A stretch of 64,000 nt of DNA from Lachnospiraceae bacterium (GTDB lineage Bacteria; Bacillota; Clostridia; Lachnospirales; Lachnospiraceae), in NCBI GenBank assembly GCA_024687125.1, contig JAILFA010000009.1, positions 1 through 64,000 of the forward strand, given 5' to 3'. The notes under the pieces are model-generated. The model saw nothing but the letters and a program-made list of their open reading frames with translations. It did not search any database and was not told where the DNA came from. The first letter of the stretch is position 1; each line of letters opens with the position of its first letter. A program made the position numbers and the translations under genes. This document shows, in pieces, positions 1-64,000 of the stretch.

Positions 1-1
1 T

Positions 2-1333
2 GGGAAGAAATGCTTTTCCGAATTGCCGCAGGACGCGGTGCGCTATGGCTCGCAGTGTGCGAAGATCGCAGCACTCGCGGCGCCGGTGCTCGCGGATAAG
101 CTTGCGGAATCAGGGATGCAGGAGCTTTTTTATCAGATCGAGATGCCGCTGACGTACGTTCTGTATGATATGGAGCGTCTGGGGATCCGTGTGCGCCGGG
201 ATGAGCTGAAAGCTTACGGCGAAAGGCTGGGAGACAGGATCACGGAACTGGAAAAAGCCATCTGGGACGCAGCGGGTGAAGAATTCAACATTCTGTCACC
301 GAAACAGCTTGGGGAGATCCTGTTTGAAAAGATGGGCCTGCCCGGCGGAAAGAAGACGAAGACAGGCTATTCTACGGCTGCGGATGTTCTTGAGAAGCTG
401 GCCGGAGCATCGCCGATCGTCCGGGATGTCCTCGAATACAGGGGACTGACAAAGCTCAGGTCAACTTATGCGGAAGGATTATCTGAGTTCATCACCGCGG
501 ATAACCGGATCCACACGACATTTCATCAGACGATCACGGCAACGGGCCGGATCAGCTCCTCGGATCCCAATCTGCAGAATATTCCGATGCGGACGGAACT
601 GGGGCGTCTGATTCGCAAGGTCTTCGTACCCCGGGACGGATGGAGCTTTGCCGATGCCGACTATTCCCAGATCGAGCTCAGGATCCTGGCCGCGATGTCC
701 GGTGATGAAGCGCTGATCAGCGCTTACCGCGAAAACAGGGATATTCACGCGATGACTGCTTCGCGCGTATTTCATGTACCGTTTGAGGAGGTGACGCCGC
801 TCATGCGCCGGAATGCCAAGGCGGTGAACTTTGGTATCGTCTATGGTATCAGTTCATTCGGCCTTTCGCAGGATCTTTCCATCAGCAGAGCGGAGGCGGC
901 CGAATATATCGAACAGTATTTCGCGACATATCCGCAGGTCAAGACTTTTCTGGATGGCCTGGTCGATCATGCAAAAGAACGCGGATATGCCGAGACGCTG
1001 TTTCGCCGAAGGCGGCCGATCCCGGAACTGAAAAGCAGCAATTTTATGCAGCGCAGCTTCGGGGAACGTGTCGCGATGAATGCTCCGATCCAGGGAACTG
1101 CGGCGGATATCATGAAGATCGCCATGCTTCGTGTCTGGAAAAGGATCAGGGATGAAAAACTGGATTCCCGGATGATTCTGCAGATCCATGATGAACTGCT
1201 GATCGAGACGGCACCCGGAGAAGAAGAGAAGGTCAGACAGATCCTGACGGAAGAGATGATGCATGCCGCAGATCTCGCGGTCCCCCTGGAAGTGGACTGT
1301 CACCTGGGAGCCGACTGGTATGAGGCCAAGTAA
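2..1333 (+). CDS. polA: DNA polymerase I, C-terminal part (5' truncated by window edge)
   Basis: Family A DNA polymerase used in Okazaki-fragment maturation and excision repair. The reading frame is open to the first base of the window, so the 5' part lies outside; about 443 residues are visible, covering the end of the exonuclease-like region and the polymerase domain. All three polymerase motifs are present: motif A (DADYSQIELR, about 655-690), the O-helix/motif B (RRNAKAVNFGIVYG, about 808-850) and motif C (QIHDELLIE, about 1180-1210). The C terminus DWYEAK is complete. An internal TTG at 23 is only a potential start and is not the real one. coaE starts directly at the stop codon, the polA-coaE order seen in many Clostridia. 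Confidence 0.97.
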   Translation, partial: GKKCFSELPQDAVRYGSQCAKIAALAAPVLADKLAESGMQELFYQIEMPLTYVLYDMERLGIRVRRDELKAYGERLGDRITELEKAIWDAAGEEFNILSPKQLGEILFEKMGLPGGKKTKTGYSTAADVLEKLAGASPIVRDVLEYRGLTKLRSTYAEGLSEFITADNRIHTTFHQTITATGRISSSDPNLQNIPMRTELGRLIRKVFVPRDGWSFADADYSQIELRILAAMSGDEALISAYRENRDIHAMTASRVFHVPFEEVTPLMRRNAKAVNFGIVYGISSFGLSQDLSISRAEAAEYIEQYFATYPQVKTFLDGLVDHAKERGYAETLFRRRRPIPELKSSNFMQRSFGERVAMNAPIQGTAADIMKIAMLRVWKRIRDEKLDSRMILQIHDELLIETAPGEEEKVRQILTEEMMHAADLAVPLEVDCHLGADWYEAK

Positions 1334-1987
1334 ATGAGCGAAGGATCAAATGAAAACCGGATAAGAACTGCGATCATCGGCGTCACGGGCGGGGCGGGTG
1401 CAGGAAAAAGCGAGTGTCTGCGCTATATCCAAAGCAGATACAACTGTCAGGTCCTCTATGCGGATCCGGAAGCCGCAAAGCTCAGAAGGCGCGGAGAGGT
1501 CTGTTATGAACCGCTCGTACAGCTGCTCGGGACAGGCATACTCGGCAGCGACGGTGAGATCGACGCGGGGCGTATGGCGGCCGTCATCTATGCGGATCCG
1601 TCTCTTCGGGAACAGGTTAACCGTATCCTGCATCCTGCCGTCAATGCGCGGATCTTTTCCCTCATCGACGCAGCAAGACAGGAGGGAAAGCTCGATTTCT
1701 TCTTTATCGAAGCGGCTCTTCTGATCGAAAACGGATATGAACACAAAGTCGATGAAATGTGGTATATTTATGCAGAGGAATCTGTAAGAAGAAAACGTCT
1801 GTCGGAAAGCCGCGGATATTCGGACGAGAGGATCGACGGTATCCTTGCCGGGCAGCTGACAGATGATGCATTTCGCGCGCATGCGCAGGTGGTGATAGAT
1901 AACAGCGGCAGTTTTGATGAGACACGCAGGCAGATCGACAGAGTCTTAGGAGAAAAGATCGGTGGAACGAAAAGAACAGCGGACTGA
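1334..1987 (+). CDS. coaE: Dephospho-CoA kinase
   Basis: Catalyses the last step of coenzyme A synthesis, ATP-dependent phosphorylation of dephospho-CoA. It has 217 residues, normal for CoaE. The P-loop near the N terminus reads GVTGGAGAGKSE, and the family's conserved LHP segment is seen as ILHPAVN around residue 97. The start ATG sits immediately after the polA stop, so translation is probably coupled to polA. The 3' end overlaps the GTG start of the FtsA-like gene by 26 bases. The N-terminal dozen residues before the P-loop are slightly longer than usual. Confidence 0.93.
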   Translation: MSEGSNENRIRTAIIGVTGGAGAGKSECLRYIQSRYNCQVLYADPEAAKLRRRGEVCYEPLVQLLGTGILGSDGEIDAGRMAAVIYADPSLREQVNRILHPAVNARIFSLIDAARQEGKLDFFFIEAALLIENGYEHKVDEMWYIYAEESVRRKRLSESRGYSDERIDGILAGQLTDDAFRAHAQVVIDNSGSFDETRRQIDRVLGEKIGGTKRTAD

Positions 1988-4241
1988 AAATGTGGTTTTC
2001 GGCCTTGACCTTGGCACCAGGAGCGTGGTCGGGACGGTCGGTTATATGCAGAACGACCGGTTCTACTGCATTGCTCAGCGGATGCGCGAGCATGAGACAC
2101 GTTCCATGCTGGATGGGCAGATCCATGATATCGGCAAGGTGGCCGGTACCATCAGGCAGGTAAAAAAGGATCTGGAGGATGCCACAGGGATCGAACTCAC
2201 CGATGTATGTATCGCGGCGGCCGGACGAGTCCTGCAGACCATTCAGACGCGTTTCGACATGGAGTTTCCCGATGGGCACACCATCACGGACGAAGATGTC
2301 TACCATTTGGAATCCGGCGCTGTGGAGCAGGCGTACAGTGAGTTCCTGAAGCAGCACGAGGGGGAGTACCTCAAGTATTATCTGGTCGGATACTCCACAA
2401 TGCATTATTATCTCGGCGATTACATGATCGCCAATCTTGAGGGTCACGACGCCGGACGCGTTGGTGTGGATCTGATCGCGACATTCCTGCCGGATGACGT
2501 GGTAGACGGACTCTACAAGGCCTGTGAGCGTGCAGGTCTTACTGTAGCAAATCTCACACTCGAGCCGATCGCGGCGATCGAAGTGGCGATCCCGGAGAAA
2601 TTCAGGATGCTGAATCTTGCCCTGATCGATGTCGGCGCGGGAACATCCGATATCTGTATCACAAATGACGGCGCGATCGTCGCATACGGTATGCTTGCTG
2701 TTGCAGGCGATCACCTGACAGAGGTTGTGGCGAGGCACTGCCTGGTCGACTTCCAGACCGGCGATGAGATCAAGATCAGCGCGAGCCTTAAGAACAAGGT
2801 GAGCTACACCGATATCATGGGACTTGACAAGTCCATCACTTCCAAGGAACTTTACAACGTGCTGCAACCGACCGTTGATGAAATGGCACAGCAGGTGACG
2901 GATGAGATCCGGCGGCTGAACGGCGATAAGCCTGTCAGCGCGATCTTTATCGTCGGCGGCGGCGGCAAGATCCCGGGGTATACCGAGGCAGTCGCCAGAT
3001 GCATGGGGCTCCCCGCGGAACGTGTGGCGCTGCGTGGCGAAGAGGTCATGAAGGACATCATCTTCATGCAGAATGACGGGATCGAACGCGATTCACGTCT
3101 GGTGACGCCCCTCGGCATCTGCATGAGTTATTTCGCGTCGAACAATAACTTTGTATTCGTCAATTTCAACGGACAGCAGGTCAAGCTCTATGACAACGGC
3201 AAGCTGGCGATCGGCGATGTGGCGGCGCAGGTGGATTTCCCCAATGAGGATCTGTTCCCCAAGCGCGGCAAGGATCTGGTCTTTACGATCAACGGCAAGG
3301 AGCGCATCGTCCGCGGAAAACCCGGCGAGTCCGCTGAGATCCTGCTGAATGGGCAGCCGGCCGACATTCACGCACAGCTGCACGGCAACGATATCATCGA
3401 AGTGCGCCGTTCCACTGCCGGACCTGCCGCTGAGATGGATATCGAGGCTCTCCCGGAATTCAAACAGAACTTCAAGGTCAATGTCAACGGACAGGATGTC
3501 GAAACATCCCGCGTCGCACATGTCAACGGCCAGATGCAGACAGGCTTCTACGGCATCAAGAGCGGAGATGATGTCAGGATCCTGGACTACGATACGGCGG
3601 AACAGATCGCAGCGCTGCTGGATATCTATCTGACACCCGATACCGTGATCATCGTCAATAATGAGATCGCAGACCGTGATACGCCTGTCTACGAAAACTT
3701 CAAGGTGGAGTTCAAGAAACAGGAAGAAGCCATCATGGAGTATTATCATGATTATCCGGGAGCCGAAGAGGAAACGGATTACTATGAGAAGGAGCCTCTG
3801 GAAACCGAAGAGTATCCTCCGACATATACGCCGAACGGACCCGTATATGAGGAGGTAACTGATCCCGCATCCGATGTTTCCGCTGAGATGCGCTCTATTC
3901 AGGCCGAAGCAGAAACACAGAAGAGTCTTTTTGAGGATGAGTATCAGGCGCTGCAGCAGGCGGCCAAGGAGGCCGGGATCATCGAGGAAACTGATGAGGA
4001 AGCGGAAGAAGAGGAGGAGAGCAAAGAACCGGTCGACCTCCATATTGAGATCAACGGTGAAGAATTTACTCTGAAAGGCAAGAGTGAGTATATTTTCGTG
4101 GATATATTCGACTATATAGATTTTGATCTCCAGCATTCCAACGGGAGAGCGATCGTCACCATGGTCAACGGTGCATCACCAGACTATATGCAGATGCTTT
4201 CCGAGGGAGATAAGATCGAAGTGTACTGGAAGGAAAGCTGA
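1962..4241 (+). CDS. Large FtsA-like actin-fold protein with extended C terminus
   Basis: An actin/HSP70-fold ATPase related to FtsA and PilM. The N terminus carries the phosphate-1 motif (FGLDLGTRSVVG), and the second phosphate motif is in ALIDVGAGTSDI (about residue 222); an adenosine-type glycine-rich motif IVGGGGKIPGY lies near residue 330. The actin core ends near residue 395, where true FtsA (about 400-420 aa) would end. Another 360 residues follow: segments resembling beta-grasp modules (FTINGKERIV about 438, VNVNGQDVE about 506, IEINGEEFTL about 695, two closing in a GD/N-x-IEV pattern) and a highly acidic linker at about 590-690. The start is GTG 1962 with AGGAG nine bases upstream. 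It is probably not the divisome FtsA itself but a Clostridia paralogue of unknown role; no pilus or division genes are adjacent. Confidence 0.8.
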   Translation: MERKEQRTENVVFGLDLGTRSVVGTVGYMQNDRFYCIAQRMREHETRSMLDGQIHDIGKVAGTIRQVKKDLEDATGIELTDVCIAAAGRVLQTIQTRFDMEFPDGHTITDEDVYHLESGAVEQAYSEFLKQHEGEYLKYYLVGYSTMHYYLGDYMIANLEGHDAGRVGVDLIATFLPDDVVDGLYKACERAGLTVANLTLEPIAAIEVAIPEKFRMLNLALIDVGAGTSDICITNDGAIVAYGMLAVAGDHLTEVVARHCLVDFQTGDEIKISASLKNKVSYTDIMGLDKSITSKELYNVLQPTVDEMAQQVTDEIRRLNGDKPVSAIFIVGGGGKIPGYTEAVARCMGLPAERVALRGEEVMKDIIFMQNDGIERDSRLVTPLGICMSYFASNNNFVFVNFNGQQVKLYDNGKLAIGDVAAQVDFPNEDLFPKRGKDLVFTINGKERIVRGKPGESAEILLNGQPADIHAQLHGNDIIEVRRSTAGPAAEMDIEALPEFKQNFKVNVNGQDVETSRVAHVNGQMQTGFYGIKSGDDVRILDYDTAEQIAALLDIYLTPDTVIIVNNEIADRDTPVYENFKVEFKKQEEAIMEYYHDYPGAEEETDYYEKEPLETEEYPPTYTPNGPVYEEVTDPASDVSAEMRSIQAEAETQKSLFEDEYQALQQAAKEAGIIEETDEEAEEEEESKEPVDLHIEINGEEFTLKGKSEYIFVDIFDYIDFDLQHSNGRAIVTMVNGASPDYMQMLSEGDKIEVYWKES

Positions 4242-4247
4242 AGGCAA

Positions 4248-5057
4248 GTGAGACTGGCAACGATAGCAAGCGGAAGCAGCGGCAACTGTACATATATCGG
4301 AACAGAGAACACACACCTGCTGATCGACGCAGGTGTTTCCATGAAACGGATCACCGAAGGACTTCATGAACTCGGATTAACTCCCGATGATGTTTCTGCG
4401 ATCTTTGTCACCCATGAGCACAGTGATCATATCAGCGGTCTCCCCATGCTGGAAAAGCATTACAGAATTCCGCTCTATGCATCGGCGGGAACCCTGGAAG
4501 GCATTGCAAAGATCATGGATCCCGCTCTCTTTCGGGAGATCTCGGGATTCAGACTGCGGGCACAGGAAGATGTGACGCTTGGGGAACTGACGGTAAGACC
4601 GTTCGCGATCCCGCATGACGCCGCGGAACCGTTTGGTTTTTCCGTACGCCATGATCAGGACGGGAAAACCAAAAAAGTCGCTCTGGCGACCGACCTGGGA
4701 CATTATGATGAAACGATCAGCACAGCTCTTTCTGGTGCGGACGCATTGGTCCTGGAATCCAATCACGATATCCGCATGCTGCAGGCGGGCCCCTATCCGT
4801 GGCATCTGAAGCGCAGGATCCTGAGCGAAACGGGGCATCTTTCCAATGACGATGCAGGCAGGCTTCTGACGGGTCTTCTGCATGACGGGCTCAAAGGGAT
4901 CCTGCTCGCGCATTTAAGTGAGGTCAACAACTATCCGGAGCTTGCCTATGAAGCGGCCCGCGTGGAGATTGAAATGTCAGACGCACCGTACCATGCAGAG
5001 GATTTTCGTCTGCAGGTCGCACCGCGCTCGGAACTGTCTGAGATCCTTGAGATATAG
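4248..5057 (+). CDS. Metallo-beta-lactamase-fold hydrolase (YycJ/WalJ-like)
   Basis: A 269-residue cytoplasmic MBL-fold protein. The metal motif HxHxDH is seen as THEHSDHISG near residue 57, with further conserved residues at AIPHDA (about 122), a DLGH segment (about 148) and LESNHD (about 168), as in YycJ/WalJ-type proteins thought to act on DNA or RNA. The start is GTG 4248, with AAGG just upstream and only six bases after the previous stop, so it is cotranscribed with the FtsA-like gene. The substrate is unknown. In Bacillus the relative is tied to the WalRK locus, but that system is absent here. Confidence 0.85.
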   Translation: MRLATIASGSSGNCTYIGTENTHLLIDAGVSMKRITEGLHELGLTPDDVSAIFVTHEHSDHISGLPMLEKHYRIPLYASAGTLEGIAKIMDPALFREISGFRLRAQEDVTLGELTVRPFAIPHDAAEPFGFSVRHDQDGKTKKVALATDLGHYDETISTALSGADALVLESNHDIRMLQAGPYPWHLKRRILSETGHLSNDDAGRLLTGLLHDGLKGILLAHLSEVNNYPELAYEAARVEIEMSDAPYHAEDFRLQVAPRSELSEILEI

Positions 5058-5073
5058 AACAGGAGGTATCTGT

Positions 5074-5358
5074 ATGAACAAAGTGATCATTACCGTTGTC
5101 GGCAGAGATACCGTCGGTATCATCGCGAAGATCTGTACCTATCTTGCCGATCACGGACTGAATATCCTGGATATTTCCCAGACGATCGTCCAGGGCTATT
5201 TTAATATGATGATGATCGTTGACATGAGCGGAACGGATGCGGTTTTTTCTGAGATCGCCGATGAACTGGAAGCATTGGGGACCTCGATCGGTGTGGCCGT
5301 GAAGTGCCAGCGCGAGGAGATCTTCGAATCCATGCACCGTCTGTCCACCCAGATGTAG
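5074..5358 (+). CDS. ACT domain-containing protein (UPF0237 family)
   Basis: A 94-residue stand-alone ACT domain, the small-ligand-binding fold of amino-acid regulatory proteins. The typical opening beta strand and glycine turn are seen in [21 protein letters not shown] at 5061-5066 sits seven bases upstream of ATG 5074 and fixes the start; the same frame is open upstream but has no comparable signal. It precedes the UPF0210 gene by 13 bases, the conserved pairing that suggests a shared function. The ligand and partner are not known. Confidence 0.88.
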
Positions 5359-5371
5359 AAAGGAAAGAGCA

Positions 5372-6742
5372 TTGCTTCATATCGATCAGAAAGAGGTCCT
5401 TGCGACCAATACGATGATAGAAAAAGAGAACCTCGATGTGCGGACCATCACATTGGGGATCAGCCTTTTTGACTGCGCTGAGGGTGATCTTTCGACGAGA
5501 TGCCGGAAGATTTATGACAAGATCACATCCAAGGCGGAGAATCTCGTCAGAGTGGGAGAGGAGATTTCCAGAGAGTTCGGAATACCGATTGTAAATAAGC
5601 GAATATCCGTTACTCCCATTGCCATGATCGGAGCAGGGGTCTGCAGGGTTCCCGAGGATTACGTGGAGATTGCAAGGGCGTTGGATCGTGCGGCGGGCAC
5701 CGTGGGCGTCAATTTTCTGGGAGGCTATTCGGCACTTGTTGAAAAGGGCATGTCCCAGGCGGACAGGCTGCTGATCGAATCCATTCCGGATGCGCTTTCG
5801 GAGACCGGTGTGATCTGTTCCTCTGTCTGTGTCGGCTCGACCCGCGCAGGGATCAATATGGATGCGGTACACCTGATGGGTGAAGTCATCAGGCGGACCG
5901 CGGAAAAGACAAAAGAGCAGGATTCCCTTGGCTGTGCAAAGCTGGTCGTATTCTGCAATGCTCCGGACGACAATCCGTTCATGGCAGGTGCCTTCCACGG
6001 CGTGACCATGCAGGATGAGGTAGTCAATGTCGGTGTCAGCGGCCCCGGGGTTGTCAAGACCGCGATCGAAAGTGTACGCGGTCAGTCCTTTGATGTGCTC
6101 TGCGAAACGATCAAAAAGACGGCTTTTCAGGTCACGCGTGTCGGGCAGCTGGTCGCGACGGAAGCGGCCAGACGCCTGGAGGTACCCTTCGGTATCGTCG
6201 ATCTTTCCCTTGCGCCGACACCCGCGATCGGAGATTCTGTAGCGGATATCCTGTGCGAGATCGGTCTGTCCGAGGCAGGTGCTCCGGGCACGACAGCGGC
6301 ACTCGCGCTTCTTAATGATCAGGTCAAAAAGGGCGGTCTCATGGCTTCCTCTTCCGTAGGCGGTCTTTCTGGGGCGTTTATCCCGGTAAGTGAGGACCAG
6401 GGGATGATCTCGGCGGCACGTTCCGGTGCCCTGTGCATAGAAAAGCTGGAGGCGATGACCAGTGTCTGCTCCGTGGGTCTTGATATGATCGCGATCCCGG
6501 GCAATACATCCGCGGCAACGATCTCCGGCATCATCGCCGACGAGATGGCGATCGGCATGATCAACGGAAAAACTACGGCGGCACGGCTGATCCCGGTGAT
6601 TGGAAAGGGTGTCGGTGATGAGGCCACATTTGGCGGTCTCCTGGGTACGGCACCGATCATGCCTGTGAGTAAAGCTTCCTGTGAAGCATTTGTCTCCCGT
6701 ACCGGGCGGATCCCGGCACCTGTCAACAGCTTCCGGAACTGA
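5372..6742 (+). CDS. UPF0210 (PFL-like, DUF711) family protein
   Basis: A 456-residue member of UPF0210, a family with a fold related to pyruvate formate-lyase but without demonstrated activity. The opening [20 protein letters not shown] is the family signature, followed by long glycine/alanine-rich conserved stretches. The start is TTG 5372 preceded by AGGAAAG; the homologous N terminus begins here, so TTG is preferred over later ATGs. It follows the ACT gene closely, the usual genomic pairing, so the ACT protein may be its regulatory partner. I see no glycyl-radical motif. Confidence 0.88.
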
Positions 6743-6748
6743 CCGCAT

Positions 6749-7609
6749 ATGAAGAGTACCAGGCGAAAAAGAGATAAGATCCGTTCCTGGCTGTTTATCG
6801 CACCGAGCCTTGCCGGCGTGCTGACTTTTTTTGTAGCGCCGTTTCTTGTCGTGATCTACTATTCGCTAGTGAATAATCCGGTGCAGCATAAGTTTGTCGG
6901 ACTGACCAATTATGTGCGCGTTGCGACCAACGAGGCGCATCAGCTGGCAATGTTCAATACGGCAAGGTTTTCGTTCGCTGCCGTGCCTCTTGCGGTCGTG
7001 CTTGCGCTGATCGCCGCGGTGATGATGGAGAGTGCGATTCCCGCCAGGAGCTTTTTCAGATCCTGTCTTCTGAGCCCTATGATGGTGCCGGTGGCATCCA
7101 TCGTCCTGATCTGGCAGGTCCTGTTTCACCACAACGGCCTGGTGAACGGACTGTTCGGCATTCATCTTGACTGGCTCAAGAGCGAACATGCGCAGTTTGT
7201 CATCGTTCTGCTGTTCATCTGGAAGAATCTGGGGTACAATATGATCCTGTTCATGGCGGCGCTCTCGAGTGTTCCCAAGGATTTGATCGAGGTTTCCCGG
7301 ATCGAAGGGGCAGGCCGGATACAGGTTTTTTTCAGGATCAAGCTTCGCTATATTTCGGCGACGATCCTGTTTGTCACGATCATGAGCGTACTGAACTCGT
7401 TCAAGGTTTTCCGGGAGACCTATCTGATGACGGGCGAGTATCCGTATGATTCGCTGTATCTGCTGCAGCATTACATGAACAACACCTTTGTGTCTCTGGA
7501 TTACCAGAAACTGTCCTCGGCAGCCGTACTGATGTCGATCGTGATCATCGTCCTGGTCGGCATCATGTTTATCACGGAGGACCGCTTCGGAAGAGATCTG
7601 GACGACTGA
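6749..7609 (+). CDS. Sugar-type ABC transporter permease (MalF-like)
   Basis: A 286-residue inner-membrane permease of the binding-protein-dependent transport family. About six membrane segments are visible, starting with SWLFIAPSLAGVLTFFVAPF. The cytoplasmic EAA loop that docks the ATPase reads EVSRIEGAGRIQVFFRIKL (about residue 183). It starts six bases after the UPF0210 stop and is 13 bases from the next permease gene. No ATPase of the sugar-importer kind and no solute-binding protein lie beside it; instead a HlyD-type adaptor follows the pair, which is odd for an importer. Confidence 0.85.
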   Translation: MKSTRRKRDKIRSWLFIAPSLAGVLTFFVAPFLVVIYYSLVNNPVQHKFVGLTNYVRVATNEAHQLAMFNTARFSFAAVPLAVVLALIAAVMMESAIPARSFFRSCLLSPMMVPVASIVLIWQVLFHHNGLVNGLFGIHLDWLKSEHAQFVIVLLFIWKNLGYNMILFMAALSSVPKDLIEVSRIEGAGRIQVFFRIKLRYISATILFVTIMSVLNSFKVFRETYLMTGEYPYDSLYLLQHYMNNTFVSLDYQKLSSAAVLMSIVIIVLVGIMFITEDRFGRDLDD

Positions 7610-7622
7610 TCCGGAGACGGCA

Positions 7623-8549
7623 TTGAAGACCTTTGAGGATGCAAAAAGACAGGAAAAAGAGCGGCACCTGAAGAGGCAGAAGATCGCGCGGATCATGCTG
7701 ACGGTATTTCTGGCACTGACGTGTTTTCTGTTTCTGATCCCCGTGATCTTTACGGTGACGAACTCCTTCATGTCGTCCTCGGAGATCAGTGCAAATTACG
7801 GCGCGGTGTTTGCAACAACGCGTACCGGCGGAAAAGTTTATATCGGCAAGACGGTCAACCTGAAGTTCATTCCGGACTTTGTGACGGGATCTCAGTATAT
7901 GACTGTGCTCCTGCGCAGTCCAGCCTATCTGCTGAAGTTCTGGAACTCCGTTATCTATGTGGTGCCGATCGTGGTATTTCAGCTGCTCATAGCATCGCTC
8001 GCTTCCTATGGTTTTTCGCGGGAGCGTTCGACGGTCAAGGAGGTCATCTTCTTTGCCTACATCATTCTGATGCTGATGCCGTATCAGGTGACGCTGGTGC
8101 CGAATTTTCTGGTGAGCCGCGCGCTTCATCTGGTGAATACCCAGTGGGCGATCTGGCTGCCCGGGATATTTTCACCGTTCGCGGTGTTCCTGCTGACGAA
8201 GTTCATGCGCAGGATCCCGACCGGCGTTCTGGAGGCCGCCAAGATCGACGGCGCCGGAGAGTGGCAGATCTTTACCAAGATCGCACTCCCGCTGTGCAAG
8301 GGAGGCGTGTACTCCATTGCTATCCTGATCTTTATTGATTACTGGAATATGGTCGAGCAGCCATTGGTCCTGCTTTCCGATGAACAGATGCATCCGCTCT
8401 CGGTGTTTCTGTCCAAGATCAATTCGCAGGAGATTTCGCTCGCCTTTGCTGTGGCTGTGATCTACATGATCCTGCCGCTGCTGATCTTTTTATACGGTGA
8501 AGAATATCTGGTAGAGGGTATTACCTATCAGGGAGGAATCAAGGGATGA
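7623..8549 (+). CDS. Carbohydrate-type ABC transporter permease (MalG-like)
   Basis: A 308-residue second permease subunit with six predicted membrane helices. Its EAA motif reads EAAKIDGAGEWQIFTKIAL near residue 203, followed by PLCKGG, typical of MalG-type proteins. The start is TTG 7623 with GGAG about eight bases upstream. It overlaps the HlyD-like gene by four bases (ATGA), indicating translational coupling. The external loop between helices 1 and 2 is rather long and contains repeated aromatic and basic residues. The substrate cannot be told from sequence. Confidence 0.83.
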   Translation: MKTFEDAKRQEKERHLKRQKIARIMLTVFLALTCFLFLIPVIFTVTNSFMSSSEISANYGAVFATTRTGGKVYIGKTVNLKFIPDFVTGSQYMTVLLRSPAYLLKFWNSVIYVVPIVVFQLLIASLASYGFSRERSTVKEVIFFAYIILMLMPYQVTLVPNFLVSRALHLVNTQWAIWLPGIFSPFAVFLLTKFMRRIPTGVLEAAKIDGAGEWQIFTKIALPLCKGGVYSIAILIFIDYWNMVEQPLVLLSDEQMHPLSVFLSKINSQEISLAFAVAVIYMILPLLIFLYGEEYLVEGITYQGGIKG

Positions 8550-10219
8550 CTGAAGGAAAAGATGAAAAGCTCATTGAGGATACAGCGGAGGAAACCGCGG
8601 AGGAGACCGCGGTTAAGGTAAAGACTGTCGAGGACCCTGAAAAAGCTGCCCGCAGACGCAAGGACCGCATCAAGAACGCGATCATCATCTTTCTGGCGGT
8701 GCTGCTGTTTCTGACGTTTTTTTCCAATACCTGGATGAACCGGACGCTGCCCGAGGTTGCGACCGCCTATGTGCAGGAGGGGACGATCTCGCCCAAAGTC
8801 CGCGGCACCGGTAAGGTGGAAGCCGATAATCCATACAAGGTCGTTGTGAAGCAGTCTCGCAAGATCTCCAGTGTTCTTGTCCATGTCGGGGATACGGTTG
8901 AGCAGGGCGATCCGCTGTTCGAACTGGAGGATATGGAATCCGAGGAACTGACCAAAGCGCAGGAGGAACTGTCCAAACTGCAGACCGCCTATGAGACGGC
9001 CATGTTCGATGGGACGGTTCCGGATGCCGTGATCACGGATCTCAGAGCGGGTGTGGAATCGACAGCGGACGAGTATCAGGAAAAGCTCAGGAAGATGCAG
9101 TCCAGGCTTGATGCGGCAAAGGCAAGACTTGATGCTGCAAAGGCCGCAAAGCGCGCGGCGGAGGACCAGAAGGTCGCGCTGGAGATCCAGTTTGCCAGAG
9201 AATCCAATGAGAACAAGTATAATGAGCTGACACCGGAATATACATCTGCGATAGCCACATATGAGCTTGCAAAACTTGAGATTGAAATAAGCGAATCGCA
9301 GAACGAGGATGATAAGAAAGAACTTCAGGAACAGATAGATGCCTATAAAATTCAGCTCGCCTATAATACCAAAGATAAAAGTCAGCTGGGTACCTATGAA
9401 TCTCAGATGGCGCTTGGGCGTGATTATCAGCTCAAACTCGTCCAGCGCGTTGTTGATGATGCGACAAAGGATGTGACGGAAGCAGAAGCAGAGATCACGG
9501 AGATTGAAAAAGAAAAGAGTGAGCTTACTACGGCCATCAAGGCGGAGATCAGTCTGACCAGCCAGCAGGTCGAGATCGAACGGGCACAGGAAAAGGTTAA
9601 AAAACTGGAGGCGGAGAGCATAGGTACAACGATCGATGCCCCGGTAGCCGGAACGATCACTACTGTCGGTTATGTGGCCGGTGAGACAACGAATGCGGAC
9701 ACTCCCGCGGCGATCATTCAGGTCGCTGGCAGGGATATGATCGCGAGCTTTTCGGTCACCAACGAGCAGGCTCGCAAGGTGCACATCGGTGATCCCGCAG
9801 AGCCTCAGAACGCCTGGTATTATACGGACTTTACCGCGACGCTTTCCGCGATCAAGAATGATCCGAGCGATCCCTCGGGAAAGAAGCTCCTTGAGTTCAA
9901 GATCGCGAGCCCCGAGGTTCAGGCGGGACAGAATGTGGCGCTGCAGATCGGCCAGAACGCGCAGACTTATGAGCTGACGGTTCCCAACAGTGCGATCCGT
10001 GAGGATAACAACGGCAAGTTCATATTGATCGTACAGAGCAAATCAAGTCCTTTGGGCAATCGTTATGTGGCGACCCGTGTCGATGTCGAGATACAGGATG
10101 CAGATGATACGAATACGGCGATCACCGCACCGCTCCAGGGCTATGAATATGTCATCACCACGTCTTCCGAGCCGATCAAGCCCGGACAGTATGTGCGGCT
10201 TGCGGACAGTATGTCGTGA
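8546..10219 (+). CDS. HlyD/RND-type periplasmic adaptor (membrane fusion) protein
   Basis: A 557-residue membrane-anchored adaptor. A short acidic cytoplasmic segment is followed by one membrane helix (about residues 48-70). The first half of a lipoyl-like domain comes next (VLVHVGDTVEQGDPLFELED, about 110-130), then a long alpha-hairpin coiled coil (about 130-365), the second lipoyl half (IDAPVAGTITTVGYVAGE, about 367-385) and beta-barrel-like domains at the C terminus. Such proteins bridge exporters in Gram-negatives and partner MacB-like ABC exporters in Gram-positives. It overlaps both neighbours by four bases, so it is made together with the permease pair and the MacB-like protein. Confidence 0.85.
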   Translation: MTEGKDEKLIEDTAEETAEETAVKVKTVEDPEKAARRRKDRIKNAIIIFLAVLLFLTFFSNTWMNRTLPEVATAYVQEGTISPKVRGTGKVEADNPYKVVVKQSRKISSVLVHVGDTVEQGDPLFELEDMESEELTKAQEELSKLQTAYETAMFDGTVPDAVITDLRAGVESTADEYQEKLRKMQSRLDAAKARLDAAKAAKRAAEDQKVALEIQFARESNENKYNELTPEYTSAIATYELAKLEIEISESQNEDDKKELQEQIDAYKIQLAYNTKDKSQLGTYESQMALGRDYQLKLVQRVVDDATKDVTEAEAEITEIEKEKSELTTAIKAEISLTSQQVEIERAQEKVKKLEAESIGTTIDAPVAGTITTVGYVAGETTNADTPAAIIQVAGRDMIASFSVTNEQARKVHIGDPAEPQNAWYYTDFTATLSAIKNDPSDPSGKKLLEFKIASPEVQAGQNVALQIGQNAQTYELTVPNSAIREDNNGKFILIVQSKSSPLGNRYVATRVDVEIQDADDTNTAITAPLQGYEYVITTSSEPIKPGQYVRLADSMS

Positions 10220-11379
10220 AGCGGATCCTTGATTTTTTAAAACGGGTTCCCAGATATATCTATGTGCTGCTGATCATCGCGGCGGCACTGCTTGTTCTTG
10301 CGCTTATTCCCTATGTGATCAGGGTGACGCTTGAGGATTCCCTGATCGACCAGCAGGCCGCTGAAACCTGGTCGGATGAAGGCAAGGGTGTCAGTCAGAT
10401 CAGTGTCTTTTATCCGAACGGACAGACAAACGATGATTTCGGCATCAGATCCCTGCAGTATGATATTTCACAGGAGATGATCAAGGCATCTCTTCTGGAG
10501 CAGGGCGAGGATGAAAAGGATCTTTTTGTCACCTGCAGCAGCTCTCAGGGGATCGTATCCATTGCGCGTGATGACGGAAAGCAGCAGATCAAGGCCAACG
10601 CGATCGGAACAAACGGGGATTTCTTCCGCTTTCATCCGGTGCGCCTTTTGTCCGGTGAAATTTATTCACCGTCGCTTCTTGTTCCCGACCATATTCTCAT
10701 TGATGAGACTCTCGCCTGGCAGCTTTTCGGCTCCTATGAGATCGTTGGACGCACGGTCAGTATCTCAGGGATCCCGCACACCATAGACGGCGTTTTCACG
10801 ATCCCGCAGAGAGGTTTTATCGAAAAGAAGGCGCAGATCCCGGAAAATCTCTGCATCATCTCCCTGTCATCACTCTGTCAGCTCGGGACGATCGTCGGAG
10901 AAGAACCGGGGGATAACGGAACGGACGCTGCGGCGATCGGGACGGCCAAGATCTACGGGATCCGTACCTTTGAGATCGTGATGCCGAATCCTGTCCGGAA
11001 TTTTGCTCTGAACATCCTGCGTGAAAAGATCAAACCGGATGACAGCGGAATCGTCCTTGTCGAGAACAGCACAAGGTTTTCCGAGGAGTCGCTGCTGGGG
11101 AACCTCGGCAATCTCTTTACTGCCGGTATTCAGACGAATCCGGTCGTATTTCCGTACTGGGAGAATATCGCGCGCGGGTATACCAATCTTTTTTCGCTCC
11201 TTTATCTGCTGCAGCTGCTCCTGACTGTTCCTGCGTGGTGCCTGATCCTTCTGTGCGCGTTGAAACTCTGGAAGATGCGTACCTGGACCTTAAGCTCCCT
11301 CTGGCAGATGCTGATGGACAAAAAGTACGATCTTGAATCCCGGATGCACAGTACACATGACAAATGGGAGCACTTTTGA
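10216..11379 (+). CDS. Orphan MacB-type periplasmic core domain membrane protein
   Basis: A 387-residue protein with one N-terminal helix (about residues 13-38), a large extracytoplasmic region, and a hydrophobic C-terminal segment (about 325-355) followed by a short basic tail. The middle resembles the MacB periplasmic core domain: it has the pattern of an ISxxF-like first strand, GxNGDFFRFHPVRLLSGE-type text around residue 135 (mid-domain of MacB), and VGRTVSISGIPHTIDGVF near 180. The C-terminal FtsX domain with three helices that defines MacB permeases is missing. The start is GTG 10216 overlapping the adaptor stop. It probably works with the HlyD-like protein; the role is unknown. Confidence 0.6.
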   Translation: MKRILDFLKRVPRYIYVLLIIAAALLVLALIPYVIRVTLEDSLIDQQAAETWSDEGKGVSQISVFYPNGQTNDDFGIRSLQYDISQEMIKASLLEQGEDEKDLFVTCSSSQGIVSIARDDGKQQIKANAIGTNGDFFRFHPVRLLSGEIYSPSLLVPDHILIDETLAWQLFGSYEIVGRTVSISGIPHTIDGVFTIPQRGFIEKKAQIPENLCIISLSSLCQLGTIVGEEPGDNGTDAAAIGTAKIYGIRTFEIVMPNPVRNFALNILREKIKPDDSGIVLVENSTRFSEESLLGNLGNLFTAGIQTNPVVFPYWENIARGYTNLFSLLYLLQLLLTVPAWCLILLCALKLWKMRTWTLSSLWQMLMDKKYDLESRMHSTHDKWEHF

Positions 11380-11445
11380 AAAAAGTGGAAAACATCCTGA
11401 TTTTATTGTAAACTTGTAGGATAAAAAGCCAAGGAGTATATCCGA

Positions 11446-12519
11446 ATGAGTAAAGAACTGATCACGCTTACCCATATTTCCAAGTCGTTTGACGGCCAGC
11501 TGATCCTGGATGACTTAAATCTCGTGATCCACGAAAACGAGTTTGTGACACTGCTGGGGCCCTCGGGCTGTGGCAAGACGACAACGCTCCGCATCATCGG
11601 CGGCTTTGAGACCCCGGATCAGGGGCAGGTCATTTTTGACGGCAAAGATATCACCGCGCTCGCGCCGAATAAGCGTCAGCTCAACACCGTATTTCAGAAG
11701 TACGCTCTCTTTACGCACATGGATATCGCCGACAATATCGCGTTCGGCCTCAGGATCAAGAATAAGAGCGATCAGTATATCAGAGATAAGATCGCTTATG
11801 CGCTCAAGCTCGTCAATCTGGAGGGCTATGAACACCGCATGCCTGATTCCCTGTCCGGAGGTCAGCAGCAGCGGATCGCGATCGCCCGTGCCATCGTCAA
11901 CGAACCCAAGGTGCTTCTTCTGGATGAGCCGCTCGGCGCACTGGATCTGAAACTCAGACAGGATATGCAGTATGAACTGATCCGTCTGAAAAAGGAGCTG
12001 GGGATCACCTTTATCTATGTGACCCATGATCAGGAGGAAGCCCTGACGATGTCGGATCACATCGTCGTCATGAACCAGGGGTATATTCAGCAGGAAGGGA
12101 CGCCGGAAGACATCTACAACGAACCCGAAAACGCGTTTGTTGCCGACTTCATCGGCGATTCCAACATCATCACCGCGACGATGGTACGGGATGAGCTCGT
12201 ACGGATCCTCGGCGTGGAATTTCCCTGTGTCGATAAGGGCTTCGGGGAAGAAAAACCCGTGGATGTTGTCATCCGGCCGGAGGATGTGGAACTCGTTCCG
12301 CGCGGAGAGGGATGTATCCCCGGCGAGGTTACTCACATCATCTTCAAGGGTGTGCACTACGAGATGGAGGTACAGGCCGGTGGTTTTGAATGGCTTGTAC
12401 ATTCCACCAAGGAATCCCCTGTCGGATCCCAGATCGATATCCGTGTTGACCCCTTTAATATCCAGGTCATGAACAAGCCTGCGTCCGAGGATGAACAGGC
12501 GATCGGAGTGGAGGAGTAG
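11446..12519 (+). CDS. potA: Spermidine/putrescine ABC transporter ATP-binding protein
   Basis: A 357-residue ATPase of the PotA/MalK class. Walker A is GPSGCGKTT (about residue 38), the Q-loop [10 protein letters not shown], the signature [14 protein letters not shown] (about 136), Walker [13 protein letters not shown] and the switch histidine in [16 protein letters not shown]-terminal TOBE domain (about 280-345) follows. AAGGAG lies about ten bases before ATG 11446. The 66-base gap upstream contains a short hairpin (CACTTTT/AAAAGTG, from about 11371) and an AT-rich stretch that may hold the operon promoter, though I cannot place one convincingly. It feeds potB and potCD. Confidence 0.93.
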
Positions 12520-12520
12520 C

Positions 12521-13339
12521 GTGTTCAGAGATCCGAAAAAAGCGGGGACGATAGCCTCACCGTATTTTGTCTGGGCGCTGATCTTTATCCTGGTGCCGCT
12601 TGCGATGATCCTGTGGTACGGCTTTACGGACGATACCGGTGCCTTTACCGCGGCCAATATCGCATCGATCCTGCAGCCCGAGCATGCCAAATCACTGCTC
12701 CTTGCTCTGGAACTGTCCATCCTGAGCACGGTCATCTGTTTCCTGCTCGCGTATCCGCTCGGTATGATCCTGGCGAAGAATAAGGTGAGCAGCCAGGGAA
12801 TCATTACCACGATCTTCATCCTGCCGATGTGGATGAACTTTCTGCTTCGGACTTTTTCCTGGATGACGCTTCTGGAGAATCACGGCGTGATCAACGGGAT
12901 CCTCGAGTTTCTGCATCTTCCGGGCATACACGTCATCAACACGCCCGCCGCGATCGTGATCGGTATGGTCTACAATTTCCTGCCGTTCATGATCATGCCG
13001 ATCTACAACTCACTGTCCAAGATCGATGACAATGTCATCAACGCGGCCCGGGATCTCGGGGCGAATTCTGTACAGACGTTCCTTCGCGTCACACTGCCGC
13101 TGACGGTTCCCGGGATCATATCGGGCGTCACGATGGTCTTCATCCCGGCACTGACGACCTTTGCGATCTCAACCATGCTGGGCGGCTCCAAGATCCTGCT
13201 GATCGGCAATGTCATTGAGCAGGAATTCACCCTGACCTATGACTGGCATCTGGGGAGCGGCCTCTCCATCGTGCTGATGGTCTTTATCGTGATCAATATG
13301 GTCGTTTCCGCACTTTCGGAGAAGAAAGATGAACAGTAA
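12521..13339 (+). CDS. potB: Spermidine/putrescine ABC transporter permease PotB
   Basis: A 272-residue permease with six predicted helices and an EAA loop reading NAARDLGANSVQTFLRVTL near residue 178. GTG 12521 is chosen because GTGGAGG sits six bases upstream; an in-frame ATG at 12491 lies inside potA without a better signal. It begins one base after the potA stop and overlaps potCD by 11 bases. PotB pairs with PotC to form the polyamine channel in the cytoplasmic membrane. Confidence 0.92.
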   Translation: MFRDPKKAGTIASPYFVWALIFILVPLAMILWYGFTDDTGAFTAANIASILQPEHAKSLLLALELSILSTVICFLLAYPLGMILAKNKVSSQGIITTIFILPMWMNFLLRTFSWMTLLENHGVINGILEFLHLPGIHVINTPAAIVIGMVYNFLPFMIMPIYNSLSKIDDNVINAARDLGANSVQTFLRVTLPLTVPGIISGVTMVFIPALTTFAISTMLGGSKILLIGNVIEQEFTLTYDWHLGSGLSIVLMVFIVINMVVSALSEKKDEQ

Positions 13340-15215
13340 GCGCCATCCGGTCGAAAAAATCTATATGGCGATCATCTTTCTATTCATGTACGCCCCGATC
13401 GTCACCCTGATCGTCCTGTCATTCAACGGGAGCAAGTCCCGTGCCAAATGGGGCGGATTCACCATGGAGTGGTACGCGAATCTGATCCATGATTCCGAGG
13501 TCCTCAACGCCATGGCGAATACGCTCATCATCGCGCTCATCGCGACAATCGTATCAACGCTGATCGGTACGGCTGCTTCCGTCGCACTGACCGGCATGAA
13601 GCGCAGAACGAGGTCGCTGGTCATCGGTGTGACCAACATCCCGATGATCAACGCGGATATCGTGACCGGTATCTCCCTGATGCTGCTGTTCAAGGTGCTG
13701 CATTTCGAGACCGGATTCCTGACCGTTCTGATCGCGCATATCACCTTTGACATTCCCTATGTCATGCTTTCCGTCCTGCCCAGGATGAAAACGATCAGTC
13801 CCTCGGTATATGAGGCGGCTCTGGATCTCGGCGCGGAGCCGTTTTTCGCTTTCCGCAAGACCATTCTGCCCGATCTGACGCCGGCGATCATCTCCGGAGC
13901 ACTGATGGCCTTTACGATGTCGATCGACGATTTCATTATCACCTATTTCACCAAGGGATCCGGCTTTGATACACTCTCAACAAAGATCTACAGTGAAGTA
14001 AAGCGCGGTATCCGGCCGGAGATCTACGCGCTGTCGGCGATCATTTTTATCGTCGTGCTGATCCTGCTTCTGACCTCGGACCGTATCAAGGCAAAGGCAG
14101 GAAAGAGCGTACGGCGGGAGAGGAGCGTACAGCGGGAAAAGATCCGCAGGATCGGTGTGATCGCGCTCGCTTCCGGCGCCAGTATCGCGATCATTCTCAT
14201 GGCGCTTGCCTTCGGCGGCGTGTTCTCCAAGAACAGCACGCAGGTTTTTGTTTATAATGCCGGTGAGTACATTGATCCCGAAGTGATCGAAATGTTTACC
14301 GAAGAGACCGGGATCGAAGTGGTCTATGACGAGTTTGAGTCCAATGAGATCATGTATGCCAAGGTCGCGGCCGACGGTTCCGCTTATGACGTCCTGTGCC
14401 CGTCGGATTACATGATCGCCAAGCTCATAGATAACGATATGCTGATGAAACTGGATCCGGCAAAGATCCCCAATGCTCTGCAGTATATCGGAAAGCAGTA
14501 CTATGAATCCGCGACGAGCTTTGATCCGGGCAATGAGTATGCTGTTCCGTACTGCTGGGGGACCGTCGGGATCCTTTATAACAAGACGATGGTAGACGGG
14601 CCGGTGGACAGCTGGGATATCCTGTGGGATCCGAAGTACCAGGGAGAGATCCTGATGCAGGATTCCATCCGCGATGCCTTTATGGTGGCGCTTGCCAGAC
14701 GCGGGTATTCCATCAATTCCGTTGACCCGGAGGAGATCCGGCAGGCAACGGATGACCTGATCGCACAGGCTCCGCTGGTTCAGGCATATGTGGTCGATCA
14801 GGTGCGCGACAAGATGATCGGCGATGAGGCCGCGCTCGGCGTGATCTATTCAGGTGAAGCGATCTATACGAGAAGAGAGAACGAGAATCTTGAGTATGTG
14901 ATCCCCAAGGAAGGCTCCAATGTATGGATCGACGGCTGGGTCATCTCGAGGGACGCCAGAAATGTCGACAACGCGCTTGCCTGGATCGATTTCCTCTGCA
15001 GGCCCGACATTGCACTGATGAATTTTGAGTATATCACTTATTCCACGCCAAATGTCGCCGCGCAGGAGATGATCGAGGACGAGGACATCCGCAACTCGAA
15101 CGTGGCATTTCCTGATGAAGAGACGCTTTCCAGATGCGACACCTATGTTTCGCTTGGCGAGGACGGGGATCGGTTGTATAATGAAGCATGGAAAAAGGTA
15201 AAATCAGCAGATTGA
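13329..15215 (+). CDS. potC: Fused spermidine/putrescine permease PotC and substrate-binding protein PotD
   Basis: A 628-residue fusion. Residues 1-260 are a PotC-type permease (six helices, EAA loop EAALDLGAEPFFAFRKTIL near 159). A basic linker, then an extra helix (about 277-297), leads to an external PotD-type domain (about 305-628). That domain opens with VFVYNAGEYIDPEVIEMFTE and contains SNEIMYAKV and the later YCWGTVGILYNKT segment. The fusion ties the receptor permanently to its channel and explains the absence of a separate signal-peptide-bearing potD. It overlaps potB. PotC/PotD fusions occur elsewhere in Bacillota, so the arrangement is not unique, but it is easily mis-annotated. 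Confidence 0.92.
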   Translation: MNSKRHPVEKIYMAIIFLFMYAPIVTLIVLSFNGSKSRAKWGGFTMEWYANLIHDSEVLNAMANTLIIALIATIVSTLIGTAASVALTGMKRRTRSLVIGVTNIPMINADIVTGISLMLLFKVLHFETGFLTVLIAHITFDIPYVMLSVLPRMKTISPSVYEAALDLGAEPFFAFRKTILPDLTPAIISGALMAFTMSIDDFIITYFTKGSGFDTLSTKIYSEVKRGIRPEIYALSAIIFIVVLILLLTSDRIKAKAGKSVRRERSVQREKIRRIGVIALASGASIAIILMALAFGGVFSKNSTQVFVYNAGEYIDPEVIEMFTEETGIEVVYDEFESNEIMYAKVAADGSAYDVLCPSDYMIAKLIDNDMLMKLDPAKIPNALQYIGKQYYESATSFDPGNEYAVPYCWGTVGILYNKTMVDGPVDSWDILWDPKYQGEILMQDSIRDAFMVALARRGYSINSVDPEEIRQATDDLIAQAPLVQAYVVDQVRDKMIGDEAALGVIYSGEAIYTRRENENLEYVIPKEGSNVWIDGWVISRDARNVDNALAWIDFLCRPDIALMNFEYITYSTPNVAAQEMIEDEDIRNSNVAFPDEETLSRCDTYVSLGEDGDRLYNEAWKKVKSAD

Positions 15216-15254
15216 TCCGCGCAGTCTGCTGAACGTCCAATGGGGGAGATCACT

Positions 15255-16322
15255 ATGATGGAATACAACTATACCAGTGAAATCCTGTCTAAATATCCGT
15301 ATTTCGCTGAGGAGATGAAGAGTCATGAGATCAGCGAGATCCTCGATTCTCTCACGGGACTGATCTCCCGTCCGTTCATCATCGGATTTGTGAAGTGGAT
15401 GATCGAGCACAACCAGCCGTTTACATACGGCATGCTTGATCTTGACAATTTCAAGTTCATCAATGACACCTATGGGCACAAGGTCGGTGACGGTGTCCTG
15501 ACGGATGTATCAGCGGGACTGAGAAACTATATCGGCGAGATCGGACTTGCGGGGAGGTTCGGCGGTGACGAGCTGCTTTTTGTCAACCTGCAGGACCTCA
15601 ATTACGATGAAAAAAAGCATTTCCTGGAGGGGATGTATTTTAATTACAAGGTCCTGCGCAAAAATGTCAATCTGGGAACCTGTGAGCCGTTCATCACGGG
15701 GACGATCGGCTGCGCCACCTATCCGGAAGATGCGCAGGATTACGACGGCATGTTTGCCCTGATCGACAAGACGCTGTACCGCGGCAAGAACAAGGGCAGA
15801 AACTGCTATATCATCTATGTTGAGGAAAAACACAAAAACCTTGAGATATCCACGATCGCCAAGGAAGGGATCTATCACACCTTTCACCGGCTGGCACTGC
15901 AGTTCGATCTGCTGCCCAACATACGATCCAAGCTGCTGGCGGCTTATGATACGCTGCAGAATGAGCTCAGGATCACCAATCTCTACTATGTCGGTGAAGA
16001 TAAAAAACTGCGTTCCCTCGAGGATCCCGACATGTGTCTGGATGCGTCGGATATTGATGATCTGATGGTCGAAGACATGTATGCCGCCTATGGGCCGAAC
16101 GAGATCAAAAAATACAGCCCTGAATTCTATAAAACGGTTCTGGAGGCGAATATCGAGACAATCCTGATCATGCGTGTGGCGGTCGATATGCACGGCTTTG
16201 GCTATCTGATCTGCGGAGAGCCGGCCAATACGCGTATCTGGCAGGAGGATGAAAAGGCGATCCTGTTCTTTGCCGCAAGAATGCTTGCGGGGAGTCTTGC
16301 GAGGAACGGGCAGAAATTATGA
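15255..16322 (+). CDS. GGDEF domain protein (putative diguanylate cyclase) with C-terminal GAF-like region
   Basis: A 355-residue cytoplasmic protein. The N-terminal 180 residues form a GGDEF domain: LTGLISRPF start, the metal-binding DLDNFKFINDTYGH, and an active-site loop FGGDEL at about residues 102-107, a GGDEL variant still compatible with cyclase activity. The product-inhibition motif RxxD expected just before the loop is missing. The remaining residues (about 205-350) look like a GAF-type sensory module. GGGGGAG sits six bases before ATG 15255, favouring it over an ATG at 15240. It overlaps the phosphatase gene by four bases. No EAL domain protein is nearby. Confidence 0.82.
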   Translation: MMEYNYTSEILSKYPYFAEEMKSHEISEILDSLTGLISRPFIIGFVKWMIEHNQPFTYGMLDLDNFKFINDTYGHKVGDGVLTDVSAGLRNYIGEIGLAGRFGGDELLFVNLQDLNYDEKKHFLEGMYFNYKVLRKNVNLGTCEPFITGTIGCATYPEDAQDYDGMFALIDKTLYRGKNKGRNCYIIYVEEKHKNLEISTIAKEGIYHTFHRLALQFDLLPNIRSKLLAAYDTLQNELRITNLYYVGEDKKLRSLEDPDMCLDASDIDDLMVEDMYAAYGPNEIKKYSPEFYKTVLEANIETILIMRVAVDMHGFGYLICGEPANTRIWQEDEKAILFFAARMLAGSLARNGQKL

Positions 16323-18730
16323 TGGACCGTGTCGCTTTTAGTGTCAGCGTGAATGTTATCACCATCGCGCTGATGGCGGTGATGCTCATCGGCATCATCC
16401 TCTGGCACAGCAGAAAAAAACTGCCGCAGGACAGACTGCTGATCGTTCTTCTTCTGATATCTCTGGCAGGGGCTGCTCTGGACGCTTTTGATACTGTTAT
16501 CGAGAGCGTGGATATCGCGTGCAGGATCCCGCTCATCATGGCCGGTCATACCCTGCACAATATCACAACACAGCTCTTTCTCTACCTGATCTTCCTGTAT
16601 GTTCTCATCCATTACTGCGGGAAAAAGGATATTTCGAGGAAGCAGCTCCTGGTTTTTGCGATCCCCGCCTGCTTTTCCCTGCTGCTCCTGATCGCGAACC
16701 TCCCTTTCGGCTTTCTGTTCCGCATCGATCCCGCTACGCTGGCCTATGAACATGCGGCGTACTATCATCTTCTTGACATTGCGACGATGATCTATCTGCT
16801 CGTGTCCATGGTTCTCCTTTTCAGGGTCAACTGGAATACGGGCCTGATCCTGGGGATCCTGATCCTGCTGCGCGTGCATTTTGTACTGGTGATCAGTGAT
16901 CTCGGGATCACCAACCTGACGCTTGCGCTCGCGATCACCCTTCTTGTGATGTGTGTGCGGATCCGGGGGATCCTTGTGGAGGTTGGAAGCATCCTGGGAC
17001 TTCTTTTTCTGATTGTCATTGTTGTGATCACGAATTATCTGACATGCGCCTCCTTTACTTCCTATCTGATGACCAGAAAGGATCAGGTGGAGTTTTCCTT
17101 GAAAGGAGTGGAAAAAGCGATCCTGGATTATGACGGTCTGAACTGGGCGATTGATTATTGGAAGGAGCACCCGGACGAGATCGTCCTGAACTTTTTTGAA
17201 GATTTTGATTCCGAGAAAGTAAATGAATGGGTGGCTATGACCGAATACCTTCATGAATCAAACATCGTTGAGTATGGTGAGATCACCAATATCACATCAG
17301 AGATCCTGGAACAGCTCCCTGAGAAATGGCATATGACCTATGCAAACGCTGTCTATACCTATCTGTTCTGGGAACTGCAGCTGCAGCTGAGCGAAGAAAA
17401 AGTAAATGATCTATATCTGGTGCAGATGAACCTGACCGGAGAGGATCCGATCGTGCTCATTGACGGAAGCGCAGAAGGGAATGAATCTTCCTATAAACTG
17501 GGCGATAAGATCCCGTTTGAGACGCTCGCTGAGCTGAGAAACCGGTTTACGGAAGCAACCAGGGAGAGCGAACTGAACTGGGGCTGGCTGACCTATTCCA
17601 TGGACGACAAATTCGGAATACTCTATCAGATCGGAGATAAGTATGCGGACCAGGGACTTGTACTCATCAGTACGATCTCTATGCGGGATATCAGCCAGAG
17701 TCTCGGGTATATCAGGGGGTTCCGCATACAGGCCGTTGTCTTCCTGATCCTCATCGCCGTCCTGATGCTTCTCATACTGAGGTTTACGGTCCTTTCTCCG
17801 CTTGAAAAGGTGCAGAAGAGCGTGCTGGAATATCAGCGTGACAAGGACGCGAATAAGGTACAGCAGACACTCTCCACGGTCCCGGATCACAATGAGATCG
17901 GTGTTCTTGCAGGACAGTTCTCCTCTCTGACGCGTGAAATGGATCGTTATACGGAACAGATCGCAGTGATGGCCAGTGAACGGGAGAGGACGGAGTATGA
18001 ACTGAGTCTGGCCACATCCATACAGATGAACGCACTGTCGACAGATTTCCCCGACCGGCCGGAGTTTTCTCTGCGAGCATCCATGATACCGGCCAGAGAC
18101 GTCGGCGGAGATTTCTATGATTTCTTTGAGATCGATGAGGATCATCTGGCATTGGTGATCGCCGATGTCTCTGACAAGGGCGTTCCTGCGGCACTCTTTA
18201 TGATGTCTGCGCAGATCATGCTCAGTGAACGGACAAGAGCCGGGGGGACGCCGGCAGAGATCCTGTCTTCCGTCAATGAAAAGCTGTGTGAAAAAAGTCC
18301 TATGACGGAAATGTTTGTCACTGTCTGGCTGGGAATCCTGGAGATCAGTACCGGCAGAATGGTATGTGCGAATGCCGGTCACGAGTTTCCCGCGATACGC
18401 AGCGGCAGTGAGGGCTTCAGGCTGATCAAGGACAGGCATGGGATGGTCCTTGGCGGGATCGAAGGTTCAAAATACCATGATTATGAGATCATGCTCGCTC
18501 CGGGCGATGCGGTGTTTGTCTATACAGACGGCGTTCCGGAGGCAAATAATGAGGATGGGGAATTCTACGGCCCTGAGCGTATGGAAGCATCACTCCGCAA
18601 GGAAAATGACACCATGGATCCTGCGATGATCCTCAAACGGGTGCAGGAAGATCTCGGCGACTTTGTTGCGGGTGCGGTGCAGTTTGATGATACGACAATG
18701 CTGTGCCTGATCTACAAAGGAAAGGTGTGA
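16319..18730 (+). CDS. Membrane SpoIIE/RsbU-type serine phosphatase
   Basis: An 803-residue membrane protein. Seven or so N-terminal helices (residues 5-255) resemble a 7TM sensor module; an external region follows (about 256-460), then another helix (about 468-490), a HAMP-like and coiled segment, and a C-terminal PP2C SpoIIE domain (about 565-803). Phosphatase motifs are visible: ARDVGGDFYDFFE (about 593), IADVSDKGVPAALFM (about 615) and VYTDGVPEA (about 735). Such enzymes usually dephosphorylate anti-sigma-factor antagonists. The gene overlaps the GGDEF gene (ATGA), suggesting a joint signalling module. No antagonist or anti-sigma gene is adjacent. Confidence 0.85.
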   Translation: MMDRVAFSVSVNVITIALMAVMLIGIILWHSRKKLPQDRLLIVLLLISLAGAALDAFDTVIESVDIACRIPLIMAGHTLHNITTQLFLYLIFLYVLIHYCGKKDISRKQLLVFAIPACFSLLLLIANLPFGFLFRIDPATLAYEHAAYYHLLDIATMIYLLVSMVLLFRVNWNTGLILGILILLRVHFVLVISDLGITNLTLALAITLLVMCVRIRGILVEVGSILGLLFLIVIVVITNYLTCASFTSYLMTRKDQVEFSLKGVEKAILDYDGLNWAIDYWKEHPDEIVLNFFEDFDSEKVNEWVAMTEYLHESNIVEYGEITNITSEILEQLPEKWHMTYANAVYTYLFWELQLQLSEEKVNDLYLVQMNLTGEDPIVLIDGSAEGNESSYKLGDKIPFETLAELRNRFTEATRESELNWGWLTYSMDDKFGILYQIGDKYADQGLVLISTISMRDISQSLGYIRGFRIQAVVFLILIAVLMLLILRFTVLSPLEKVQKSVLEYQRDKDANKVQQTLSTVPDHNEIGVLAGQFSSLTREMDRYTEQIAVMASERERTEYELSLATSIQMNALSTDFPDRPEFSLRASMIPARDVGGDFYDFFEIDEDHLALVIADVSDKGVPAALFMMSAQIMLSERTRAGGTPAEILSSVNEKLCEKSPMTEMFVTVWLGILEISTGRMVCANAGHEFPAIRSGSEGFRLIKDRHGMVLGGIEGSKYHDYEIMLAPGDAVFVYTDGVPEANNEDGEFYGPERMEASLRKENDTMDPAMILKRVQEDLGDFVAGAVQFDDTTMLCLIYKGKV

Positions 18731-18738
18731 TCTCTTTC

Positions 18739-19182
18739 ATGTCTCAGACCGCTGTGATCGTTGCTTTGCTCCTGGGCGGCGGAGTTCTGGTCCTCGCATT
18801 TATCTTCTTTCTGCGCACGAAACGACTGAAGCCCTTTGGCCCTGACGATCTTGAAGGTCATGATTTTGAACTCTACTGCGCGCAGCTCCTCAACGAACAT
18901 GGATTTTATGATGTACACGTGACGCCGGGTTCCCGGGACTTTGGCGCGGATATCCTGTGCTTTCGGGACGGTGTGAGTTATGCTGTTCAGTGCAAGAGAT
19001 ACGACCATCCTGTCGGGATCTTTGCTGTCCAGGAGGTCTATGCGGCCAGGGATTACTATGACTGCATGGTCGGTGTTGTCATGACCAATTCCGAGTTTAC
19101 ACAGCCCGCGGAAAAGATGGCGGAAAAGCTGAGGATCCTGCTCTGGGACCGCAGCGTGCTGCAGGACATGGACGTTCGATGA
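18739..19182 (+). CDS. Membrane-anchored Mrr-like restriction endonuclease-fold protein
   Basis: About 147 residues. One N-terminal helix (about residues 4-25, VIVALLLGGGVLVLAFIFF) is followed by a restriction endonuclease-like (Mrr_cat) domain. Family features visible are FELYCAQLLNEHGFYDVHVT, the catalytic Asp in RDFGADIL, and the QxK of YAVQCKRYDHPVG. The start is uncertain: ATG 18739 is used, but GTG 18727 with AAAGG six bases upstream is an equally good reading. It follows the phosphatase gene directly. No methyltransferase is present, so it is not a classical restriction system; a role in DNA quality control or defence is only inference. Confidence 0.78.
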   Translation: MSQTAVIVALLLGGGVLVLAFIFFLRTKRLKPFGPDDLEGHDFELYCAQLLNEHGFYDVHVTPGSRDFGADILCFRDGVSYAVQCKRYDHPVGIFAVQEVYAARDYYDCMVGVVMTNSEFTQPAEKMAEKLRILLWDRSVLQDMDVR

Positions 19183-19212
19183 GAAATGGATGTGTTTTTT
19201 TGCCGAGTATTG

Positions 19213-19218
19213 TATAAT
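19213..19218 (+). promoter_or_regulatory. Possible -10 element for the lipoprotein gene
   Basis: TATAAT lies 31 bases upstream of ATG 19250. No good -35 hexamer is seen 17-18 bases upstream, so this is only a candidate promoter in the 67-base gap after the Mrr-like gene. Confidence 0.4.
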
Positions 19219-19249
19219 ACATAGTCAAAACATCACATTGAGGACAGGG

Positions 19250-20704
19250 ATGAAAAGAAAGCTTTTCAAACAGCATCTGGTATTTCTTCTTCTCTGCGCT
19301 TTACTGCTTTGCGGCTGCGGAGAGGAAGCGTCATCCGTAAAGAACTCCTCTGACAGTAATGTTCGGGAAACAAAAGCTGTTAAGGGACCTTCATCGGATG
19401 CCTTGGTCGAGAATGCATCAAAGCTGCTTGAGAATGCTGCCTCAGAGGTGGAGAGAGCCGGCACGGAATATTCTGATGCCGCATCTGAGAATATGTCTTC
19501 ACAGGATGGGAACAGCTTTCATGATGCTTTTGCAAGGGGAGATGTGGAAAACAACGGCAGTTACTTTGTCCGTGTCGGAAACGAGGTATACATCCGTCTT
19601 ATAGAGCCGAAATGTCTCCGGGATGGGGCGACCTTCGGAGAATTTCTGACCGGGGAGGATCAGGCTGTCTCCTGTATCCTGGCCGTTTATGATACGACGG
19701 ACAATGATTGGGACGAACTCTTTTCCGTGACCGGGACCGGCAAGCTCTTTGCCTGTCCGGGAGGGTTCTATCTCGGAAATCGTGAAGGAGATGATTATTC
19801 CGCCTGCCATACCGATTTCATAGACATCGAAACAGGTCAGCAGAGTATGTACTGCATGGGGACACCCCTGGGGATTTCTGAAAGCGGTGAGATCCTGGCT
19901 GTACAGCAGCTGGAGGGGCAGTTCATGAACATCAGACTGTTCCGGGATGGCATGCAGATCGCAAGTCTTGGAAATGAAAGCAGTTACTACTATTACTGCG
20001 GATTTGCGGGAGAATACCTGATCGCCATGCATACTGACGCGAATGAGGAATATACCCTGGTGTCGGTCGACGGACAGGGGAAAGAAACTCAGCTGGGAAA
20101 GATCCCGCCGCTGGATGTGGAGGGACTGTTCTTTTACCCGGAACCGGGCCAGTATCTGGAAGGAGAACATGGAGAGTTTTATCTCGGCCTGGGGTATTAT
20201 GAGGGTACCGGACATTTCCTCTCAAAGTGGCAGGCACTCACCGCAACCCCCGGTGAACCCGGAAGTCTTGCAGTGGCAGCGGCCGTAGATGCCTATGAGG
20301 AGGAGTACACCGAGGAACCTCGTATGGCGATCGATAAAAGCGGAGAAATGTACTATGCCGCCCATGTACCGGGAGACCTGTATACGATCTACAGTGAAAG
20401 CGGCACCGACCTGGCCTTCTGGAATGGATCAGACCGCGAGCAGATCCTCATAAAGGATTTTATTCCGCCCATCAGTACGCAGCAGGGCGGGCAGTGGTCC
20501 ATCGTACAGGATCTTGCCGCTCTTTGGGATGTCGCCTTTATCATCAGCGCTGATGTCACTGAGGATGAGGAGTATTCGATCGGCTGGCGGACCGGTTATA
20601 GAATGGACAGATGGCATATTCAGGCGATCCCGATCGGCCCCGGATCTCTTGATGCTTCCGGGACGCCAAAGGAAATACATGATCTTGTGAACCTGGATGT
20701 CTGA
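19250..20704 (+). CDS. Predicted lipoprotein, possible beta-propeller
   Basis: A 484-residue secreted protein. A basic start (MKRKLFK) and hydrophobic stretch end in a lipobox LCGC, making Cys23 the likely lipidated residue. A low-complexity Ser/Ala/Glu linker (about residues 25-85) follows, then a globular part with many repeating beta-strand-like Tyr/Gly-rich segments (SYYYYCGFAGEYLIAMHTD, GEFYLGLGYYEGTGH), suggestive of a propeller such as DUF5050-type proteins. I do not recognise the family with certainty. It has a -10-like element upstream and is probably expressed separately. ATG 19250 is chosen because it places the signal peptide at the N terminus. Confidence 0.75.
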   Translation: MKRKLFKQHLVFLLLCALLLCGCGEEASSVKNSSDSNVRETKAVKGPSSDALVENASKLLENAASEVERAGTEYSDAASENMSSQDGNSFHDAFARGDVENNGSYFVRVGNEVYIRLIEPKCLRDGATFGEFLTGEDQAVSCILAVYDTTDNDWDELFSVTGTGKLFACPGGFYLGNREGDDYSACHTDFIDIETGQQSMYCMGTPLGISESGEILAVQQLEGQFMNIRLFRDGMQIASLGNESSYYYYCGFAGEYLIAMHTDANEEYTLVSVDGQGKETQLGKIPPLDVEGLFFYPEPGQYLEGEHGEFYLGLGYYEGTGHFLSKWQALTATPGEPGSLAVAAAVDAYEEEYTEEPRMAIDKSGEMYYAAHVPGDLYTIYSESGTDLAFWNGSDREQILIKDFIPPISTQQGGQWSIVQDLAALWDVAFIISADVTEDEEYSIGWRTGYRMDRWHIQAIPIGPGSLDASGTPKEIHDLVNLDV

Positions 20705-20730
20705 CCCTTATCTGTACAGAGGATGTGATT

Positions 20731-21837
20731 ATGGAAGAAAAAGATGAGCTGCTGAAGCAGCGGGAGATCATCTCTTTGATCGACAAAGAGATGGCGGAGC
20801 TATTTGAGAAACGCATGAAAGCATGCGCCGGGATCGCCGCGTATAAGAAAGAACGCGGCCTTTCCGTTGTTGACCGTTCCAGGGAGGAATTTCTGATCGA
20901 GAACAATCGATCATATATAAGCGATCCCGCGATCGAGAGTTATTATGTGGAATTTCTGAAAGGTACGATCGGACTGTCACGCAGGTATCAGGACCGCCTG
21001 CTCTCCGGGATGAAGATCGCCTACAGCGGTGTTCCCGGAGCATTTGCCTATATCGCCGCAAAGACCATGTTTGACGGAGCGTCACTTCAATGCAGACAGA
21101 GCTTTCATCAGGCATATCAAAGCGTTGAGGCGGGAGAGTGCGACTGTGCCGTGCTTCCGCTTGAGAACAGCTACGCAGGGGAAGTCGGGGCTGTGATGGA
21201 TCTTGCATTTCAGGGCGGACTGTTCATCAATCAGGTGATCGAGCTTCCCGTGAGGCACTGCCTGATCGGTACAGAGAACGCTGTAAGAGAAGAAGTAAGA
21301 AAGGTCATCAGCCATCCGCAGGCACTGCATCAGTGCTCGGATTATATCGCCCGTCACGGATTTTCCACTGAAGAATTCGGCAATACCGCACTTGCGGCAC
21401 AGTATGTCAGGGATACAGACGATCCTGAGGTTGCAGCGATCGCTTCCAGGGAAACTGCTGAACTGATGGGGCTGAAGATTCTTGATGAGCAGATCCAGGA
21501 CAGCGGTGTCAATACAACAAGATTTGCTTCTTTTTCCAGGACACTTCGCGGGCAGGGTGAGCAGACAGACGGAGAAGACGACAGTTTTATCCTGGTCTGT
21601 ACGGTCAGGAATGAAGCGGGATCTCTTGCAAAGGCTCTTAACATCATCGGCGCCTGCGGCTATAATATGAAGAGCGTGCGCAGCCGCCCTCTGAAGGAAC
21701 TGCTCTGGAAGTATTATTTCTTTATCGAAGCAGAGGGTAACATCAATACCCCTGACGGGCAGAAGATGCTGAGCGGACTTTCAGATGTCTGCTCGGATCT
21801 CAGGATCCTTGGATCTTATCGTGCGGGAAAGTTTTAG
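20731..21837 (+). CDS. pheA: Bifunctional chorismate mutase / prephenate dehydratase
   Basis: Converts chorismate to prephenate and then phenylpyruvate for phenylalanine synthesis. 368 residues: an AroQ-type chorismate mutase (about 1-85, with IDKEMAELFEKRM and the downstream KKERG), the dehydratase (about 95-275, opening KIAYSGVPGAFAYIAAKTMF, with PLENSYAGEV and the catalytic TRF of VNTTRFASF), and a C-terminal ACT domain (about 290-365) for phenylalanine feedback. In the ACT domain the usual ESRP is RSRP. ATG 20731 is seven bases after AGAGGA, better spaced than GTG 20725. No attenuator or T-box leader is visible upstream. Confidence 0.95.
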   Translation: MEEKDELLKQREIISLIDKEMAELFEKRMKACAGIAAYKKERGLSVVDRSREEFLIENNRSYISDPAIESYYVEFLKGTIGLSRRYQDRLLSGMKIAYSGVPGAFAYIAAKTMFDGASLQCRQSFHQAYQSVEAGECDCAVLPLENSYAGEVGAVMDLAFQGGLFINQVIELPVRHCLIGTENAVREEVRKVISHPQALHQCSDYIARHGFSTEEFGNTALAAQYVRDTDDPEVAAIASRETAELMGLKILDEQIQDSGVNTTRFASFSRTLRGQGEQTDGEDDSFILVCTVRNEAGSLAKALNIIGACGYNMKSVRSRPLKELLWKYYFFIEAEGNINTPDGQKMLSGLSDVCSDLRILGSYRAGKF

Positions 21838-21898
21838 GTATACAGGACTCTGAAAAAATTCATATCCGCTGAAGATTTTTTCTTTGGGGGATGTATAT

Positions 21899-21958
21899 AT
21901 GATTAAAGCAAAAGATCATTGCGCTGTCGCAGAAGATGAAAGCGGAGGTGGAACATGA
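21899..21958 (+). CDS. Possible 19-residue leader ORF upstream of the Cys-rich peptide
   Basis: ATG 21899 is preceded seven bases upstream by GGGGGA and encodes MIKAKDHCAVAEDESGGGT. Its stop overlaps the ATG of the next small gene (ATGA), so ribosomes finishing it could reinitiate there. It may be only a translational coupler rather than a functional peptide. No similarity recognised. Confidence 0.35.
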   Translation: MIKAKDHCAVAEDESGGGT

Positions 21959-22179
21959 CGGAACTGAAGGACAATACCCTGGAACAGGTAACAGGCGGTG
22001 CGGCCGCAGAGAAAAGCACGGATCCTGTGGCATACTGCCCCAAGTGCAAGAGTAAAATGAAGTATATCGATCAGGTACGCATTGAAGGAGGCAATACAAG
22101 CCGGTTTCAGTGTGAAAACACCACATGTACTGAAAGATATCTGATCAAGACAAATCTCGAGGTTCTGTTCAGTCTGTAA
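21955..22179 (+). CDS. Small Cys-rich protein with double-glycine leader-like N terminus (1)
   Basis: 74 residues. The N terminus, MTELKDNTLEQVTGG, has the form of a double-glycine leader of bacteriocin- or RiPP-type precursors, with Gly-Gly at 14-15. The rest carries two Cys pairs, YCPKCK and CENTTC, spaced like a zinc ribbon. GGAGGTGG six bases upstream gives a strong start. It is paralogous in layout to the next gene (shared DN.LE.V.GG leader pattern). No peptidase-containing ABC transporter or modification enzyme is nearby, so export and cleavage at Gly-Gly are inference. Confidence 0.7.
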   Translation: MTELKDNTLEQVTGGAAAEKSTDPVAYCPKCKSKMKYIDQVRIEGGNTSRFQCENTTCTERYLIKTNLEVLFSL

Positions 22180-22204
22180 GAGATGAACGGAAAGGAGCAG
22201 TCAA

Positions 22205-22429
22205 ATGGCGAAAGGAAATGAGGCTATGGAAAAAATTCAGGATAATAAGCTGGAAGATGTCAACGGCGGCAGTTCTGCGTCACTGATCGATCCGGCGAAG
22301 AGTTTTGTTATGTGCGATATCAGCACGACCACTGCTCACTGCAACACCTGCGGGACAGTTACCATATTTACACGCATCCAGGGGTCACGCGGCAAATGCA
22401 ATACATGCGGAAACGTCCAGCAGATTTAA
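22205..22429 (+). CDS. Small Cys-rich protein with double-glycine leader-like N terminus (2)
   Basis: 74 residues; AAAGGAG lies seven bases before ATG 22205, although ATG 22226 would give a shorter leader starting MEKIQDNKLEDVNGG. As in the previous gene, a Gly-Gly (22-23) ends the leader-like part. The remaining part has two repeated CNTCG motifs (HCNTCGTV and KCNTCGNV) plus another Cys, a compact zinc-ribbon pattern. The two genes are 25 bases apart and clearly form a pair. They could be secreted peptides, or small zinc-binding proteins with a leader-like N terminus; the function is unknown. Confidence 0.7.
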   Translation: MAKGNEAMEKIQDNKLEDVNGGSSASLIDPAKSFVMCDISTTTAHCNTCGTVTIFTRIQGSRGKCNTCGNVQQI

Positions 22430-22465
22430 AGCATCCGATCACAGTTTCATTCATGCGCTGACAGT

Positions 22466-22508
22466 GCAGCCGGGTCAGGCTGCGCTGTTCTGCGCTGTGC
22501 GGCTTTTT
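22466..22508 (+). terminator. Possible terminator after the Cys-rich peptide genes
   Basis: GCAGCC/GGCTGC forms a hairpin at about 22467-22484, and alternatively AGCCG (22468) pairs with CGGCT (22500) immediately before TTTTT. The structure is imperfect, but its place between the peptide genes and the tRNA promoter suits a terminator. Apart from this and the tRNA promoter, the 145-base gap holds nothing recognisable. Confidence 0.45.
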
Positions 22509-22532
22509 GCCGGAAACGCTGCAATGCGGCAC

Positions 22533-22562
22533 TTGACAACATACCCGAAAAAAGCCTATAAT
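22533..22562 (+). promoter_or_regulatory. Promoter of tRNA-Gly
   Basis: TTGACA at 22533-22538 and TATAAT at 22557-22562 with an 18-base spacer, ending 12 bases before the tRNA. Both hexamers match the sigma-A consensus exactly. Confidence 0.85.
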
Positions 22563-22574
22563 CTTTTGTATCCT

Positions 22575-22645
22575 GCAGGATTAGTACATCGGTAGTATGT
22601 CAGCTTCCCAAGCTGAAGAGGCGGGTCCGACTCCCGTATCCTGCT
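22575..22645 (+). tRNA. tRNA-Gly (anticodon CCC)
   Basis: Folds as a full cloverleaf: acceptor GCAGGAT with ATCCTGC, D stem GTAC/GTAT with a GGTA loop, anticodon stem TCAGC/GCTGA with loop TTCCCAA (anticodon CCC), T stem GCGGG/CCCGT, discriminator U. The CCA end is not encoded. The anticodon and U73 identify glycine. Confidence 0.95.
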
Positions 22646-22676
22646 TAAGCCACAAGTCATACAGATAACGCGAGAA

Positions 22677-22713
22677 AAATGCGCGACGGGAGCTTGCTTC
22701 CGGGAGCGCATTT
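22677..22713 (+). terminator. Hairpin between tRNA-Gly and mscL
   Basis: AAATGCGC (22677-22684) pairs perfectly with GCGCATTT (22706-22713), with a partly self-pairing GC-rich loop. The trailing TTTCTTT is a weak U-tract, so it may end the tRNA transcript or act as a leader structure just before the mscL ribosome-binding site. Confidence 0.55.
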
Positions 22714-22734
22714 CTTTAAAGGAGGTATCCCATC

Positions 22735-23217
22735 ATGGCAGACAAAGAACAGGCAAAATCCAAAGCAAAGGGCTTTTTCGGTGAATTCCGCGAGTTCATC
22801 ATGCGCGGCAATGTCATGGATCTCGCTGTTGCTGTTATCATCGGCGGCGCTTTCCAGGCGATCATCAATTCCCTTGTCAATGACATCATCATGCCGCTGA
22901 TCTCCCTGGCAACCGGCGGGATTGATTTCACGAACTGGTTCATTTCGCTTGACGGTTCAAACTATGCGACTCTTGCAGCGGCACAGGAGGCCGGTGCATC
23001 GACGCTCAACTATGGCGTATTCATCACCGCGATCATCAATTTCCTGCTGATGGCCATCGTGATCTTCTGTCTCGTAAAGACGATGAACAGTATTGCCGCC
23101 AAGGCAAAGAAAAAGGAAGAAGAGGCACCCACGACAAAGATCTGTCCCCGGTGCCAGTCCGAGATCAGTATCAAGGCAACTCGCTGCCCGCATTGCACGA
23201 GCGAACTGGACATCTGA
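22735..23217 (+). CDS. mscL: Large-conductance mechanosensitive channel MscL with zinc-ribbon tail
   Basis: A pressure-release channel of the cytoplasmic membrane. Residues 1-130 are Msc[21 protein letters not shown] with the pore helix [20 protein letters not shown], and the second helix [20 protein letters not shown] charged linker follows, then a C-terminal zinc ribbon (ICPRC at about 135 and CPHC at about 151) that ordinary MscL proteins lack. Total length is 160 against about 130-150 usually. AAAGGAGG lies nine bases before ATG 22735. The ribbon replaces or extends the cytoplasmic helical bundle and may bind metal or a partner. Confidence 0.93.
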
Positions 23218-23282
23218 TCATGAACTAAAACCGGATCCGTATGCAGGATCTGCGTATAGTGCGTAGAAGGGGGTGCACCGTA

Positions 23283-24701
23283 ATGAGTAACTTTATGGAC
23301 AGGGATTTTCTTCTCACGAATGAGCCTGCGAAAAAGCTCTATCATGACTACGCGGAAAGCACGCCGATCCTGGATTACCATTGCCATATCCAGCCCCGGG
23401 AGATTGCCGAGGATCGGAAATTTGAGACGATCACGCAGGTCTGGCTCGGCGGTGATCACTACAAGTGGCGCCTCATGCGAGCCTTCGGCATCGATGAAAG
23501 GTACATCACCGGAGATGCACCGGACAGGGAGAAATTCCTCGCATTTGCAAAGTGTCTGGGAAAAGCTGTCGGCAATCCCCTTTATCACTGGGCACATCTT
23601 GAGCTCAGAAAGTATTTCGGCTATGACGGGGTCCTCAATGAAAAGACTGCGCAGGAGGTTTATGATCTGTGCAATAAGAAACTCAATGAGGCAGACCACA
23701 GTGTCCGCGGACTGATCAAAATGTCCGGTGTTACGCTGATCTGTACCACCGATGATCCCGTAGATTCCCTGGAGTGGCATGACAAAATTGCGGCAGATGA
23801 TACATTTGATGTACAGGTCGTTCCCGCATGGCGCCCGGATAAAGCCAAGAACATCTCAAAGCCTGATTTCACCGACTACATCGCAACGCTTTCCGAAGTC
23901 AGCGGTGTTGAGATCAGTTCCTTTTCCACACTCAAGGAAGCGCTCGTAAAACGTCTTGATTATTTCGCTTCCAGAAACTGCACTGTCACCGATCACGCTC
24001 TTGAATATGTCGCCTGGCGTCCTTCCTCGGACAATGATATCGAGGAGATCTTCAAAAAGCGCCTTGCCGGCGAAAGGATCTCCCGTGAGGAGGATCTTGC
24101 TTATCAGACGTCCTTTATGATGTTTGAGGCCAGCGAGATTGCACGCCGCGGGTGGGTGATGCAGCTGCATTTCGGCTGCAAGCGCGACAATAATACGCTG
24201 ATGTACAGTATGCTGGGGCCGGATACCGGTTATGACTGCATTGATGCCTATCATCCGATGGGTGAGCTTGCAGATTTCCTGAACGCGCTGAACACGATCG
24301 GATGCCTCCCCAAGACCATCCTGTACAGCCTGAATCCGAATGATCTGCCGATCATCAATACGATCCTGAACTGCTTTAATGAAGGCCCGACAGTTGCCAA
24401 GATCCAGCAGGGGAGCGCCTGGTGGTTCAACGACACCAAGAGCGGTATGGAACAGCAGCTGCTGTCTGTGGCGGAATCCGGCAATCTTTCCGGATTTGTG
24501 GGTATGCTGACGGATTCCCGCAGCTTTACGTCCTACACAAGGCATGAGTATTTCCGCAGGATCCTGTGCAACTATCTGGGAACACTGGTCGAAAACGGCG
24601 AGTATCCGTCTTCCGATATGGATATTCTCGGAGAGATCGTTAAGGATATCTCCTACAATAACGCTGTCCGTTACTTTGGGTTCAATCTGGAGACAAAATA
24701 A
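23283..24701 (+). CDS. uxaC: Glucuronate (uronate) isomerase
   Basis: Converts D-glucuronate to fructuronate (and galacturonate to tagaturonate), the entry step of hexuronate breakdown. 472 residues, the normal length. Family features include the metal-binding YHCHIQPREIAEDR near residue 36, GGDHYKWR near 57 and CTTDDPVDSLEWH near 160. ATG 23283 follows GAAGGGGG; an upstream ATG at 23241 lacks a signal. The 65-base gap upstream has a TATAGT element without a clear -35. It opens the sugar locus reaching to 29.6 kb; the rest of the pathway (UxuA, UxaB, KdgK) is not in the window. Confidence 0.95.
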   Translation: MSNFMDRDFLLTNEPAKKLYHDYAESTPILDYHCHIQPREIAEDRKFETITQVWLGGDHYKWRLMRAFGIDERYITGDAPDREKFLAFAKCLGKAVGNPLYHWAHLELRKYFGYDGVLNEKTAQEVYDLCNKKLNEADHSVRGLIKMSGVTLICTTDDPVDSLEWHDKIAADDTFDVQVVPAWRPDKAKNISKPDFTDYIATLSEVSGVEISSFSTLKEALVKRLDYFASRNCTVTDHALEYVAWRPSSDNDIEEIFKKRLAGERISREEDLAYQTSFMMFEASEIARRGWVMQLHFGCKRDNNTLMYSMLGPDTGYDCIDAYHPMGELADFLNALNTIGCLPKTILYSLNPNDLPIINTILNCFNEGPTVAKIQQGSAWWFNDTKSGMEQQLLSVAESGNLSGFVGMLTDSRSFTSYTRHEYFRRILCNYLGTLVENGEYPSSDMDILGEIVKDISYNNAVRYFGFNLETK

Positions 24702-24712
24702 GGAGGCAGGTT

Positions 24713-25555
24713 ATGCATAACTCTAAAACCGTCGGACTTCTCTGCGCTGACTCCTCGGATCTTTATCTCGCCAAGGCGGTTTATTTCATCGAGCGCAAGC
24801 TGAGTGAGAGCGGCTACCATTCAATGCTGTGTACGACCGGCTACACCTTCCAGCGCAAACAGGAGTCGCTTAAGCTGCTGCTTGCCAAAGAGGTGGATGC
24901 GATCGCTCTGGTCGGTTCACATTTCATCGGGCAGAATGAAACGGAAAATGCATATATCCGTGAGGCGGCGGACAGAATGCCGCTGGTCCTTCTGAACGGC
25001 GAACTTGATTATCCCAACATCTACAGTGCAAGCTGTGATGACTATCAGGCGACCAAGGACGCGACGAACGCTCTGATCGACGACGGCGTAAAGAGTCTTC
25101 TGTATTTCTATGATACACAGTCCTACAGCGGCCGCAAAAAACAGAGCGGCTTCAAGGACGCATGTTCCGAGAAGGGGATCGAGGATACTTTCCATCTTCT
25201 TTATGTAGGTGACCGCGAAGATATCGACGGGGTTTCCACAAGAATTGAGCGCCTATGGGAATCCGGCATGCACTTTTCCGGTATCGTCTGCTCCGAGGAT
25301 TATCTTGCGCTTGGCGCTGCGAAGTTCGCACGCCGATGCGGGATCTCTATTCCGAAGAATCTGCAGGTCATCGGATACAACAATTCTATCCTCACCAAAT
25401 GCTGCGATCCTGAACTGACCTCTGTGGACAACCATCTGGAGGATATCAGCGAACAGGTTGTCAAAGCGCTTCTTTGCGTACTGGATGGCGGTGCGTTTCC
25501 CGAAAAGAAATACTTTGCCGGCGATATCATCAAACGGGACAGCACGAAATTCTGA
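24713..25555 (+). CDS. LacI-type effector-binding domain protein lacking the HTH
   Basis: 280 residues that match only the sugar-binding part of LacI/GalR regulators: a first strand KTVGLLCADSSDLYLAK, the DYQATKDATNALIDDG segment, CSEDYLALGAAKFARRCG near residue 195 and IPKNLQVIGYNNSILTK. The roughly 60-residue HTH and hinge that should come first are missing. AGGAGG is six bases before ATG 24713, and uxaC ends just upstream, so the start is genuine and nothing is frameshifted. There is no signal peptide, so it is not a transport receptor. It may be a stand-alone sugar sensor or a regulator relic. Confidence 0.78.
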   Translation: MHNSKTVGLLCADSSDLYLAKAVYFIERKLSESGYHSMLCTTGYTFQRKQESLKLLLAKEVDAIALVGSHFIGQNETENAYIREAADRMPLVLLNGELDYPNIYSASCDDYQATKDATNALIDDGVKSLLYFYDTQSYSGRKKQSGFKDACSEKGIEDTFHLLYVGDREDIDGVSTRIERLWESGMHFSGIVCSEDYLALGAAKFARRCGISIPKNLQVIGYNNSILTKCCDPELTSVDNHLEDISEQVVKALLCVLDGGAFPEKKYFAGDIIKRDSTKF

Positions 25556-25591
25556 GAACAGGAGTACAGCCCGCATCGCCGTTTTATCAGC

Positions 25592-25611
25592 GTGAGTGCT
25601 GCTGCACTCAC
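25592..25611 (+). repeat. Perfect 8-bp inverted repeat
   Basis: GTGAGTGC, loop TGCT, GCACTCAC. TTCTTTTT begins a few bases downstream (25616), so it may be a terminator of the uxaC transcript, or an operator. It sits between the HTH-less sensor and the deleted acetylesterase. Confidence 0.55.
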
Positions 25612-25632
25612 GTATGTTCTTTTTCGGATCTT

Positions 25633-25646
25633 TGTAAGCGCTATAC
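25633..25646 (+). promoter_or_regulatory. cre/LacI-type operator-like site
   Basis: TGTAAGCGCTATAC resembles the CcpA/LacI-family operator TGWAARCGYTWNCW with one mismatch and has the core AAGCGCT. It lies a few bases upstream of the acetylesterase remnant and could control the downstream sugar genes. Confidence 0.4.
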
Positions 25647-25649
25647 GAT

Positions 25650-26033
25650 ATGCAGATCATTTTCTGGGCGGGAGATTCGACTTCCGCGGTAAATACATAC
25701 CTGACATGGCCGCAGACCGGGATCGCGCAGGCGTTTGACCGTTACGCGGCGAGTGATGTGCTGATATGCAGCCATGCAGTGAACGGCAGGAGTACAAAGA
25801 GCTTTATCGATGAAGGAAGGCTTGATAAGATCGATGGTGAGATCCGCCCCGGAGATTTTCTTTTCATTCTCCCTGTTGGACAGACGGACAATTCACACCT
25901 GAAATACTCCGGCGCGATGCTTTATGCTGGGATGATCGCGGATGGACTGAAGAAGCTTGGTGAGCCATATGCGTCGCTTGTGGAAAACGATCCGCACATC
26001 GCATCAGCAGCTGTGACAGAGATCAACGGATAA
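25650..26033 (+). pseudogene. Rhamnogalacturonan acetylesterase-like GDSL hydrolase with large internal deletion
   Basis: 127 residues where intact family members have about 220-250. The N terminus is well preserved: the nucleophile block FWAGDSTSAV, the AVNGRSTKSFIDEGRLDKI block, then GDFLFILPVGQTDN, where the GxND block is expected. The next residues, SHLKYSGAMLYAGMIADGL, belong to the last helix, with DNSH equal to the catalytic DxxH. About 100 residues of the core are missing, apparently by an in-frame deletion at the two similar DN sites. No ribosome-binding site precedes ATG 25650, and a stop lies five codons upstream. Probably not a working enzyme. Confidence 0.75.
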
Positions 26034-26045
26034 AGGAGAGAACCT

Positions 26046-26897
26046 ATGCAGATCGGCCTGCGTCTCCATGACAGTATCAACCTGCCGCTTCCGGAGCGTC
26101 TGAAGGCGGTAAAAGAGCAGGGTTTTTCCTGCGTTCATCTGGCACTGGGCAAGCTTCCCGGCGAGAGCTCCGAACCCGCGGCTCTGACACCCGGCTATGC
26201 CATGTATCTGCGGCGCGCCTTTGACGAGGCGGGGCTTGATATTGCGGTACTTGGGAACTATCTGAACCTTGCACATCCAGATCCTGAAGCTATGGAGAAG
26301 ATCCTTAAAAAATATGAGGCGCATCTGCGGTTTGCTTCGCTTCTCGGCTGCGGCATGGTGGGAACGGAGACCGGAGCTCCTAACCGTATGTATCAGTACA
26401 ATAAGAAGACCTGCCACTCCCGGAAGGCGCTTCTGGGATTTCTGGAAAATCTGAAGCGCGTCGTGGAAATGGCCGAAAAGACCGGCGTGATCCTTGCTAT
26501 CGAACCGGTATACAGGCACATCGTCTGGAATCCGGAGGTTGCGCGGGAAGTCCTCGACAAGGTGGATTCTCCCAATCTTCAGATCATCTTTGACCCGGTG
26601 AACCTCCTGCACGGCGATAACCTGGATCTGCGACATGAGGTCATCCGTCAGGCGATCGACCTGCTCGGGGATGATATCGCGATGATCCACCTCAAGGATT
26701 ATGTCCCTGCAAAGGACGGGAGCAAAGAACTGACCGCCTGTGCCTGCGGAACGGGAGAGATGGATTACCGGGCGGTCCTTTCTTTTGCAAAGAAGAAAAA
26801 GCCGCATATTCAGGCGACGCTGGAGAATACGACCCCGGAAAACGCCGTAACCGCGAGAAAATATATTGAGAAAATCTATAACGGAGACCTGCTATGA
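26046..26897 (+). CDS. Sugar phosphate isomerase/epimerase-type TIM-barrel protein
   Basis: A 283-residue xylose-isomerase-like barrel (AP endonuclease 2 family). Metal-ligand segments are visible: IAIEPVYRHI (Glu near residue 158), IIFDPVNLLHG (Asp near 183), MIHLKDYVPA (near 217), and the C-terminal TLENTTPENA. AAAGGAG lies upstream of ATG 26046. It ends overlapping a tiny membrane peptide gene. It probably acts on a sugar or sugar acid of the glucuronate/xylose route; the precise substrate cannot be read from sequence. Confidence 0.85.
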   Translation: MQIGLRLHDSINLPLPERLKAVKEQGFSCVHLALGKLPGESSEPAALTPGYAMYLRRAFDEAGLDIAVLGNYLNLAHPDPEAMEKILKKYEAHLRFASLLGCGMVGTETGAPNRMYQYNKKTCHSRKALLGFLENLKRVVEMAEKTGVILAIEPVYRHIVWNPEVAREVLDKVDSPNLQIIFDPVNLLHGDNLDLRHEVIRQAIDLLGDDIAMIHLKDYVPAKDGSKELTACACGTGEMDYRAVLSFAKKKKPHIQATLENTTPENAVTARKYIEKIYNGDLL

Positions 26898-26974
26898 AGT
26901 TTGAACCGGTTGCCTGCCTGTTGGTGATCGCGGGGTTTGTGATCGCCGGGATCCTCGTTCATCTGTTTCTGTGA
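26894..26974 (+). CDS. 26-residue single-span membrane peptide
   Basis: ATG 26894 overlaps the preceding stop (ATGA) and encodes MKFEPVACLLVIAGFVIAGI and six more residues, almost one whole membrane helix. GGAGA lies upstream at 26883. Coupling on both sides in a catabolic operon supports a real small protein, but no family is recognised. Confidence 0.5.
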   Translation: MKFEPVACLLVIAGFVIAGILVHLFL

Positions 26975-26991
26975 TCAGGGAGAACCACGAA

Positions 26992-29601
26992 ATGACGATT
27001 TATGTTTCAAGCACGGCTGAAATGACGGGAGACGGTTCCAGAGAAAGGCCGTTTCTTACGATACAGGAGGCTGCAGAGGCTGCAAATCCCGGTGACACAG
27101 TGCTTGTCGGCGACGGGATCTATCGCGAGCATGTAAGGCCGGTGAGATCAGGGACCAGAGAGCATCCGATCTCATTTATTGCCGCCAACCCGGGCCATGT
27201 GACGGTCTCCGGCGCTGAGACTGTCAGCCGCTGGGAACCGGCGGAAGAAGCGGGAGTATATATCTGCAGGATCGGAAACGGCATTTTCGGAGAGTATAAT
27301 CCGTTTACAACGCTTCTTGCCGGTGACTGGATCCAGATGGAGGAGCCGCTTCATACGGCGATGGTCTTTCTGGATGATAAGCCGATGCAGGAGGTCGCGG
27401 ATCCGGCGAAGCTGACGGCGCCGCAGGAATATCCGCAGTCTTTTGAAAATGAACTGCCGTCCGGGACATGGCATACGGAGCAGCAGGGAGGAATGACCGT
27501 GATCCGCGCGCATTTCGGGGGAAAGGACCCGAAGGATCACTGTGTAGAGATCACAGTGCGCAGAAACTGCTTTATGCCCGCAGAGAACGGCATAAACTAT
27601 ATCACGGTTTCCGGTTTTTCTTTTGTGAAAACCGCTACACAGTGGGCGCCGCCGACCGCTTATCAGGACGGTGCAGTGGGGCCTCACTGGGCGCTCGGCT
27701 GGGTGATCGACAGCTGCGAGATCGCCTGGAGCCGCTGCGTCGGGATCAGTCTCGGCAAGTATCTGCAGGAAGAAAATGAGAACAAATGGACAACCCACCA
27801 TGTAAAGCATGGCACCCAGACAGAACGTGACGCTGTCTGTCAGGCGGTCAATGACGGATGGTCCAGGGAGACAGTCGGTTCACACATTGTCCGGGAATGC
27901 GATATCCATGACTGCGGACAGGCCGGGATCGCCGGCCACCTGGGCGGAGCCTTTTCGCTGATCGAAAACAATCATATCCATCATATCAATAACCGGCGGG
28001 ATATCGGCGGTGCCGAGATCGCGGGGATCAAGCTCCATGCCGCGATCGATACGGTGATCGCGCATAACCATATCCACCACGCAACACGCGGCCTCTGGCT
28101 TGACTGGCAGGCACAGGGAACGCGTGTTACCGGGAATCTTTTCCATGATAATATGCCATATGGGGCTCATGTTTCGGATCCCGCCTTTGGGGAGGACCTC
28201 TTCATAGAGGTATCTCACGGGCCGACGCTTGTTGACAACAATCTGCTTCTGTCCGTGCACGCGGCAAGACTCGCCACACAGGGGATCGCACTGGTCCATA
28301 ATCTGATCATGGGCAGCTTTACGAGTGTGGGGACCGGAACGGATAATAAGGGATCGCGTTTTTCTACAGAGCGATATACCCCTTATCATGTACCGCATTC
28401 CACGAAGATCGCAGGGTTCATGACGATCCTTCATGGAGACGCAAGGTTTCTGAACAATATCTTTGTGCAGAATGTCACACCGGGGCAGGACCTGATCGCC
28501 GGTACACAGCCCTATGAAGGGTATCCTTCGCCTGAGGATTATTTTGCGCGGTTTGGCGAAAATGAGCAGATGTTCACAGACAGAGACCGGTTCTATGATC
28601 ATCTGCCCGTCATCTGTGAGGGCAATGCGTACTTCAACGGCGCGCAGCCGTGCAGTCTTGAAAGGAACGCTTTTGAGGAAAAGGAAAACCGCGTGACGGT
28701 CTCGCTTAAGGAGACGGGAGAAGGACTGAAACTCCTGACAGATCTCTACCGGTATCTGCCGGGAAGCCTCTGCGGAACAGTATCCACAGAGACACTCGGA
28801 AAAGCGTTTGAATCCGAACAGAGATTTGAAGCCCCGGATGGTACGCAGATCATCCTGAACGAAGACTATCGCGGGAAACACCGGGGAGCGTTTCCGATGT
28901 GCGGCCCCGTTGAAACAGAAGATAAGAACTGGAATGAGATCCTGCTTACCAGAAAATGCGGTATACGCAGCCGTGTGGATATCCCCGTCCCGGACGCAGG
29001 TCTGGTCAGAAACGAACTCCACCAGGCCGTAGAGCGCTTTGCGGATAAGCTCGGCGGCAGGCCGGAAACGCGTCCGGAGGTGCAGGAAGAGACACCGAGA
29101 GATGTCGGGGCCAATCTGGTCCTGCTTCACTGCGAGGAGTGTACTTTCCCGCAGGGCGGCTCCTCCTACACCGTCAAAGAAATGTATATCCGCGGCAACG
29201 AAGTCTGGATGACGAGTGAGGAAAACCCCGGAGAAGCGATCCATCTGGACTGCGAGTACGGATATTTCAAGAGGATCGAGGATCTGAAGATCCGGACTGC
29301 TTTTGCTGTGGATGTGTCCGAAGACAGAAATCTGCTCGGTATCGTGAGTACCGTGGCGACAATGTACAGGATCCTTTCAAGAAGCATGGTTCAGGATCCC
29401 CAGGCTGTCTGTGAAAGGATCCGGGATAAAGCAAATGAGGCGCTTATGCTTGCCGGGATCACAATGCGTTTTACGCCGCAGCTCCTGAAGTTCATCAGGA
29501 ACCGCCGTTTCATCACCCTTGAAGAGGTGATCGACACCATCGCGGAACACGAGGAAGAGCTTGTCGCTGAGGTTGTTGACGAAGGCGCGGTAAACGGGTA
29601 A
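26992..29601 (+). CDS. GH120-type beta-xylosidase (right-handed beta-helix) with C-terminal extension
   Basis: 869 residues without a signal peptide, so intracellular. The N terminus (GDGSRERPFLTIQEAAEAA, then AANPGDTVLVGDGIYREHVR) is a DUF1565/beta-helix opening, and FGEYNPFTTLLAGDW resembles GH120 XylC. The likely nucleophile is Asp371 (GLWLDWQAQG) and the acid/base Glu406 (LFIEVSHGP); 35 residues separate them, versus 23 as I recall for XylC, because of an extra loop. GH120 homology seems to end near residue 640; about 230 residues of unknown function follow. ATG 26992 has AGGGAGA eight bases upstream. With uxaC it suggests use of imported glucuronoxylan oligomers. Confidence 0.78.
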   Translation: MTIYVSSTAEMTGDGSRERPFLTIQEAAEAANPGDTVLVGDGIYREHVRPVRSGTREHPISFIAANPGHVTVSGAETVSRWEPAEEAGVYICRIGNGIFGEYNPFTTLLAGDWIQMEEPLHTAMVFLDDKPMQEVADPAKLTAPQEYPQSFENELPSGTWHTEQQGGMTVIRAHFGGKDPKDHCVEITVRRNCFMPAENGINYITVSGFSFVKTATQWAPPTAYQDGAVGPHWALGWVIDSCEIAWSRCVGISLGKYLQEENENKWTTHHVKHGTQTERDAVCQAVNDGWSRETVGSHIVRECDIHDCGQAGIAGHLGGAFSLIENNHIHHINNRRDIGGAEIAGIKLHAAIDTVIAHNHIHHATRGLWLDWQAQGTRVTGNLFHDNMPYGAHVSDPAFGEDLFIEVSHGPTLVDNNLLLSVHAARLATQGIALVHNLIMGSFTSVGTGTDNKGSRFSTERYTPYHVPHSTKIAGFMTILHGDARFLNNIFVQNVTPGQDLIAGTQPYEGYPSPEDYFARFGENEQMFTDRDRFYDHLPVICEGNAYFNGAQPCSLERNAFEEKENRVTVSLKETGEGLKLLTDLYRYLPGSLCGTVSTETLGKAFESEQRFEAPDGTQIILNEDYRGKHRGAFPMCGPVETEDKNWNEILLTRKCGIRSRVDIPVPDAGLVRNELHQAVERFADKLGGRPETRPEVQEETPRDVGANLVLLHCEECTFPQGGSSYTVKEMYIRGNEVWMTSEENPGEAIHLDCEYGYFKRIEDLKIRTAFAVDVSEDRNLLGIVSTVATMYRILSRSMVQDPQAVCERIRDKANEALMLAGITMRFTPQLLKFIRNRRFITLEEVIDTIAEHEEELVAEVVDEGAVNG

Positions 29602-29613
29602 AGTGACATACAT

Positions 29614-30897
29614 ATGAGTACTTCCAGGAAAAAATGGTATAAACTCGACAATGCCGCCAAGATGATCCCTTCGACAACGCAGGGGACCAATACGCGCGTC
29701 TTTCGCATCTGCTGTGAGCTCAACGAGGAGGTCGATCCTGCTGTTCTGCAGGAGGCGGTCGACACGACGGTGCAGGCGTTTCCTTATTTCAGCTCTATGC
29801 TGCGCAAGGGCCTGTTCTGGTACTATCTTGAGGAAAGCAGTGAAAGAGCAGTTGTCTGTGAGGATGATCTGCCCGCCTGTCACCCGCTGTATAAGCCGGG
29901 TGTCAGATCTCTGCTCTATCGTGTAAGTTATTTCGGCAGGCGCATCAATGTAGAAATGTATCATGCCCTCGCGGACGGTACGGGCGCGTTTGTCTTTGTC
30001 CGGAGACTTGTGACGAATTATCTGATCCTGAAGCATCCGGATGCGGTACCTCCCGACTATGAACGGCTCGAGATGACAGAAGAAGAGGATTCCCGGGACG
30101 CGTTCAATCATTACTACATGCACGGCGGCAATGGATTGAAACAGCTCAGGAACATGAGCACCCGCTGGGCGTTCCGTCTAAAAGGCCCCAAGGATCCGAA
30201 CATGGAGAACCACATGGTCGAGGCGGTGATCGACACCGCGAAGTTCGTGGATCTGGCGCATACGTTCAGTACGACTGTCGGCATCCTGTCCGTGGCTCTG
30301 TTCATTGAGGCGATCATCGACGGGATGACGCTGCGCGAGCGCAGCCGCAAAGCTGTAACGGTCGCCGTGCCGGTCAATCTCAGGCAGTATTTTCCGTCCG
30401 CGACGAACCGGAATTTTTTCGGTGTGATCATGATCAGCTATCTTCCGGATCAGTATACGGGTGATCTCGGCGAGATCATCGACAGCGTCAAAGCTTCCTT
30501 TGAACAGCAGCTTTCCGAGGATATGATCAAAAAGACGATGAGCTCCTATGCCGCGCTGGAGCACAACGTCGCTGTCAAAGTGATGCCGCTGGTCTTAAAG
30601 GATCTGAGCGTTCAGGGCTTCGCATCGATCTCAAAGATGGGAATGACCTGCACGGTCTCCAATATGGGACGGATCGAAATGCCGGATGAACTGGCACCCT
30701 ATATCAGCTATTTTTCCGCTTTTACCACCACGCCGAACGCGCAGATCACGATCGCGACGTTCAGGGACAAGATGACTTTCGGCTGGGCGTCCGGCATCAC
30801 GACGCACATGGTGATGTGCGCCTTCTGCAGGAAACTGCATGAACGCGGCATCGATACAACGATCGCAACCAATGACCACGATATAAGGGAGGCTTGA
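29614..30897 (+). CDS. Condensation-fold acyltransferase (alcohol acetyltransferase-like)
   Basis: 427 residues of the CoA-dependent acyltransferase/condensation superfamily. The catalytic motif HxxxDG is seen as YHALADGTGAF near residue 112, and a later conserved segment AVPVNLRQYFPSATNRNFF near 250 fits the condensation fold. It is probably cytoplasmic or membrane-peripheral. It starts 12 bases after the beta-xylosidase gene, with a weak ribosome-binding site, and is followed by DUF6320 and an esterase-like gene. The acceptor (alcohol, sugar or lipid) is unknown. Confidence 0.72.
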   Translation: MSTSRKKWYKLDNAAKMIPSTTQGTNTRVFRICCELNEEVDPAVLQEAVDTTVQAFPYFSSMLRKGLFWYYLEESSERAVVCEDDLPACHPLYKPGVRSLLYRVSYFGRRINVEMYHALADGTGAFVFVRRLVTNYLILKHPDAVPPDYERLEMTEEEDSRDAFNHYYMHGGNGLKQLRNMSTRWAFRLKGPKDPNMENHMVEAVIDTAKFVDLAHTFSTTVGILSVALFIEAIIDGMTLRERSRKAVTVAVPVNLRQYFPSATNRNFFGVIMISYLPDQYTGDLGEIIDSVKASFEQQLSEDMIKKTMSSYAALEHNVAVKVMPLVLKDLSVQGFASISKMGMTCTVSNMGRIEMPDELAPYISYFSAFTTTPNAQITIATFRDKMTFGWASGITTHMVMCAFCRKLHERGIDTTIATNDHDIREA

Positions 30898-30900
30898 GTC

Positions 30901-31560
30901 TTGCTCTTCTGTAATAAATGCAATGTGAACATCCGGGGCAGCAAAGCCGAGTGCCCGCTGTGCGGATCGCCCCTGATCGGCACGCCGGAGGATCCGGCAT
31001 TTCCTGTGCTGCCGCCGCATAAGCATACGCTGCGGTCCGTCTTTAAGGTGATCGTGTTTGCATTTCTGGTGCTGATGATCGTCATGGGGACACTCCGCTA
31101 TATGATCGGCCCCTCTGCGGGATGGGCAACGGCTGTCATGCTCTGGTCTCCACTTGGACTGGCAGGCGTATTCATAACGATGACCTATCGCAACAACATT
31201 CTGAAGCTTATATCCGCCGAGTTTTATTCCGTCATGGTACTGGATCTGCTGATCGATCTGGCCACAGGATGGTACGGCTGGTCTGTCGCTTTTGTGATCC
31301 CGTCGTGTTTTGTCGCACTGGTCATCGTGTCCTTCTTCGTGGGCAGGGCAGTATTCGGTTCCCACGGCGGATATCTCATGTATCTGATCACAGCGGAGAT
31401 CCTTTCCTTTTTTCAGATATTCTTTATCCTGGCTGACAGGAATCCGTTCACCTATATCGCCGTAGCGGTGATGGCGCTGATGCTCATCCTTTTCCTGGCG
31501 GAAATGATCTTTTTTTACCAGGATTTCAAGAACGCGACTTCCAGGACGCTGCATATATGA
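30901..31560 (+). CDS. DUF6320 membrane protein with N-terminal zinc ribbon
   Basis: 219 residues. An N-terminal zinc ribbon (FCNKCNVNIRG and CPLCGSP) is followed by about six membrane helices (residues 42-215). It matches DUF6320 in layout. The start is TTG 30901, with GGAGG about seven bases upstream and only three bases after the acyltransferase stop. The close spacing with the acyltransferase before and esterase-like gene after suggests one pathway. No catalytic residues can be proposed. Confidence 0.75.
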   Translation: MLFCNKCNVNIRGSKAECPLCGSPLIGTPEDPAFPVLPPHKHTLRSVFKVIVFAFLVLMIVMGTLRYMIGPSAGWATAVMLWSPLGLAGVFITMTYRNNILKLISAEFYSVMVLDLLIDLATGWYGWSVAFVIPSCFVALVIVSFFVGRAVFGSHGGYLMYLITAEILSFFQIFFILADRNPFTYIAVAVMALMLILFLAEMIFFYQDFKNATSRTLHI

Positions 31561-31581
31561 GAAGGAAAGCACGTTGACAAA

Positions 31582-32847
31582 ATGGAAAAAAACGGTGAGA
31601 ACAGGCTGAATCTTGACCGCGGACTTGCTTTTGCCTACCGCGTAGGTGATTTTGTCGAAAACAGGATCGGCAAAATGCTTGCGGAAGAGAAGAGAGCGGC
31701 ACCGATCCTTGAAGAAGGAACGATGGCCTATCCGCGTGTCTGGTACCGTGTTCCGCTGGCAGACGGCCTTGCCGGAGACGGCTCGGAATATCATATTTAT
31801 ATCAAGGCTGCGCATCCGGACAAGCTGGTCATTTTTTTTTCGGGCGGCGGTGTCGCCTGGGATGCCTATACCGCTGCGCGACCTGTGACCGGCGGCAAGG
31901 TCGCGGCGGGACTGCCGAATTATTACTGGAACAATCTGCGGCCGTTCACACAGATCATGAACATCAACATCGGGATCACCGAGACGGGAAATCCGCAGAA
32001 TCCTTTTGAGGACTGGAGCTTTGTGATCATCACCTATGCGACCGGTGATTTTCATGTGGGTGACAACGAATATCATTACCGGGATGAAGTGTCCGGGGAA
32101 GAGGGGGTTGTACATTTTCACGGCTACCGGAATTTCCTTGCCGCCATGCACAAGGCCCGTGAACTTTTTCCGAAGCCGCAGAGACTGCTGATCGCCGGCG
32201 ACAGTGCGGGAGCCTTTGCTGTTCCGGCACTTACTCCCGAGATCATGGATCTCTGGTATCCGGATGTCCGGGATATCACATGCCTGTCAGACAGCGGGCT
32301 GCTGTGTTACCCGAAATGGCGGGAAACGGCGCGCACGATCTGGAAGACCGGCAGGGAGATCTATGAGGCGATCGAGACTGATAATATCCTGCTTGACTGG
32401 TACCGGCGGCTGTATGCTGCAAAAAAGGACACGATCCGGTATCTCTACGCGTCTTCTACCCATGATTATCTGCTGAGCGCGTATTACAATGATATCGTAA
32501 ACAGAGAGTTCACCTCGGACGCTGAGATCCAGGAGGCATTTCATGAAAGACTCCTTGAGCTGCTTGCGGCTCTTAAAGGGATCACGCAGGAGTTTTGTTT
32601 TTTCATCAACCGGATCCCGAATCACTTTGTGATCAAAAAGGGAATGCGGGGCGGGACGATCCATACATGTCTCCGCGAGCGCTTTTTTTACACTCCTGCG
32701 GAGGAGGGCGTTTCGATGGCCGGGTGGCTTTCCGAAGCACTGCAGGGAAGCGCAAAGGATGTCGGAATGGGACTTCTGGAGGACCGGGATATCCCCAATA
32801 AAAGGGAGGAAGCCGGTACGGGGCAAACCCCGAACCGGCTGTTATGA
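31582..32847 (+). CDS. Pectin acetylesterase/NOTUM-like alpha/beta hydrolase
   Basis: 421 residues, no signal peptide. Family traits: the oxyanion region IFFSGGGVAWD (about residue 83) and the nucleophile elbow AGDSAGAFAVPAL (about 207), with Ser as nucleophile. A later CLSDSGLL segment (about 235) and NHFVIKKGMRGG may carry the acid and histidine. It is the third gene of the acyltransferase-DUF6320 set and may remove what the acyltransferase adds. The last codons lie inside a strong hairpin. The ester substrate is unknown. Confidence 0.72.
   Translation: MEKNGENRLNLDRGLAFAYRVGDFVENRIGKMLAEEKRAAPILEEGTMAYPRVWYRVPLADGLAGDGSEYHIYIKAAHPDKLVIFFSGGGVAWDAYTAARPVTGGKVAAGLPNYYWNNLRPFTQIMNINIGITETGNPQNPFEDWSFVIITYATGDFHVGDNEYHYRDEVSGEEGVVHFHGYRNFLAAMHKARELFPKPQRLLIAGDSAGAFAVPALTPEIMDLWYPDVRDITCLSDSGLLCYPKWRETARTIWKTGREIYEAIETDNILLDWYRRLYAAKKDTIRYLYASSTHDYLLSAYYNDIVNREFTSDAEIQEAFHERLLELLAALKGITQEFCFFINRIPNHFVIKKGMRGGTIHTCLRERFFYTPAEEGVSMAGWLSEALQGSAKDVGMGLLEDRDIPNKREEAGTGQTPNRLL
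32812..32839 (+). terminator. Strong hairpin overlapping the end of the hydrolase gene
   Basis: GCCGGT-A-CGGGG, loop CAAA, CCCCG-A-ACCGGC: eleven pairs with one A-A mismatch. It lies within the last codons, and no pure U-tract follows (TGTTATGAAG), so it may be an inefficient terminator or an mRNA-stabilising structure. The remaining 90 bases before truA are AT-rich without a clear promoter. Confidence 0.5.
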
Positions 32848-32936
32848 AGAAAAAGCTCTTATTCTCTCTTGTTAATTTGTATGGTAACAGGCAAAAATTT
32901 CCAAATAATGATTAAATTGTTAAAAAAATGTAAACA

Positions 32937-33689
32937 ATGAAACGAAATATAAAACTTTTTATCAGATATGACGGAACCAGATATTACGGATGGGAGCACC
33001 AGCCGACGGAACCCATGACCATACAGGGCAAACTTGAAGAAGTGGTCCGCAGGATGCTGGGGCTTCCGGAAGGCGAGATCCCGCTGATCATCGGCGCAGG
33101 GCGCACCGACGCCGGTGTCCACGCGCAGGAAATGGTCGCGAATTTTCACGCGGAAACGGATCTTTCCGAAGAGGAGATCCTTGCCTATCTCAACCGTTAT
33201 CTTCCGGAAGATATCGGCGTAGACAGGGCTGTTTTTGCTTCGGAGCGGTTCCATGCCAGGTACAACGCGAAGGGAAAGCATTACAGATACAGATGCTGGT
33301 GCGGCGTGAACAAGCCTGTCTTTGAGCGGAAGTACATGACAGTGCTGCAGGATGACGTCGATCTCGAAAAGATGCAAAGTGCCGCCGCACTTTTGGTCGG
33401 GACACACGATTTCAAAGGCTTCTGCGCAAATCCGCGGATGAAAAAATCAACCGTCCGCACTGTCGATGAGATCACCATCCGACGGAAAAAAGAAGAGCTG
33501 CGGTTTGATTTCCACGGAAACGGTTTTCTGCAGAACATGGTACGGATCCTTGTGGGAACTCTTCTGGAAGTAGGCTGCGGACGAATGGATGAAGAAAGGA
33601 TCCGGAAGATCCTGGAGGAGGGGGACCGGAGAATTGCCGGACCGACAGCGCTGCCGCAGGGGCTGTGCCTGATCAGAGTGGATTATTGA
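32937..33689 (+). CDS. truA: tRNA pseudouridine synthase A
   Basis: Makes pseudouridine 38-40 in tRNA anticodon arms. 250 residues. The catalytic aspartate is Asp58 in GAGRTDAGVHA; other family text includes IRYDGTRYYGW at the N terminus and NGFLQNMVRILVGTLLEVG near residue 200. ATG 32937 has no Shine-Dalgarno sequence and follows a very AT-rich 60-base stretch, where its promoter probably lies. No other translation-factor genes are beside it. Confidence 0.95.
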   Translation: MKRNIKLFIRYDGTRYYGWEHQPTEPMTIQGKLEEVVRRMLGLPEGEIPLIIGAGRTDAGVHAQEMVANFHAETDLSEEEILAYLNRYLPEDIGVDRAVFASERFHARYNAKGKHYRYRCWCGVNKPVFERKYMTVLQDDVDLEKMQSAAALLVGTHDFKGFCANPRMKKSTVRTVDEITIRRKKEELRFDFHGNGFLQNMVRILVGTLLEVGCGRMDEERIRKILEEGDRRIAGPTALPQGLCLIRVDY

Positions 33690-33698
33690 TGCTGATGG

Positions 33699-33707
33699 TG
33701 CTATAAT
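33699..33707 (+). promoter_or_regulatory. Extended -10 promoter of the zinc-ribbon gene
   Basis: TGCTATAAT is an extended -10 element; no good -35 is present. A strong AAAGGAGG follows at about 33717, just before ATG 33732. Confidence 0.6.
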
Positions 33708-33731
33708 CTATATACAAAGGAGGAAAATTCC

Positions 33732-34166
33732 ATGACTTCAGATGAAAAAAGAAAGCTGCGCAGTGAGTATCAGGAACAGCTCGACGAATGCGAGAAGAAA
33801 GCTGATGAGCTGCGTAAGGAGATCGAACGTCTGAACAGCGAACTGAACTGCAGCTTCTGCGGCCAGGATCTTGAGGACGGGACACTTTTCTGCCCGAGCT
33901 GCGGACGTCGTGTTATCAAGGAGGTAGATCCGCTGGCAGTCGAGGGCGTCTGCCCTCAGTGCGGTGCCAAAATGGACGAAAACGCCAAATTCTGCATCAA
34001 ATGCGGCTATCAGGTTGTGTCATCGGCAGAGCAGGAAGCAGCCGCAGCACCGTCGGCAGAATCCGCCCCTCCCGTGCAGATGCATGCGCCGAGATTCTGT
34101 CCCACATGCGGTACGCAGCTGGATGATGATGCGGTATTCTGCTTTAACTGCGGCCTGAAGCTGTAA
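33732..34166 (+). CDS. Zinc-ribbon protein with N-terminal coiled coil
   Basis: 144 residues. Residues 1-38 form a charged coiled coil, then come Cys pairs CSFCG and CPSCG (about 40-58), CPQCG and CIKCG (about 75-95), and CPTCG and CFNCG (about 118-140): three consecutive zinc ribbons. An Ala/Pro linker separates the last one. It probably binds zinc as a scaffold; a nucleic-acid or protein role cannot be decided. It is monocistronic, with its own promoter and a terminator shared with the convergent gene. Confidence 0.82.
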   Translation: MTSDEKRKLRSEYQEQLDECEKKADELRKEIERLNSELNCSFCGQDLEDGTLFCPSCGRRVIKEVDPLAVEGVCPQCGAKMDENAKFCIKCGYQVVSSAEQEAAAAPSAESAPPVQMHAPRFCPTCGTQLDDDAVFCFNCGLKL

Positions 34167-34189
34167 GAGCAGTAAAGAAGGACAAAGAA

Positions 34190-34222
34190 AAACCGCGGAG
34201 ATCGAAATGGTCTCCGCGGTTT
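34190..34222. terminator. Bidirectional terminator
   Basis: AAACCGCGGAGA, loop of nine bases, TCTCCGCGGTTT: twelve perfect pairs with A-run before and T-run after, serving the plus-strand zinc-ribbon gene and the minus-strand DUF6465 gene. Confidence 0.88.
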
Positions 34223-34237
34223 ATTCATGCTGCCGGA

Positions 34238-34537
34238 TCAAAGATCGAAGTCACCGTGTGTGTCGTTGTTGACGACGAAGTAGACCTTGTTTTCCTCGGG
34301 CTTGATATAGAGGTCAACGTTTTCGATCTCGATGATCTTTTTCTTATACGTGCCGGTCCAGATTTCCTTGAACTTTTTTACAAGATCTTCGTAGTGGATG
34401 TCCTTGTCCTGATACTGAAGAACTACGTTGGATTTGACAGAACCCGCGTTGGCGATCTTACGGGTTGTCTTTTTGGGAGCCGCCTTTTTGACGGTCTTTG
34501 CTGCTGGCTTCTTAGCTGTCTTTTTTGTGTTCGGCAT
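34238..34537 (-). CDS. DUF6465 family protein
   Basis: 99 residues. A Lys/Ala-rich, unstructured and very basic N-terminal third (about residues 4-30, like histone H1-type tails) is followed by a compact domain (about 35-99) containing VVLQYQDKDIHYEDLV and VDLYIKPEENKVYFVVNN, the DUF6465 pattern. Of two nearby ATGs the second (at 34537) is nine bases from GGAGG, while the first (34543) is too close, so the shorter form is used. A consensus promoter lies upstream. The basic tail suggests nucleic-acid binding; that is inference. Confidence 0.8.
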   Translation of the reverse strand: MPNTKKTAKKPAAKTVKKAAPKKTTRKIANAGSVKSNVVLQYQDKDIHYEDLVKKFKEIWTGTYKKKIIEIENVDLYIKPEENKVYFVVNNDTHGDFDL

Positions 34538-34590
34538 GATCATGATCCTCCGTGATTAAACAACGTCTCCGCGCTCGTGCGCACAACTAT

Positions 34591-34619
34591 AATGTAACGT
34601 ATCGGAAGGGCGTTGTCAA
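34591..34619 (-). promoter_or_regulatory. Promoter of the DUF6465 gene
   Basis: On the minus strand, TTGACA (34619-34614) and TACATT (34596-34591) are separated by 17 bases, about 55-80 bases upstream of the start codon. Confidence 0.65.
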
Positions 34620-34635
34620 ATTTTGATTTTTCCAC

Positions 34636-34664
34636 TTGCATCGCCCGATACTTTATGCTAATAT
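34636..34664 (+). promoter_or_regulatory. Promoter of tRNA-Ala
   Basis: TTGCAT (34636-34641), 17-base spacer, TAATAT (34659-34664) preceded by TGC as an extended -10, 17 bases before the tRNA. Confidence 0.7.
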
Positions 34665-34681
34665 TTGCTGGTCAATGTTTT

Positions 34682-34754
34682 GGGGTCGTAGCTCAGTTGG
34701 GAGAGCGCAGCGTTCGCAACGCTGAGGTCAAGGGTTCGATCCCCTCCGGCTCCA
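34682..34754 (+). tRNA. tRNA-Ala (anticodon CGC)
   Basis: Complete cloverleaf: acceptor GGGGTCG/CGGCTCC with the alanine identity pair G3-U70, D arm GCTC/GAGC, anticodon stem CAGCG/CGCTG with loop TTCGCAA (anticodon CGC), T arm AGGGTTCGATCCCCT, discriminator A. CCA is not encoded. Confidence 0.97.
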
Positions 34755-34757
34755 TGA

Positions 34758-34788
34758 GGCAGAAAACCGAGTGTTTTCTGCCTTTTTT
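34758..34788 (+). terminator. Terminator of tRNA-Ala
   Basis: GGCAGAAAAC, loop CGAGT, GTTTTCTGCC, then TTTTTT: a textbook rho-independent terminator right behind the tRNA. It also lies close to the 3' end of tmcAL on the other strand. Confidence 0.92.
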
Positions 34789-34794
34789 GCTGTA

Positions 34795-36018
34795 TTAAGC
34801 GATCACCGGCATTTTCTCCTCTTCCGGCTTTCGAAGGGATGCGGAAAGCGTCAGACTGTCATATAGGGCGCCGGAGAACAGTGCCAGTTCTGCGAGACGC
34901 TTTTCGGATCCGGACAGATCCGCATGAAAATCCGCGCCTCTCACGATCATCCGGGCGGAAGAATTTTCGGCGATCCTGGACAGAAGATTTCTGGCATTTT
35001 CCCGGAAGCCGAGGACACGAAGCAATGTGGCTTTTTCAGAGAGCATCCCGGAGCGTTCCTTCTGTGTGATGCCGAAGATCAGCTGCAGAAGAGAGCGGCG
35101 TATCCTGGAAAGCGTAAAAGCCTTTACCTTGAGTGCGGCGGCATAGGAACCGAAATGCTCACAGGAAAGCCGGGAGTGATAGATGCGCTGTCCGAGGTCC
35201 TGTCCGATATCGGCGATCTCCGAAAGCTTTTTCGGATCGGACGCGAGAAGACGGTACATCAGGATCTGTGAAAGGTCATCCGGCTCTGCGAAGCGTTCCG
35301 AGTCAGAAACTGCGATCTCGGAAACTTCACGCCATGAGGCATCCGGTACAAAGGGACGGATCGTACTGACATCGTTTTTTATGAGCTCACGAAGTTTTGT
35401 GGCACTGGAGATCTCATTGCCCTGCGGCATTCGGCGCATGCAGACAGGCATGATCGCTGAATTCAGCTTTCTGATGCTCCGGACATATTCCATTCCCAAA
35501 AGGTCATTCGGACGGTCAGCTGGGATCAGGGCGGAAGGATCTTCTACATCTGTCTGATGACCGGAAGCGCCGACCGCTTTTGAAAAAGCCGCCGGATAGG
35601 GATCGCCATCCCGCATCGCCGCGAGTATTCTGTCGTGAAATTCAGGATCTTCCGAGAGCAGATCGATCATTTCGGCCGTGCTGGAAAGAGACTGCAGGTC
35701 GCCGGTCTCGCTGCCGAAAAGCATTTCATCCACGATCCCCAGAGCATCCAGCGTCAGAACGGCGCCTCGCGCATAGATCTCCGCAGGAGCAAGACAATAG
35801 ATGAGAGGGAGTTCCAGGACCAGATCGGCACCGGCTGAAAGGGCGGCGCGGCATCTGCGCATTTTGCTGATGACAGCAGGCTCGCCGCGCTGTACAAAAT
35901 CTCCGGACAGCAGAACGATGACAGCATCTGCTCCGCGGACATTTTTCGCGTGCTCGATCAGTGCGGCGTGACCGTTGTGCAGGGGATTCAGTTCAGCAAG
36001 GATGGCGGCGGTTTTCAT
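34795..36018 (-). CDS. tmcAL: tRNA(Met) cytidine acetate ligase
   Basis: Forms N4-acetylcytidine at the wobble position of elongator tRNA-Met from acetate and ATP. 407 residues, usual for the family. The nucleotidyltransferase HxGH motif is in NPLHNGHAALI near residue 13, followed by VIVLLSGDFVQRGEPAVI and GADLVLELPLIYCLAP. The start at 36018 is set by this conserved N terminus; no Shine-Dalgarno is obvious. It is transcribed away from pta, with the two sharing a short divergent intergenic region. The neighbouring acetate genes are probably coincidence, although acetate is its substrate. Confidence 0.9.
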   Translation of the reverse strand: MKTAAILAELNPLHNGHAALIEHAKNVRGADAVIVLLSGDFVQRGEPAVISKMRRCRAALSAGADLVLELPLIYCLAPAEIYARGAVLTLDALGIVDEMLFGSETGDLQSLSSTAEMIDLLSEDPEFHDRILAAMRDGDPYPAAFSKAVGASGHQTDVEDPSALIPADRPNDLLGMEYVRSIRKLNSAIMPVCMRRMPQGNEISSATKLRELIKNDVSTIRPFVPDASWREVSEIAVSDSERFAEPDDLSQILMYRLLASDPKKLSEIADIGQDLGQRIYHSRLSCEHFGSYAAALKVKAFTLSRIRRSLLQLIFGITQKERSGMLSEKATLLRVLGFRENARNLLSRIAENSSARMIVRGADFHADLSGSEKRLAELALFSGALYDSLTLSASLRKPEEEKMPVIA

Positions 36019-36084
36019 GTATATGATTCTATCATAATGATCGTGACAATTACAAAATTTGTCATGGATTTTTTCTTCAGTCTT

Positions 36085-36093
36085 TGTTATAAT
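36085..36093 (+). promoter_or_regulatory. Extended -10 promoter of pta
   Basis: TGTTATAAT, an extended -10 element, about 40 bases before ATG 36134; the -35 region (TGGATT, 17 bases upstream) is weak. Confidence 0.6.
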
Positions 36094-36133
36094 TGATGCG
36101 TTTCGTTTGTTTTTTCCGCATGAGGGGGAAAGT

Positions 36134-37147
36134 ATGTCATATATTGATAAGATCAAAAAGAAAGCCAAAATGGACAAGAAGACGATCGTACTGCCGGAGG
36201 CCGATGATGAACGGACAATCCTGGCGGCTGCCGAGATCCTGCGTGAGGATCTCGCGAATCTGATCCTGATCGGCAATGAGCAGAAGATCAATTCCGATGC
36301 CGACAGGATGCACGTCCATTTCGCGCGTACCATGATCATTGACCCGGAAAATGACCCCAATTTTGAAAGCTACGTAAAGCTTCTGTTCCAGCTCCGCGAG
36401 GCCAAGGGAATGACGGAAGAAAAGGCCAGAGAGCTGCTTTCCACCAACCCGATCTACTATGGCGTCATGCTCCTCAAAGCAGGGATCGCCGACGGGCTGG
36501 TCGCGGGTGCCTGTCATCCGACAGCGGATACGCTGCGTCCGGCTCTGCAGATCCTGAAGACCGCGCCCGGTGTGAAAATGGTCTCCGGATTCTTTGTTGT
36601 CGACTGTCCGCACTCGGATTACGGAGAAGACGGTACCTTTATCTTTGCGGATGCCGGTCTGAACCAGGATCCCACGAGCGAGGAGCTTGCCGTGATCGCG
36701 GAATCCAGCGCGCGGAGCTTCAGGCAGCTCGTCGGCGGTGAGCCGTGCGTCGCTCTGCTGTCACATTCGACCAAGGGCAGTGCAAAGCATGAGCTTGTGG
36801 ACAAGGTTGTTGAGGCAACGAGGCTTGCTCATGAGATGTATCCGGAACTCAATCTTGACGGTGAACTGCAGCTGGATGCCGCGATCGTACCGGAAGTCGC
36901 TGAGACCAAGGCACCTGGCAGCAAGGTCGCCGGTCATGCCAATGTTCTGATCTTCCCGAATCTTGATGCCGGCAACATCGGATATAAGCTGGTACAGCGT
37001 CTCGGCGGCGCCGATGCCTACGGGCCTATGCTGCAGGGTATTGCACAGCCTGTGAACGATCTTTCGAGAGGCTGCTCGTGGGAGGATATCGTCGGTGTTG
37101 TCGCGCTCACAGCCGTACAGGCACAGACTCCGTACAAATACAAATAA
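36134..37147 (+). CDS. pta: Phosphate acetyltransferase
   Basis: Converts acetyl-CoA and phosphate to acetyl phosphate. 337 residues, the short Pta form with the PTA_PTB domain only. Recognisable segments include KTIVLPEADDERTILAA at the N terminus, GLVAGACHPTADTLRPALQI near 143, and the C-terminal NVLIFPNLDAGNIGYKL and LQGIAQPVNDLSRGCS. GAGGGGGA precedes ATG 36134. Followed by ackA after 43 bases: the acetate/ATP-yielding fermentation pathway. Confidence 0.96.
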   Translation: MSYIDKIKKKAKMDKKTIVLPEADDERTILAAAEILREDLANLILIGNEQKINSDADRMHVHFARTMIIDPENDPNFESYVKLLFQLREAKGMTEEKARELLSTNPIYYGVMLLKAGIADGLVAGACHPTADTLRPALQILKTAPGVKMVSGFFVVDCPHSDYGEDGTFIFADAGLNQDPTSEELAVIAESSARSFRQLVGGEPCVALLSHSTKGSAKHELVDKVVEATRLAHEMYPELNLDGELQLDAAIVPEVAETKAPGSKVAGHANVLIFPNLDAGNIGYKLVQRLGGADAYGPMLQGIAQPVNDLSRGCSWEDIVGVVALTAVQAQTPYKYK

Positions 37148-37190
37148 GCAGATACCGCAACCAGAAGGTCATCATATAAGGAGAATAATC

Positions 37191-38387
37191 ATGAAGATAC
37201 TTGTCATCAACTGCGGCAGTTCGTCTCTGAAGTTTCAGCTGATCGATTCCGATACGGAAGAGGTTCTGGGGAAAGGCCTCTGCGAGCGGATCGGTATTGA
37301 CGGCAGTGTGATAAACTTTACGCCCGCAGGAAGGGATAAGATCGTCAGGGAAGTGCCGATGCCGGATCATAACAAGGCGATCGAACTTGTTATCGAAGCG
37401 CTCACGGATCCTGATAACGGTGTTGTCAGGGAACTTTCCGAGATCGGTGCGGTCGGACACCGCATCGTACACGGAGGAGAAGCATTTACAAAGTCCGTGG
37501 TCATCGATGACAAGGTACTCGCCGCGATCGAAGAGGTGTCTGATCTGGCGCCGCTCCATAATCCCGCGAATCTGATCGGTGTCCGCGCCTGTCAGAAGGC
37601 CATGCCGGGTGTGCCGATGGTCGCGGTTTTTGATACGGCTTTCCATCAGACAATGCCCGAGGAGGCGTATCTTTACGGCCTTCCTTACGGCTATTATGAA
37701 AAGTTCAAGGTCCGCCGCTATGGGTTCCACGGAACGAGTCATGCTTTTGTTTCGCGACGGGCGGCTGAGATCATCGGCAGGCCCTATGAGGAGCTCAAAC
37801 TCATCGTCTGCCATCTCGGCAACGGCGCAAGCGTATCGGCAGTCAAAAACGGGAAATGCATTGACACCTCCATGGGACTTACGCCTCTGGAAGGGTTGAT
37901 CATGGGAACGCGGAGCGGCGATATCGATCCCGCGGTTGTCGAGTACATCGGCCAGAAGGACGGCAAGGATCTGGCGGGCGTCATGAATGTACTGAATAAA
38001 AAGTCCGGTGTCTTCGGTCTTTCCGGTGATCTGTCGTCAGATTTCCGCGATCTGGAAGCGGGCTATAACAAGCAGGATCCCGGGGCGACCAGAGCGATCA
38101 TGACCTTTGCCTATCATGTCGTAAAGTATATCGGTGCCTATACCGCTGCCATGGACGGTGTGGACGGCATCTGCTTCACGGCCGGCGTCGGTGAAAACAG
38201 CCCGCTTGTCCGCCGCCTTGTGGCCGGACGTCTTTCCTTCCTGGGGATCACACTTGACGAGGAGGCAAATGATGTCCACGGCAAGGAACGCACAATCTCC
38301 ACACCGGACAGCAGGGTCCGCGTGATGGTTATCCCGACCAACGAGGAACTTGCGATCGCGAGGGATACAGCGGCTCTGGTCGGCTGA
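37191..38387 (+). CDS. ackA: Acetate kinase
   Basis: Makes ATP from acetyl phosphate, releasing acetate. 398 residues. Family signatures include KILVINCGSSSLKFQLI at the start and YGFHGTSHAFVSRRA near residue 178, along with GNGASV and FTAGVGEN near residue 325. AAGGAGA lies upstream of ATG 37191. Cotranscribed with pta. No terminator is visible before the rpmF promoter that begins 24 bases after its stop. Confidence 0.96.
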   Translation: MKILVINCGSSSLKFQLIDSDTEEVLGKGLCERIGIDGSVINFTPAGRDKIVREVPMPDHNKAIELVIEALTDPDNGVVRELSEIGAVGHRIVHGGEAFTKSVVIDDKVLAAIEEVSDLAPLHNPANLIGVRACQKAMPGVPMVAVFDTAFHQTMPEEAYLYGLPYGYYEKFKVRRYGFHGTSHAFVSRRAAEIIGRPYEELKLIVCHLGNGASVSAVKNGKCIDTSMGLTPLEGLIMGTRSGDIDPAVVEYIGQKDGKDLAGVMNVLNKKSGVFGLSGDLSSDFRDLEAGYNKQDPGATRAIMTFAYHVVKYIGAYTAAMDGVDGICFTAGVGENSPLVRRLVAGRLSFLGITLDEEANDVHGKERTISTPDSRVRVMVIPTNEELAIARDTAALVG

Positions 38388-38410
38388 CCCGGATACGAGG
38401 AAATTCTCTG

Positions 38411-38439
38411 TTGACAATCACCTGTCGACAGAATATAAT
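38411..38439 (+). promoter_or_regulatory. Promoter of rpmF
   Basis: TTGACA (38411-38416), 17-base spacer, TATAAT (38434-38439): a perfect sigma-A promoter giving a leader of about 80 bases. Confidence 0.88.
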
Positions 38440-38446
38440 AATTGTC

Positions 38447-38502
38447 GCGCGTCTTTACGCGCCTTTGAACAGATACGGGATACGGGCAGGGGAAACGCCC
38501 GT
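38447..38502 (+). promoter_or_regulatory. rpmF leader with two hairpins
   Basis: GCGCGT/ACGCGC (38447-38462) and ACGGGC/GCCCGT (38482-38502) form two stem-loops ahead of the AAGGAGG ribosome-binding site. They could allow autoregulation by a ribosomal protein, or only stabilise the mRNA. Confidence 0.45.
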
Positions 38503-38525
38503 TGCAGTTGAAGGAGGTGTTTACT

Positions 38526-38708
38526 ATGTCGATCTGCCCTAAGAACAAATCATCCAAAGGACACAGGGATCAGCGCAGGGCCAACTGGAAGATGGCCAAG
38601 CCCACGCTCGTCAAGTGCAGTCATTGCGGCGCTCTGATGGAGCCCCACAAGGTATGCAAGACCTGCGGCTACTATCAGAACAAGAGTGTGATCGCCAAAG
38701 AGGCGTGA
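38526..38708 (+). CDS. rpmF: 50S ribosomal protein L32
   Basis: 60 residues: the conserved basic N terminus (SKGHRDQRRANWKM) and a zinc-binding CSHC...CKTC ribbon, the C+ type of L32. GAAGGAGG precedes ATG 38526. It has its own promoter and a strong terminator. The DUF177/YceD gene that normally sits directly before rpmF in Bacillota is not here. Confidence 0.96.
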   Translation: MSICPKNKSSKGHRDQRRANWKMAKPTLVKCSHCGALMEPHKVCKTCGYYQNKSVIAKEA

Positions 38709-38738
38709 TCACCGCAAAACAACAGAAATACAGAATCG

Positions 38739-38767
38739 GGAGACAGAAACCTGTCTCCTTTTTCTTT
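38739..38767 (+). terminator. Terminator of rpmF
   Basis: GGAGACAG, loop AAAC, CTGTCTCC, followed by TTTTTCTTT. Confidence 0.92.
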
Positions 38768-38794
38768 GACTTTTCTCCCGGCTTCATGTATAAT
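38766..38794 (+). promoter_or_regulatory. Promoter of plsX operon
   Basis: TTGACT (38766-38771), 17-base spacer, TATAAT (38789-38794), directly after the rpmF terminator and 60 bases before plsX. Confidence 0.85.
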
Positions 38795-38854
38795 CACTTA
38801 GTTATGTTGTGCGTTGTTTGAAAACTCTGTGTTTATTTCGGAGGAACGATACAG

Positions 38855-39916
38855 ATGTCTGAATTTGTCAGAGTGGCGCTCGACGCAATGGGGGGCGACA
38901 ATGCTCCGCATGAGACCGTACAGGGTGCTCTCGACGCATTGAACGGATCACCGGCGCTGCGGATCATTCTCGTCGGTCAGGAAGATGCGCTGCGCAGACA
39001 GCTTAAGAAGTGCGGGTATACGGAGGATGTCCCGGTAAAGGAATCGGAGGATGGTTCGGACTGGGATGAAAACGCAAGACTTATCATCGTCAAGGCTTCT
39101 GAGCTCATCGAGATGGCGGAACCGCCTGTGGCTGCGATCATGTCGAAACGCGATTCGTCTATCGTAAGAGCCATGCAGCTTGTCCGGCAGGGTAAGGCGG
39201 ACGCTTATGTGAGCGCCGGCTCCACGGGAGCAACCCTTGTCGGCGGACAGACGATCATTGGCAGAGTAAAGGGCGTGGAAAGAGCGCCTCTCGCACCGTT
39301 TATCCCGACCGAAAAGGGAACATCGATCCTGATCGACTGCGGTGCCAACGTGGACGCCAGATCCTCGGCACTCGTACAGTTCGCAAAGATGGGCAGTATC
39401 TACTATAAAAATGCGATGCACAAGGAGAAGCCTACCGTTGCGATCGTCAATATCGGCGCTGAGGAGGAAAAGGGCAACGCGCTGGTCAAAGAGACTTTTC
39501 CGCTGCTCAGGGACTGTCCGGGTATCAACTTCATCGGCAGCGCTGAGGCAAGGGATATCCCCGCGGGTGTCGCGGATGTGCTGGTATGTGAAGCCTTTAC
39601 GGGCAATGTTATTCTGAAGATGTATGAGGGTGTTGGCAGAGCGGCGCTCCATATGCTGAAGAAGGGTCTAACGAAGAATCTGATCACGAAGATCGGTGCA
39701 CTGCTCGTCAAAAATTCAGTCAAAGAGAATCTTAAGGTATTTGATATGTCGGAATACGGTGGAGCGCCGATGCTGGGACTGAAAGGCCTGGTGGTCAAAA
39801 CACACGGAAGCGCGACAGCTAAGGAGATCAAGAATTCTATCCTTCAGTGCGCGACATTCCAGGAACTGGCCATCGGGAAACAGATAGAGGAGTCGCTTGC
39901 GGGCGGCAGCAACTAA
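38855..39916 (+). CDS. plsX: Phosphate acyltransferase PlsX
   Basis: Makes acyl phosphate from acyl-ACP for phospholipid synthesis. 353 residues, usual size. Family text: VALDAMGGDNAPHETVQGAL at the N terminus, VSAGSTGATLVGGQ near residue 115, and LVCEAFTGNVILK near 248. TCGGAGG precedes ATG 38855. Heads a membrane-biogenesis operon with acpP, rnc, smc and ftsY. No FapR-type operator was recognised in its leader. Confidence 0.95.
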   Translation: MSEFVRVALDAMGGDNAPHETVQGALDALNGSPALRIILVGQEDALRRQLKKCGYTEDVPVKESEDGSDWDENARLIIVKASELIEMAEPPVAAIMSKRDSSIVRAMQLVRQGKADAYVSAGSTGATLVGGQTIIGRVKGVERAPLAPFIPTEKGTSILIDCGANVDARSSALVQFAKMGSIYYKNAMHKEKPTVAIVNIGAEEEKGNALVKETFPLLRDCPGINFIGSAEARDIPAGVADVLVCEAFTGNVILKMYEGVGRAALHMLKKGLTKNLITKIGALLVKNSVKENLKVFDMSEYGGAPMLGLKGLVVKTHGSATAKEIKNSILQCATFQELAIGKQIEESLAGGSN

Positions 39917-39938
39917 ACAAATCCGGAGGGAAACAGTG

Positions 39939-40172
39939 ATGGAAATGGAAAAACTCAAGAGGATCATTGCGGATGTACTTAATGTTGATCCCAATGAAGT
40001 GACAGAGGAGACGACATTTGTTGAGGATCTGGCGGCAGATTCCCTGGATATCCTCGAGATCATCATGCAGATCCAGGATGTCTTTGACATTCAGGTTCCG
40101 CAGGAAGAAGCGACCAAGATCAAGACGGTCGGCGAAGCGGCAGCGATGATCCGCAATGCCGGCAAAGCATAA
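39939..40172 (+). CDS. acpP: Acyl carrier protein
   Basis: 77 residues. The phosphopantetheine attachment serine is in AADSLDILEII. CGGAGGG lies eight bases before ATG 39939, which gives the normal N terminus. It follows plsX, which uses acyl-ACP as substrate. Acidic helical composition matches AcpP. Confidence 0.94.
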   Translation: MEMEKLKRIIADVLNVDPNEVTEETTFVEDLAADSLDILEIIMQIQDVFDIQVPQEEATKIKTVGEAAAMIRNAGKA

Positions 40173-40223
40173 GGAAGCATGACTGAGGGAACTGACTGTT
40201 CTGAAAGTATCTGAGGAAAACAG

Positions 40224-40916
40224 ATGGCATCCGATAATGATCTGAAAACACTGATGAAGACGATCGGTTATTCGTTCCGCGATGAAACACTGCTCATTCA
40301 GGCTCTGACTCACTCTTCCTATGCGAATGAACGCAGGGAAAAGATCAGCGACTACGAGCGGCTGGAGTTTCTCGGTGACGCTGTCCTGGAGATGATCGTA
40401 AGCGACGCGCTTTATAAAGAGCATCCCGATCTTAGGGAGGGCGAACTTACCAAAAAGAGGGCGGCACTTGTCTGCGAGCCTTCGCTGGCTTACTGCGCCA
40501 AAAAGATCGGACTGTGTGACTATATCTTTCTTGGTAAAGGCGAAGAAGCTGCCGGGGGACGGGAACGGGTCGCCATCATTTCAGATGTACTGGAGGCCGT
40601 ACTCGGCGCCGTCTATCTTGACGGCGGTTATGATGCCGCAGAAAGATATGTCCGCGAGATCGTTCTGAAAAATCAGGAATCTCTGCGCCTCTTCCATGAT
40701 TCCAAAACGATGCTCCAGGAGCTCGTACAGGGCAGAAAGCTTCCTCCGCTGTCGTACCGGATCGTCGGAGAACGCGGACCGGAGCACCGCAGGATCTTTA
40801 CTTGTGAAGCCCTGATCGGGGACAAGGTCATGGGGTCGGGCGAGGGGACCAGTAAAAAGGCCGCGGAGCAGAATGCGGCTTATCAGGCACTTCTTGCGCT
40901 GGAAGACAGATCGTAA
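40224..40916 (+). CDS. rnc: Ribonuclease III
   Basis: Double-strand-specific RNase for rRNA and mRNA processing. 230 residues: the RNase III signature YERLEFLGDAVLEM near residue 46, the second metal cluster ISDVLEAVLGAVYLDGG near 118, and a C-terminal dsRNA-binding domain (about 157-225, ending in KKAAEQNAAYQALL). It precedes smc by three bases, the classic rnc-smc-ftsY order. Confidence 0.96.
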   Translation: MASDNDLKTLMKTIGYSFRDETLLIQALTHSSYANERREKISDYERLEFLGDAVLEMIVSDALYKEHPDLREGELTKKRAALVCEPSLAYCAKKIGLCDYIFLGKGEEAAGGRERVAIISDVLEAVLGAVYLDGGYDAAERYVREIVLKNQESLRLFHDSKTMLQELVQGRKLPPLSYRIVGERGPEHRRIFTCEALIGDKVMGSGEGTSKKAAEQNAAYQALLALEDRS

Positions 40917-40919
40917 TTC

Positions 40920-43900
40920 ATGTATCTTAAGAGTATAGAAATTCAGGGCTTTAAGTCCTTTGCCAATAAGATCCGCCTGGAGTTTCAGAACGGTATCACT
41001 GCGATCGTGGGCCCTAATGGGAGCGGCAAGTCCAATGTGGCGGATGCCGTCAGATGGGTGCTGGGTGAGCAGCGGATCAAGCAGCTGCGCGGTGCCTCCA
41101 TGCAGGATGTCATCTTTTCCGGAACGGAACTGCGCAAGCCGCTCGGCTATGCTTTTGTATCCATTACTCTCGACAATTCCGACAAATCCCTTTCCATCGA
41201 ATATGATGAGGTGACGGTATCCAGACGTCTCTACCGTTCCGGGGAGAGCGAGTACCGTATCAACGGAAATATCTGCCGCCTCAAGGATATCAATGAACTA
41301 TTTTACGACACGGGTATCGGCAAAGAGGGCTATTCCATCATCGGGCAGGGTCAGATCGATCAGATCCTTTCAAGCAAACCCGAGGACCGCAGAGCTCTGT
41401 TCGATGAGGCTGCGGGTATCGTCAAATTCAAGGTACGCAAGGACGCAGCGATCAAAAAGCTGGAAAACGTCAAACTCGGCATGACACGCCTCAATGACAT
41501 CATCTCCGTCCTTGAAAGCCGTATCGAACCTCTGAAGAATCAGTCGGAAAAGGCGCATGTCTTTCTGAAGACACGCGAGGAACTGAAGAATGTCGACGTA
41601 AATCTCTTTCTTGTAGAAAATGCCCAGGTGCGTTCGCAGATCGATGATCTTTCGAAAAAGCATGAGATCGCGACCTCTGATTTTGATGAGACAAATGAGC
41701 AGTATGAGGAGGCCAAGGGGGAGCACGAGCAGCTTCTTGCCCGGCTCGAGGAACTCAATGCCGGGATCGATAAGGCGGTAAATGCAAAGAGCGACGTATC
41801 CGTCAAGCGGGAAGCACTCCAGGGTGAGATCCATGTTCTTGAGACCAAGATCCAGCATGCAAGCGAGGATGAAGAGCATCTGAAGCAGCGGATCGTGGAT
41901 GTCAAAAAGAGCATCTCGGACAAAGAAACCGAGAGAGACGCTCTGCTTGAAAAGAAAAAGACGGTTGATGATGAACGGGCTGGACTCGAAAAGAACCGTG
42001 AAATGGCACGTGACGAGCTCAATAAAGCCACCGCCAGAAGGCAGGCGGCCAACCATGCCATCGAGGATGCCAATACCCGAAAATACAAGGCTCTGAGTGA
42101 ACGGGCGGAGGTTCAGTCAAGACTCACAGCTCTTCAGACCAGGCAGGAAGAGATCAACAAGAGGAAGTCCGAACTCACGAGCCGCCTGCTTGTTGTAGAA
42201 TCCGAGGAAAGCCGCTACCAGGAAACGATCAAAGAGCTGAAAGCGGATTTTGACCGGATCGGCGAAGAGATCACCTCCATGCAGAAGGAGATCGAATCGC
42301 TGGACGAGCAGCAGTCGCAGTACAGAGGAAAGCTCTCCGATGCGGATGCTCTTCTTTCGCAGGCCAGAGAAAAATACCACAGCGAGCATTCACGGCTGGA
42401 AGCGCTGCAGAACCTGACAGAACGCTATGAAGGATACGGCGGTTCCGTGCGCCGTGTCATGGAGCAGAAGAAGCAGAAAAAAGGAAGCGGGATCATAGGT
42501 GTGGTCGCGGATATCATCCGCACCGAGAAAAAGTACGAGACCGCTATCGAGATCGCCCTCGGCGGGAATATCCAGAACGTCGTCACTGTCGACGAAAAAT
42601 CGGCCAAGGAAATGATCGATGTTCTGAAGAAAGAACGGGCCGGCCGTGCGACATTCCTTCCGCTGGATTCCATCAAGGAACCGCAGGAGTTCAAAACCCC
42701 CGAAGTCCTGGGGGAAAAAGGGGTGATCGGCATGGCTGATGAGCTCGCCGAGACGGACGCCAAGTACCGGGACGTTGCCAGAACGCTCCTGGGCAGGATC
42801 GTTGTGATCGACCATGTGGATCACGCACTTGCCATTGCCAGAAAATATCATTACGGCATCCGGATGGTGACACTGGACGGCGAACTGCTGACCCCGGGCG
42901 GTGCCATCAGCGGCGGTGCTTTCAAGAACGGAAGCAACCTGCTCGGAAGACGCAGGGAACTCGAGGAACTGGAAAAACAGGTCAAAAAAGCAGAAGAGGA
43001 GGTAGAACAGGCACTCCTCACGATCGAGAATACCAAAAAGGAAAGAAATGAGCTCCGCTCAAGACTGGAACAGCAGAGGTTTCTGCTCAGCAACAAGACC
43101 ATGGAGCAGAACGCCGCAAGGCTTCGGATCCAGAATGAAGAGGAGAAGAAAAAGAACGAGGCGGACACCTATGCCGGCCTGCAGTCCGAGAGTCAGGATA
43201 TCACCGGACGCCTGAACGATCTCAATAAGGAGCGTGAGGACGCGGAACAGCTGCTGGAGCATTCCAGACTCACAGAGGAAAGCGCGGGCAAAGAGGCCGC
43301 TGAGAAGCAGAAGGAGCTTACCGAACTCCTTGCCGCCGAGGATGAAGCGGGAAACAAGGTCAAGGAATGGGACATCGAGATCGAGAAGATCCTGCAGAGA
43401 GAAAGCTTTGAAGAGGAGAACCTGAAGCGCATCACCGAGGAGATCAAGGATCTTGCTTCTTCGCTCAAGGAGATCGAGGACAGTATCCAGACGCGTGCGC
43501 AGGATCTTGAGCAGAACAAAAAAGACATCGAGGAGATCAGAAAGACGATCGAAGCCTCCTATGCCGCTGAGAAAGAAGCAGGAGAGAAGTATAACGAGAT
43601 GATCTCGGAGAGGGACAGCCTGCAGGAGAAGCAGAAGGAGCTGTACACAAAGCGCGAGGAACTCTCGGAAAAAAGAAATGCTCTGGATGCGGAGATCGCC
43701 CGTCTGGCGCTCAGACGTGATCAGATGCAGGCTTCACTGGAATCTCAGATCAACTATATGTGGAACGAATATGAGATCACGCTTTCCGATGCCGCGGAGC
43801 TGCGCGATGAATCGATGACCGACGCTCCGGCCATGCGCAGGAAGATCTCTTCCCTGAAGAATACGATCCGTTCCCTCGGAGATGTCAATGTCGGAGCGAT

Positions 43901-44486
43901 CGAGGAATACCGCACCGTCAATGAGGAATACACGCTGAAAAAGGGGCAGTACGACGATCTGGCGGAAACGCAGCAGAAGGTCGGAGAGATCATCAAAGAT
44001 CTCGATGAAAACATGCGCGAAACCTTTTCCAGAGAATTCGCGCGGATCAACAGGGAATTTGATGTCGTCTTCAAGGAAATGTTCGGCGGCGGCAAGGGTG
44101 CACTGGAGATGGTCGAGGATGAGGATGTGCTCACAGCAGGGATCCGGATCATCGCCCAGCCTCCGGGAAAACGGCTCCAGAATATGATGCAGCTGTCCGG
44201 CGGTGAAAAAGCACTGACGGCCATTGCATTGCTCTTCGCGATCCAGAATCTCAAGCCTTCGCCGTTCTGTCTGCTCGATGAGATAGAAGCGGCACTGGAT
44301 GAAAACAACGTTGTGCGTTTTGCCAGATACTTGCATAAACTGACAGATTCCATTCAGTTCATCGTTATAACGCATCGACGCGGCACGATGGAATCCGCGG
44401 ACAGACTCTACGGTATCACGATGCAGGAAAAAGGCGTTTCTGCGCTGGTAAGTGTTGACCTGATCGATAAGGAGATCGAAAACTGA
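40920..44486 (+). CDS. smc: Chromosome partition protein SMC
   Basis: 1188 residues. Walker A GPNGSGKSN is near residue 32, with two long coiled coils (about 170-500 and 670-1020). A hinge lies at about 500-670 (GSGIIGVVADII, AIEIALGGNIQNVV, FLPLDSI). The C-terminal head carries the signature LSGGEKALTAIALLFA and Walker B CLLDEIEAALDE (normally DEVDAALD). The ATPase dimer compacts and segregates the chromosome with ScpAB. Its stop overlaps the ftsY start by one base. Confidence 0.97.
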   Translation: MYLKSIEIQGFKSFANKIRLEFQNGITAIVGPNGSGKSNVADAVRWVLGEQRIKQLRGASMQDVIFSGTELRKPLGYAFVSITLDNSDKSLSIEYDEVTVSRRLYRSGESEYRINGNICRLKDINELFYDTGIGKEGYSIIGQGQIDQILSSKPEDRRALFDEAAGIVKFKVRKDAAIKKLENVKLGMTRLNDIISVLESRIEPLKNQSEKAHVFLKTREELKNVDVNLFLVENAQVRSQIDDLSKKHEIATSDFDETNEQYEEAKGEHEQLLARLEELNAGIDKAVNAKSDVSVKREALQGEIHVLETKIQHASEDEEHLKQRIVDVKKSISDKETERDALLEKKKTVDDERAGLEKNREMARDELNKATARRQAANHAIEDANTRKYKALSERAEVQSRLTALQTRQEEINKRKSELTSRLLVVESEESRYQETIKELKADFDRIGEEITSMQKEIESLDEQQSQYRGKLSDADALLSQAREKYHSEHSRLEALQNLTERYEGYGGSVRRVMEQKKQKKGSGIIGVVADIIRTEKKYETAIEIALGGNIQNVVTVDEKSAKEMIDVLKKERAGRATFLPLDSIKEPQEFKTPEVLGEKGVIGMADELAETDAKYRDVARTLLGRIVVIDHVDHALAIARKYHYGIRMVTLDGELLTPGGAISGGAFKNGSNLLGRRRELEELEKQVKKAEEEVEQALLTIENTKKERNELRSRLEQQRFLLSNKTMEQNAARLRIQNEEEKKKNEADTYAGLQSESQDITGRLNDLNKEREDAEQLLEHSRLTEESAGKEAAEKQKELTELLAAEDEAGNKVKEWDIEIEKILQRESFEEENLKRITEEIKDLASSLKEIEDSIQTRAQDLEQNKKDIEEIRKTIEASYAAEKEAGEKYNEMISERDSLQEKQKELYTKREELSEKRNALDAEIARLALRRDQMQASLESQINYMWNEYEITLSDAAELRDESMTDAPAMRRKISSLKNTIRSLGDVNVGAIEEYRTVNEEYTLKKGQYDDLAETQQKVGEIIKDLDENMRETFSREFARINREFDVVFKEMFGGGKGALEMVEDEDVLTAGIRIIAQPPGKRLQNMMQLSGGEKALTAIALLFAIQNLKPSPFCLLDEIEAALDENNVVRFARYLHKLTDSIQFIVITHRRGTMESADRLYGITMQEKGVSALVSVDLIDKEIEN

Positions 44487-45424
44487 TGGCTGACGGGATC
44501 TTTAGAAAACTGATGTCTTCCCTGACCAAGAGCAGGAATTCGCTTTCCCAGAACCTCGACAACGTCTTTACGGATGATGCCGAGGTAGATGAGGATTTCT
44601 ACGAGGAACTGGAAGAAAGACTGATCATGGCCGACATCGGCGTGGTCGCGACGAGCCGTATTATGGACAGATTGCGTGAGCAGGTCTCTGAGGAAAAGAT
44701 CAGACTCGCGCGAGACTGCAGAGAGCTCCTCGTAGAGACGATCCGTGAGCAGATGTCTATGCCGCCCACCGCGTATGTTTTCCTTAACGGGCGCACGGTA
44801 CTTTTTGCGATCGGCGTCAACGGCGTCGGAAAGACCACTTCTGTCGGCAAACTGGCCAAGCTGTTCAAGAACGCCGGAAAGAAAGTCCTCGTTGCCGCTG
44901 CGGATACCTATCGTGCTGCTGCGACGGAACAGCTCGAGGAATGGACGAAACGCGCAGGGGTCCCGATCATAACTGGCCGTGAGGGTGCTGATCCATCCAG
45001 TGTCATCTATGACGCGGTTCAGTCCGCGAGAGCCAATGATGTCGATATGCTGATCATCGACACGGCGGGGAGACTTCACAACAAGAAGAATCTGATGGAA
45101 GAGCTCGCCAAGATGAACCGTATCCTGGACAAGGAGCTTCCTTTCTGGAATCGGGAGAACATGATCGTACTCGACGGGACGACCGGTCAGAACGCGCTTT
45201 CGCAGGCCCGTGAGTTCGAGAGTGCCGCGAGGCTTTCAGGGATCATTCTTACCAAGCTTGACGGAACCGCAAAAGGCGGCATTGCTGTCGCGATCGTCAA
45301 TGAGCTGCATATTCCCGTGAAATACATCGGCATCGGCGAAGGGATCGACGATATGACGGCTTTTGACCCCGATGCCTATGTCAGAGCACTCTTCGGGAAG
45401 CAGGATAAACCGTCTGAGCAATAA
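44486..45424 (+). CDS. ftsY: Signal recognition particle receptor FtsY
   Basis: SRP receptor GTPase for membrane-protein targeting. 312 residues: the N domain (about 1-90), then the G domain with GVNGVGKTTSVGKLAKLF near residue 111, DTAGRLHNKKNLMEEL near 192 and TKLDGTAKGG near 254. The acidic A domain of enterobacterial FtsY is missing, as is usual in Bacillota. Coupled to smc. Confidence 0.96.
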   Translation: MADGIFRKLMSSLTKSRNSLSQNLDNVFTDDAEVDEDFYEELEERLIMADIGVVATSRIMDRLREQVSEEKIRLARDCRELLVETIREQMSMPPTAYVFLNGRTVLFAIGVNGVGKTTSVGKLAKLFKNAGKKVLVAAADTYRAAATEQLEEWTKRAGVPIITGREGADPSSVIYDAVQSARANDVDMLIIDTAGRLHNKKNLMEELAKMNRILDKELPFWNRENMIVLDGTTGQNALSQAREFESAARLSGIILTKLDGTAKGGIAVAIVNELHIPVKYIGIGEGIDDMTAFDPDAYVRALFGKQDKPSEQ

Positions 45425-45442
45425 AGAGCGGAGGGCAGACGA

Positions 45443-46723
45443 ATGGCATCAAAAACAACAGGAAAGAAAACCGCACCAGGCCGGTCGGCCGGTACCAGAA
45501 AGGCAGAGGATCTGATGACGCTGGAACGCTTCGAACAGGCCTGTGAACGTGTCTCTGAAGTCACGCTGGAGACCAAGCTCGTTTACAGTGATTATCTGAG
45601 CGCGCAGACCAAAGGCAAGGTCTATCTGAAGCCGGAGAACATGCAGCGAACGGGCGCATACAAGGTGCGCGGCGCTTACTATAAGATCTCGACGCTTTCC
45701 GAAGAAGAGAGAAAGCGCGGGCTGATCACCGCTTCCGCGGGAAATCACGCGCAGGGTGTCGCCTACGCCGCGAAAGCCTATAAGGTTCCCGCGACGATCG
45801 TGATGCCGACGACGACTCCGCTGATCAAGGTCAACCGCACCAAGGCGCTTGGCGCTAAAGTGGTCCTCAAGGGCGATGTCTATGACGAAGCCTGTGAATA
45901 TGCTCTGCAGCTTGCGGCGGAAAAGGGACTGACCTTTGTGCATCCCTTTGATGATCCGGTCGTGGCGACCGGACAGGGGACGATCGCGATGGAGATCGTC
46001 CGCGAACTCCCGACGGTGGACATCATCCTTGTTCCGATCGGCGGCGGCGGACTGGCGGCAGGAGTCAGCACTCTGGCAAAGCTCCTGAATCCCAAGATCA
46101 GGGTCATCGGCGTGGAGCCGGAAGGTGCGGCCTGCATGCGCGCGTCCGTCAAAGCCGGTCATGTGGTTACGCTGCCCTCGGTCAATACGATCGCTGACGG
46201 TACCGCTGTGAAGACGCCGGGCGCAAGGATCTTTCCCTATGTCAAGGCGAACATCGATGAGTTTATTTCGATCCCGGACGAGGATATCGTTGTGACATTC
46301 CTTGATATGGTCGAAAACCATAAAATGGTTGTGGAAAATTCGGGACTTCTCAGCGTTGCGGCATTGAAATATCTGGACTGCAAAGGGAAAAAAGCAGTCT
46401 GCATCCTGTCCGGCGGTAATATGGATGTCATTACAATGTCCTCCGTTGTTCAGCAGGGGCTTATCCGCAGAGACAGGATCTTCACCGTTTCGGTCCTTCT
46501 CCCCGACAGACCGGGCGAACTGCAGCATGTCGCCGAGATCATCGCAAAAGAGCGCGGCAACGTCATCAAGCTTGAACACAACCAGTTTGTCAGCATCAAC
46601 CGAAATGCGGCCGTGGAGTTGCGCATTACGCTTGAGGCGTTTGGGACGCAGCACAAGGAGGAGATCCTTAAGGCTCTGGAGGCCAAGGGGTATTCTCCCA
46701 AGATCGTGAGGACGAATATTTGA
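45443..46723 (+). CDS. ilvA: Threonine ammonia-lyase (threonine dehydratase)
   Basis: PLP enzyme deaminating threonine to 2-oxobutyrate, for isoleucine synthesis or catabolism. 426 residues. The PLP lysine is in QRTGAYKVRGAYYKI (about residue 76), with SAGNHAQGVAYAAKAY and the phosphate-binding loop GGGGLAAGV. A C-terminal ACT domain (about 345-426) indicates regulation. The N terminus has about 20 extra basic, Ser/Thr-rich residues before MTLERFEQA; the second ATG would be an alternative start but GGAGGG supports 45443. The single short ACT domain suggests the catabolic/TdcB-like class. Confidence 0.9.
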   Translation: MASKTTGKKTAPGRSAGTRKAEDLMTLERFEQACERVSEVTLETKLVYSDYLSAQTKGKVYLKPENMQRTGAYKVRGAYYKISTLSEEERKRGLITASAGNHAQGVAYAAKAYKVPATIVMPTTTPLIKVNRTKALGAKVVLKGDVYDEACEYALQLAAEKGLTFVHPFDDPVVATGQGTIAMEIVRELPTVDIILVPIGGGGLAAGVSTLAKLLNPKIRVIGVEPEGAACMRASVKAGHVVTLPSVNTIADGTAVKTPGARIFPYVKANIDEFISIPDEDIVVTFLDMVENHKMVVENSGLLSVAALKYLDCKGKKAVCILSGGNMDVITMSSVVQQGLIRRDRIFTVSVLLPDRPGELQHVAEIIAKERGNVIKLEHNQFVSINRNAAVELRITLEAFGTQHKEEILKALEAKGYSPKIVRTNI

Positions 46724-47853
46724 ATCCCGAATACGAACGCACAGAACGCGGAGAGAACAGGAAGAAATCGGTCCGCACGAGAAAGCGGACAGGAAACCTG
46801 GTCGCGATCATCTTTCTCAGCGTCATCTGCCTTGTCGCTCTGTCCTTCTGCGTATTCCTGATGCTCAGGATCGAAGTGATGAAGGACGATGAGGTTCAGA
46901 TGAAGACCAGTGTGGACCGTCTGAATAATATTGAGAGCGCCGGCTATATCACGAACGCGGATGCGCTGCAGCGCATTCAGGATGAACGTGCACAGGCAGA
47001 ACAGGAGGCTACGGATACACTGCTTGAGTATATCCGTTCCAGTTATCGCAACGGCAACAGCTCCGTCTGGATGCTGCGCAATCTTTTCGGGACCTTTGCC
47101 AACGAGCTGGTCGTCGGCAGCGGTGGCAGTTTCTACTTTTTCCCGATCGACGATACGCTGAAAAAGGCTTTTGTTTCTCCGATGGACATGCAGCCCGATT
47201 CTGACGGTAGAATGCGCTATGTCGGTGCTGATCCCTCGGTAGCGGGGACGTTGGGGGTTGATGTATCCCGGTTCCAGGGCAAGATCAACTGGGAAAAAGT
47301 GGCAGCGGACGGTGTTAAGTTCACTTTTATCCGTGTCGGCGCCCGGGGCAGTACGGAGGGCAAGATCATTGAGGACAATCAGTTTGAGGCCAATATCGAA
47401 GGGGCGCTTGAAAACGGACTGGATGTCGGCGTGTATTTCTACACGCAGGCGATCAATGAAGCGGAGGCCATTGAAGAGGCCGAGTATGTGATCGAAGCCC
47501 TGAAACCCTATACGATCACCCTTCCGGTCGTTTTTGACTTTGAGCCTGCTGATACTGATGACGCTCGAACCAATGATCTTTCGATTGAACAGAATACCGC
47601 CAATGTACTTGCGTTCTGCAGCCGCGTCAGTGAGGCCGGCTACACGCCCATGCTGTACGGCGGACTGAAGAGCTTTCTGATGATGCTGGACACGAAGCAG
47701 ATCGAACCTCTGAAGAAATGGTTCGCCTTCTATGATGACACCATGTATTATCCTTATGAATACAGCTACTGGCAGTATACCGCACAGGGGCGTGTGAACG
47801 GCATCGAAGGCGATGTTGATCTGGATATCTGTATCGAAAATCTGGCCAGATAA
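46720..47853 (+). CDS. Membrane-anchored GH25 lysozyme-like protein
   Basis: 377 residues. A basic cytoplasmic tail and one helix (about residues 28-52) anchor the protein; a coiled linker (about 55-110) leads to a GH25 muramidase domain (about 175-377). Catalytic-site text is visible: GVDVSRFQGKINWEKV (Asp near 181) and VVFDFEPADTDDA (Asp/Glu near 270). It probably cleaves or binds peptidoglycan at the cell surface. The start TTG 46720 overlaps the ilvA stop, with TGAGGA upstream. The gene continues the ilvA transcript. Confidence 0.85.
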   Translation: MNPEYERTERGENRKKSVRTRKRTGNLVAIIFLSVICLVALSFCVFLMLRIEVMKDDEVQMKTSVDRLNNIESAGYITNADALQRIQDERAQAEQEATDTLLEYIRSSYRNGNSSVWMLRNLFGTFANELVVGSGGSFYFFPIDDTLKKAFVSPMDMQPDSDGRMRYVGADPSVAGTLGVDVSRFQGKINWEKVAADGVKFTFIRVGARGSTEGKIIEDNQFEANIEGALENGLDVGVYFYTQAINEAEAIEEAEYVIEALKPYTITLPVVFDFEPADTDDARTNDLSIEQNTANVLAFCSRVSEAGYTPMLYGGLKSFLMMLDTKQIEPLKKWFAFYDDTMYYPYEYSYWQYTAQGRVNGIEGDVDLDICIENLAR

Positions 47854-47890
47854 AGACAATCTGAAAAAGAATCCGCTATAGCGCCTCTCA

Positions 47891-47917
47891 TAAACACTTG
47901 ACACTTTCTCCCCAATA
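47891..47917 (+). promoter_or_regulatory. Possible sigma-28-like promoter of the flagellin gene
   Basis: TAAA (47891-47894), 15 bases, then CCCCAATA (47910-47917) partly resembles TAAA-N15-GCCGATAA. A TTGACA inside the spacer has no matching -10, so a flagellar sigma factor is plausible but unproven. Confidence 0.4.
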
Positions 47918-47948
47918 TGCAAAAATGTTAATATCCATAGGTATCTGT

Positions 47949-47979
47949 CGGACGCGCCAGGGAAGGCGCTTATTGTCCG
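47949..47979 (+). promoter_or_regulatory. Hairpin in flagellin leader
   Basis: CGGAC-GCGCC, loop AGGGAA, GGCGC-bulge-GTCCG, directly before the AAAGGAAGG ribosome-binding site; it may affect mRNA stability or translation. Confidence 0.45.
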
Positions 47980-47995
47980 GGAAAGGAAGGCCAGT

Positions 47996-48796
47996 ATGAG
48001 CGGAATCGGTGGAATCGGTGCAAACAGATATAACTATAATCAGTACAGAACACAGAACGACCAGCAGAAGCATATGCGAAACGCCTCCAGCGGCAAGAAG
48101 ATCAATCAGGCTTCTGACGGCGCAGCCGAGATGGCGATCGCCAAGAAGCTTGCAAATACCGCAAAGGGACTTGAGGTCGGCAGACAGAATCTTCAGGCGG
48201 GAAGATCGGCCCTTTATATCGCAGACGGCGGCATGGACGGCATCAATGATTACATGCAGCGTATGCGTGAGCTTTCCATCAGAGCCAACAACGGGCTGAT
48301 GGGCGATGATGAGAGGCAGGCGATCCAGGACGAGACAGACCAGCTTAAGGCCGGCATCAATGACGCGAGCCGTCAGGCACAGTACAATGAAAAGAGTCTC
48401 CTCACCGAGGACGGCAGCGTGACGCTCCTTACCAGCAATGAACCTGCGACCATGGAAGTGAACACTGCTGCGGTAGATGCTGCATCACTCGGCATCACTG
48501 ACTCCGTGACCAAGCTTGACAACTTCGATCTGGATTCCATCGACAAAGCAATGGACAAGCTCTCAACAGCAAGAAGCATTGCCGGCGCTCAGACCAACGC
48601 AGTGGATCACACGATCAACTATAATAATATCACTGCCGAGAACACCACAGCTTCGCAGTCCCGCCTTGAAGATGCGGATATCGCTGAGGAGATGATCGCC
48701 GTGAACAAGAACAAGACGCTCACGACGGCGCAGATCATGATGCAGAAACGTCAGGAAGAGGATGAACAGACCAAGAATGCGGCGTTATTTGCGTAA
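47996..48796 (+). CDS. Short atypical flagellin-like protein
   Basis: 266 residues. The N-terminal D0/D1-like helices (ASSGKKINQASDGAAEMAIA, then GRQNLQAGRSALYIADGGM and MRELSIRANNG) and a C-terminal helix set (SRLEDADIAEEMI) are clearly flagellin. The variable centre is nearly absent. Both ends are unusual: the standard MIINHN-type start is replaced by a Gly/Asn-rich MSGIGGIGANRYNYNQYR, and the C terminus ends ...KNAALFA rather than in the usual hydrophobic LLR/LLS. No flagellar genes are around. Own leader and terminator imply separate, possibly abundant expression. Confidence 0.85.
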   Translation: MSGIGGIGANRYNYNQYRTQNDQQKHMRNASSGKKINQASDGAAEMAIAKKLANTAKGLEVGRQNLQAGRSALYIADGGMDGINDYMQRMRELSIRANNGLMGDDERQAIQDETDQLKAGINDASRQAQYNEKSLLTEDGSVTLLTSNEPATMEVNTAAVDAASLGITDSVTKLDNFDLDSIDKAMDKLSTARSIAGAQTNAVDHTINYNNITAENTTASQSRLEDADIAEEMIAVNKNKTLTTAQIMMQKRQEEDEQTKNAALFA

Positions 48797-48821
48797 ACCC
48801 TAACCAAACACAGGAATGCAG

Positions 48822-48856
48822 GACGGCATGCAAAAGAGGTGCATGCCGTCTTGTTG
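48822..48856 (+). terminator. Terminator of the flagellin-like gene
   Basis: GACGGCATGC, nine-base loop, GCATGCCGTC, then TTGTTG: ten perfect pairs with a short U-rich tail. Confidence 0.85.
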
Positions 48857-48897
48857 TGAGAAAGGATTTTTCGGTTTAGCCCGGAGACAGACAGAGT

Positions 48898-51144
48898 ATG
48901 GACGAAGAACAGCGGATCATCAAAACAGAGTATTCGGAGATCATGCAGAAGTCGTATATCGACTATGCGATGAGCGTCATCATAGCCCGTGCGCTTCCGG
49001 ATATCCGGGATGGCCTGAAACCGGTTCAGCGCAGGATCCTGTATGACATGTCCGAACTGTCCCTTAGATATGACCGTCCCTACCGCAAAAGCGCACGTGT
49101 AGTCGGCGATACCATGGGTAAATACCATCCGCACGGCGACAGTTCGATCTACGACAGTATGGTTGTCATGGCACAGGATTTCAAGAAGTCCCTGACACTG
49201 GTCGACGGCCACGGCAATTTCGGCAACATTGAGGGCGACGGTGCTGCTGCCATGCGTTATACCGAAGCACGCCTGACAAAGATCGCGCAGGAGCACTTTC
49301 TCGGTGATCTGGATAAGGATGTCGTCGACTTTCTTCCCAACTACGATGAAACAGAGCGGGAACCTTCGGTACTGCCCGTAAAGATCCCTCATTTCCTCGT
49401 CAACGGATCCGAAGGTATCGCTGTCGGTATGGCGACCAGTACGCCTCCGCACAATCTCGCGGAGACGATCGACGCGCAGATCGCGCTGATGAAGGATCCC
49501 GAGCTTTCCACGAGACAGCTCATGAAATATCTCAAGGGTCCTGATTTTCCGACAGGCGGCATCGTCACAAACGCCGATGATCTCGAGGAGATCTATGAGA
49601 CCGGGGTCGGCAAGATCAAGATCCGCGGAAAAGTCACCACTGAAAATGAAAAGAACGGCCATATCCGGCTGGTGGTTTCCGAGATCCCGTATACTATGAT
49701 CGGCGCAGGGATCGGGAAGTTCCTCGAGGATGTTGCGGCACTCGCCGAGAACAAACTGACGAATGACATCGTCGACATCTCCAACCAGTCCTCCAAAGAG
49801 GGCATCCGTATCGTCATCGAACTTAAAAAGGATACCGATGTAGAGAATTTCACCAATCTTCTGTATAAAAAGACCAAGCTCGAGGACACCTTTGGTGTCA
49901 ATATGCTGGCGATCGACCGCGGCAGACCGGAGACCATGGGCCTTAAACGCATTCTTGAGGCCTGCGTCGACTTTCAATTTGAGACGGCAACGCGCAAATA
50001 TCAGACCCTGCTCAAAAAGGAACAGGAAAAGAAAGAGGTGCAGGAGGGTCTGATCAAGGCATGCAATGTGATCGACCTGGTGATCGAAATCCTGCGAGGA
50101 AGCCGTGACAGGGCCATGGCTAAAAACTGTCTGGTAAACGGTGTGACTGACGGGATCCGTTTCAAGACAAGAGAGAGTGCCGCGATGGCATCACAGCTTC
50201 TGTTCACGGAAAGACAGGCGGACGCGATCATGGAAATGCGTCTGTATAAGCTGATCGGCCTGGAACTGGAAGCGCTTCTCAAGGAGCACGAGGAGACTGT
50301 CGCCAATATCTACCGATACGAGGATATTCTGACTGACAGAAACTCCATGTCCCTGGTCATCCAGCAGGAGCTGCTTGAGATTAAACGGGAGTACGGAAGG
50401 AACCGCAGGACCGTGATCGATAATATCGCGGAGGCTGTTTATGTAGCCAGAAAGATCGAGGAGATCGACGTCGGCTTTGTTATGGACCGCTTCGGTTACG
50501 CCAAGACGATCGATGCGGCTTCCATCGAAAAGAACCGGGAGGCGCTTGAGAGCGATTTCCGTTTCTTCTTTACCTGCAAGAATACCGGAAAGATCGTTCT
50601 GTTTACGGATACCGGACAGCTCTACACTCTGAGAGTGCAGGACCTTCCCGCCGGAAAACTGCGTGATAAGGGTATCCCTGTGGATAATGTAAGCAACTAT
50701 AACTCCACATCAGAGAGGATCATCCTGGCGGCAAGTCAGTCGGATCTCAATCTCTACCGTCTGATGTTTGTAACAAAGCTGGCCAACTGCAAGATCGTCG
50801 ACGGCGGTGAATTTGATGTCTCCAAGCGTACAGTAGCCGCCACCAAGCTGCTGGAGGGTGACGAGGTAGTCGATGTTACCGTGCTGCATGAACAGGAGAC
50901 GATGATCCTGCAGACGCAGGAAGGCTATTTCCTGCGCTTTTCCGTGCGTGATGTGCCCGAGAAAAAGAAGAATGCCGTCGGTGTGCGCGGCATGAAGCTG
51001 GGCAGAAACGATTCGATCCGTGCAGTCCATTATCTGGCTGAAGGTGAAGAAAAGAGCGTGGAAGAAGGAGGAGTCGGAATCCCTCTGACTTCCCTCAAGA
51101 TCGCAGGAAGGGACGGCAAAGGCAGCCGGATGTTCAAGGGATGA
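48898..51144 (+). CDS. Type IIA topoisomerase subunit A (GyrA/ParC family, short form)
   Basis: 748 residues, versus about 820-870 for GyrA. The breakage-reunion domain is complete: YAMSVIIARALPDIRDGLKP, GKYHPHGDSSIYDSMV, and the catalytic tyrosine in AAAMRYTEARL (about Tyr121). The phrase VDGHGNFGNIEGDG is closer to gyrase than ParC, yet the C-terminal beta-pinwheel (about 500-748) lacks a QRRGGKG GyrA box, pointing to a topoisomerase IV-like or non-supercoiling enzyme. No B subunit lies beside it. ATG 48898 is chosen; rsmD begins at its stop. Confidence 0.85.
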   Translation: MDEEQRIIKTEYSEIMQKSYIDYAMSVIIARALPDIRDGLKPVQRRILYDMSELSLRYDRPYRKSARVVGDTMGKYHPHGDSSIYDSMVVMAQDFKKSLTLVDGHGNFGNIEGDGAAAMRYTEARLTKIAQEHFLGDLDKDVVDFLPNYDETEREPSVLPVKIPHFLVNGSEGIAVGMATSTPPHNLAETIDAQIALMKDPELSTRQLMKYLKGPDFPTGGIVTNADDLEEIYETGVGKIKIRGKVTTENEKNGHIRLVVSEIPYTMIGAGIGKFLEDVAALAENKLTNDIVDISNQSSKEGIRIVIELKKDTDVENFTNLLYKKTKLEDTFGVNMLAIDRGRPETMGLKRILEACVDFQFETATRKYQTLLKKEQEKKEVQEGLIKACNVIDLVIEILRGSRDRAMAKNCLVNGVTDGIRFKTRESAAMASQLLFTERQADAIMEMRLYKLIGLELEALLKEHEETVANIYRYEDILTDRNSMSLVIQQELLEIKREYGRNRRTVIDNIAEAVYVARKIEEIDVGFVMDRFGYAKTIDAASIEKNREALESDFRFFFTCKNTGKIVLFTDTGQLYTLRVQDLPAGKLRDKGIPVDNVSNYNSTSERIILAASQSDLNLYRLMFVTKLANCKIVDGGEFDVSKRTVAATKLLEGDEVVDVTVLHEQETMILQTQEGYFLRFSVRDVPEKKKNAVGVRGMKLGRNDSIRAVHYLAEGEEKSVEEGGVGIPLTSLKIAGRDGKGSRMFKG

Positions 51145-51713
51145 TGCGTGTGATCGCGGGCAGTGCCCGCCGAATGAATCTGGTGACACCCAAGGGCAAT
51201 GATACCAGACCTACACAGGACCGGATCAAGGAGACACTGTTCAACATGATCCAGACACTGGTTCCCGGTTCTGTTTTTGTTGATCTTTTCGCGGGGAGCG
51301 GTGCCATCGGGATCGAAGCACTCTCACGCGGCGCAAAACGGGCTTATTTTGTTGAGAACAACAAGGAGGCCGCCGGCTGCATCGCACAGAATCTCCAGCA
51401 TACACACCTTGAGGATAAAGGCACGGTCCTGAAGCAGGATGTGGTACTTGCGCTCCGGAATATCCGCGAAAAGGAAGTCGATATCGTTTATATGGATCCT
51501 CCTTATCACCAGGATGAGTATCTGCGCACAATGAATCACCTCATGGCGATGCCGTGGGTGACCGAGAATACGCTGGTCCTGGCGGAGTGTTCCGTTGATG
51601 AGGATATCGCGGCGATCGAAGAGACCGGTTTTCATGTGATCCGTGAAAAGAATTACAAGTCAAACCGCCATCTGTTTCTTAAAAAGACCTGTGAGGAGGA
51701 CAGCAATGAATAA
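51144..51713 (+). CDS. rsmD: 16S rRNA (guanine966-N2)-methyltransferase
   Basis: 189 residues. SAM-binding FVDLFAGSGAIGIEALSRG near residue 46 and the catalytic DPPY in IVYMDPPYHQDEY near 116. Start is ambiguous between ATG 51141 and 51144 (ATGATG overlapping the upstream stop); the second fits AAGGG spacing better. It overlaps coaD by eight bases, the common rsmD-coaD pair. Confidence 0.93.
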   Translation: MRVIAGSARRMNLVTPKGNDTRPTQDRIKETLFNMIQTLVPGSVFVDLFAGSGAIGIEALSRGAKRAYFVENNKEAAGCIAQNLQHTHLEDKGTVLKQDVVLALRNIREKEVDIVYMDPPYHQDEYLRTMNHLMAMPWVTENTLVLAECSVDEDIAAIEETGFHVIREKNYKSNRHLFLKKTCEEDSNE

Positions 51714-52197
51714 AACAGCCGTGTATCCGGGCAGCTTTGACCCGGTGACTCTGGGACATCTGGACATCATACGGAGGGCGGCTTCCATGTTCGACCGCCT
51801 CAATGTCACTGTGATGGTGAACACAGCCAAAACTCCGTTGTTTTTGACGGAGGAACGTGTTAAGATACTTGAGGAAGCGACAGCGGATATCCCCGGTGTT
51901 GAGGTTGATTCGTTTCACGGACTGCTCATTGATTACTGCAGGGAAAAGGGGATCCATATTGCTGTACGCGGGCTTCGTGCTATAACGGATTTTGAATACG
52001 AACTGCAGATCGCTCAGACGAATCATGAGCTTTCTCACGGCGAATTGGATACGATGTTTCTGACGACGGACCTCAGGTATTCCTATCTGTCCAGCTCCAC
52101 GGTCAAGGAGATCGCAAGCTTCGGCGGAGATATTTCCGCGTGTGTTCCGTCGTTTGTAGTGCCGCTTTTGTATGAGAAATACAGCAAAAAGCATTGA
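51706..52197 (+). CDS. coaD: Phosphopantetheine adenylyltransferase
   Basis: Fourth step of CoA synthesis. 163 residues. The nucleotidyltransferase motif is in YPGSFDPVTLGHLDIIRRA; other conserved parts are VRGLRAITDFEYELQIAQ near 89 and YSYLSSSTVKEIASFGGD near 125. GAGGAGGA precedes ATG 51706. Together with coaE at 1.3 kb the window encodes two CoA enzymes. Confidence 0.95.
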   Translation: MNKTAVYPGSFDPVTLGHLDIIRRAASMFDRLNVTVMVNTAKTPLFLTEERVKILEEATADIPGVEVDSFHGLLIDYCREKGIHIAVRGLRAITDFEYELQIAQTNHELSHGELDTMFLTTDLRYSYLSSSTVKEIASFGGDISACVPSFVVPLLYEKYSKKH

Positions 52198-52255
52198 TAC
52201 GCGAATATCATTGCGGTATCGGATATCAGTTTGATCAAAGGGGGATAATAAGGAA

Positions 52256-52942
52256 ATGGCGTCCGAAATCACATCCGTAAGTGCAATCGAGGAACTGATC
52301 GGCGAGATAGAAGTCTATATCGACGGCTGCAAGTACCAGCCTCTCTCCAACAGCAAGATCATTGTCAACAAGGAGGAGATCGACGAGCTGCTCCGGGAAC
52401 TTCGAATGAAGGTCCCGGAGGAGGTACGGCGCTATCAGAAGATCATCGTAAACAAAGAGGCTATCCTCAAAGATGCCCGCAGCAAGGCGCAGACGATCCT
52501 TGACGAGACCAAGGAGCAGTCCAATGAGCTGGTCAGTGAGCACGAGATCATGAAGCAGGCATATGCGCAGGCGCAGGAAGTGATCGAAGATGCCGCAAAA
52601 CGCGCGCAGAATATCATTGATGATGCCACCCGGCAGGCCAATGCGATGAAGCAGTCTGCGGTACAGTATACAGATAAGCTGCTCCGTGAGTTCGAGCAGG
52701 TTCTCGGACGGACGATCGGCACCACGGAACGCACTTATGAGAGCTTTATGAACCAGCTTGTGCGCTACCAGGAAACGGTGCGCGGCAACAGAGAGGATCT
52801 GAAGCCTGCGCTTTCCGCTGCTGCAGCGGCTCAGGCACAGGAGCAGGAACCGGAGCAGGCCCCTGTGGATGAAGCGCCGGCACCGGAGTATGACGAGGAA
52901 TATACGGAAGAGGGAGCTGCAGAAGAAGGAGCCGATGAGTAA
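52256..52942 (+). CDS. Coiled-coil protein of the V-type ATPase subunit H-like/DivIVA-like kind
   Basis: 228 residues, mostly helical. Residues 40-200 are a heptad-rich coiled coil (YQKIIVNKEAILKDARSKAQ, AQAQEVIEDAAKRAQNIIDD), followed by an acidic Ala/Glu/Pro tail. Such proteins in Lachnospiraceae are often labelled ATPase subunit H-like, but no V-ATPase genes are present. A cell-division or scaffold role (DivIVA-like) is possible. It follows coaD and overlaps the next gene by eight bases, so the two probably work together. Confidence 0.7.
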   Translation: MASEITSVSAIEELIGEIEVYIDGCKYQPLSNSKIIVNKEEIDELLRELRMKVPEEVRRYQKIIVNKEAILKDARSKAQTILDETKEQSNELVSEHEIMKQAYAQAQEVIEDAAKRAQNIIDDATRQANAMKQSAVQYTDKLLREFEQVLGRTIGTTERTYESFMNQLVRYQETVRGNREDLKPALSAAAAAQAQEQEPEQAPVDEAPAPEYDEEYTEEGAAEEGADE

Positions 52943-53534
52943 AGGTGATTTCGGGTATATCAGATCCCGCAGGAAGAGTGCGGTCTTACGTACTGCTGTT
53001 CTTGCGGGATTTTCTGTTGGCATTTTCCTGGCGGGGTATTTATACTACGGGACCAATAAGAATCTCTTTTCCTTCATCGCAGTGATTGGTGCGATCCCGA
53101 CAGGACTCTCCGCGGTAAATATGATCCTGTATCTCAGAGCAAAGCCGTTTCCCGAGGAACTCTACGCAAAGATCGAACAGCACCGTGCCGGGCTCCTCAT
53201 ACGGTATGAACTCGTGATGACCAGCTATGAGCGCACCTATCAGATCGGCGCTGCATGCGTACAGAGTAAAAATGTCTGTTTGTTTACGGCGGATGAAAAG
53301 GCAGATACAGCTGCGTGTGAACAGCACATCCGTGAACAGCTTAAGATCGGCGGCTATGAAGATCTGACCGTCAAGGTGTTCGGGGCCTCGGAACTGCCTG
53401 CTTTTACAGCACGGCTCGATCAGCTGGAAAAACTGAGGAACGCTGAAAACATCGATCCTTATGCCGTGGAGGCTGCCTGGCAGCCGGGGACGACGCAGAC
53501 ACCCGCCGGGATCCTGCTTTCCATCTCTCTCTGA
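52935..53534 (+). CDS. Two-helix membrane protein of unknown function
   Basis: 199 residues. Two membrane helices (about 21-40 and 48-68) near the N terminus, then a cytoplasmic alpha/beta-looking domain (about 75-199) with a YELVMTSYERTYQIGAACVQ segment. Start ATG 52935 lies eight bases inside the coiled-coil gene, and its frame is open further upstream without a start signal. No catalytic motif recognised. Its coupling to the coiled-coil protein suggests a complex. Confidence 0.72.
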   Translation: MSKGDFGYIRSRRKSAVLRTAVLAGFSVGIFLAGYLYYGTNKNLFSFIAVIGAIPTGLSAVNMILYLRAKPFPEELYAKIEQHRAGLLIRYELVMTSYERTYQIGAACVQSKNVCLFTADEKADTAACEQHIREQLKIGGYEDLTVKVFGASELPAFTARLDQLEKLRNAENIDPYAVEAAWQPGTTQTPAGILLSISL

Positions 53535-53547
53535 AACCGATACTTCC

Positions 53548-54708
53548 ATGAAAGAGATCCTTATCGACGCAAACGGTGCCGGAAAACGCCTGGACAAATT
53601 CCTGTTCCGCTATCTTTCCGGCGCGCCGAAGTCGCTTATCTACGCACAGCTCCGCAAGAAAAACATCAATCTCAACAGAAAAAAGGCTGAGGGAAGTGAG
53701 ATCCTGACGGAGGGAGATACGCTTCAGTGCTTTTTTTCTGACGAAACCTGGGAAAAGTTCATCAATCCGGCTCTCCGGGAAAATGATGGAACTGACGATC
53801 CTGCAGATGAAAACAACGGTTCTGCGAGAGCGCTTGTGAAACAGTGCAAAAACTGTTATCGCGCGCATCCGGAGGTCCGCGTCCTCTATGAGGATGAAGA
53901 TATACTGCTTCTTGATAAGCCCGCCGGACTCCTGACGCAGCGGGCCAGAAAGGAAGATGAGAGCCTCGGCGACTGGCTTCTCGGTTATCTGTTTGAGGAA
54001 AAGAACCTTGATCCAAAATCTCTGGCGGTCTTTCGTCCGTCCATATGCCACAGACTGGATCGAAACACAAGCGGGATCGTCATCTGTGCCGGAACTCTGC
54101 GTGCGGCGCAGAAAACCGCGGTCCTTCTGAAGGAGCACAGGATCGGGAAGTATTATCTGGCTGTGGTGTATGGGCATCTGCAGGACGGACATACCGTTAC
54201 CGGTATACTGGAAAAAAACGAGTCGAACAATACAGTAAAGATCCGCACAACAGCGCAGGATCGTTATGAGGATGAAGAGGGACGAAGGGATCCGCGCAGG
54301 ATCGTTACGTCGTACATCCCGGTAAGCTATGATGAAGAAACCGATACGACGCTTCTTCTCGCAAGACTTGTCACCGGAAAAACACATCAGCTCAGAGCAC
54401 AGTTCGCGTCGCTCGGGCATCCGATCGTCGGAGATCCCAAATACGGCGCAGGATATACAGGGAATGAAAGAAGATCCGTACATGCAAAAAGTCAGCTTCT
54501 CCATTCCTGTTATACTGTTTTTCCGGAGGATGCCGACGACAGGGAAGGATGGATGACTGCTGCAGGACAAGCCTTTTTCTGCTCCCCGGACAACCCTGTC
54601 TGGGGGAGATTCCTTAAGGGACTTACGGCTTCTTCGATCAGGGAGCTGATCGACAGCAATAGGGAGCTTTTTGGTGATCTTACGCAGACGATCGGAGGAT
54701 CAAAGTGA
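53548..54708 (+). CDS. RluA-family pseudouridine synthase
   Basis: 386 residues. An S4 RNA-binding domain (about 10-65, KRLDKFLFRYLSGAPKSLIY) is followed by the RluA domain; the catalytic aspartate is Asp171 in ICHRLDRNTSGIVI. An insert of about 60 acidic residues (about 70-105) and a C-terminal tail of 45 residues make it longer than typical RluD (about 300). Position specificity (23S rRNA or tRNA) is unclear. Ends overlapping recU by four bases. Confidence 0.9.
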   Translation: MKEILIDANGAGKRLDKFLFRYLSGAPKSLIYAQLRKKNINLNRKKAEGSEILTEGDTLQCFFSDETWEKFINPALRENDGTDDPADENNGSARALVKQCKNCYRAHPEVRVLYEDEDILLLDKPAGLLTQRARKEDESLGDWLLGYLFEEKNLDPKSLAVFRPSICHRLDRNTSGIVICAGTLRAAQKTAVLLKEHRIGKYYLAVVYGHLQDGHTVTGILEKNESNNTVKIRTTAQDRYEDEEGRRDPRRIVTSYIPVSYDEETDTTLLLARLVTGKTHQLRAQFASLGHPIVGDPKYGAGYTGNERRSVHAKSQLLHSCYTVFPEDADDREGWMTAAGQAFFCSPDNPVWGRFLKGLTASSIRELIDSNRELFGDLTQTIGGSK

Positions 54709-55256
54709 GTACATGGAATTCAAGAGGCCTCAGAGGCTCTACCTTTGAGGAGATGATCAACCGGACAAATGAGCGGTATCTGGAACTCGGCGTAGCGCTG
54801 ATCCAGAAGATCCCGACACCGATCACACCGATCGAGATCGATAAGGCGACCAGACATATCACGCTGGCCTATTTTGATCAGAAGAGTACGGTCGACTATA
54901 TCGGTGCTGTTCAGGGGATTCCTGTCTGCTTTGACGCCAAGGAGTGCGCATCGGACACCTTTGCCCTGCAGAATGTTCATCCGCATCAGGTTGCTTTCAT
55001 GGAAAACTTTGAGAGACAGGACGGCGTTGCCTTTATCCTGCTGTTTTACTCCCAGAGAGACCTGTTTTATTATGTTCCGTTCAGGATACTGAAATACTTC
55101 TGGGACCGTGCGGAAGCCGGCGGGCGCAAAAGTTTCCGTCTCGATGAAATGGATATGCGCTATTTTCTGCCCATGGGGGGAGATCGGCAGGTTCTCGTAC
55201 CGTATCTGGAAGGTATGAAACTGGATCTTACGGATCGTGAAGATAAAGAAGGTTAA
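54705..55256 (+). CDS. recU: Holliday junction resolvase RecU
   Basis: 183 residues. Conserved opening NSRGLRGSTFEEMINRTNER and catalytic region KSTVDYIGAVQGIPVCFDAKE with the Asp and Lys of the nuclease fold, then PHQVAFMENFERQDGVAFIL. Start GTG 54705 overlaps the previous stop. In many Bacillota recU sits beside a penicillin-binding protein gene; here it follows the RluA-type gene. Confidence 0.93.
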   Translation: MSTWNSRGLRGSTFEEMINRTNERYLELGVALIQKIPTPITPIEIDKATRHITLAYFDQKSTVDYIGAVQGIPVCFDAKECASDTFALQNVHPHQVAFMENFERQDGVAFILLFYSQRDLFYYVPFRILKYFWDRAEAGGRKSFRLDEMDMRYFLPMGGDRQVLVPYLEGMKLDLTDREDKEG

Positions 55257-55267
55257 AAATTCTTTCC

Positions 55268-55296
55268 TTGTTTTTGGAATATTCCTGTGTTATAGT
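55268..55296 (+). promoter_or_regulatory. Promoter of folT operon
   Basis: TTGTTT (55268-55273), 17-base spacer, TATAGT (55291-55296) with an extended TGT before the -10; transcription would begin just upstream of the riboswitch. Confidence 0.7.
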
Positions 55297-55315
55297 GCAA
55301 CTGTATTTGTTGATC

Positions 55316-55468
55316 GGCAGAGTAGGAACCGACGCGTCAAGTGCCCCTGAACAGGGAGTTGTCAGGCGGACGAAGGGGAGAGATCCCCGCGATGACGGTT
55401 CCGCATCCCGCTGCTGCAGCAGGGCATGAAAACCTCCTGATGTGGTATGGATTTGCTGCTCGGGAGGT
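55316..55468 (+). promoter_or_regulatory. THF (tetrahydrofolate) riboswitch with Shine-Dalgarno-sequestering platform
   Basis: The aptamer (about 55316-55414) shows the conserved THF-I layout: GCAG/CTGC closing stem, GAGTAGG entry, perfect stem GGAACCG (55325-55331) with CGGTTCC (55396-55402), CGCGTCAAGTG, a GGACGAAG internal part and GCATCCCGCTG at the 3' side. Downstream, ACCTCCTGA (55432-55440) can pair with TCGGGAGGT (55460-55468), which contains the folT ribosome-binding site, so folate binding should block translation. Identity rests on motif and on the folate transporter it precedes. Confidence 0.92.
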
Positions 55469-55475
55469 GATTTAT

Positions 55476-56225
55476 ATGGAAAAAAACATCTGGGTACGTT
55501 CTTTCGGAGAACTGAAGAATCTCCGCAATCTCACGATCTGCGGCCTGATGGCGGCACTCGCTGTGGCGCTGAACTATACCGCCAGCTTCGAGGTGGGTCC
55601 TTATATCCGGATCGGTATCTCCGGGCTGCCGAATCAGGTCGTCGCTTTTCTTTTCGGCCCGGGCGTCGGCATGATCTTCGGCGCGATGCTCGATATCATC
55701 AAATATCTGCTCAAGCCGACGGGACCGTTCTTCCCCGGCTTTACGCTCAGTGCCGCGCTCGGCGGCATGATATACGGACTGTTCCTCTATGGCCGCAAGC
55801 TGCCGCGTATCGATCTGGGGGACAGAAAGATCAGTGTGATCTCGGCCTCGGGCATCATTCTGACCGTAGCCGGAGAGATCCTCACAGCGATCTATGGTGT
55901 GTCGCTCCTCGGCGATGACGGACAGGCGTCTGCTTCCAATGCGTATCTGATCGCCGGCGTAGCCATGCTCGTTCTTGGAAGTATCATACTGTACTATATT
56001 TTCCGACATCTGTTCCTTGCGCAGCTTCTGGTCAAGATCTTTGTGAATATCGTGCTTAACACGCTCTGGCTCAAGCTTCTGTATGATAAGGCTGTTTTTG
56101 CGATCCTGCCCGGACGGCTTCTGTCCAATACGGTGATGCTTCCTGTTGATACACTGCTTTTGTTCGCCGTTCTTATTCTTGTGCGCAGGATCGTTCCGGT
56201 GACATATTCGGAGAAGGCTGCATGA
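55476..56225 (+). CDS. folT: Folate ECF transporter S component FolT
   Basis: 249-residue membrane protein with about six helices, the folate-binding S subunit that works with shared ECF energising proteins encoded elsewhere. Family text includes LTICGLMAALAVALNYTA, YIRIGISGLPNQVVAFLFGP and YLLKPTGPFFPGFTLSAALG. ATG 55476 lies eight bases after GGGAGG in the riboswitch platform; an open frame upstream is the riboswitch itself. ATGA overlap with folC. Confidence 0.92.
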   Translation: MEKNIWVRSFGELKNLRNLTICGLMAALAVALNYTASFEVGPYIRIGISGLPNQVVAFLFGPGVGMIFGAMLDIIKYLLKPTGPFFPGFTLSAALGGMIYGLFLYGRKLPRIDLGDRKISVISASGIILTVAGEILTAIYGVSLLGDDGQASASNAYLIAGVAMLVLGSIILYYIFRHLFLAQLLVKIFVNIVLNTLWLKLLYDKAVFAILPGRLLSNTVMLPVDTLLLFAVLILVRRIVPVTYSEKAA

Positions 56226-57544
56226 ACTGGGAGGAGGGCATATCGCTTCTCGGAGCGCTTAAGCCTGCCGGTGAAAAGCCTGGACTCGAACGCATCCAAA
56301 GCCTCATGCGGCTTCTGGGTGATCCGCAGAAAGAACTTTCCTTTGTGCATATTGCCGGAACAAACGGAAAGGGGAGCGCAGCGGCCATGCTCTCTCAGAT
56401 CCTGACCGCCGCTGGTTACCGTACCGGCCGCTTTATCTCACCTCATCTGGTAAGGATCAATGAGCGGTATTCCATAGACGGCGAAGAGATCTCTGATGAT
56501 GCGTATTCCCGGTACGCGAAGATGATCGCTGATGCGAGTGCGGAGCTTGACGGATCACCGTCTCTGTTTGAGCGCCTTACGGCGATCTCTTTTTTATACT
56601 TTCGTGATGCCGGCTGTGATGTTGTTGTCCTCGAGGTCGGGCTTGGCGGTCGTTTTGACGCGACCAACGTGATCGACCGTTCCCTGGTCAGTCTCATCAT
56701 GCATCTTGGTCTGGAACATACGGAACTTCTCGGAAACACCATTGAAAAGATCGCTTTTGAAAAAGCCGGCATCATCAAGAACGGCGGTTTTGTCGTGCTG
56801 CAGGACCAGGAGGAGAGTGCGGTACGGACGATCCGCGAGATCTGCAGAGAACGCGGAGCTGCTCTGACAGTCACTTCGGAGAATGAGCTTTCGTACGAGG
56901 ACGATGAACACTGTACGGGTTCCCCGCTTCCGCGTCTTCGTATCTTATACCGCAGGCGTGCCGGAATGCTGCTCGGACTGCGCGGTGCCTTTCAGGTATC
57001 AAATGCCGCTGTCGTTCTGGATGCCGTTGATATCCTGATCTGCCGGCACGGATTCAGGATCCCCGAGGAGGCGGTCGTCAGCGGTCTTTCTTCCGCACAG
57101 TGGCCCGGCAGGTTCGATATCATTCACACGGATCCTCTGATGATCCTGGACGGTGCGCACAACCCCGACGGATGCAGAGCACTCGCAAAGAGCCTCAGAC
57201 ACAGACTGACAGGCAGAAATGTGATCCTTGTCATGGGCGTCATGGCGGACAAAAATGTGCGGCAGATGCTGGAGATCATCCTGCACGGATGCGAAAACGC
57301 GGATCCTGTGATCAGTATAAATAAACTCATTGCTGCCGCACCTGCAGGTGCGCGTTCGCTTGCGCCGGAAAAACTCGCAGAGATCGCTGCTGAATGCGGG
57401 ATCGATGCTGCAGCGGCAGCCTCTGTTCAGGAGGGAGTGACGCTGGCGCTGGATCTTGCACGGAAAGCGGGCAGGGATACCGTCGCAGTCGCATTCGGAT
57501 CACTGTATCTCGCCGGAGAGATCCTCGGCTTCATGCCTTTCTGA
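56222..57544 (+). CDS. folC: Folylpolyglutamate synthase/dihydrofolate synthase
   Basis: 440 residues. Adds glutamates to folate, trapping it in the cell. P-loop AGTNGKGSAAAMLSQIL near residue 42, VLEVGLGGRFDATNV near 138 and ILDGAHNPDG near 310. It overlaps folT by four bases and falls under the same THF riboswitch: import and retention are controlled together. No other folate synthesis genes are adjacent, which suggests reliance on salvage, though they may lie elsewhere. Confidence 0.94.
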   Translation: MNWEEGISLLGALKPAGEKPGLERIQSLMRLLGDPQKELSFVHIAGTNGKGSAAAMLSQILTAAGYRTGRFISPHLVRINERYSIDGEEISDDAYSRYAKMIADASAELDGSPSLFERLTAISFLYFRDAGCDVVVLEVGLGGRFDATNVIDRSLVSLIMHLGLEHTELLGNTIEKIAFEKAGIIKNGGFVVLQDQEESAVRTIREICRERGAALTVTSENELSYEDDEHCTGSPLPRLRILYRRRAGMLLGLRGAFQVSNAAVVLDAVDILICRHGFRIPEEAVVSGLSSAQWPGRFDIIHTDPLMILDGAHNPDGCRALAKSLRHRLTGRNVILVMGVMADKNVRQMLEIILHGCENADPVISINKLIAAAPAGARSLAPEKLAEIAAECGIDAAAAASVQEGVTLALDLARKAGRDTVAVAFGSLYLAGEILGFMPF

Positions 57545-57593
57545 AGACGGAGGAAAAGGATCCTGGAGCATTGGTTTTCCACCGGCAGAGGAT

Positions 57594-57622
57594 TTGACAA
57601 ACCTATGCGGATTCACTATGAT
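57594..57622 (+). promoter_or_regulatory. Promoter of tyrS
   Basis: TTGACA (57594-57599), 17-base spacer, TATGAT (57617-57622), with a leader of only about 27 bases, too short for a T-box. Confidence 0.8.
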
Positions 57623-57655
57623 TAAGGCATTACAAGGAAACCGGAGGACAATAAA

Positions 57656-58882
57656 ATGCAGGTATTTGAGGAACTTAAAGCACGCGGCCTTCTGGCCCAG
57701 CTCACCAATGAACATGAGATCCGTGAGCTCGTAAATAACGGCAAGGCCACCTTTTACATCGGGTTTGATCCGACAGCGGATTCTCTGCATGTCGGTCACT
57801 TTATGGCGCTGTGTCTGATGAAGCGTCTCCAGATGGCAGGAAACAAGCCGATCGCCCTGGTCGGCGGAGGAACCGGCATGATCGGTGATCCCACCGGCAG
57901 GAGTGATCTCAGACAGGTGCTCACCAAAGAGACGATCCAGCACAACTGCGAATGCTTCAAGCAGCAGATGAGCAGGTTCATCGAGTTTGGTGATGAAAAA
58001 GCAATCATGGTCAACAACGCCGACTGGCTGCTCGATCTGAATTACATGGAGTTTATCCGTGACATCGGTCCCTGTTTTTCCGTGAACAACATGCTCCGTG
58101 CGGAATGCTACAAGCAGCGTATGGAAAAGGGTCTGACCTTCCTTGAGTTCAATTACATGCTCCTGCAGAGCTATGACTTCCTGATGCTGTTCCAGAAATA
58201 CGGCTGCAGGATGCAGTTCGGCGGTGACGACCAGTGGAGCAATATGCTGGGCGGCACAGAGCTGATCCGCAAAAAGCTCGGCGAAGATGCCTATGCGATG
58301 ACGATCACGCTGCTGCTCAATTCCGAGGGCAAGAAAATGGGCAAGACCGCAAGCGGAGCAGTGTGGCTCGATCCGGATAAGACAAAGCCCTACGATTTCT
58401 ACCAGTACTGGAGAAATGTGGATGACGCCGATGTCATGAAGTGCCTTAAGATGCTCACCTTCCTGCCGGTCGAAGAGATCGAGGAGATGGAGAAATGGCC
58501 GGATGAGAGGATCAATGAAAAGAAGGAGATCCTGGCACGTGAGCTGACTGCACTCGTTCATGGAAAAGACGAGGCGGATAAGGCTGCGGCCGGCGCAAAA
58601 GCTCTTTTCGCAGGGGGCGGCGATCTTTCACAGATCCCTTCTGTGACGCTTTCAGATGATGACTTCGGAACTGACGGACGGATCGGTATCCTGACCGTGC
58701 TCGTCAAAGCGGGACTCGTTCCCTCCAACAGTGAGGCGAGACGCGCTGTGGAGCAAGGCGGTGTCACCTTTGGCGATGATAAGGTGACAGACAGCAAGGC
58801 GTCCTATACAAAAGAAGCTTTCAGCGGAGACGGTGTCATCGTCAGGCGCGGCAAGAAGAGCTTTAAACGGGTGACAGTATAG
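57656..58882 (+). CDS. tyrS: Tyrosyl-tRNA synthetase
   Basis: 408 residues of class I synthetase. HIGH-like motif in PTADSLHVGHFMALCLMK near residue 42, GGDDQWSNMLGGTELI near 188, KMSKS-like GKKMGKTASGAV near 223, and an S4 domain at the C terminus (about 345-405). ATG 57656 starts after an AGGAGG-poor leader. Unlike many Clostridia tyrS genes it has no T-box, so another control is needed. Confidence 0.95.
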   Translation: MQVFEELKARGLLAQLTNEHEIRELVNNGKATFYIGFDPTADSLHVGHFMALCLMKRLQMAGNKPIALVGGGTGMIGDPTGRSDLRQVLTKETIQHNCECFKQQMSRFIEFGDEKAIMVNNADWLLDLNYMEFIRDIGPCFSVNNMLRAECYKQRMEKGLTFLEFNYMLLQSYDFLMLFQKYGCRMQFGGDDQWSNMLGGTELIRKKLGEDAYAMTITLLLNSEGKKMGKTASGAVWLDPDKTKPYDFYQYWRNVDDADVMKCLKMLTFLPVEEIEEMEKWPDERINEKKEILARELTALVHGKDEADKAAAGAKALFAGGGDLSQIPSVTLSDDDFGTDGRIGILTVLVKAGLVPSNSEARRAVEQGGVTFGDDKVTDSKASYTKEAFSGDGVIVRRGKKSFKRVTV

Positions 58883-58929
58883 GAAGCTGACATCTCTGAT
58901 CATTCAGCTGGCAGCATCGGAGGTCATCA

Positions 58930-60822
58930 ATGCAAAAGACAGATATCTATGTTGCTCAGATGCTTGCTGATCTGGTCGGCCGCAAGACCGGCGAGATCAG
59001 CAAGGTTGATTATTCGCCGCAGAAACCGGAATTTCCTGCTTTCGATGAACAGGAAACATCCATTCCGCGCAGCACGCCCGAATCCTGCGCCATTTCTTCC
59101 AAATGGATCACCAGACTTTTCAGAGATCTCGCGCAGATCCAGGACAGTTCAGTTCACCGCATCATGATCGTCAAGGATGGTTTTGTGATCGGCGAGACCT
59201 CCTATGCACCCTACACAAACGACTGCTGGCATGTGTCGCATTCCCTGTGCAAATCGATCACCGGGATGGCTGTGGGCCTGCTCATCGATGAGGGAAAACT
59301 CTCTCTTGAAGAAAAGGTTCTGGATATCCTCCGTGATGACCGCGGTCCGATCGCACGTATGCTGCCTGCCAACGCGATCACAGTGCGTCATCTTCTCACT
59401 ATGTCCAGCGGTGTGAAATACAACGAAGCAGGAGCGGTCGCCGGTAATAAATGGCTCAGGGATTATCTCAATGCCGGTTCGAATTTCGCGCCCGGCAGTT
59501 CCTTTGAATACAACAGTATGAATTCCTATGTGCTCTCAGCGATCATATCCCGGAAGACCGGGGAGACACTGACAGAGTATCTGCGCCCGCGTCTCTTTGA
59601 ACCACTCGGGATACGCCGCTTTTTCTGGGAGGAGAGCCCGGAACACGTTGTCAAGGGCGGTTGGGGCATGTTCCTCAGGATCGAGGATATGGCCAAGCTC
59701 GGTATGCTCTACCTCCAGAACGGAAAATGGCAAGGAAGACAGATCATCCCTGAGGAATGGGTCAGGGAGTCCACGCAGACACAGATCAGGACCGGTATGG
59801 ATCACTGCGCCGCTTACGGATATCATCTCTGGATCCTCGAGGACAGACCCGGCGCGTTTTATTACAACGGCATGCTCGGACAGAACGTGTTCTGTTATCC
59901 GGATCTGAACATGGTCATCTGCACACAGGCCGGCAACGCCGAGGTCTTTCAGAAAGGCGAGATGAGCAACTGTATCCGAAAAGCTGTACGGGGGCTTGAT
60001 ACAGAGACGGCCTCATCGCCTCTTCCGGAGGATCTGCCCGCACTGAACGAGCTCAAGATGCTCTGCAGGAGGCTTTCCGGCAGAACGGCTCCGTCGCCCG
60101 GTATCGCTTCCGGAGGCTGGCCGCATGAAATACACGGCAGAAAACAGCGAAACACCGACGCACATGTCCCGTCCGTACGACGGCGCGAGATGCTGCGGCG
60201 TCTGTGGAGCACAAGGCTCGACGGGACAAGATATGAACTGGACATTCAGGGCGAGGGCATCTTTCCGCTGATCATGCAGGTATTCCACAATAATTTCACC
60301 GACGGGATCCGTTCGATCGGCTTCCGAAAGACCGGCAACGGCGGTTTTTGCATGGATCTCTATGAAGGAGAACAGGTCTACACGATCCCCTGCGGTTTTC
60401 ACGGCACGATCATCCGAAGCAGGATCGATATGCACGGGGAGATCTACGACATCGCAGTGCAGTCCGAATTTACGACCGATGAATACGGCAGGGCGGTCCT
60501 CAAGAATCTGATCTGCTTTGATGAAGAAGCGGCCAGCAGGGAGATCAACATCTATCTGGATGAACGGTCCGCAGGCAGCGCTGATGAGCATGATGCTCCG
60601 GAAAAGATCGAAGTCCGCATGGATGAGCATCCGGGATCTGAGATGATCGTTCCCACGCTGCAGATGATCACCACAGACAAGGCAACAGGACTGGACGGAT
60701 TCTTTATCAAGCTTTTTTCCAGCCACGGCGGGATGGATATCGTAAGGATGGTCTGCAATGCAACGATCAGGCCATCACTGTGCGGAACGCTCATGAAAAA
60801 TGCAAAGGAGGAGACAGTATGA
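58930..60822 (+). CDS. Serine hydrolase (class C beta-lactamase-like) with C-terminal extension
   Basis: 630 residues, no signal peptide, so probably cytoplasmic. Residues 55-365 are a class C beta-lactamase/esterase fold: the SxxK catalytic pair is Ser105-Lys108 in HSLCKSITGMAVG, and the second motif region is EYNSMNSYVL (about 197). The C-terminal 260 residues (from about 370) are a separate beta-rich domain of unknown kind. CGGAGG precedes ATG 58930. It overlaps the purine phosphorylase gene by four bases. The esterase or peptidase substrate is unknown. Confidence 0.78.
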   Translation: MQKTDIYVAQMLADLVGRKTGEISKVDYSPQKPEFPAFDEQETSIPRSTPESCAISSKWITRLFRDLAQIQDSSVHRIMIVKDGFVIGETSYAPYTNDCWHVSHSLCKSITGMAVGLLIDEGKLSLEEKVLDILRDDRGPIARMLPANAITVRHLLTMSSGVKYNEAGAVAGNKWLRDYLNAGSNFAPGSSFEYNSMNSYVLSAIISRKTGETLTEYLRPRLFEPLGIRRFFWEESPEHVVKGGWGMFLRIEDMAKLGMLYLQNGKWQGRQIIPEEWVRESTQTQIRTGMDHCAAYGYHLWILEDRPGAFYYNGMLGQNVFCYPDLNMVICTQAGNAEVFQKGEMSNCIRKAVRGLDTETASSPLPEDLPALNELKMLCRRLSGRTAPSPGIASGGWPHEIHGRKQRNTDAHVPSVRRREMLRRLWSTRLDGTRYELDIQGEGIFPLIMQVFHNNFTDGIRSIGFRKTGNGGFCMDLYEGEQVYTIPCGFHGTIIRSRIDMHGEIYDIAVQSEFTTDEYGRAVLKNLICFDEEAASREINIYLDERSAGSADEHDAPEKIEVRMDEHPGSEMIVPTLQMITTDKATGLDGFFIKLFSSHGGMDIVRMVCNATIRPSLCGTLMKNAKEETV

Positions 60823-61673
60823 ACAGACCTTTCGAGATCATGCATTCCTATGAACTGCGTATTGAGGAAGCGGTGAAGACCATCCGTAAGCGTGTCTCCT
60901 TTACGCCAAAGATCCTTTTGATCCTCGGATCGGGGCTCGGAGAATATGCTGCGGAGCTTGATGTTGAGGAGGAGATACCGTTCAGCGAGATCCCTGATTT
61001 TCCGATCTCCACGGCTCCCGGACACGACGGCAGGCTGATCTTCGGCAGGCTTGATGATATTCCCGTGGTATGCATGAAAGGAAGAGTGCATCTTTATGAA
61101 GGATATGAACCCTGGGATGTCGTTTTCCCGATCCGTGTGATGAAGGAGATCGGCGTCGGATCTGTCTTTCTGACAAACGCGTCAGGAGGCATCAATTACG
61201 GATTCATGGCCGGAGATCTGATGCTGATCACCGATCATATCTCTGTCTTTGCTCCGAACCCGCTGATCGGGCCGAATTTTGAGCGTTTCGGAACAAGGTT
61301 TCCTGACATGACGCATGTTTATGACGAAGAATTCTGCGATCTCATACGGGAAGCCGCCCACGAGGAAAAGGTGCCGCTGCAGGAGGGTGTTTACGTGCAG
61401 CTGACCGGGCCTTCCTTTGAGACACCCGCAGAGATACGAATGCTTCGGAATATGGGCGCGGACGCGGTAGGCATGAGCACCGTTATCGAAGCGATCGCCG
61501 CGCATCACGCCGGGCTTCGCGTCATCGGCATCTCCTGCATTTCCAATGCAGCGGCCGGTATGACAAAAGAACTTCTTTCCGGGGACGATGTCAATCTTAC
61601 CGCCAATGAGACAGCACCTCTCTTTTCCAGGCTGGTGACGGCATCGATCCGAAAGATCGGAAAGGAACTCTGA
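60819..61673 (+). CDS. Purine nucleoside phosphorylase
   Basis: 284 residues, class II (PNP/MTAP) family. Phosphate-binding GSGLGEYAAEL near residue 36, GRVHLYEGYEP near 86, TNASGGINYGFMAGDLMLI near 120 and substrate segment GPSFETPAEIRMLRNMGADA near 203. ATG 60819 overlaps the previous stop. It cleaves guanosine/inosine to free bases in salvage; specificity cannot be fixed. An MtaD-type deaminase nearby suggests a purine salvage set. Confidence 0.92.
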   Translation: MNRPFEIMHSYELRIEEAVKTIRKRVSFTPKILLILGSGLGEYAAELDVEEEIPFSEIPDFPISTAPGHDGRLIFGRLDDIPVVCMKGRVHLYEGYEPWDVVFPIRVMKEIGVGSVFLTNASGGINYGFMAGDLMLITDHISVFAPNPLIGPNFERFGTRFPDMTHVYDEEFCDLIREAAHEEKVPLQEGVYVQLTGPSFETPAEIRMLRNMGADAVGMSTVIEAIAAHHAGLRVIGISCISNAAAGMTKELLSGDDVNLTANETAPLFSRLVTASIRKIGKEL

Positions 61674-61683
61674 CTTATCAGCC

Positions 61684-62829
61684 ATGGCTAAAACAGCTGC
61701 TTCAAAACCGAAAAAGCGTTCTGTTTTCAGAAGGATCGTCATGATCCTGCTGATCCTATTTGCACTTCTGCTGGTGCTGGCCGCTGCCTTTTTTACGATC
61801 CTGACGATCCTGGAATACCGTCCGGATGATGTCGAAAGCATCGCGATCAGAGGTCCTGTAGCGGACGAGCGCCTTGCTTCTGTTTCCCGGGGAGAGACAT
61901 TAAGGGTCGCGACCTGGAACCTCGGATACGGCGCCCTCGGTGACAATGCCGATTTCTTTATGGACGGCGGCAGCATGGTCGTAACCGCCGATAAAGAACG
62001 CGTTGAAAAGAATCTGAAAGGTATCTCTGAGACTCTGCAGACGATCGATCCGGACATTTTTTTCGCACAGGAGATCGATCTCAACAGTGACCGATCCTAT
62101 CATATCGATGAAACAGAAAATCTTTTCTACTCCGGAAATCCGATCTTTCCGGAGGGGGCGGACAGTATGTTCGCCTGCAATTTCAGAGCCGCTTTTATCC
62201 CGTATCCGATCCCGCCGATCGGCAAGGTCAATTCAGGGATCCTGACGGTTTCTTCCTATGCCGTAAGCCAGGCGCAGCGCATCTCACTGCCATGCCCGTT
62301 TTCCTGGCCTGTAAGGACGGTCAATCTGAAGCGCTGTCTTCTTGTCAGCCGCATGCCTGTTGCGGACTCAGAGCATGAACTGGTACTCGTAAACCTTCAT
62401 CTGGAAGCCTATGATGACGGAGAGGGCAAGATCAAGCAGACAAAGATGCTCGCGGATTTCCTTTCAAAGGAAGCAGGTCTCGGCAATTATGTGATCGTCG
62501 GCGGCGATTTCAACCAGACATTTTCAAGCGTTGACAGCTCCGCGTATCCGATGCTCGAGGGCAACTGGCATGCGGGGAGTATCGAGGTCACTGATTTCCC
62601 CGACGGGTTTTCTTTTTACATGGATCCTTCAGTCCCTTCCGGCCGGTCGATCCTGCACCCGCTCGCTACGGCACAGAATAAAGATCCGCAGCATTTTCAG
62701 TATTACATGATCGACGGTTTTATCGTTTCGGATAATCTGGATGTAGAAAACTGTGAAACGCTTGATTACGGGTTTGTCTGCACAGATCATAACCCGGTCG
62801 TACTTACGGTTTCGATCCCGGAGAGCTGA
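61684..62829 (+). CDS. Membrane-anchored endonuclease/exonuclease/phosphatase (EEP) family protein
   Basis: 381 residues with one N-terminal helix (about 15-40). EEP-fold features are present: VATWNLGYGA (about 78), DIFFAQEIDLNS (about 125), VGGDFNQTFSS (about 277) and C-terminal TDHNPVVLTV. The metal-dependent active site is therefore intact. Substrate may be nucleic acid, phosphoinositide-like or other phosphoesters outside the membrane. No ribosome-binding site is clear. Confidence 0.82.
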   Translation: MAKTAASKPKKRSVFRRIVMILLILFALLLVLAAAFFTILTILEYRPDDVESIAIRGPVADERLASVSRGETLRVATWNLGYGALGDNADFFMDGGSMVVTADKERVEKNLKGISETLQTIDPDIFFAQEIDLNSDRSYHIDETENLFYSGNPIFPEGADSMFACNFRAAFIPYPIPPIGKVNSGILTVSSYAVSQAQRISLPCPFSWPVRTVNLKRCLLVSRMPVADSEHELVLVNLHLEAYDDGEGKIKQTKMLADFLSKEAGLGNYVIVGGDFNQTFSSVDSSAYPMLEGNWHAGSIEVTDFPDGFSFYMDPSVPSGRSILHPLATAQNKDPQHFQYYMIDGFIVSDNLDVENCETLDYGFVCTDHNPVVLTVSIPES

Positions 62830-62844
62830 GATAAGGAGAATACA

Positions 62845-64000
62845 ATGAAGACAAGGCTTTATAATGCTCGGATACTGACCATGGCGGATGATGCAGAACC
62901 TTTCAGAGGCGAACTGTGGACGGACGGGGGCCGGATCATTTTTGCAGGGACCGATCAGGAGGCCGCTGAAAAGCGCAGACTCCCGGGTGATCTGTCTTTT
63001 GATGAAGAGATCGACTGCTCAGGCAACCTCCTCATGCCGGGATTCAAGAATGCACACACACACTCCGCGATGACGCTCCTCAGGTCAAGAGCCGACGACC
63101 TCCCGCTCGATAAATGGCTGAACGAGCAGATCTTTCCTGTAGAAGCCAAAATGACCGAGGATGATATCTACCATCTGACCAAGCTTGCTTTTCTGGAGTA
63201 TCTTTCCGGCGGGATCACAGCCTGCTTTGATATGTATCTGACGCCCCGGTCGATCGCCAGGGCAGCGAAAGATGCAGGCTTTCGCATGGTACAGGTCGGG
63301 GCGGTCAACAACTTTTCCCAGTCTCCTGAGCTCGTGGAGGAGATGTACCGGGAACTGAACGGAAAGGATCCGTTCAATTCCTATATCATCGGCTTTCACG
63401 CCGAATACACCTGCTCCCGCGATCTGCTCGAAAAGATCGCTGCTCTCGCCGAAAAGTACAAGGCTCCTGTCTATACGCATATCTCCGAAACCGCTTTTGA
63501 GGTCGCGGGATGCAGGGAACGATACGGCATGAGTCCCGTCGCTTTCCTGGACAGCCTCGGAATGTTCCGGTACGGCGGCGGAGGGTATCATCTTGTGCAT
63601 GTTGACGACGATGATATCGAGATCCTGAAAGAACGCGGTATGTATGCGGTCACCAATCCGGGGTCCAACACAAAGCTTGCGAGCGGGATCGCGCCGATCT
63701 CCAGGTATCTGACGGCGGGTGTTCCTGTAGCGATCGGTACCGACGGACCTGCCTCCAACAACGCTCTCGACATGTTCCGTGAGATGTTCCTCGTGACCGG
63801 TCTGGCCAAGCTGAAAGACAATGACGCATCAAGCGTGGACGCTGCGGAGGTCCTGAAGATGGCCACGGTAAACGGCGCGCATGCCATGGGTCTTGATGAC
63901 TGTGATACTCTGGAAGTGGGCAAACGCGCGGATCTCATCATGATCGATCTTATGCAGCCCAATATGCAGCCGGTCAACAATATCCGCAAGAATCTGGTCT
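62845..64000 (+). CDS. Amidohydrolase: 5-methylthioadenosine/S-adenosylhomocysteine deaminase-like (3' truncated)
   Basis: About 385 residues are visible before the window ends, still in frame. Metal motif NAHTHSAMTLLRSRADDLPL near residue 71, then HAEYTCSRDLLEKIA and the ligand segment THISETAFEV near 212, with VAIGTDGPASNNALDMFREM near 295. This matches MtaD/SAH deaminase, which converts methylthioadenosine or S-adenosylhomocysteine to inosine forms. TAAGGAGA sits before ATG 62845. It probably belongs to the salvage operon with the upstream phosphorylase. Confidence 0.88.
   Translation, partial: MKTRLYNARILTMADDAEPFRGELWTDGGRIIFAGTDQEAAEKRRLPGDLSFDEEIDCSGNLLMPGFKNAHTHSAMTLLRSRADDLPLDKWLNEQIFPVEAKMTEDDIYHLTKLAFLEYLSGGITACFDMYLTPRSIARAAKDAGFRMVQVGAVNNFSQSPELVEEMYRELNGKDPFNSYIIGFHAEYTCSRDLLEKIAALAEKYKAPVYTHISETAFEVAGCRERYGMSPVAFLDSLGMFRYGGGGYHLVHVDDDDIEILKERGMYAVTNPGSNTKLASGIAPISRYLTAGVPVAIGTDGPASNNALDMFREMFLVTGLAKLKDNDASSVDAAEVLKMATVNGAHAMGLDDCDTLEVGKRADLIMIDLMQPNMQPVNNIRKNLV

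What the first reader, a model, noticed from the sequence alone, without database searches (positions are those of the whole stretch)
21899..22429. Pair of Cys-rich small proteins with double-glycine leaders
Both genes begin with a DNxLExVxGG leader-like segment as in bacteriocin/RiPP precursors, then carry Cys pairs in a zinc-ribbon spacing. Leaders match each other while the mature parts differ, the usual sign of peptides processed by a common protease. No exporter is adjacent, so they may use a peptidase-containing transporter elsewhere. A family of zinc-binding secreted peptides would be new to my knowledge.
Basis: partly seen in the sequence, partly recalled or inferred. Interest (0 to 1): 0.75.

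Follow-up and report, generated by a model that had tools for sequence, protein, structure and literature searches.

The report
Exported zinc-ribbon peptides with GG leaders
Two neighbouring genes in a Butyrivibrio-type gut bacterium appear to encode small zinc-binding proteins made to be cut and pumped out of the cell by a peptide exporter elsewhere in the genome; computed comparisons support this, but nothing has been tested in the laboratory.

Summary
Observation confirmed. Two adjacent 74-aa genes (21955-22179 and 22205-22429, +) share a double-glycine leader (DNxLExVxGG) before unlike cores with two Cys pairs. The leader residues are those gripped by the C39 peptidase LahT (-4, -7, -12, GG). 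The host genome has two C39 ABC exporters on other contigs; one passes the NHLP-exporter cut-off (TIGR03796). A leader-free search with the second gene's core found 24 places in 24 of 79 genus genomes. All 24 carry such a leader (22 GG, one AA, one AG), all 24 genomes have C39, and in 6 an exporter lies within 6 kb. In 5 of those 6 the peptide sits in one conserved operon with an NHLP exporter and partner-switch regulators, and the host's C28 exporter is its counterpart. Cores are predicted beta-ribbons; structure matches are weak. No LanM-type domain was found in the host assembly (86% complete).

Best reading: secreted zinc-ribbon miniproteins, a new kind of cargo for a known export route. 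Cleavage, export, zinc binding and function outside the cell are inferred; signal versus bacteriocin is unresolved. Novelty: new variant of a known kind.

The parts
21955..22179 (+). P1 gene: 74-aa precursor, GG leader (15 aa) plus Cys4 core (59 aa)
   Evidence: relatives in 3 other genus genomes at 35-42% identity
21955..21999 (+). P1 leader MTELKDNTLEQVTGG, predicted cleavage after G15; L-12, L-7, V-4
   Evidence: contact positions from PMC6363468 passages
22000..22176 (+). P1 core, CxxC-x21-CxxxxC, predicted beta-ribbon
   Evidence: block pLDDT 81-83 over residues 31-60
22205..22429 (+). P2 gene: 74-aa precursor (or 67 aa from ATG at 22226), GG leader plus zinc-ribbon core
   Evidence: core in 24 of 79 genus genomes
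22205..22270 (+). P2 leader ending KIQDNKLEDVNGG, predicted cleavage after G22; I-12, L-7, V-4
22271..22426 (+). P2 core; CxxCG-x14-CxxCG ribbon at residues 46-69, RIQGSRGKC form of the family motif VYSGxRGxC
   Evidence: block pLDDT 87-89 over residues 41-74
21944..21948 (+). Shine-Dalgarno-like GGAGG before P1
   Evidence: sequence
22192..22197 (+). Shine-Dalgarno-like AAGGAG before P2
   Evidence: sequence
22490..22502 (+). Terminator-like hairpin and T run after P2 (consensus match only)
   Evidence: 3 terminator-like sites in the region against 1.0 expected (sd 1.0), so weak

Best explanation
P1 and P2 are precursors of secreted, probably unmodified zinc-ribbon miniproteins. Inferred chain: the 15- and 22-residue leaders are bound by the C39 domain of an NHLP-type ABC exporter encoded elsewhere in the genome (C28 most likely, or C71), cut after Gly-Gly, and cores of about 59 and 52 residues are exported, folded by Zn held in the two Cys pairs. 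Shown by computation: the leaders, their retention in every core relative found, the exporters, co-occurrence, linkage in some relatives, predicted ribbon folds. Not shown: cleavage, export, zinc. Outside the cell I lean towards a signalling or surface-acting role over killing, because the P2-type core occurs exactly once per positive genome, keeps a fixed motif, and in 16 of 24 genomes lies beside two-component or partner-switch genes, with no immunity gene recognised.
For: Leader: residues -12, -7, -4 and GG match the LahT contacts (passages of PMC6363468); top two of 604 window ORFs. Retention: leader-free core model A9 finds 24 places in 24 of 79 genus genomes, all 24 with a leader, 22 GG, one AA (G008), one AG (G045); 5 of 5 hits among 347 other genomes drawn from the family also carry one. 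Exporters: two C39 places in the host; the C28 protein scores 895.1 against the TIGR03796 cut-off 853.3, the ABC2 beside it 705.9 against 709.4, C71 615.0 (below); Cys, His and Asp of the C39 motif present in both by eye. Co-occurrence: all 36 A1-positive genomes have C39 against 24 of 43 others, Fisher p 1.4e-6; 19 of 19 against 16 of 28 among well-assembled genomes, p 6e-4; core-only 24 of 24 against 36 of 55, p 4e-4. Linkage: 13 of 86 A1 places, in 10 genomes, lie within 6 kb of C39, 0.44 expected. The C28 contig of the host also carries homologues of the SpoIIE, HATPase, STAS, 210-aa, HlyD-like, ABC1 and ABC2 genes that flank the ribbon peptide in G060. Zinc ribbon; core profile's best PDB match 1qyp, E 0.0016. 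LanM-type domain absent from the host and found in 1 of 24 core genomes.
Confidence: 0.75

Rival explanations
1. The two peptides are an unmodified, perhaps two-peptide, bacteriocin that kills competitors after GG cleavage and export; the zinc ribbon is just a stable scaffold.
For: GG leaders match bacteriocin leader models weakly (one P2 relative scores 16.3 against the TIGR01847 cut-off 15.7); peptides often come in adjacent pairs (P1+P2 here and in G015; helical+ribbon pairs in G060, G039, G014, G109, G112); diverse cores behind one leader.
Against: No immunity-like gene recognised by eye beside the window pair or in the five exporter operons read, though three genes there had no Pfam match and one could be such a gene; the P2-type core is single-copy per positive genome with a fixed motif, unlike diversifying toxins; regulators are the usual neighbours.
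Confidence: 0.3
2. Post-translationally modified RiPP: the Cys residues become thioethers (lanthionine or sactionine) before export.
For: NHLP exporters were described together with modified precursors (PMC2887384, passages); three SPASM-domain proteins in the host.
Against: No LanM-type domain (PF13575) found in the host, and in only 1 of 24 core genomes (G039); no modification enzyme recognised by eye beside the window pair or in the five exporter operons read; Cys pairs keep zinc-knuckle spacing.
Confidence: 0.1
3. Ordinary cytoplasmic zinc-ribbon proteins whose N terminus resembles a leader by chance or serves another purpose.
For: Most zinc ribbons known to me are intracellular (recalled); the window pair has no exporter beside it.
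Against: 24 of 24 core hits and 5 of 5 family-level hits keep a leader ending GG/AA/AG; the same core sits behind a longer, different N terminus in G008 and G045 with a similar cleavage end; linkage and co-occurrence with C39.
Confidence: 0.05

Closest known systems
C39/PCAT (AMS) substrates with short double-glycine leaders (class II bacteriocins, ComC-type pheromones; TIGR01847, PF03047, PF10439)
   Same: Short leader with L/I-12, L-7, V-4 and GG; one leader type before many cores; C39 ABC exporter in the genome
   Different: Cores here are predicted zinc ribbons; no immunity gene recognised; the window pair scores below the family cut-offs
NHLP/Nif11-type precursors and their exporter (TIGR03793, TIGR03798, TIGR03794/03796/03797; Haft et al. 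2010, PMC2887384)
   Same: Exporter ABC1 + ABC2 + HlyD-like protein is of this kind, though the HlyD-like protein is short and far below its cut-off; GG cleavage; mix-and-match of leader and core
   Different: Leaders are short (15 and up to 22 residues here, about 13-24 in most relatives by the starts chosen), not the long nitrile-hydratase or Nif11 type; no modifying enzyme recognised beside them
LahT / LahA1-9 of Lachnospiraceae bacterium C6A11 (PMC6363468)
   Same: Same bacterial family, a tolerant C39 peptidase acting on many cores through a short recognition stretch
   Different: LahA are from a lanthipeptide operon with Nif11-type leaders; here no LanM-type domain found in the host
RPB9/TFIIS-type and ribosomal (eL42, eL43) zinc ribbons
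   Same: CxxC knuckles on a beta-ribbon; weak profile match to 1qyp
   Different: Those are intracellular nucleic-acid machinery (recalled); here the ribbon stands alone behind an export leader

Membership tests
GG-leader peptides exported by C39 ABC transporters | Double-glycine (or GA/GS) at the leader end | tested here: met
   Both window genes GG; 22 of 24 core relatives GG, the others AA and AG
GG-leader peptides exported by C39 ABC transporters | Hydrophobic -4, -7, -12 | tested here: met
   P1 V/L/L, P2 V/L/I; positions from PMC6363468 passages
GG-leader peptides exported by C39 ABC transporters | C39 exporter in the genome | tested here: met
   Two places, C28 and C71
GG-leader peptides exported by C39 ABC transporters | Exporter adjacent to the precursor (common, not required) | tested here: not met
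   Not on the window's contig; met for 6 of 24 core genomes within 6 kb
GG-leader peptides exported by C39 ABC transporters | Cleavage after GG and export | not testable with these tools
   Needs peptidase assay or supernatant proteomics
NHLP/Nif11-type precursor | Long nitrile-hydratase- or Nif11-like leader | tested here: not met
   NCBIfam scan of P1/P2 at E<=1 lists neither TIGR03793 nor TIGR03798
Class II bacteriocin | TIGR01847 leader model above cut-off | tested here: not met
   P1 12.7 bits against 15.7; P2 no hit; relative in G039 16.3
Class II bacteriocin | Antimicrobial activity | not testable with these tools
   Needs growth-inhibition assay
Zinc ribbon | Two Cys knuckles at ribbon spacing | tested here: met
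   P2 CxxC twice, all four Cys invariant in the 18-row A4; P1 CxxC and CxxxxC, kept in the 2-row A7
Zinc ribbon | Beta-ribbon fold | tested here: inconclusive
   AF2 cores are beta, block pLDDT 87-89 (P2) and 81-83 (P1); fold matches not significant
Zinc ribbon | Binds Zn | not testable with these tools
   Needs metal analysis
Lanthipeptide | LanM-type dehydratase in the genome | tested here: not met
   PF13575: 0 in the host; 10 of 79 genus genomes; host assembly 86% complete

The most novel reading that the evidence does not exclude
Butyrivibrio-type Lachnospiraceae secrete a family of metal-folded miniproteins: one export leader is joined to several unrelated small cores (at least three zinc-ribbon types and one helical type), delivered by NHLP exporters under partner-switch or two-component control, and used as a peptide language or weapon between gut bacteria in which Zn replaces chemical modification as the way to fold the cargo.
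Probability: 0.5. Interest if true: 0.75.

Novelty: new variant of a known kind. Interest (0 to 1): 0.58.

Why it matters
Peptides exported through C39/NHLP systems are usually found by their modifying enzymes or by known bacteriocin cores (general knowledge); zinc-ribbon cargo without either is easily missed. The Hungate1000 rumen survey (PMC13289728, passages) kept clusters whose core showed class-specific motifs or a BAGEL4 match, and the word zinc does not occur in its main text. If secreted, these would be metal-folded miniproteins with a fixed motif in a gut genus, directly testable by proteomics and a peptidase assay, and they suggest a general screen: any small domain behind a GG leader.

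Tried and rejected
Pfam and NCBIfam scans of P1/P2 and ten relatives gave no match over cut-off that names the core as a family; the only passes are a leader model (TIGR01847) and a short LSD1 finger model (TIGR01053), each for one relative. Fold searches gave only weak matches: P2 to ribosomal and polymerase ribbons among others, P1 to a mixture led by RNA polymerase I, none significant. Phage origin: a viral-contig scan with A5 found no relative. Lanthipeptide reading rejected. I first thought the window pair and the G015 pair lay in unrelated places; a re-check showed partial synteny. P1-type is rare: 4 of 79 genus genomes (the fifth hit, G104, is a P2-type peptide). A leader-only search of the host gave seven places at E<=10: the two here, two at the C28 exporter, and three weak ones, of which C149 and C122 look like further GG peptides and C106 does not.

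Limits of counts: one of 30 loci (L059) showed no Cys-pair ORF and was not counted; it is a Cys-free GG peptide. In one search eight genomes had more first-look candidates than were scored; at most 16 candidates per genome were scored, so 5 of 347 is a lower bound. Paper searches (terms on double-glycine, zinc ribbon or zinc-binding, zinc finger, RiPP, leader peptide, NHLM/NHLP, Butyrivibrio, Lachnospiraceae, bacteriocin, C39) listed no paper that by title or start of abstract describes zinc-ribbon cargo of GG-leader exporters; one search had 55 papers and listed 10, one search had 11 and listed 10, and most subscription papers are not held.

Full report
What is there. Two ORFs of 74 codons lie 25 nt apart on the + strand between a chorismate mutase/prephenate dehydratase gene (20725-21837; Pfam CM_2 and PDT) and a tRNA-Gly preceded by a 12-of-12 consensus promoter match. 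Each has a Shine-Dalgarno-like sequence. Leaders ELKDNTLEQVTGG and KIQDNKLEDVNGG share 7 of 13 residues, while the parts after GG do not align above chance. The coordinate 21899 of the finding is the start of a 19-codon mini-ORF overlapping the P1 start, not of P1.

More than chance. A leader matrix from 12 relatives, excluding the two window leaders, places P1 and P2 first and second of 604 window ORFs with a wide gap. The relatives had been found by similarity to P1/P2, which weakens independence, so the stronger test is the next one.

Do relatives keep the leader? I built a model of the core alone (A9, 18 rows, no leader) and searched 79 genomes of the genus: 24 places in 24 genomes at E<=0.001, one per genome (in eight genomes some first-look candidates were not scored). 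All 24 were already in hand from the full-length search, and all 24 have a leader with hydrophobic -12 and -7 before GG (22), AA (G008) or AG (G045). In G008 and G045 the N terminus is longer and of another type, with the same kind of core behind it. In 348 genomes drawn from the whole family, 5 besides the host have the full-length profile at E<=1e-5 (a lower bound, since at most 16 candidates a genome were scored), and all five carry a GG leader.

Is there an exporter? The host has two C39 places, on contigs other than the window's. The C28 protein is an NHLP-type ABC1 above its cut-off, with an ABC2 just under its cut-off, a short HlyD-like protein (29.2 bits, far below its cut-off of 156.2) and an ECF sigma factor beside it; C71 carries a more diverged ABC1/ABC2 pair. 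C28 has two GG-leader genes of its own just upstream. Across the genus each of 36 genomes with an A1 match also has C39 (60 of 79 have it). Of 86 A1 places, 13 in 10 genomes lie within 6 kb of C39, against 0.44 expected from uniform placement in 3.4-Mb genomes. For the ribbon core alone, 6 of 24 genomes show this (G014, G039, G045, G060, G109, G112).

What operon do the linked ones sit in? In G060 the order is SpoIIE/dCache protein, helical GG peptide, ribbon GG peptide, HATPase_c_2, two small genes without Pfam match, STAS protein, a 210-aa protein without Pfam match, short HlyD-like, ABC1, ABC2. Homologues of all eleven are present in that order in G039 and G109; in G014 all eleven are present but the SpoIIE-type gene lies after the peptides; in G112 seven are present (SpoIIE and the two small genes not found, contig ends in ABC1). 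G045 has ribbon peptide, HlyD-like and ABC1 with a sigma-like gene by eye. The C28 contig of the host carries homologues of the SpoIIE, HATPase, STAS, 210-aa, HlyD-like, ABC1 (61% identical) and ABC2 (50%) genes, in a different order, without the helical or ribbon peptide: it is the counterpart of the exporter beside which ribbon peptides lie elsewhere. In one family-level hit outside the genus (G446, L106) the ribbon peptide lies among SpoIIE, HATPase, 210-aa and ABC2 homologues.

The other context. In eleven other core genomes (G002, G006, G007, G010, G017, G021, G022, G029, G050, G103, G105) the peptide lies in a segment with a LytTR response regulator and/or a hybrid histidine kinase homologue; DUF6033 is also there in eight of them. 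So 16 of 24 core genomes have partner-switch or two-component genes beside the peptide. The window pair, G015, G051, G104, G108, G008, G038 and G045 fall in neither group.

The pair itself. P1-type is found in 4 of 79 genus genomes and stands in tandem with P2 here and in G015. The surroundings in G015 are partly the same: the transporter fusion gene (85% identical), P1, P2 and MscL (78%) come in the same order and orientation, with UxaC and LacI homologues on the far side of MscL, while SpoIIE, Mrr, the 504-aa gene and PheA were not found there. The pair is thus an inherited locus rather than a recent insertion.

Core. P2 is CxxCG-x14-CxxCG with the family motif VYSGxRGxC in the form RIQGSRGKC; P1 is CxxC-x21-CxxxxC. 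AlphaFold2 from 5 and 2 sequences gives beta-ribbon cores at block pLDDT 87-89 and 81-83 and low-confidence leaders. Fold matches are all weak; the core profile's best PDB sequence match is 1qyp, listed as RNA polymerase II (recalled: the RPB9-type zinc ribbon of an archaeon), E 0.0016, over 15 positions. Zinc is therefore inferred.

Other cores behind the same leader. Among fetched loci, GG-leader ORFs carry further unlike cores: a second ribbon type (KKIQYMKVSCIKCK...KCPxC), a third (CPKCGFPMNSDGHYYG), and a Cys-free, probably helical type (EFEAAWDALKMEKKGYTGNMRAE). This mix of cores behind one leader is what is expected when a shared peptidase reads only the leader, as shown for LahT (PMC6363468, passages) and argued for NHLP (PMC2887384, passages).

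Modification. LanM-type PF13575 was not found in the host and occurs in 10 of 79 genus genomes, only one of which (G039) is among the 24 core genomes. Three SPASM proteins exist in the host on other contigs; a Cys-modifying radical enzyme acting in trans is not excluded but has no support.

Mechanism and confidence. Export after GG cleavage by an NHLP-type exporter in trans: about 0.85. Zinc-ribbon fold of the core: about 0.8. Role outside: signal or surface-acting effector about 0.45, bacteriocin about 0.3, rest unknown; the lean rests on single-copy occurrence, a fixed motif, neighbouring regulators and no recognised immunity gene, all indirect.

Host identity. The host's own name is not known.

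Novelty. The leader, peptidase and exporter are known kinds; zinc-ribbon cargo is what differs. No paper listed in nine searches described it by title or start of abstract; of papers, I saw only found passages of PMC6363468, PMC13289728 and PMC2887384.

Noticed in passing
window 22735-23217 (+): MscL channel (PF01741) with a C-terminal zinc-ribbon-like tail CPRCQSE...CPHCTSEL, downstream of the pair and tRNA-Gly.
   Followed up: partly
window 13329-15215 (+): One ORF joins an ABC permease (BPD_transp_1) and a solute-binding protein (SBP_bac_8); an 85% identical counterpart lies near the G015 pair (L009).
   Followed up: partly
window 16319-18730 (+): SpoIIE-domain phosphatase; SpoIIE proteins also stand in the exporter operons of relatives.
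   Followed up: no
window 21899-21958 (+): 19-codon mini-ORF overlapping the P1 start (ATGA), possibly translational coupling.
   Followed up: no
L008 12198-12661 (-): Two more GG-leader genes beside the C28 NHLP exporter of the host, next to a 1141-aa protein with a signal-like N terminus.
   Followed up: partly
L068 9077-9307 and counterparts in L062, L067, L069, L072: Cys-free, probably helical GG peptide just before the ribbon peptide in the five exporter operons read; no Pfam match in the one tested.
   Followed up: partly
L068, L062, L069 after ABC2: Wzz-like chain-length genes (by eye) follow the exporter operon, hinting at a link with exopolysaccharide.
   Followed up: no
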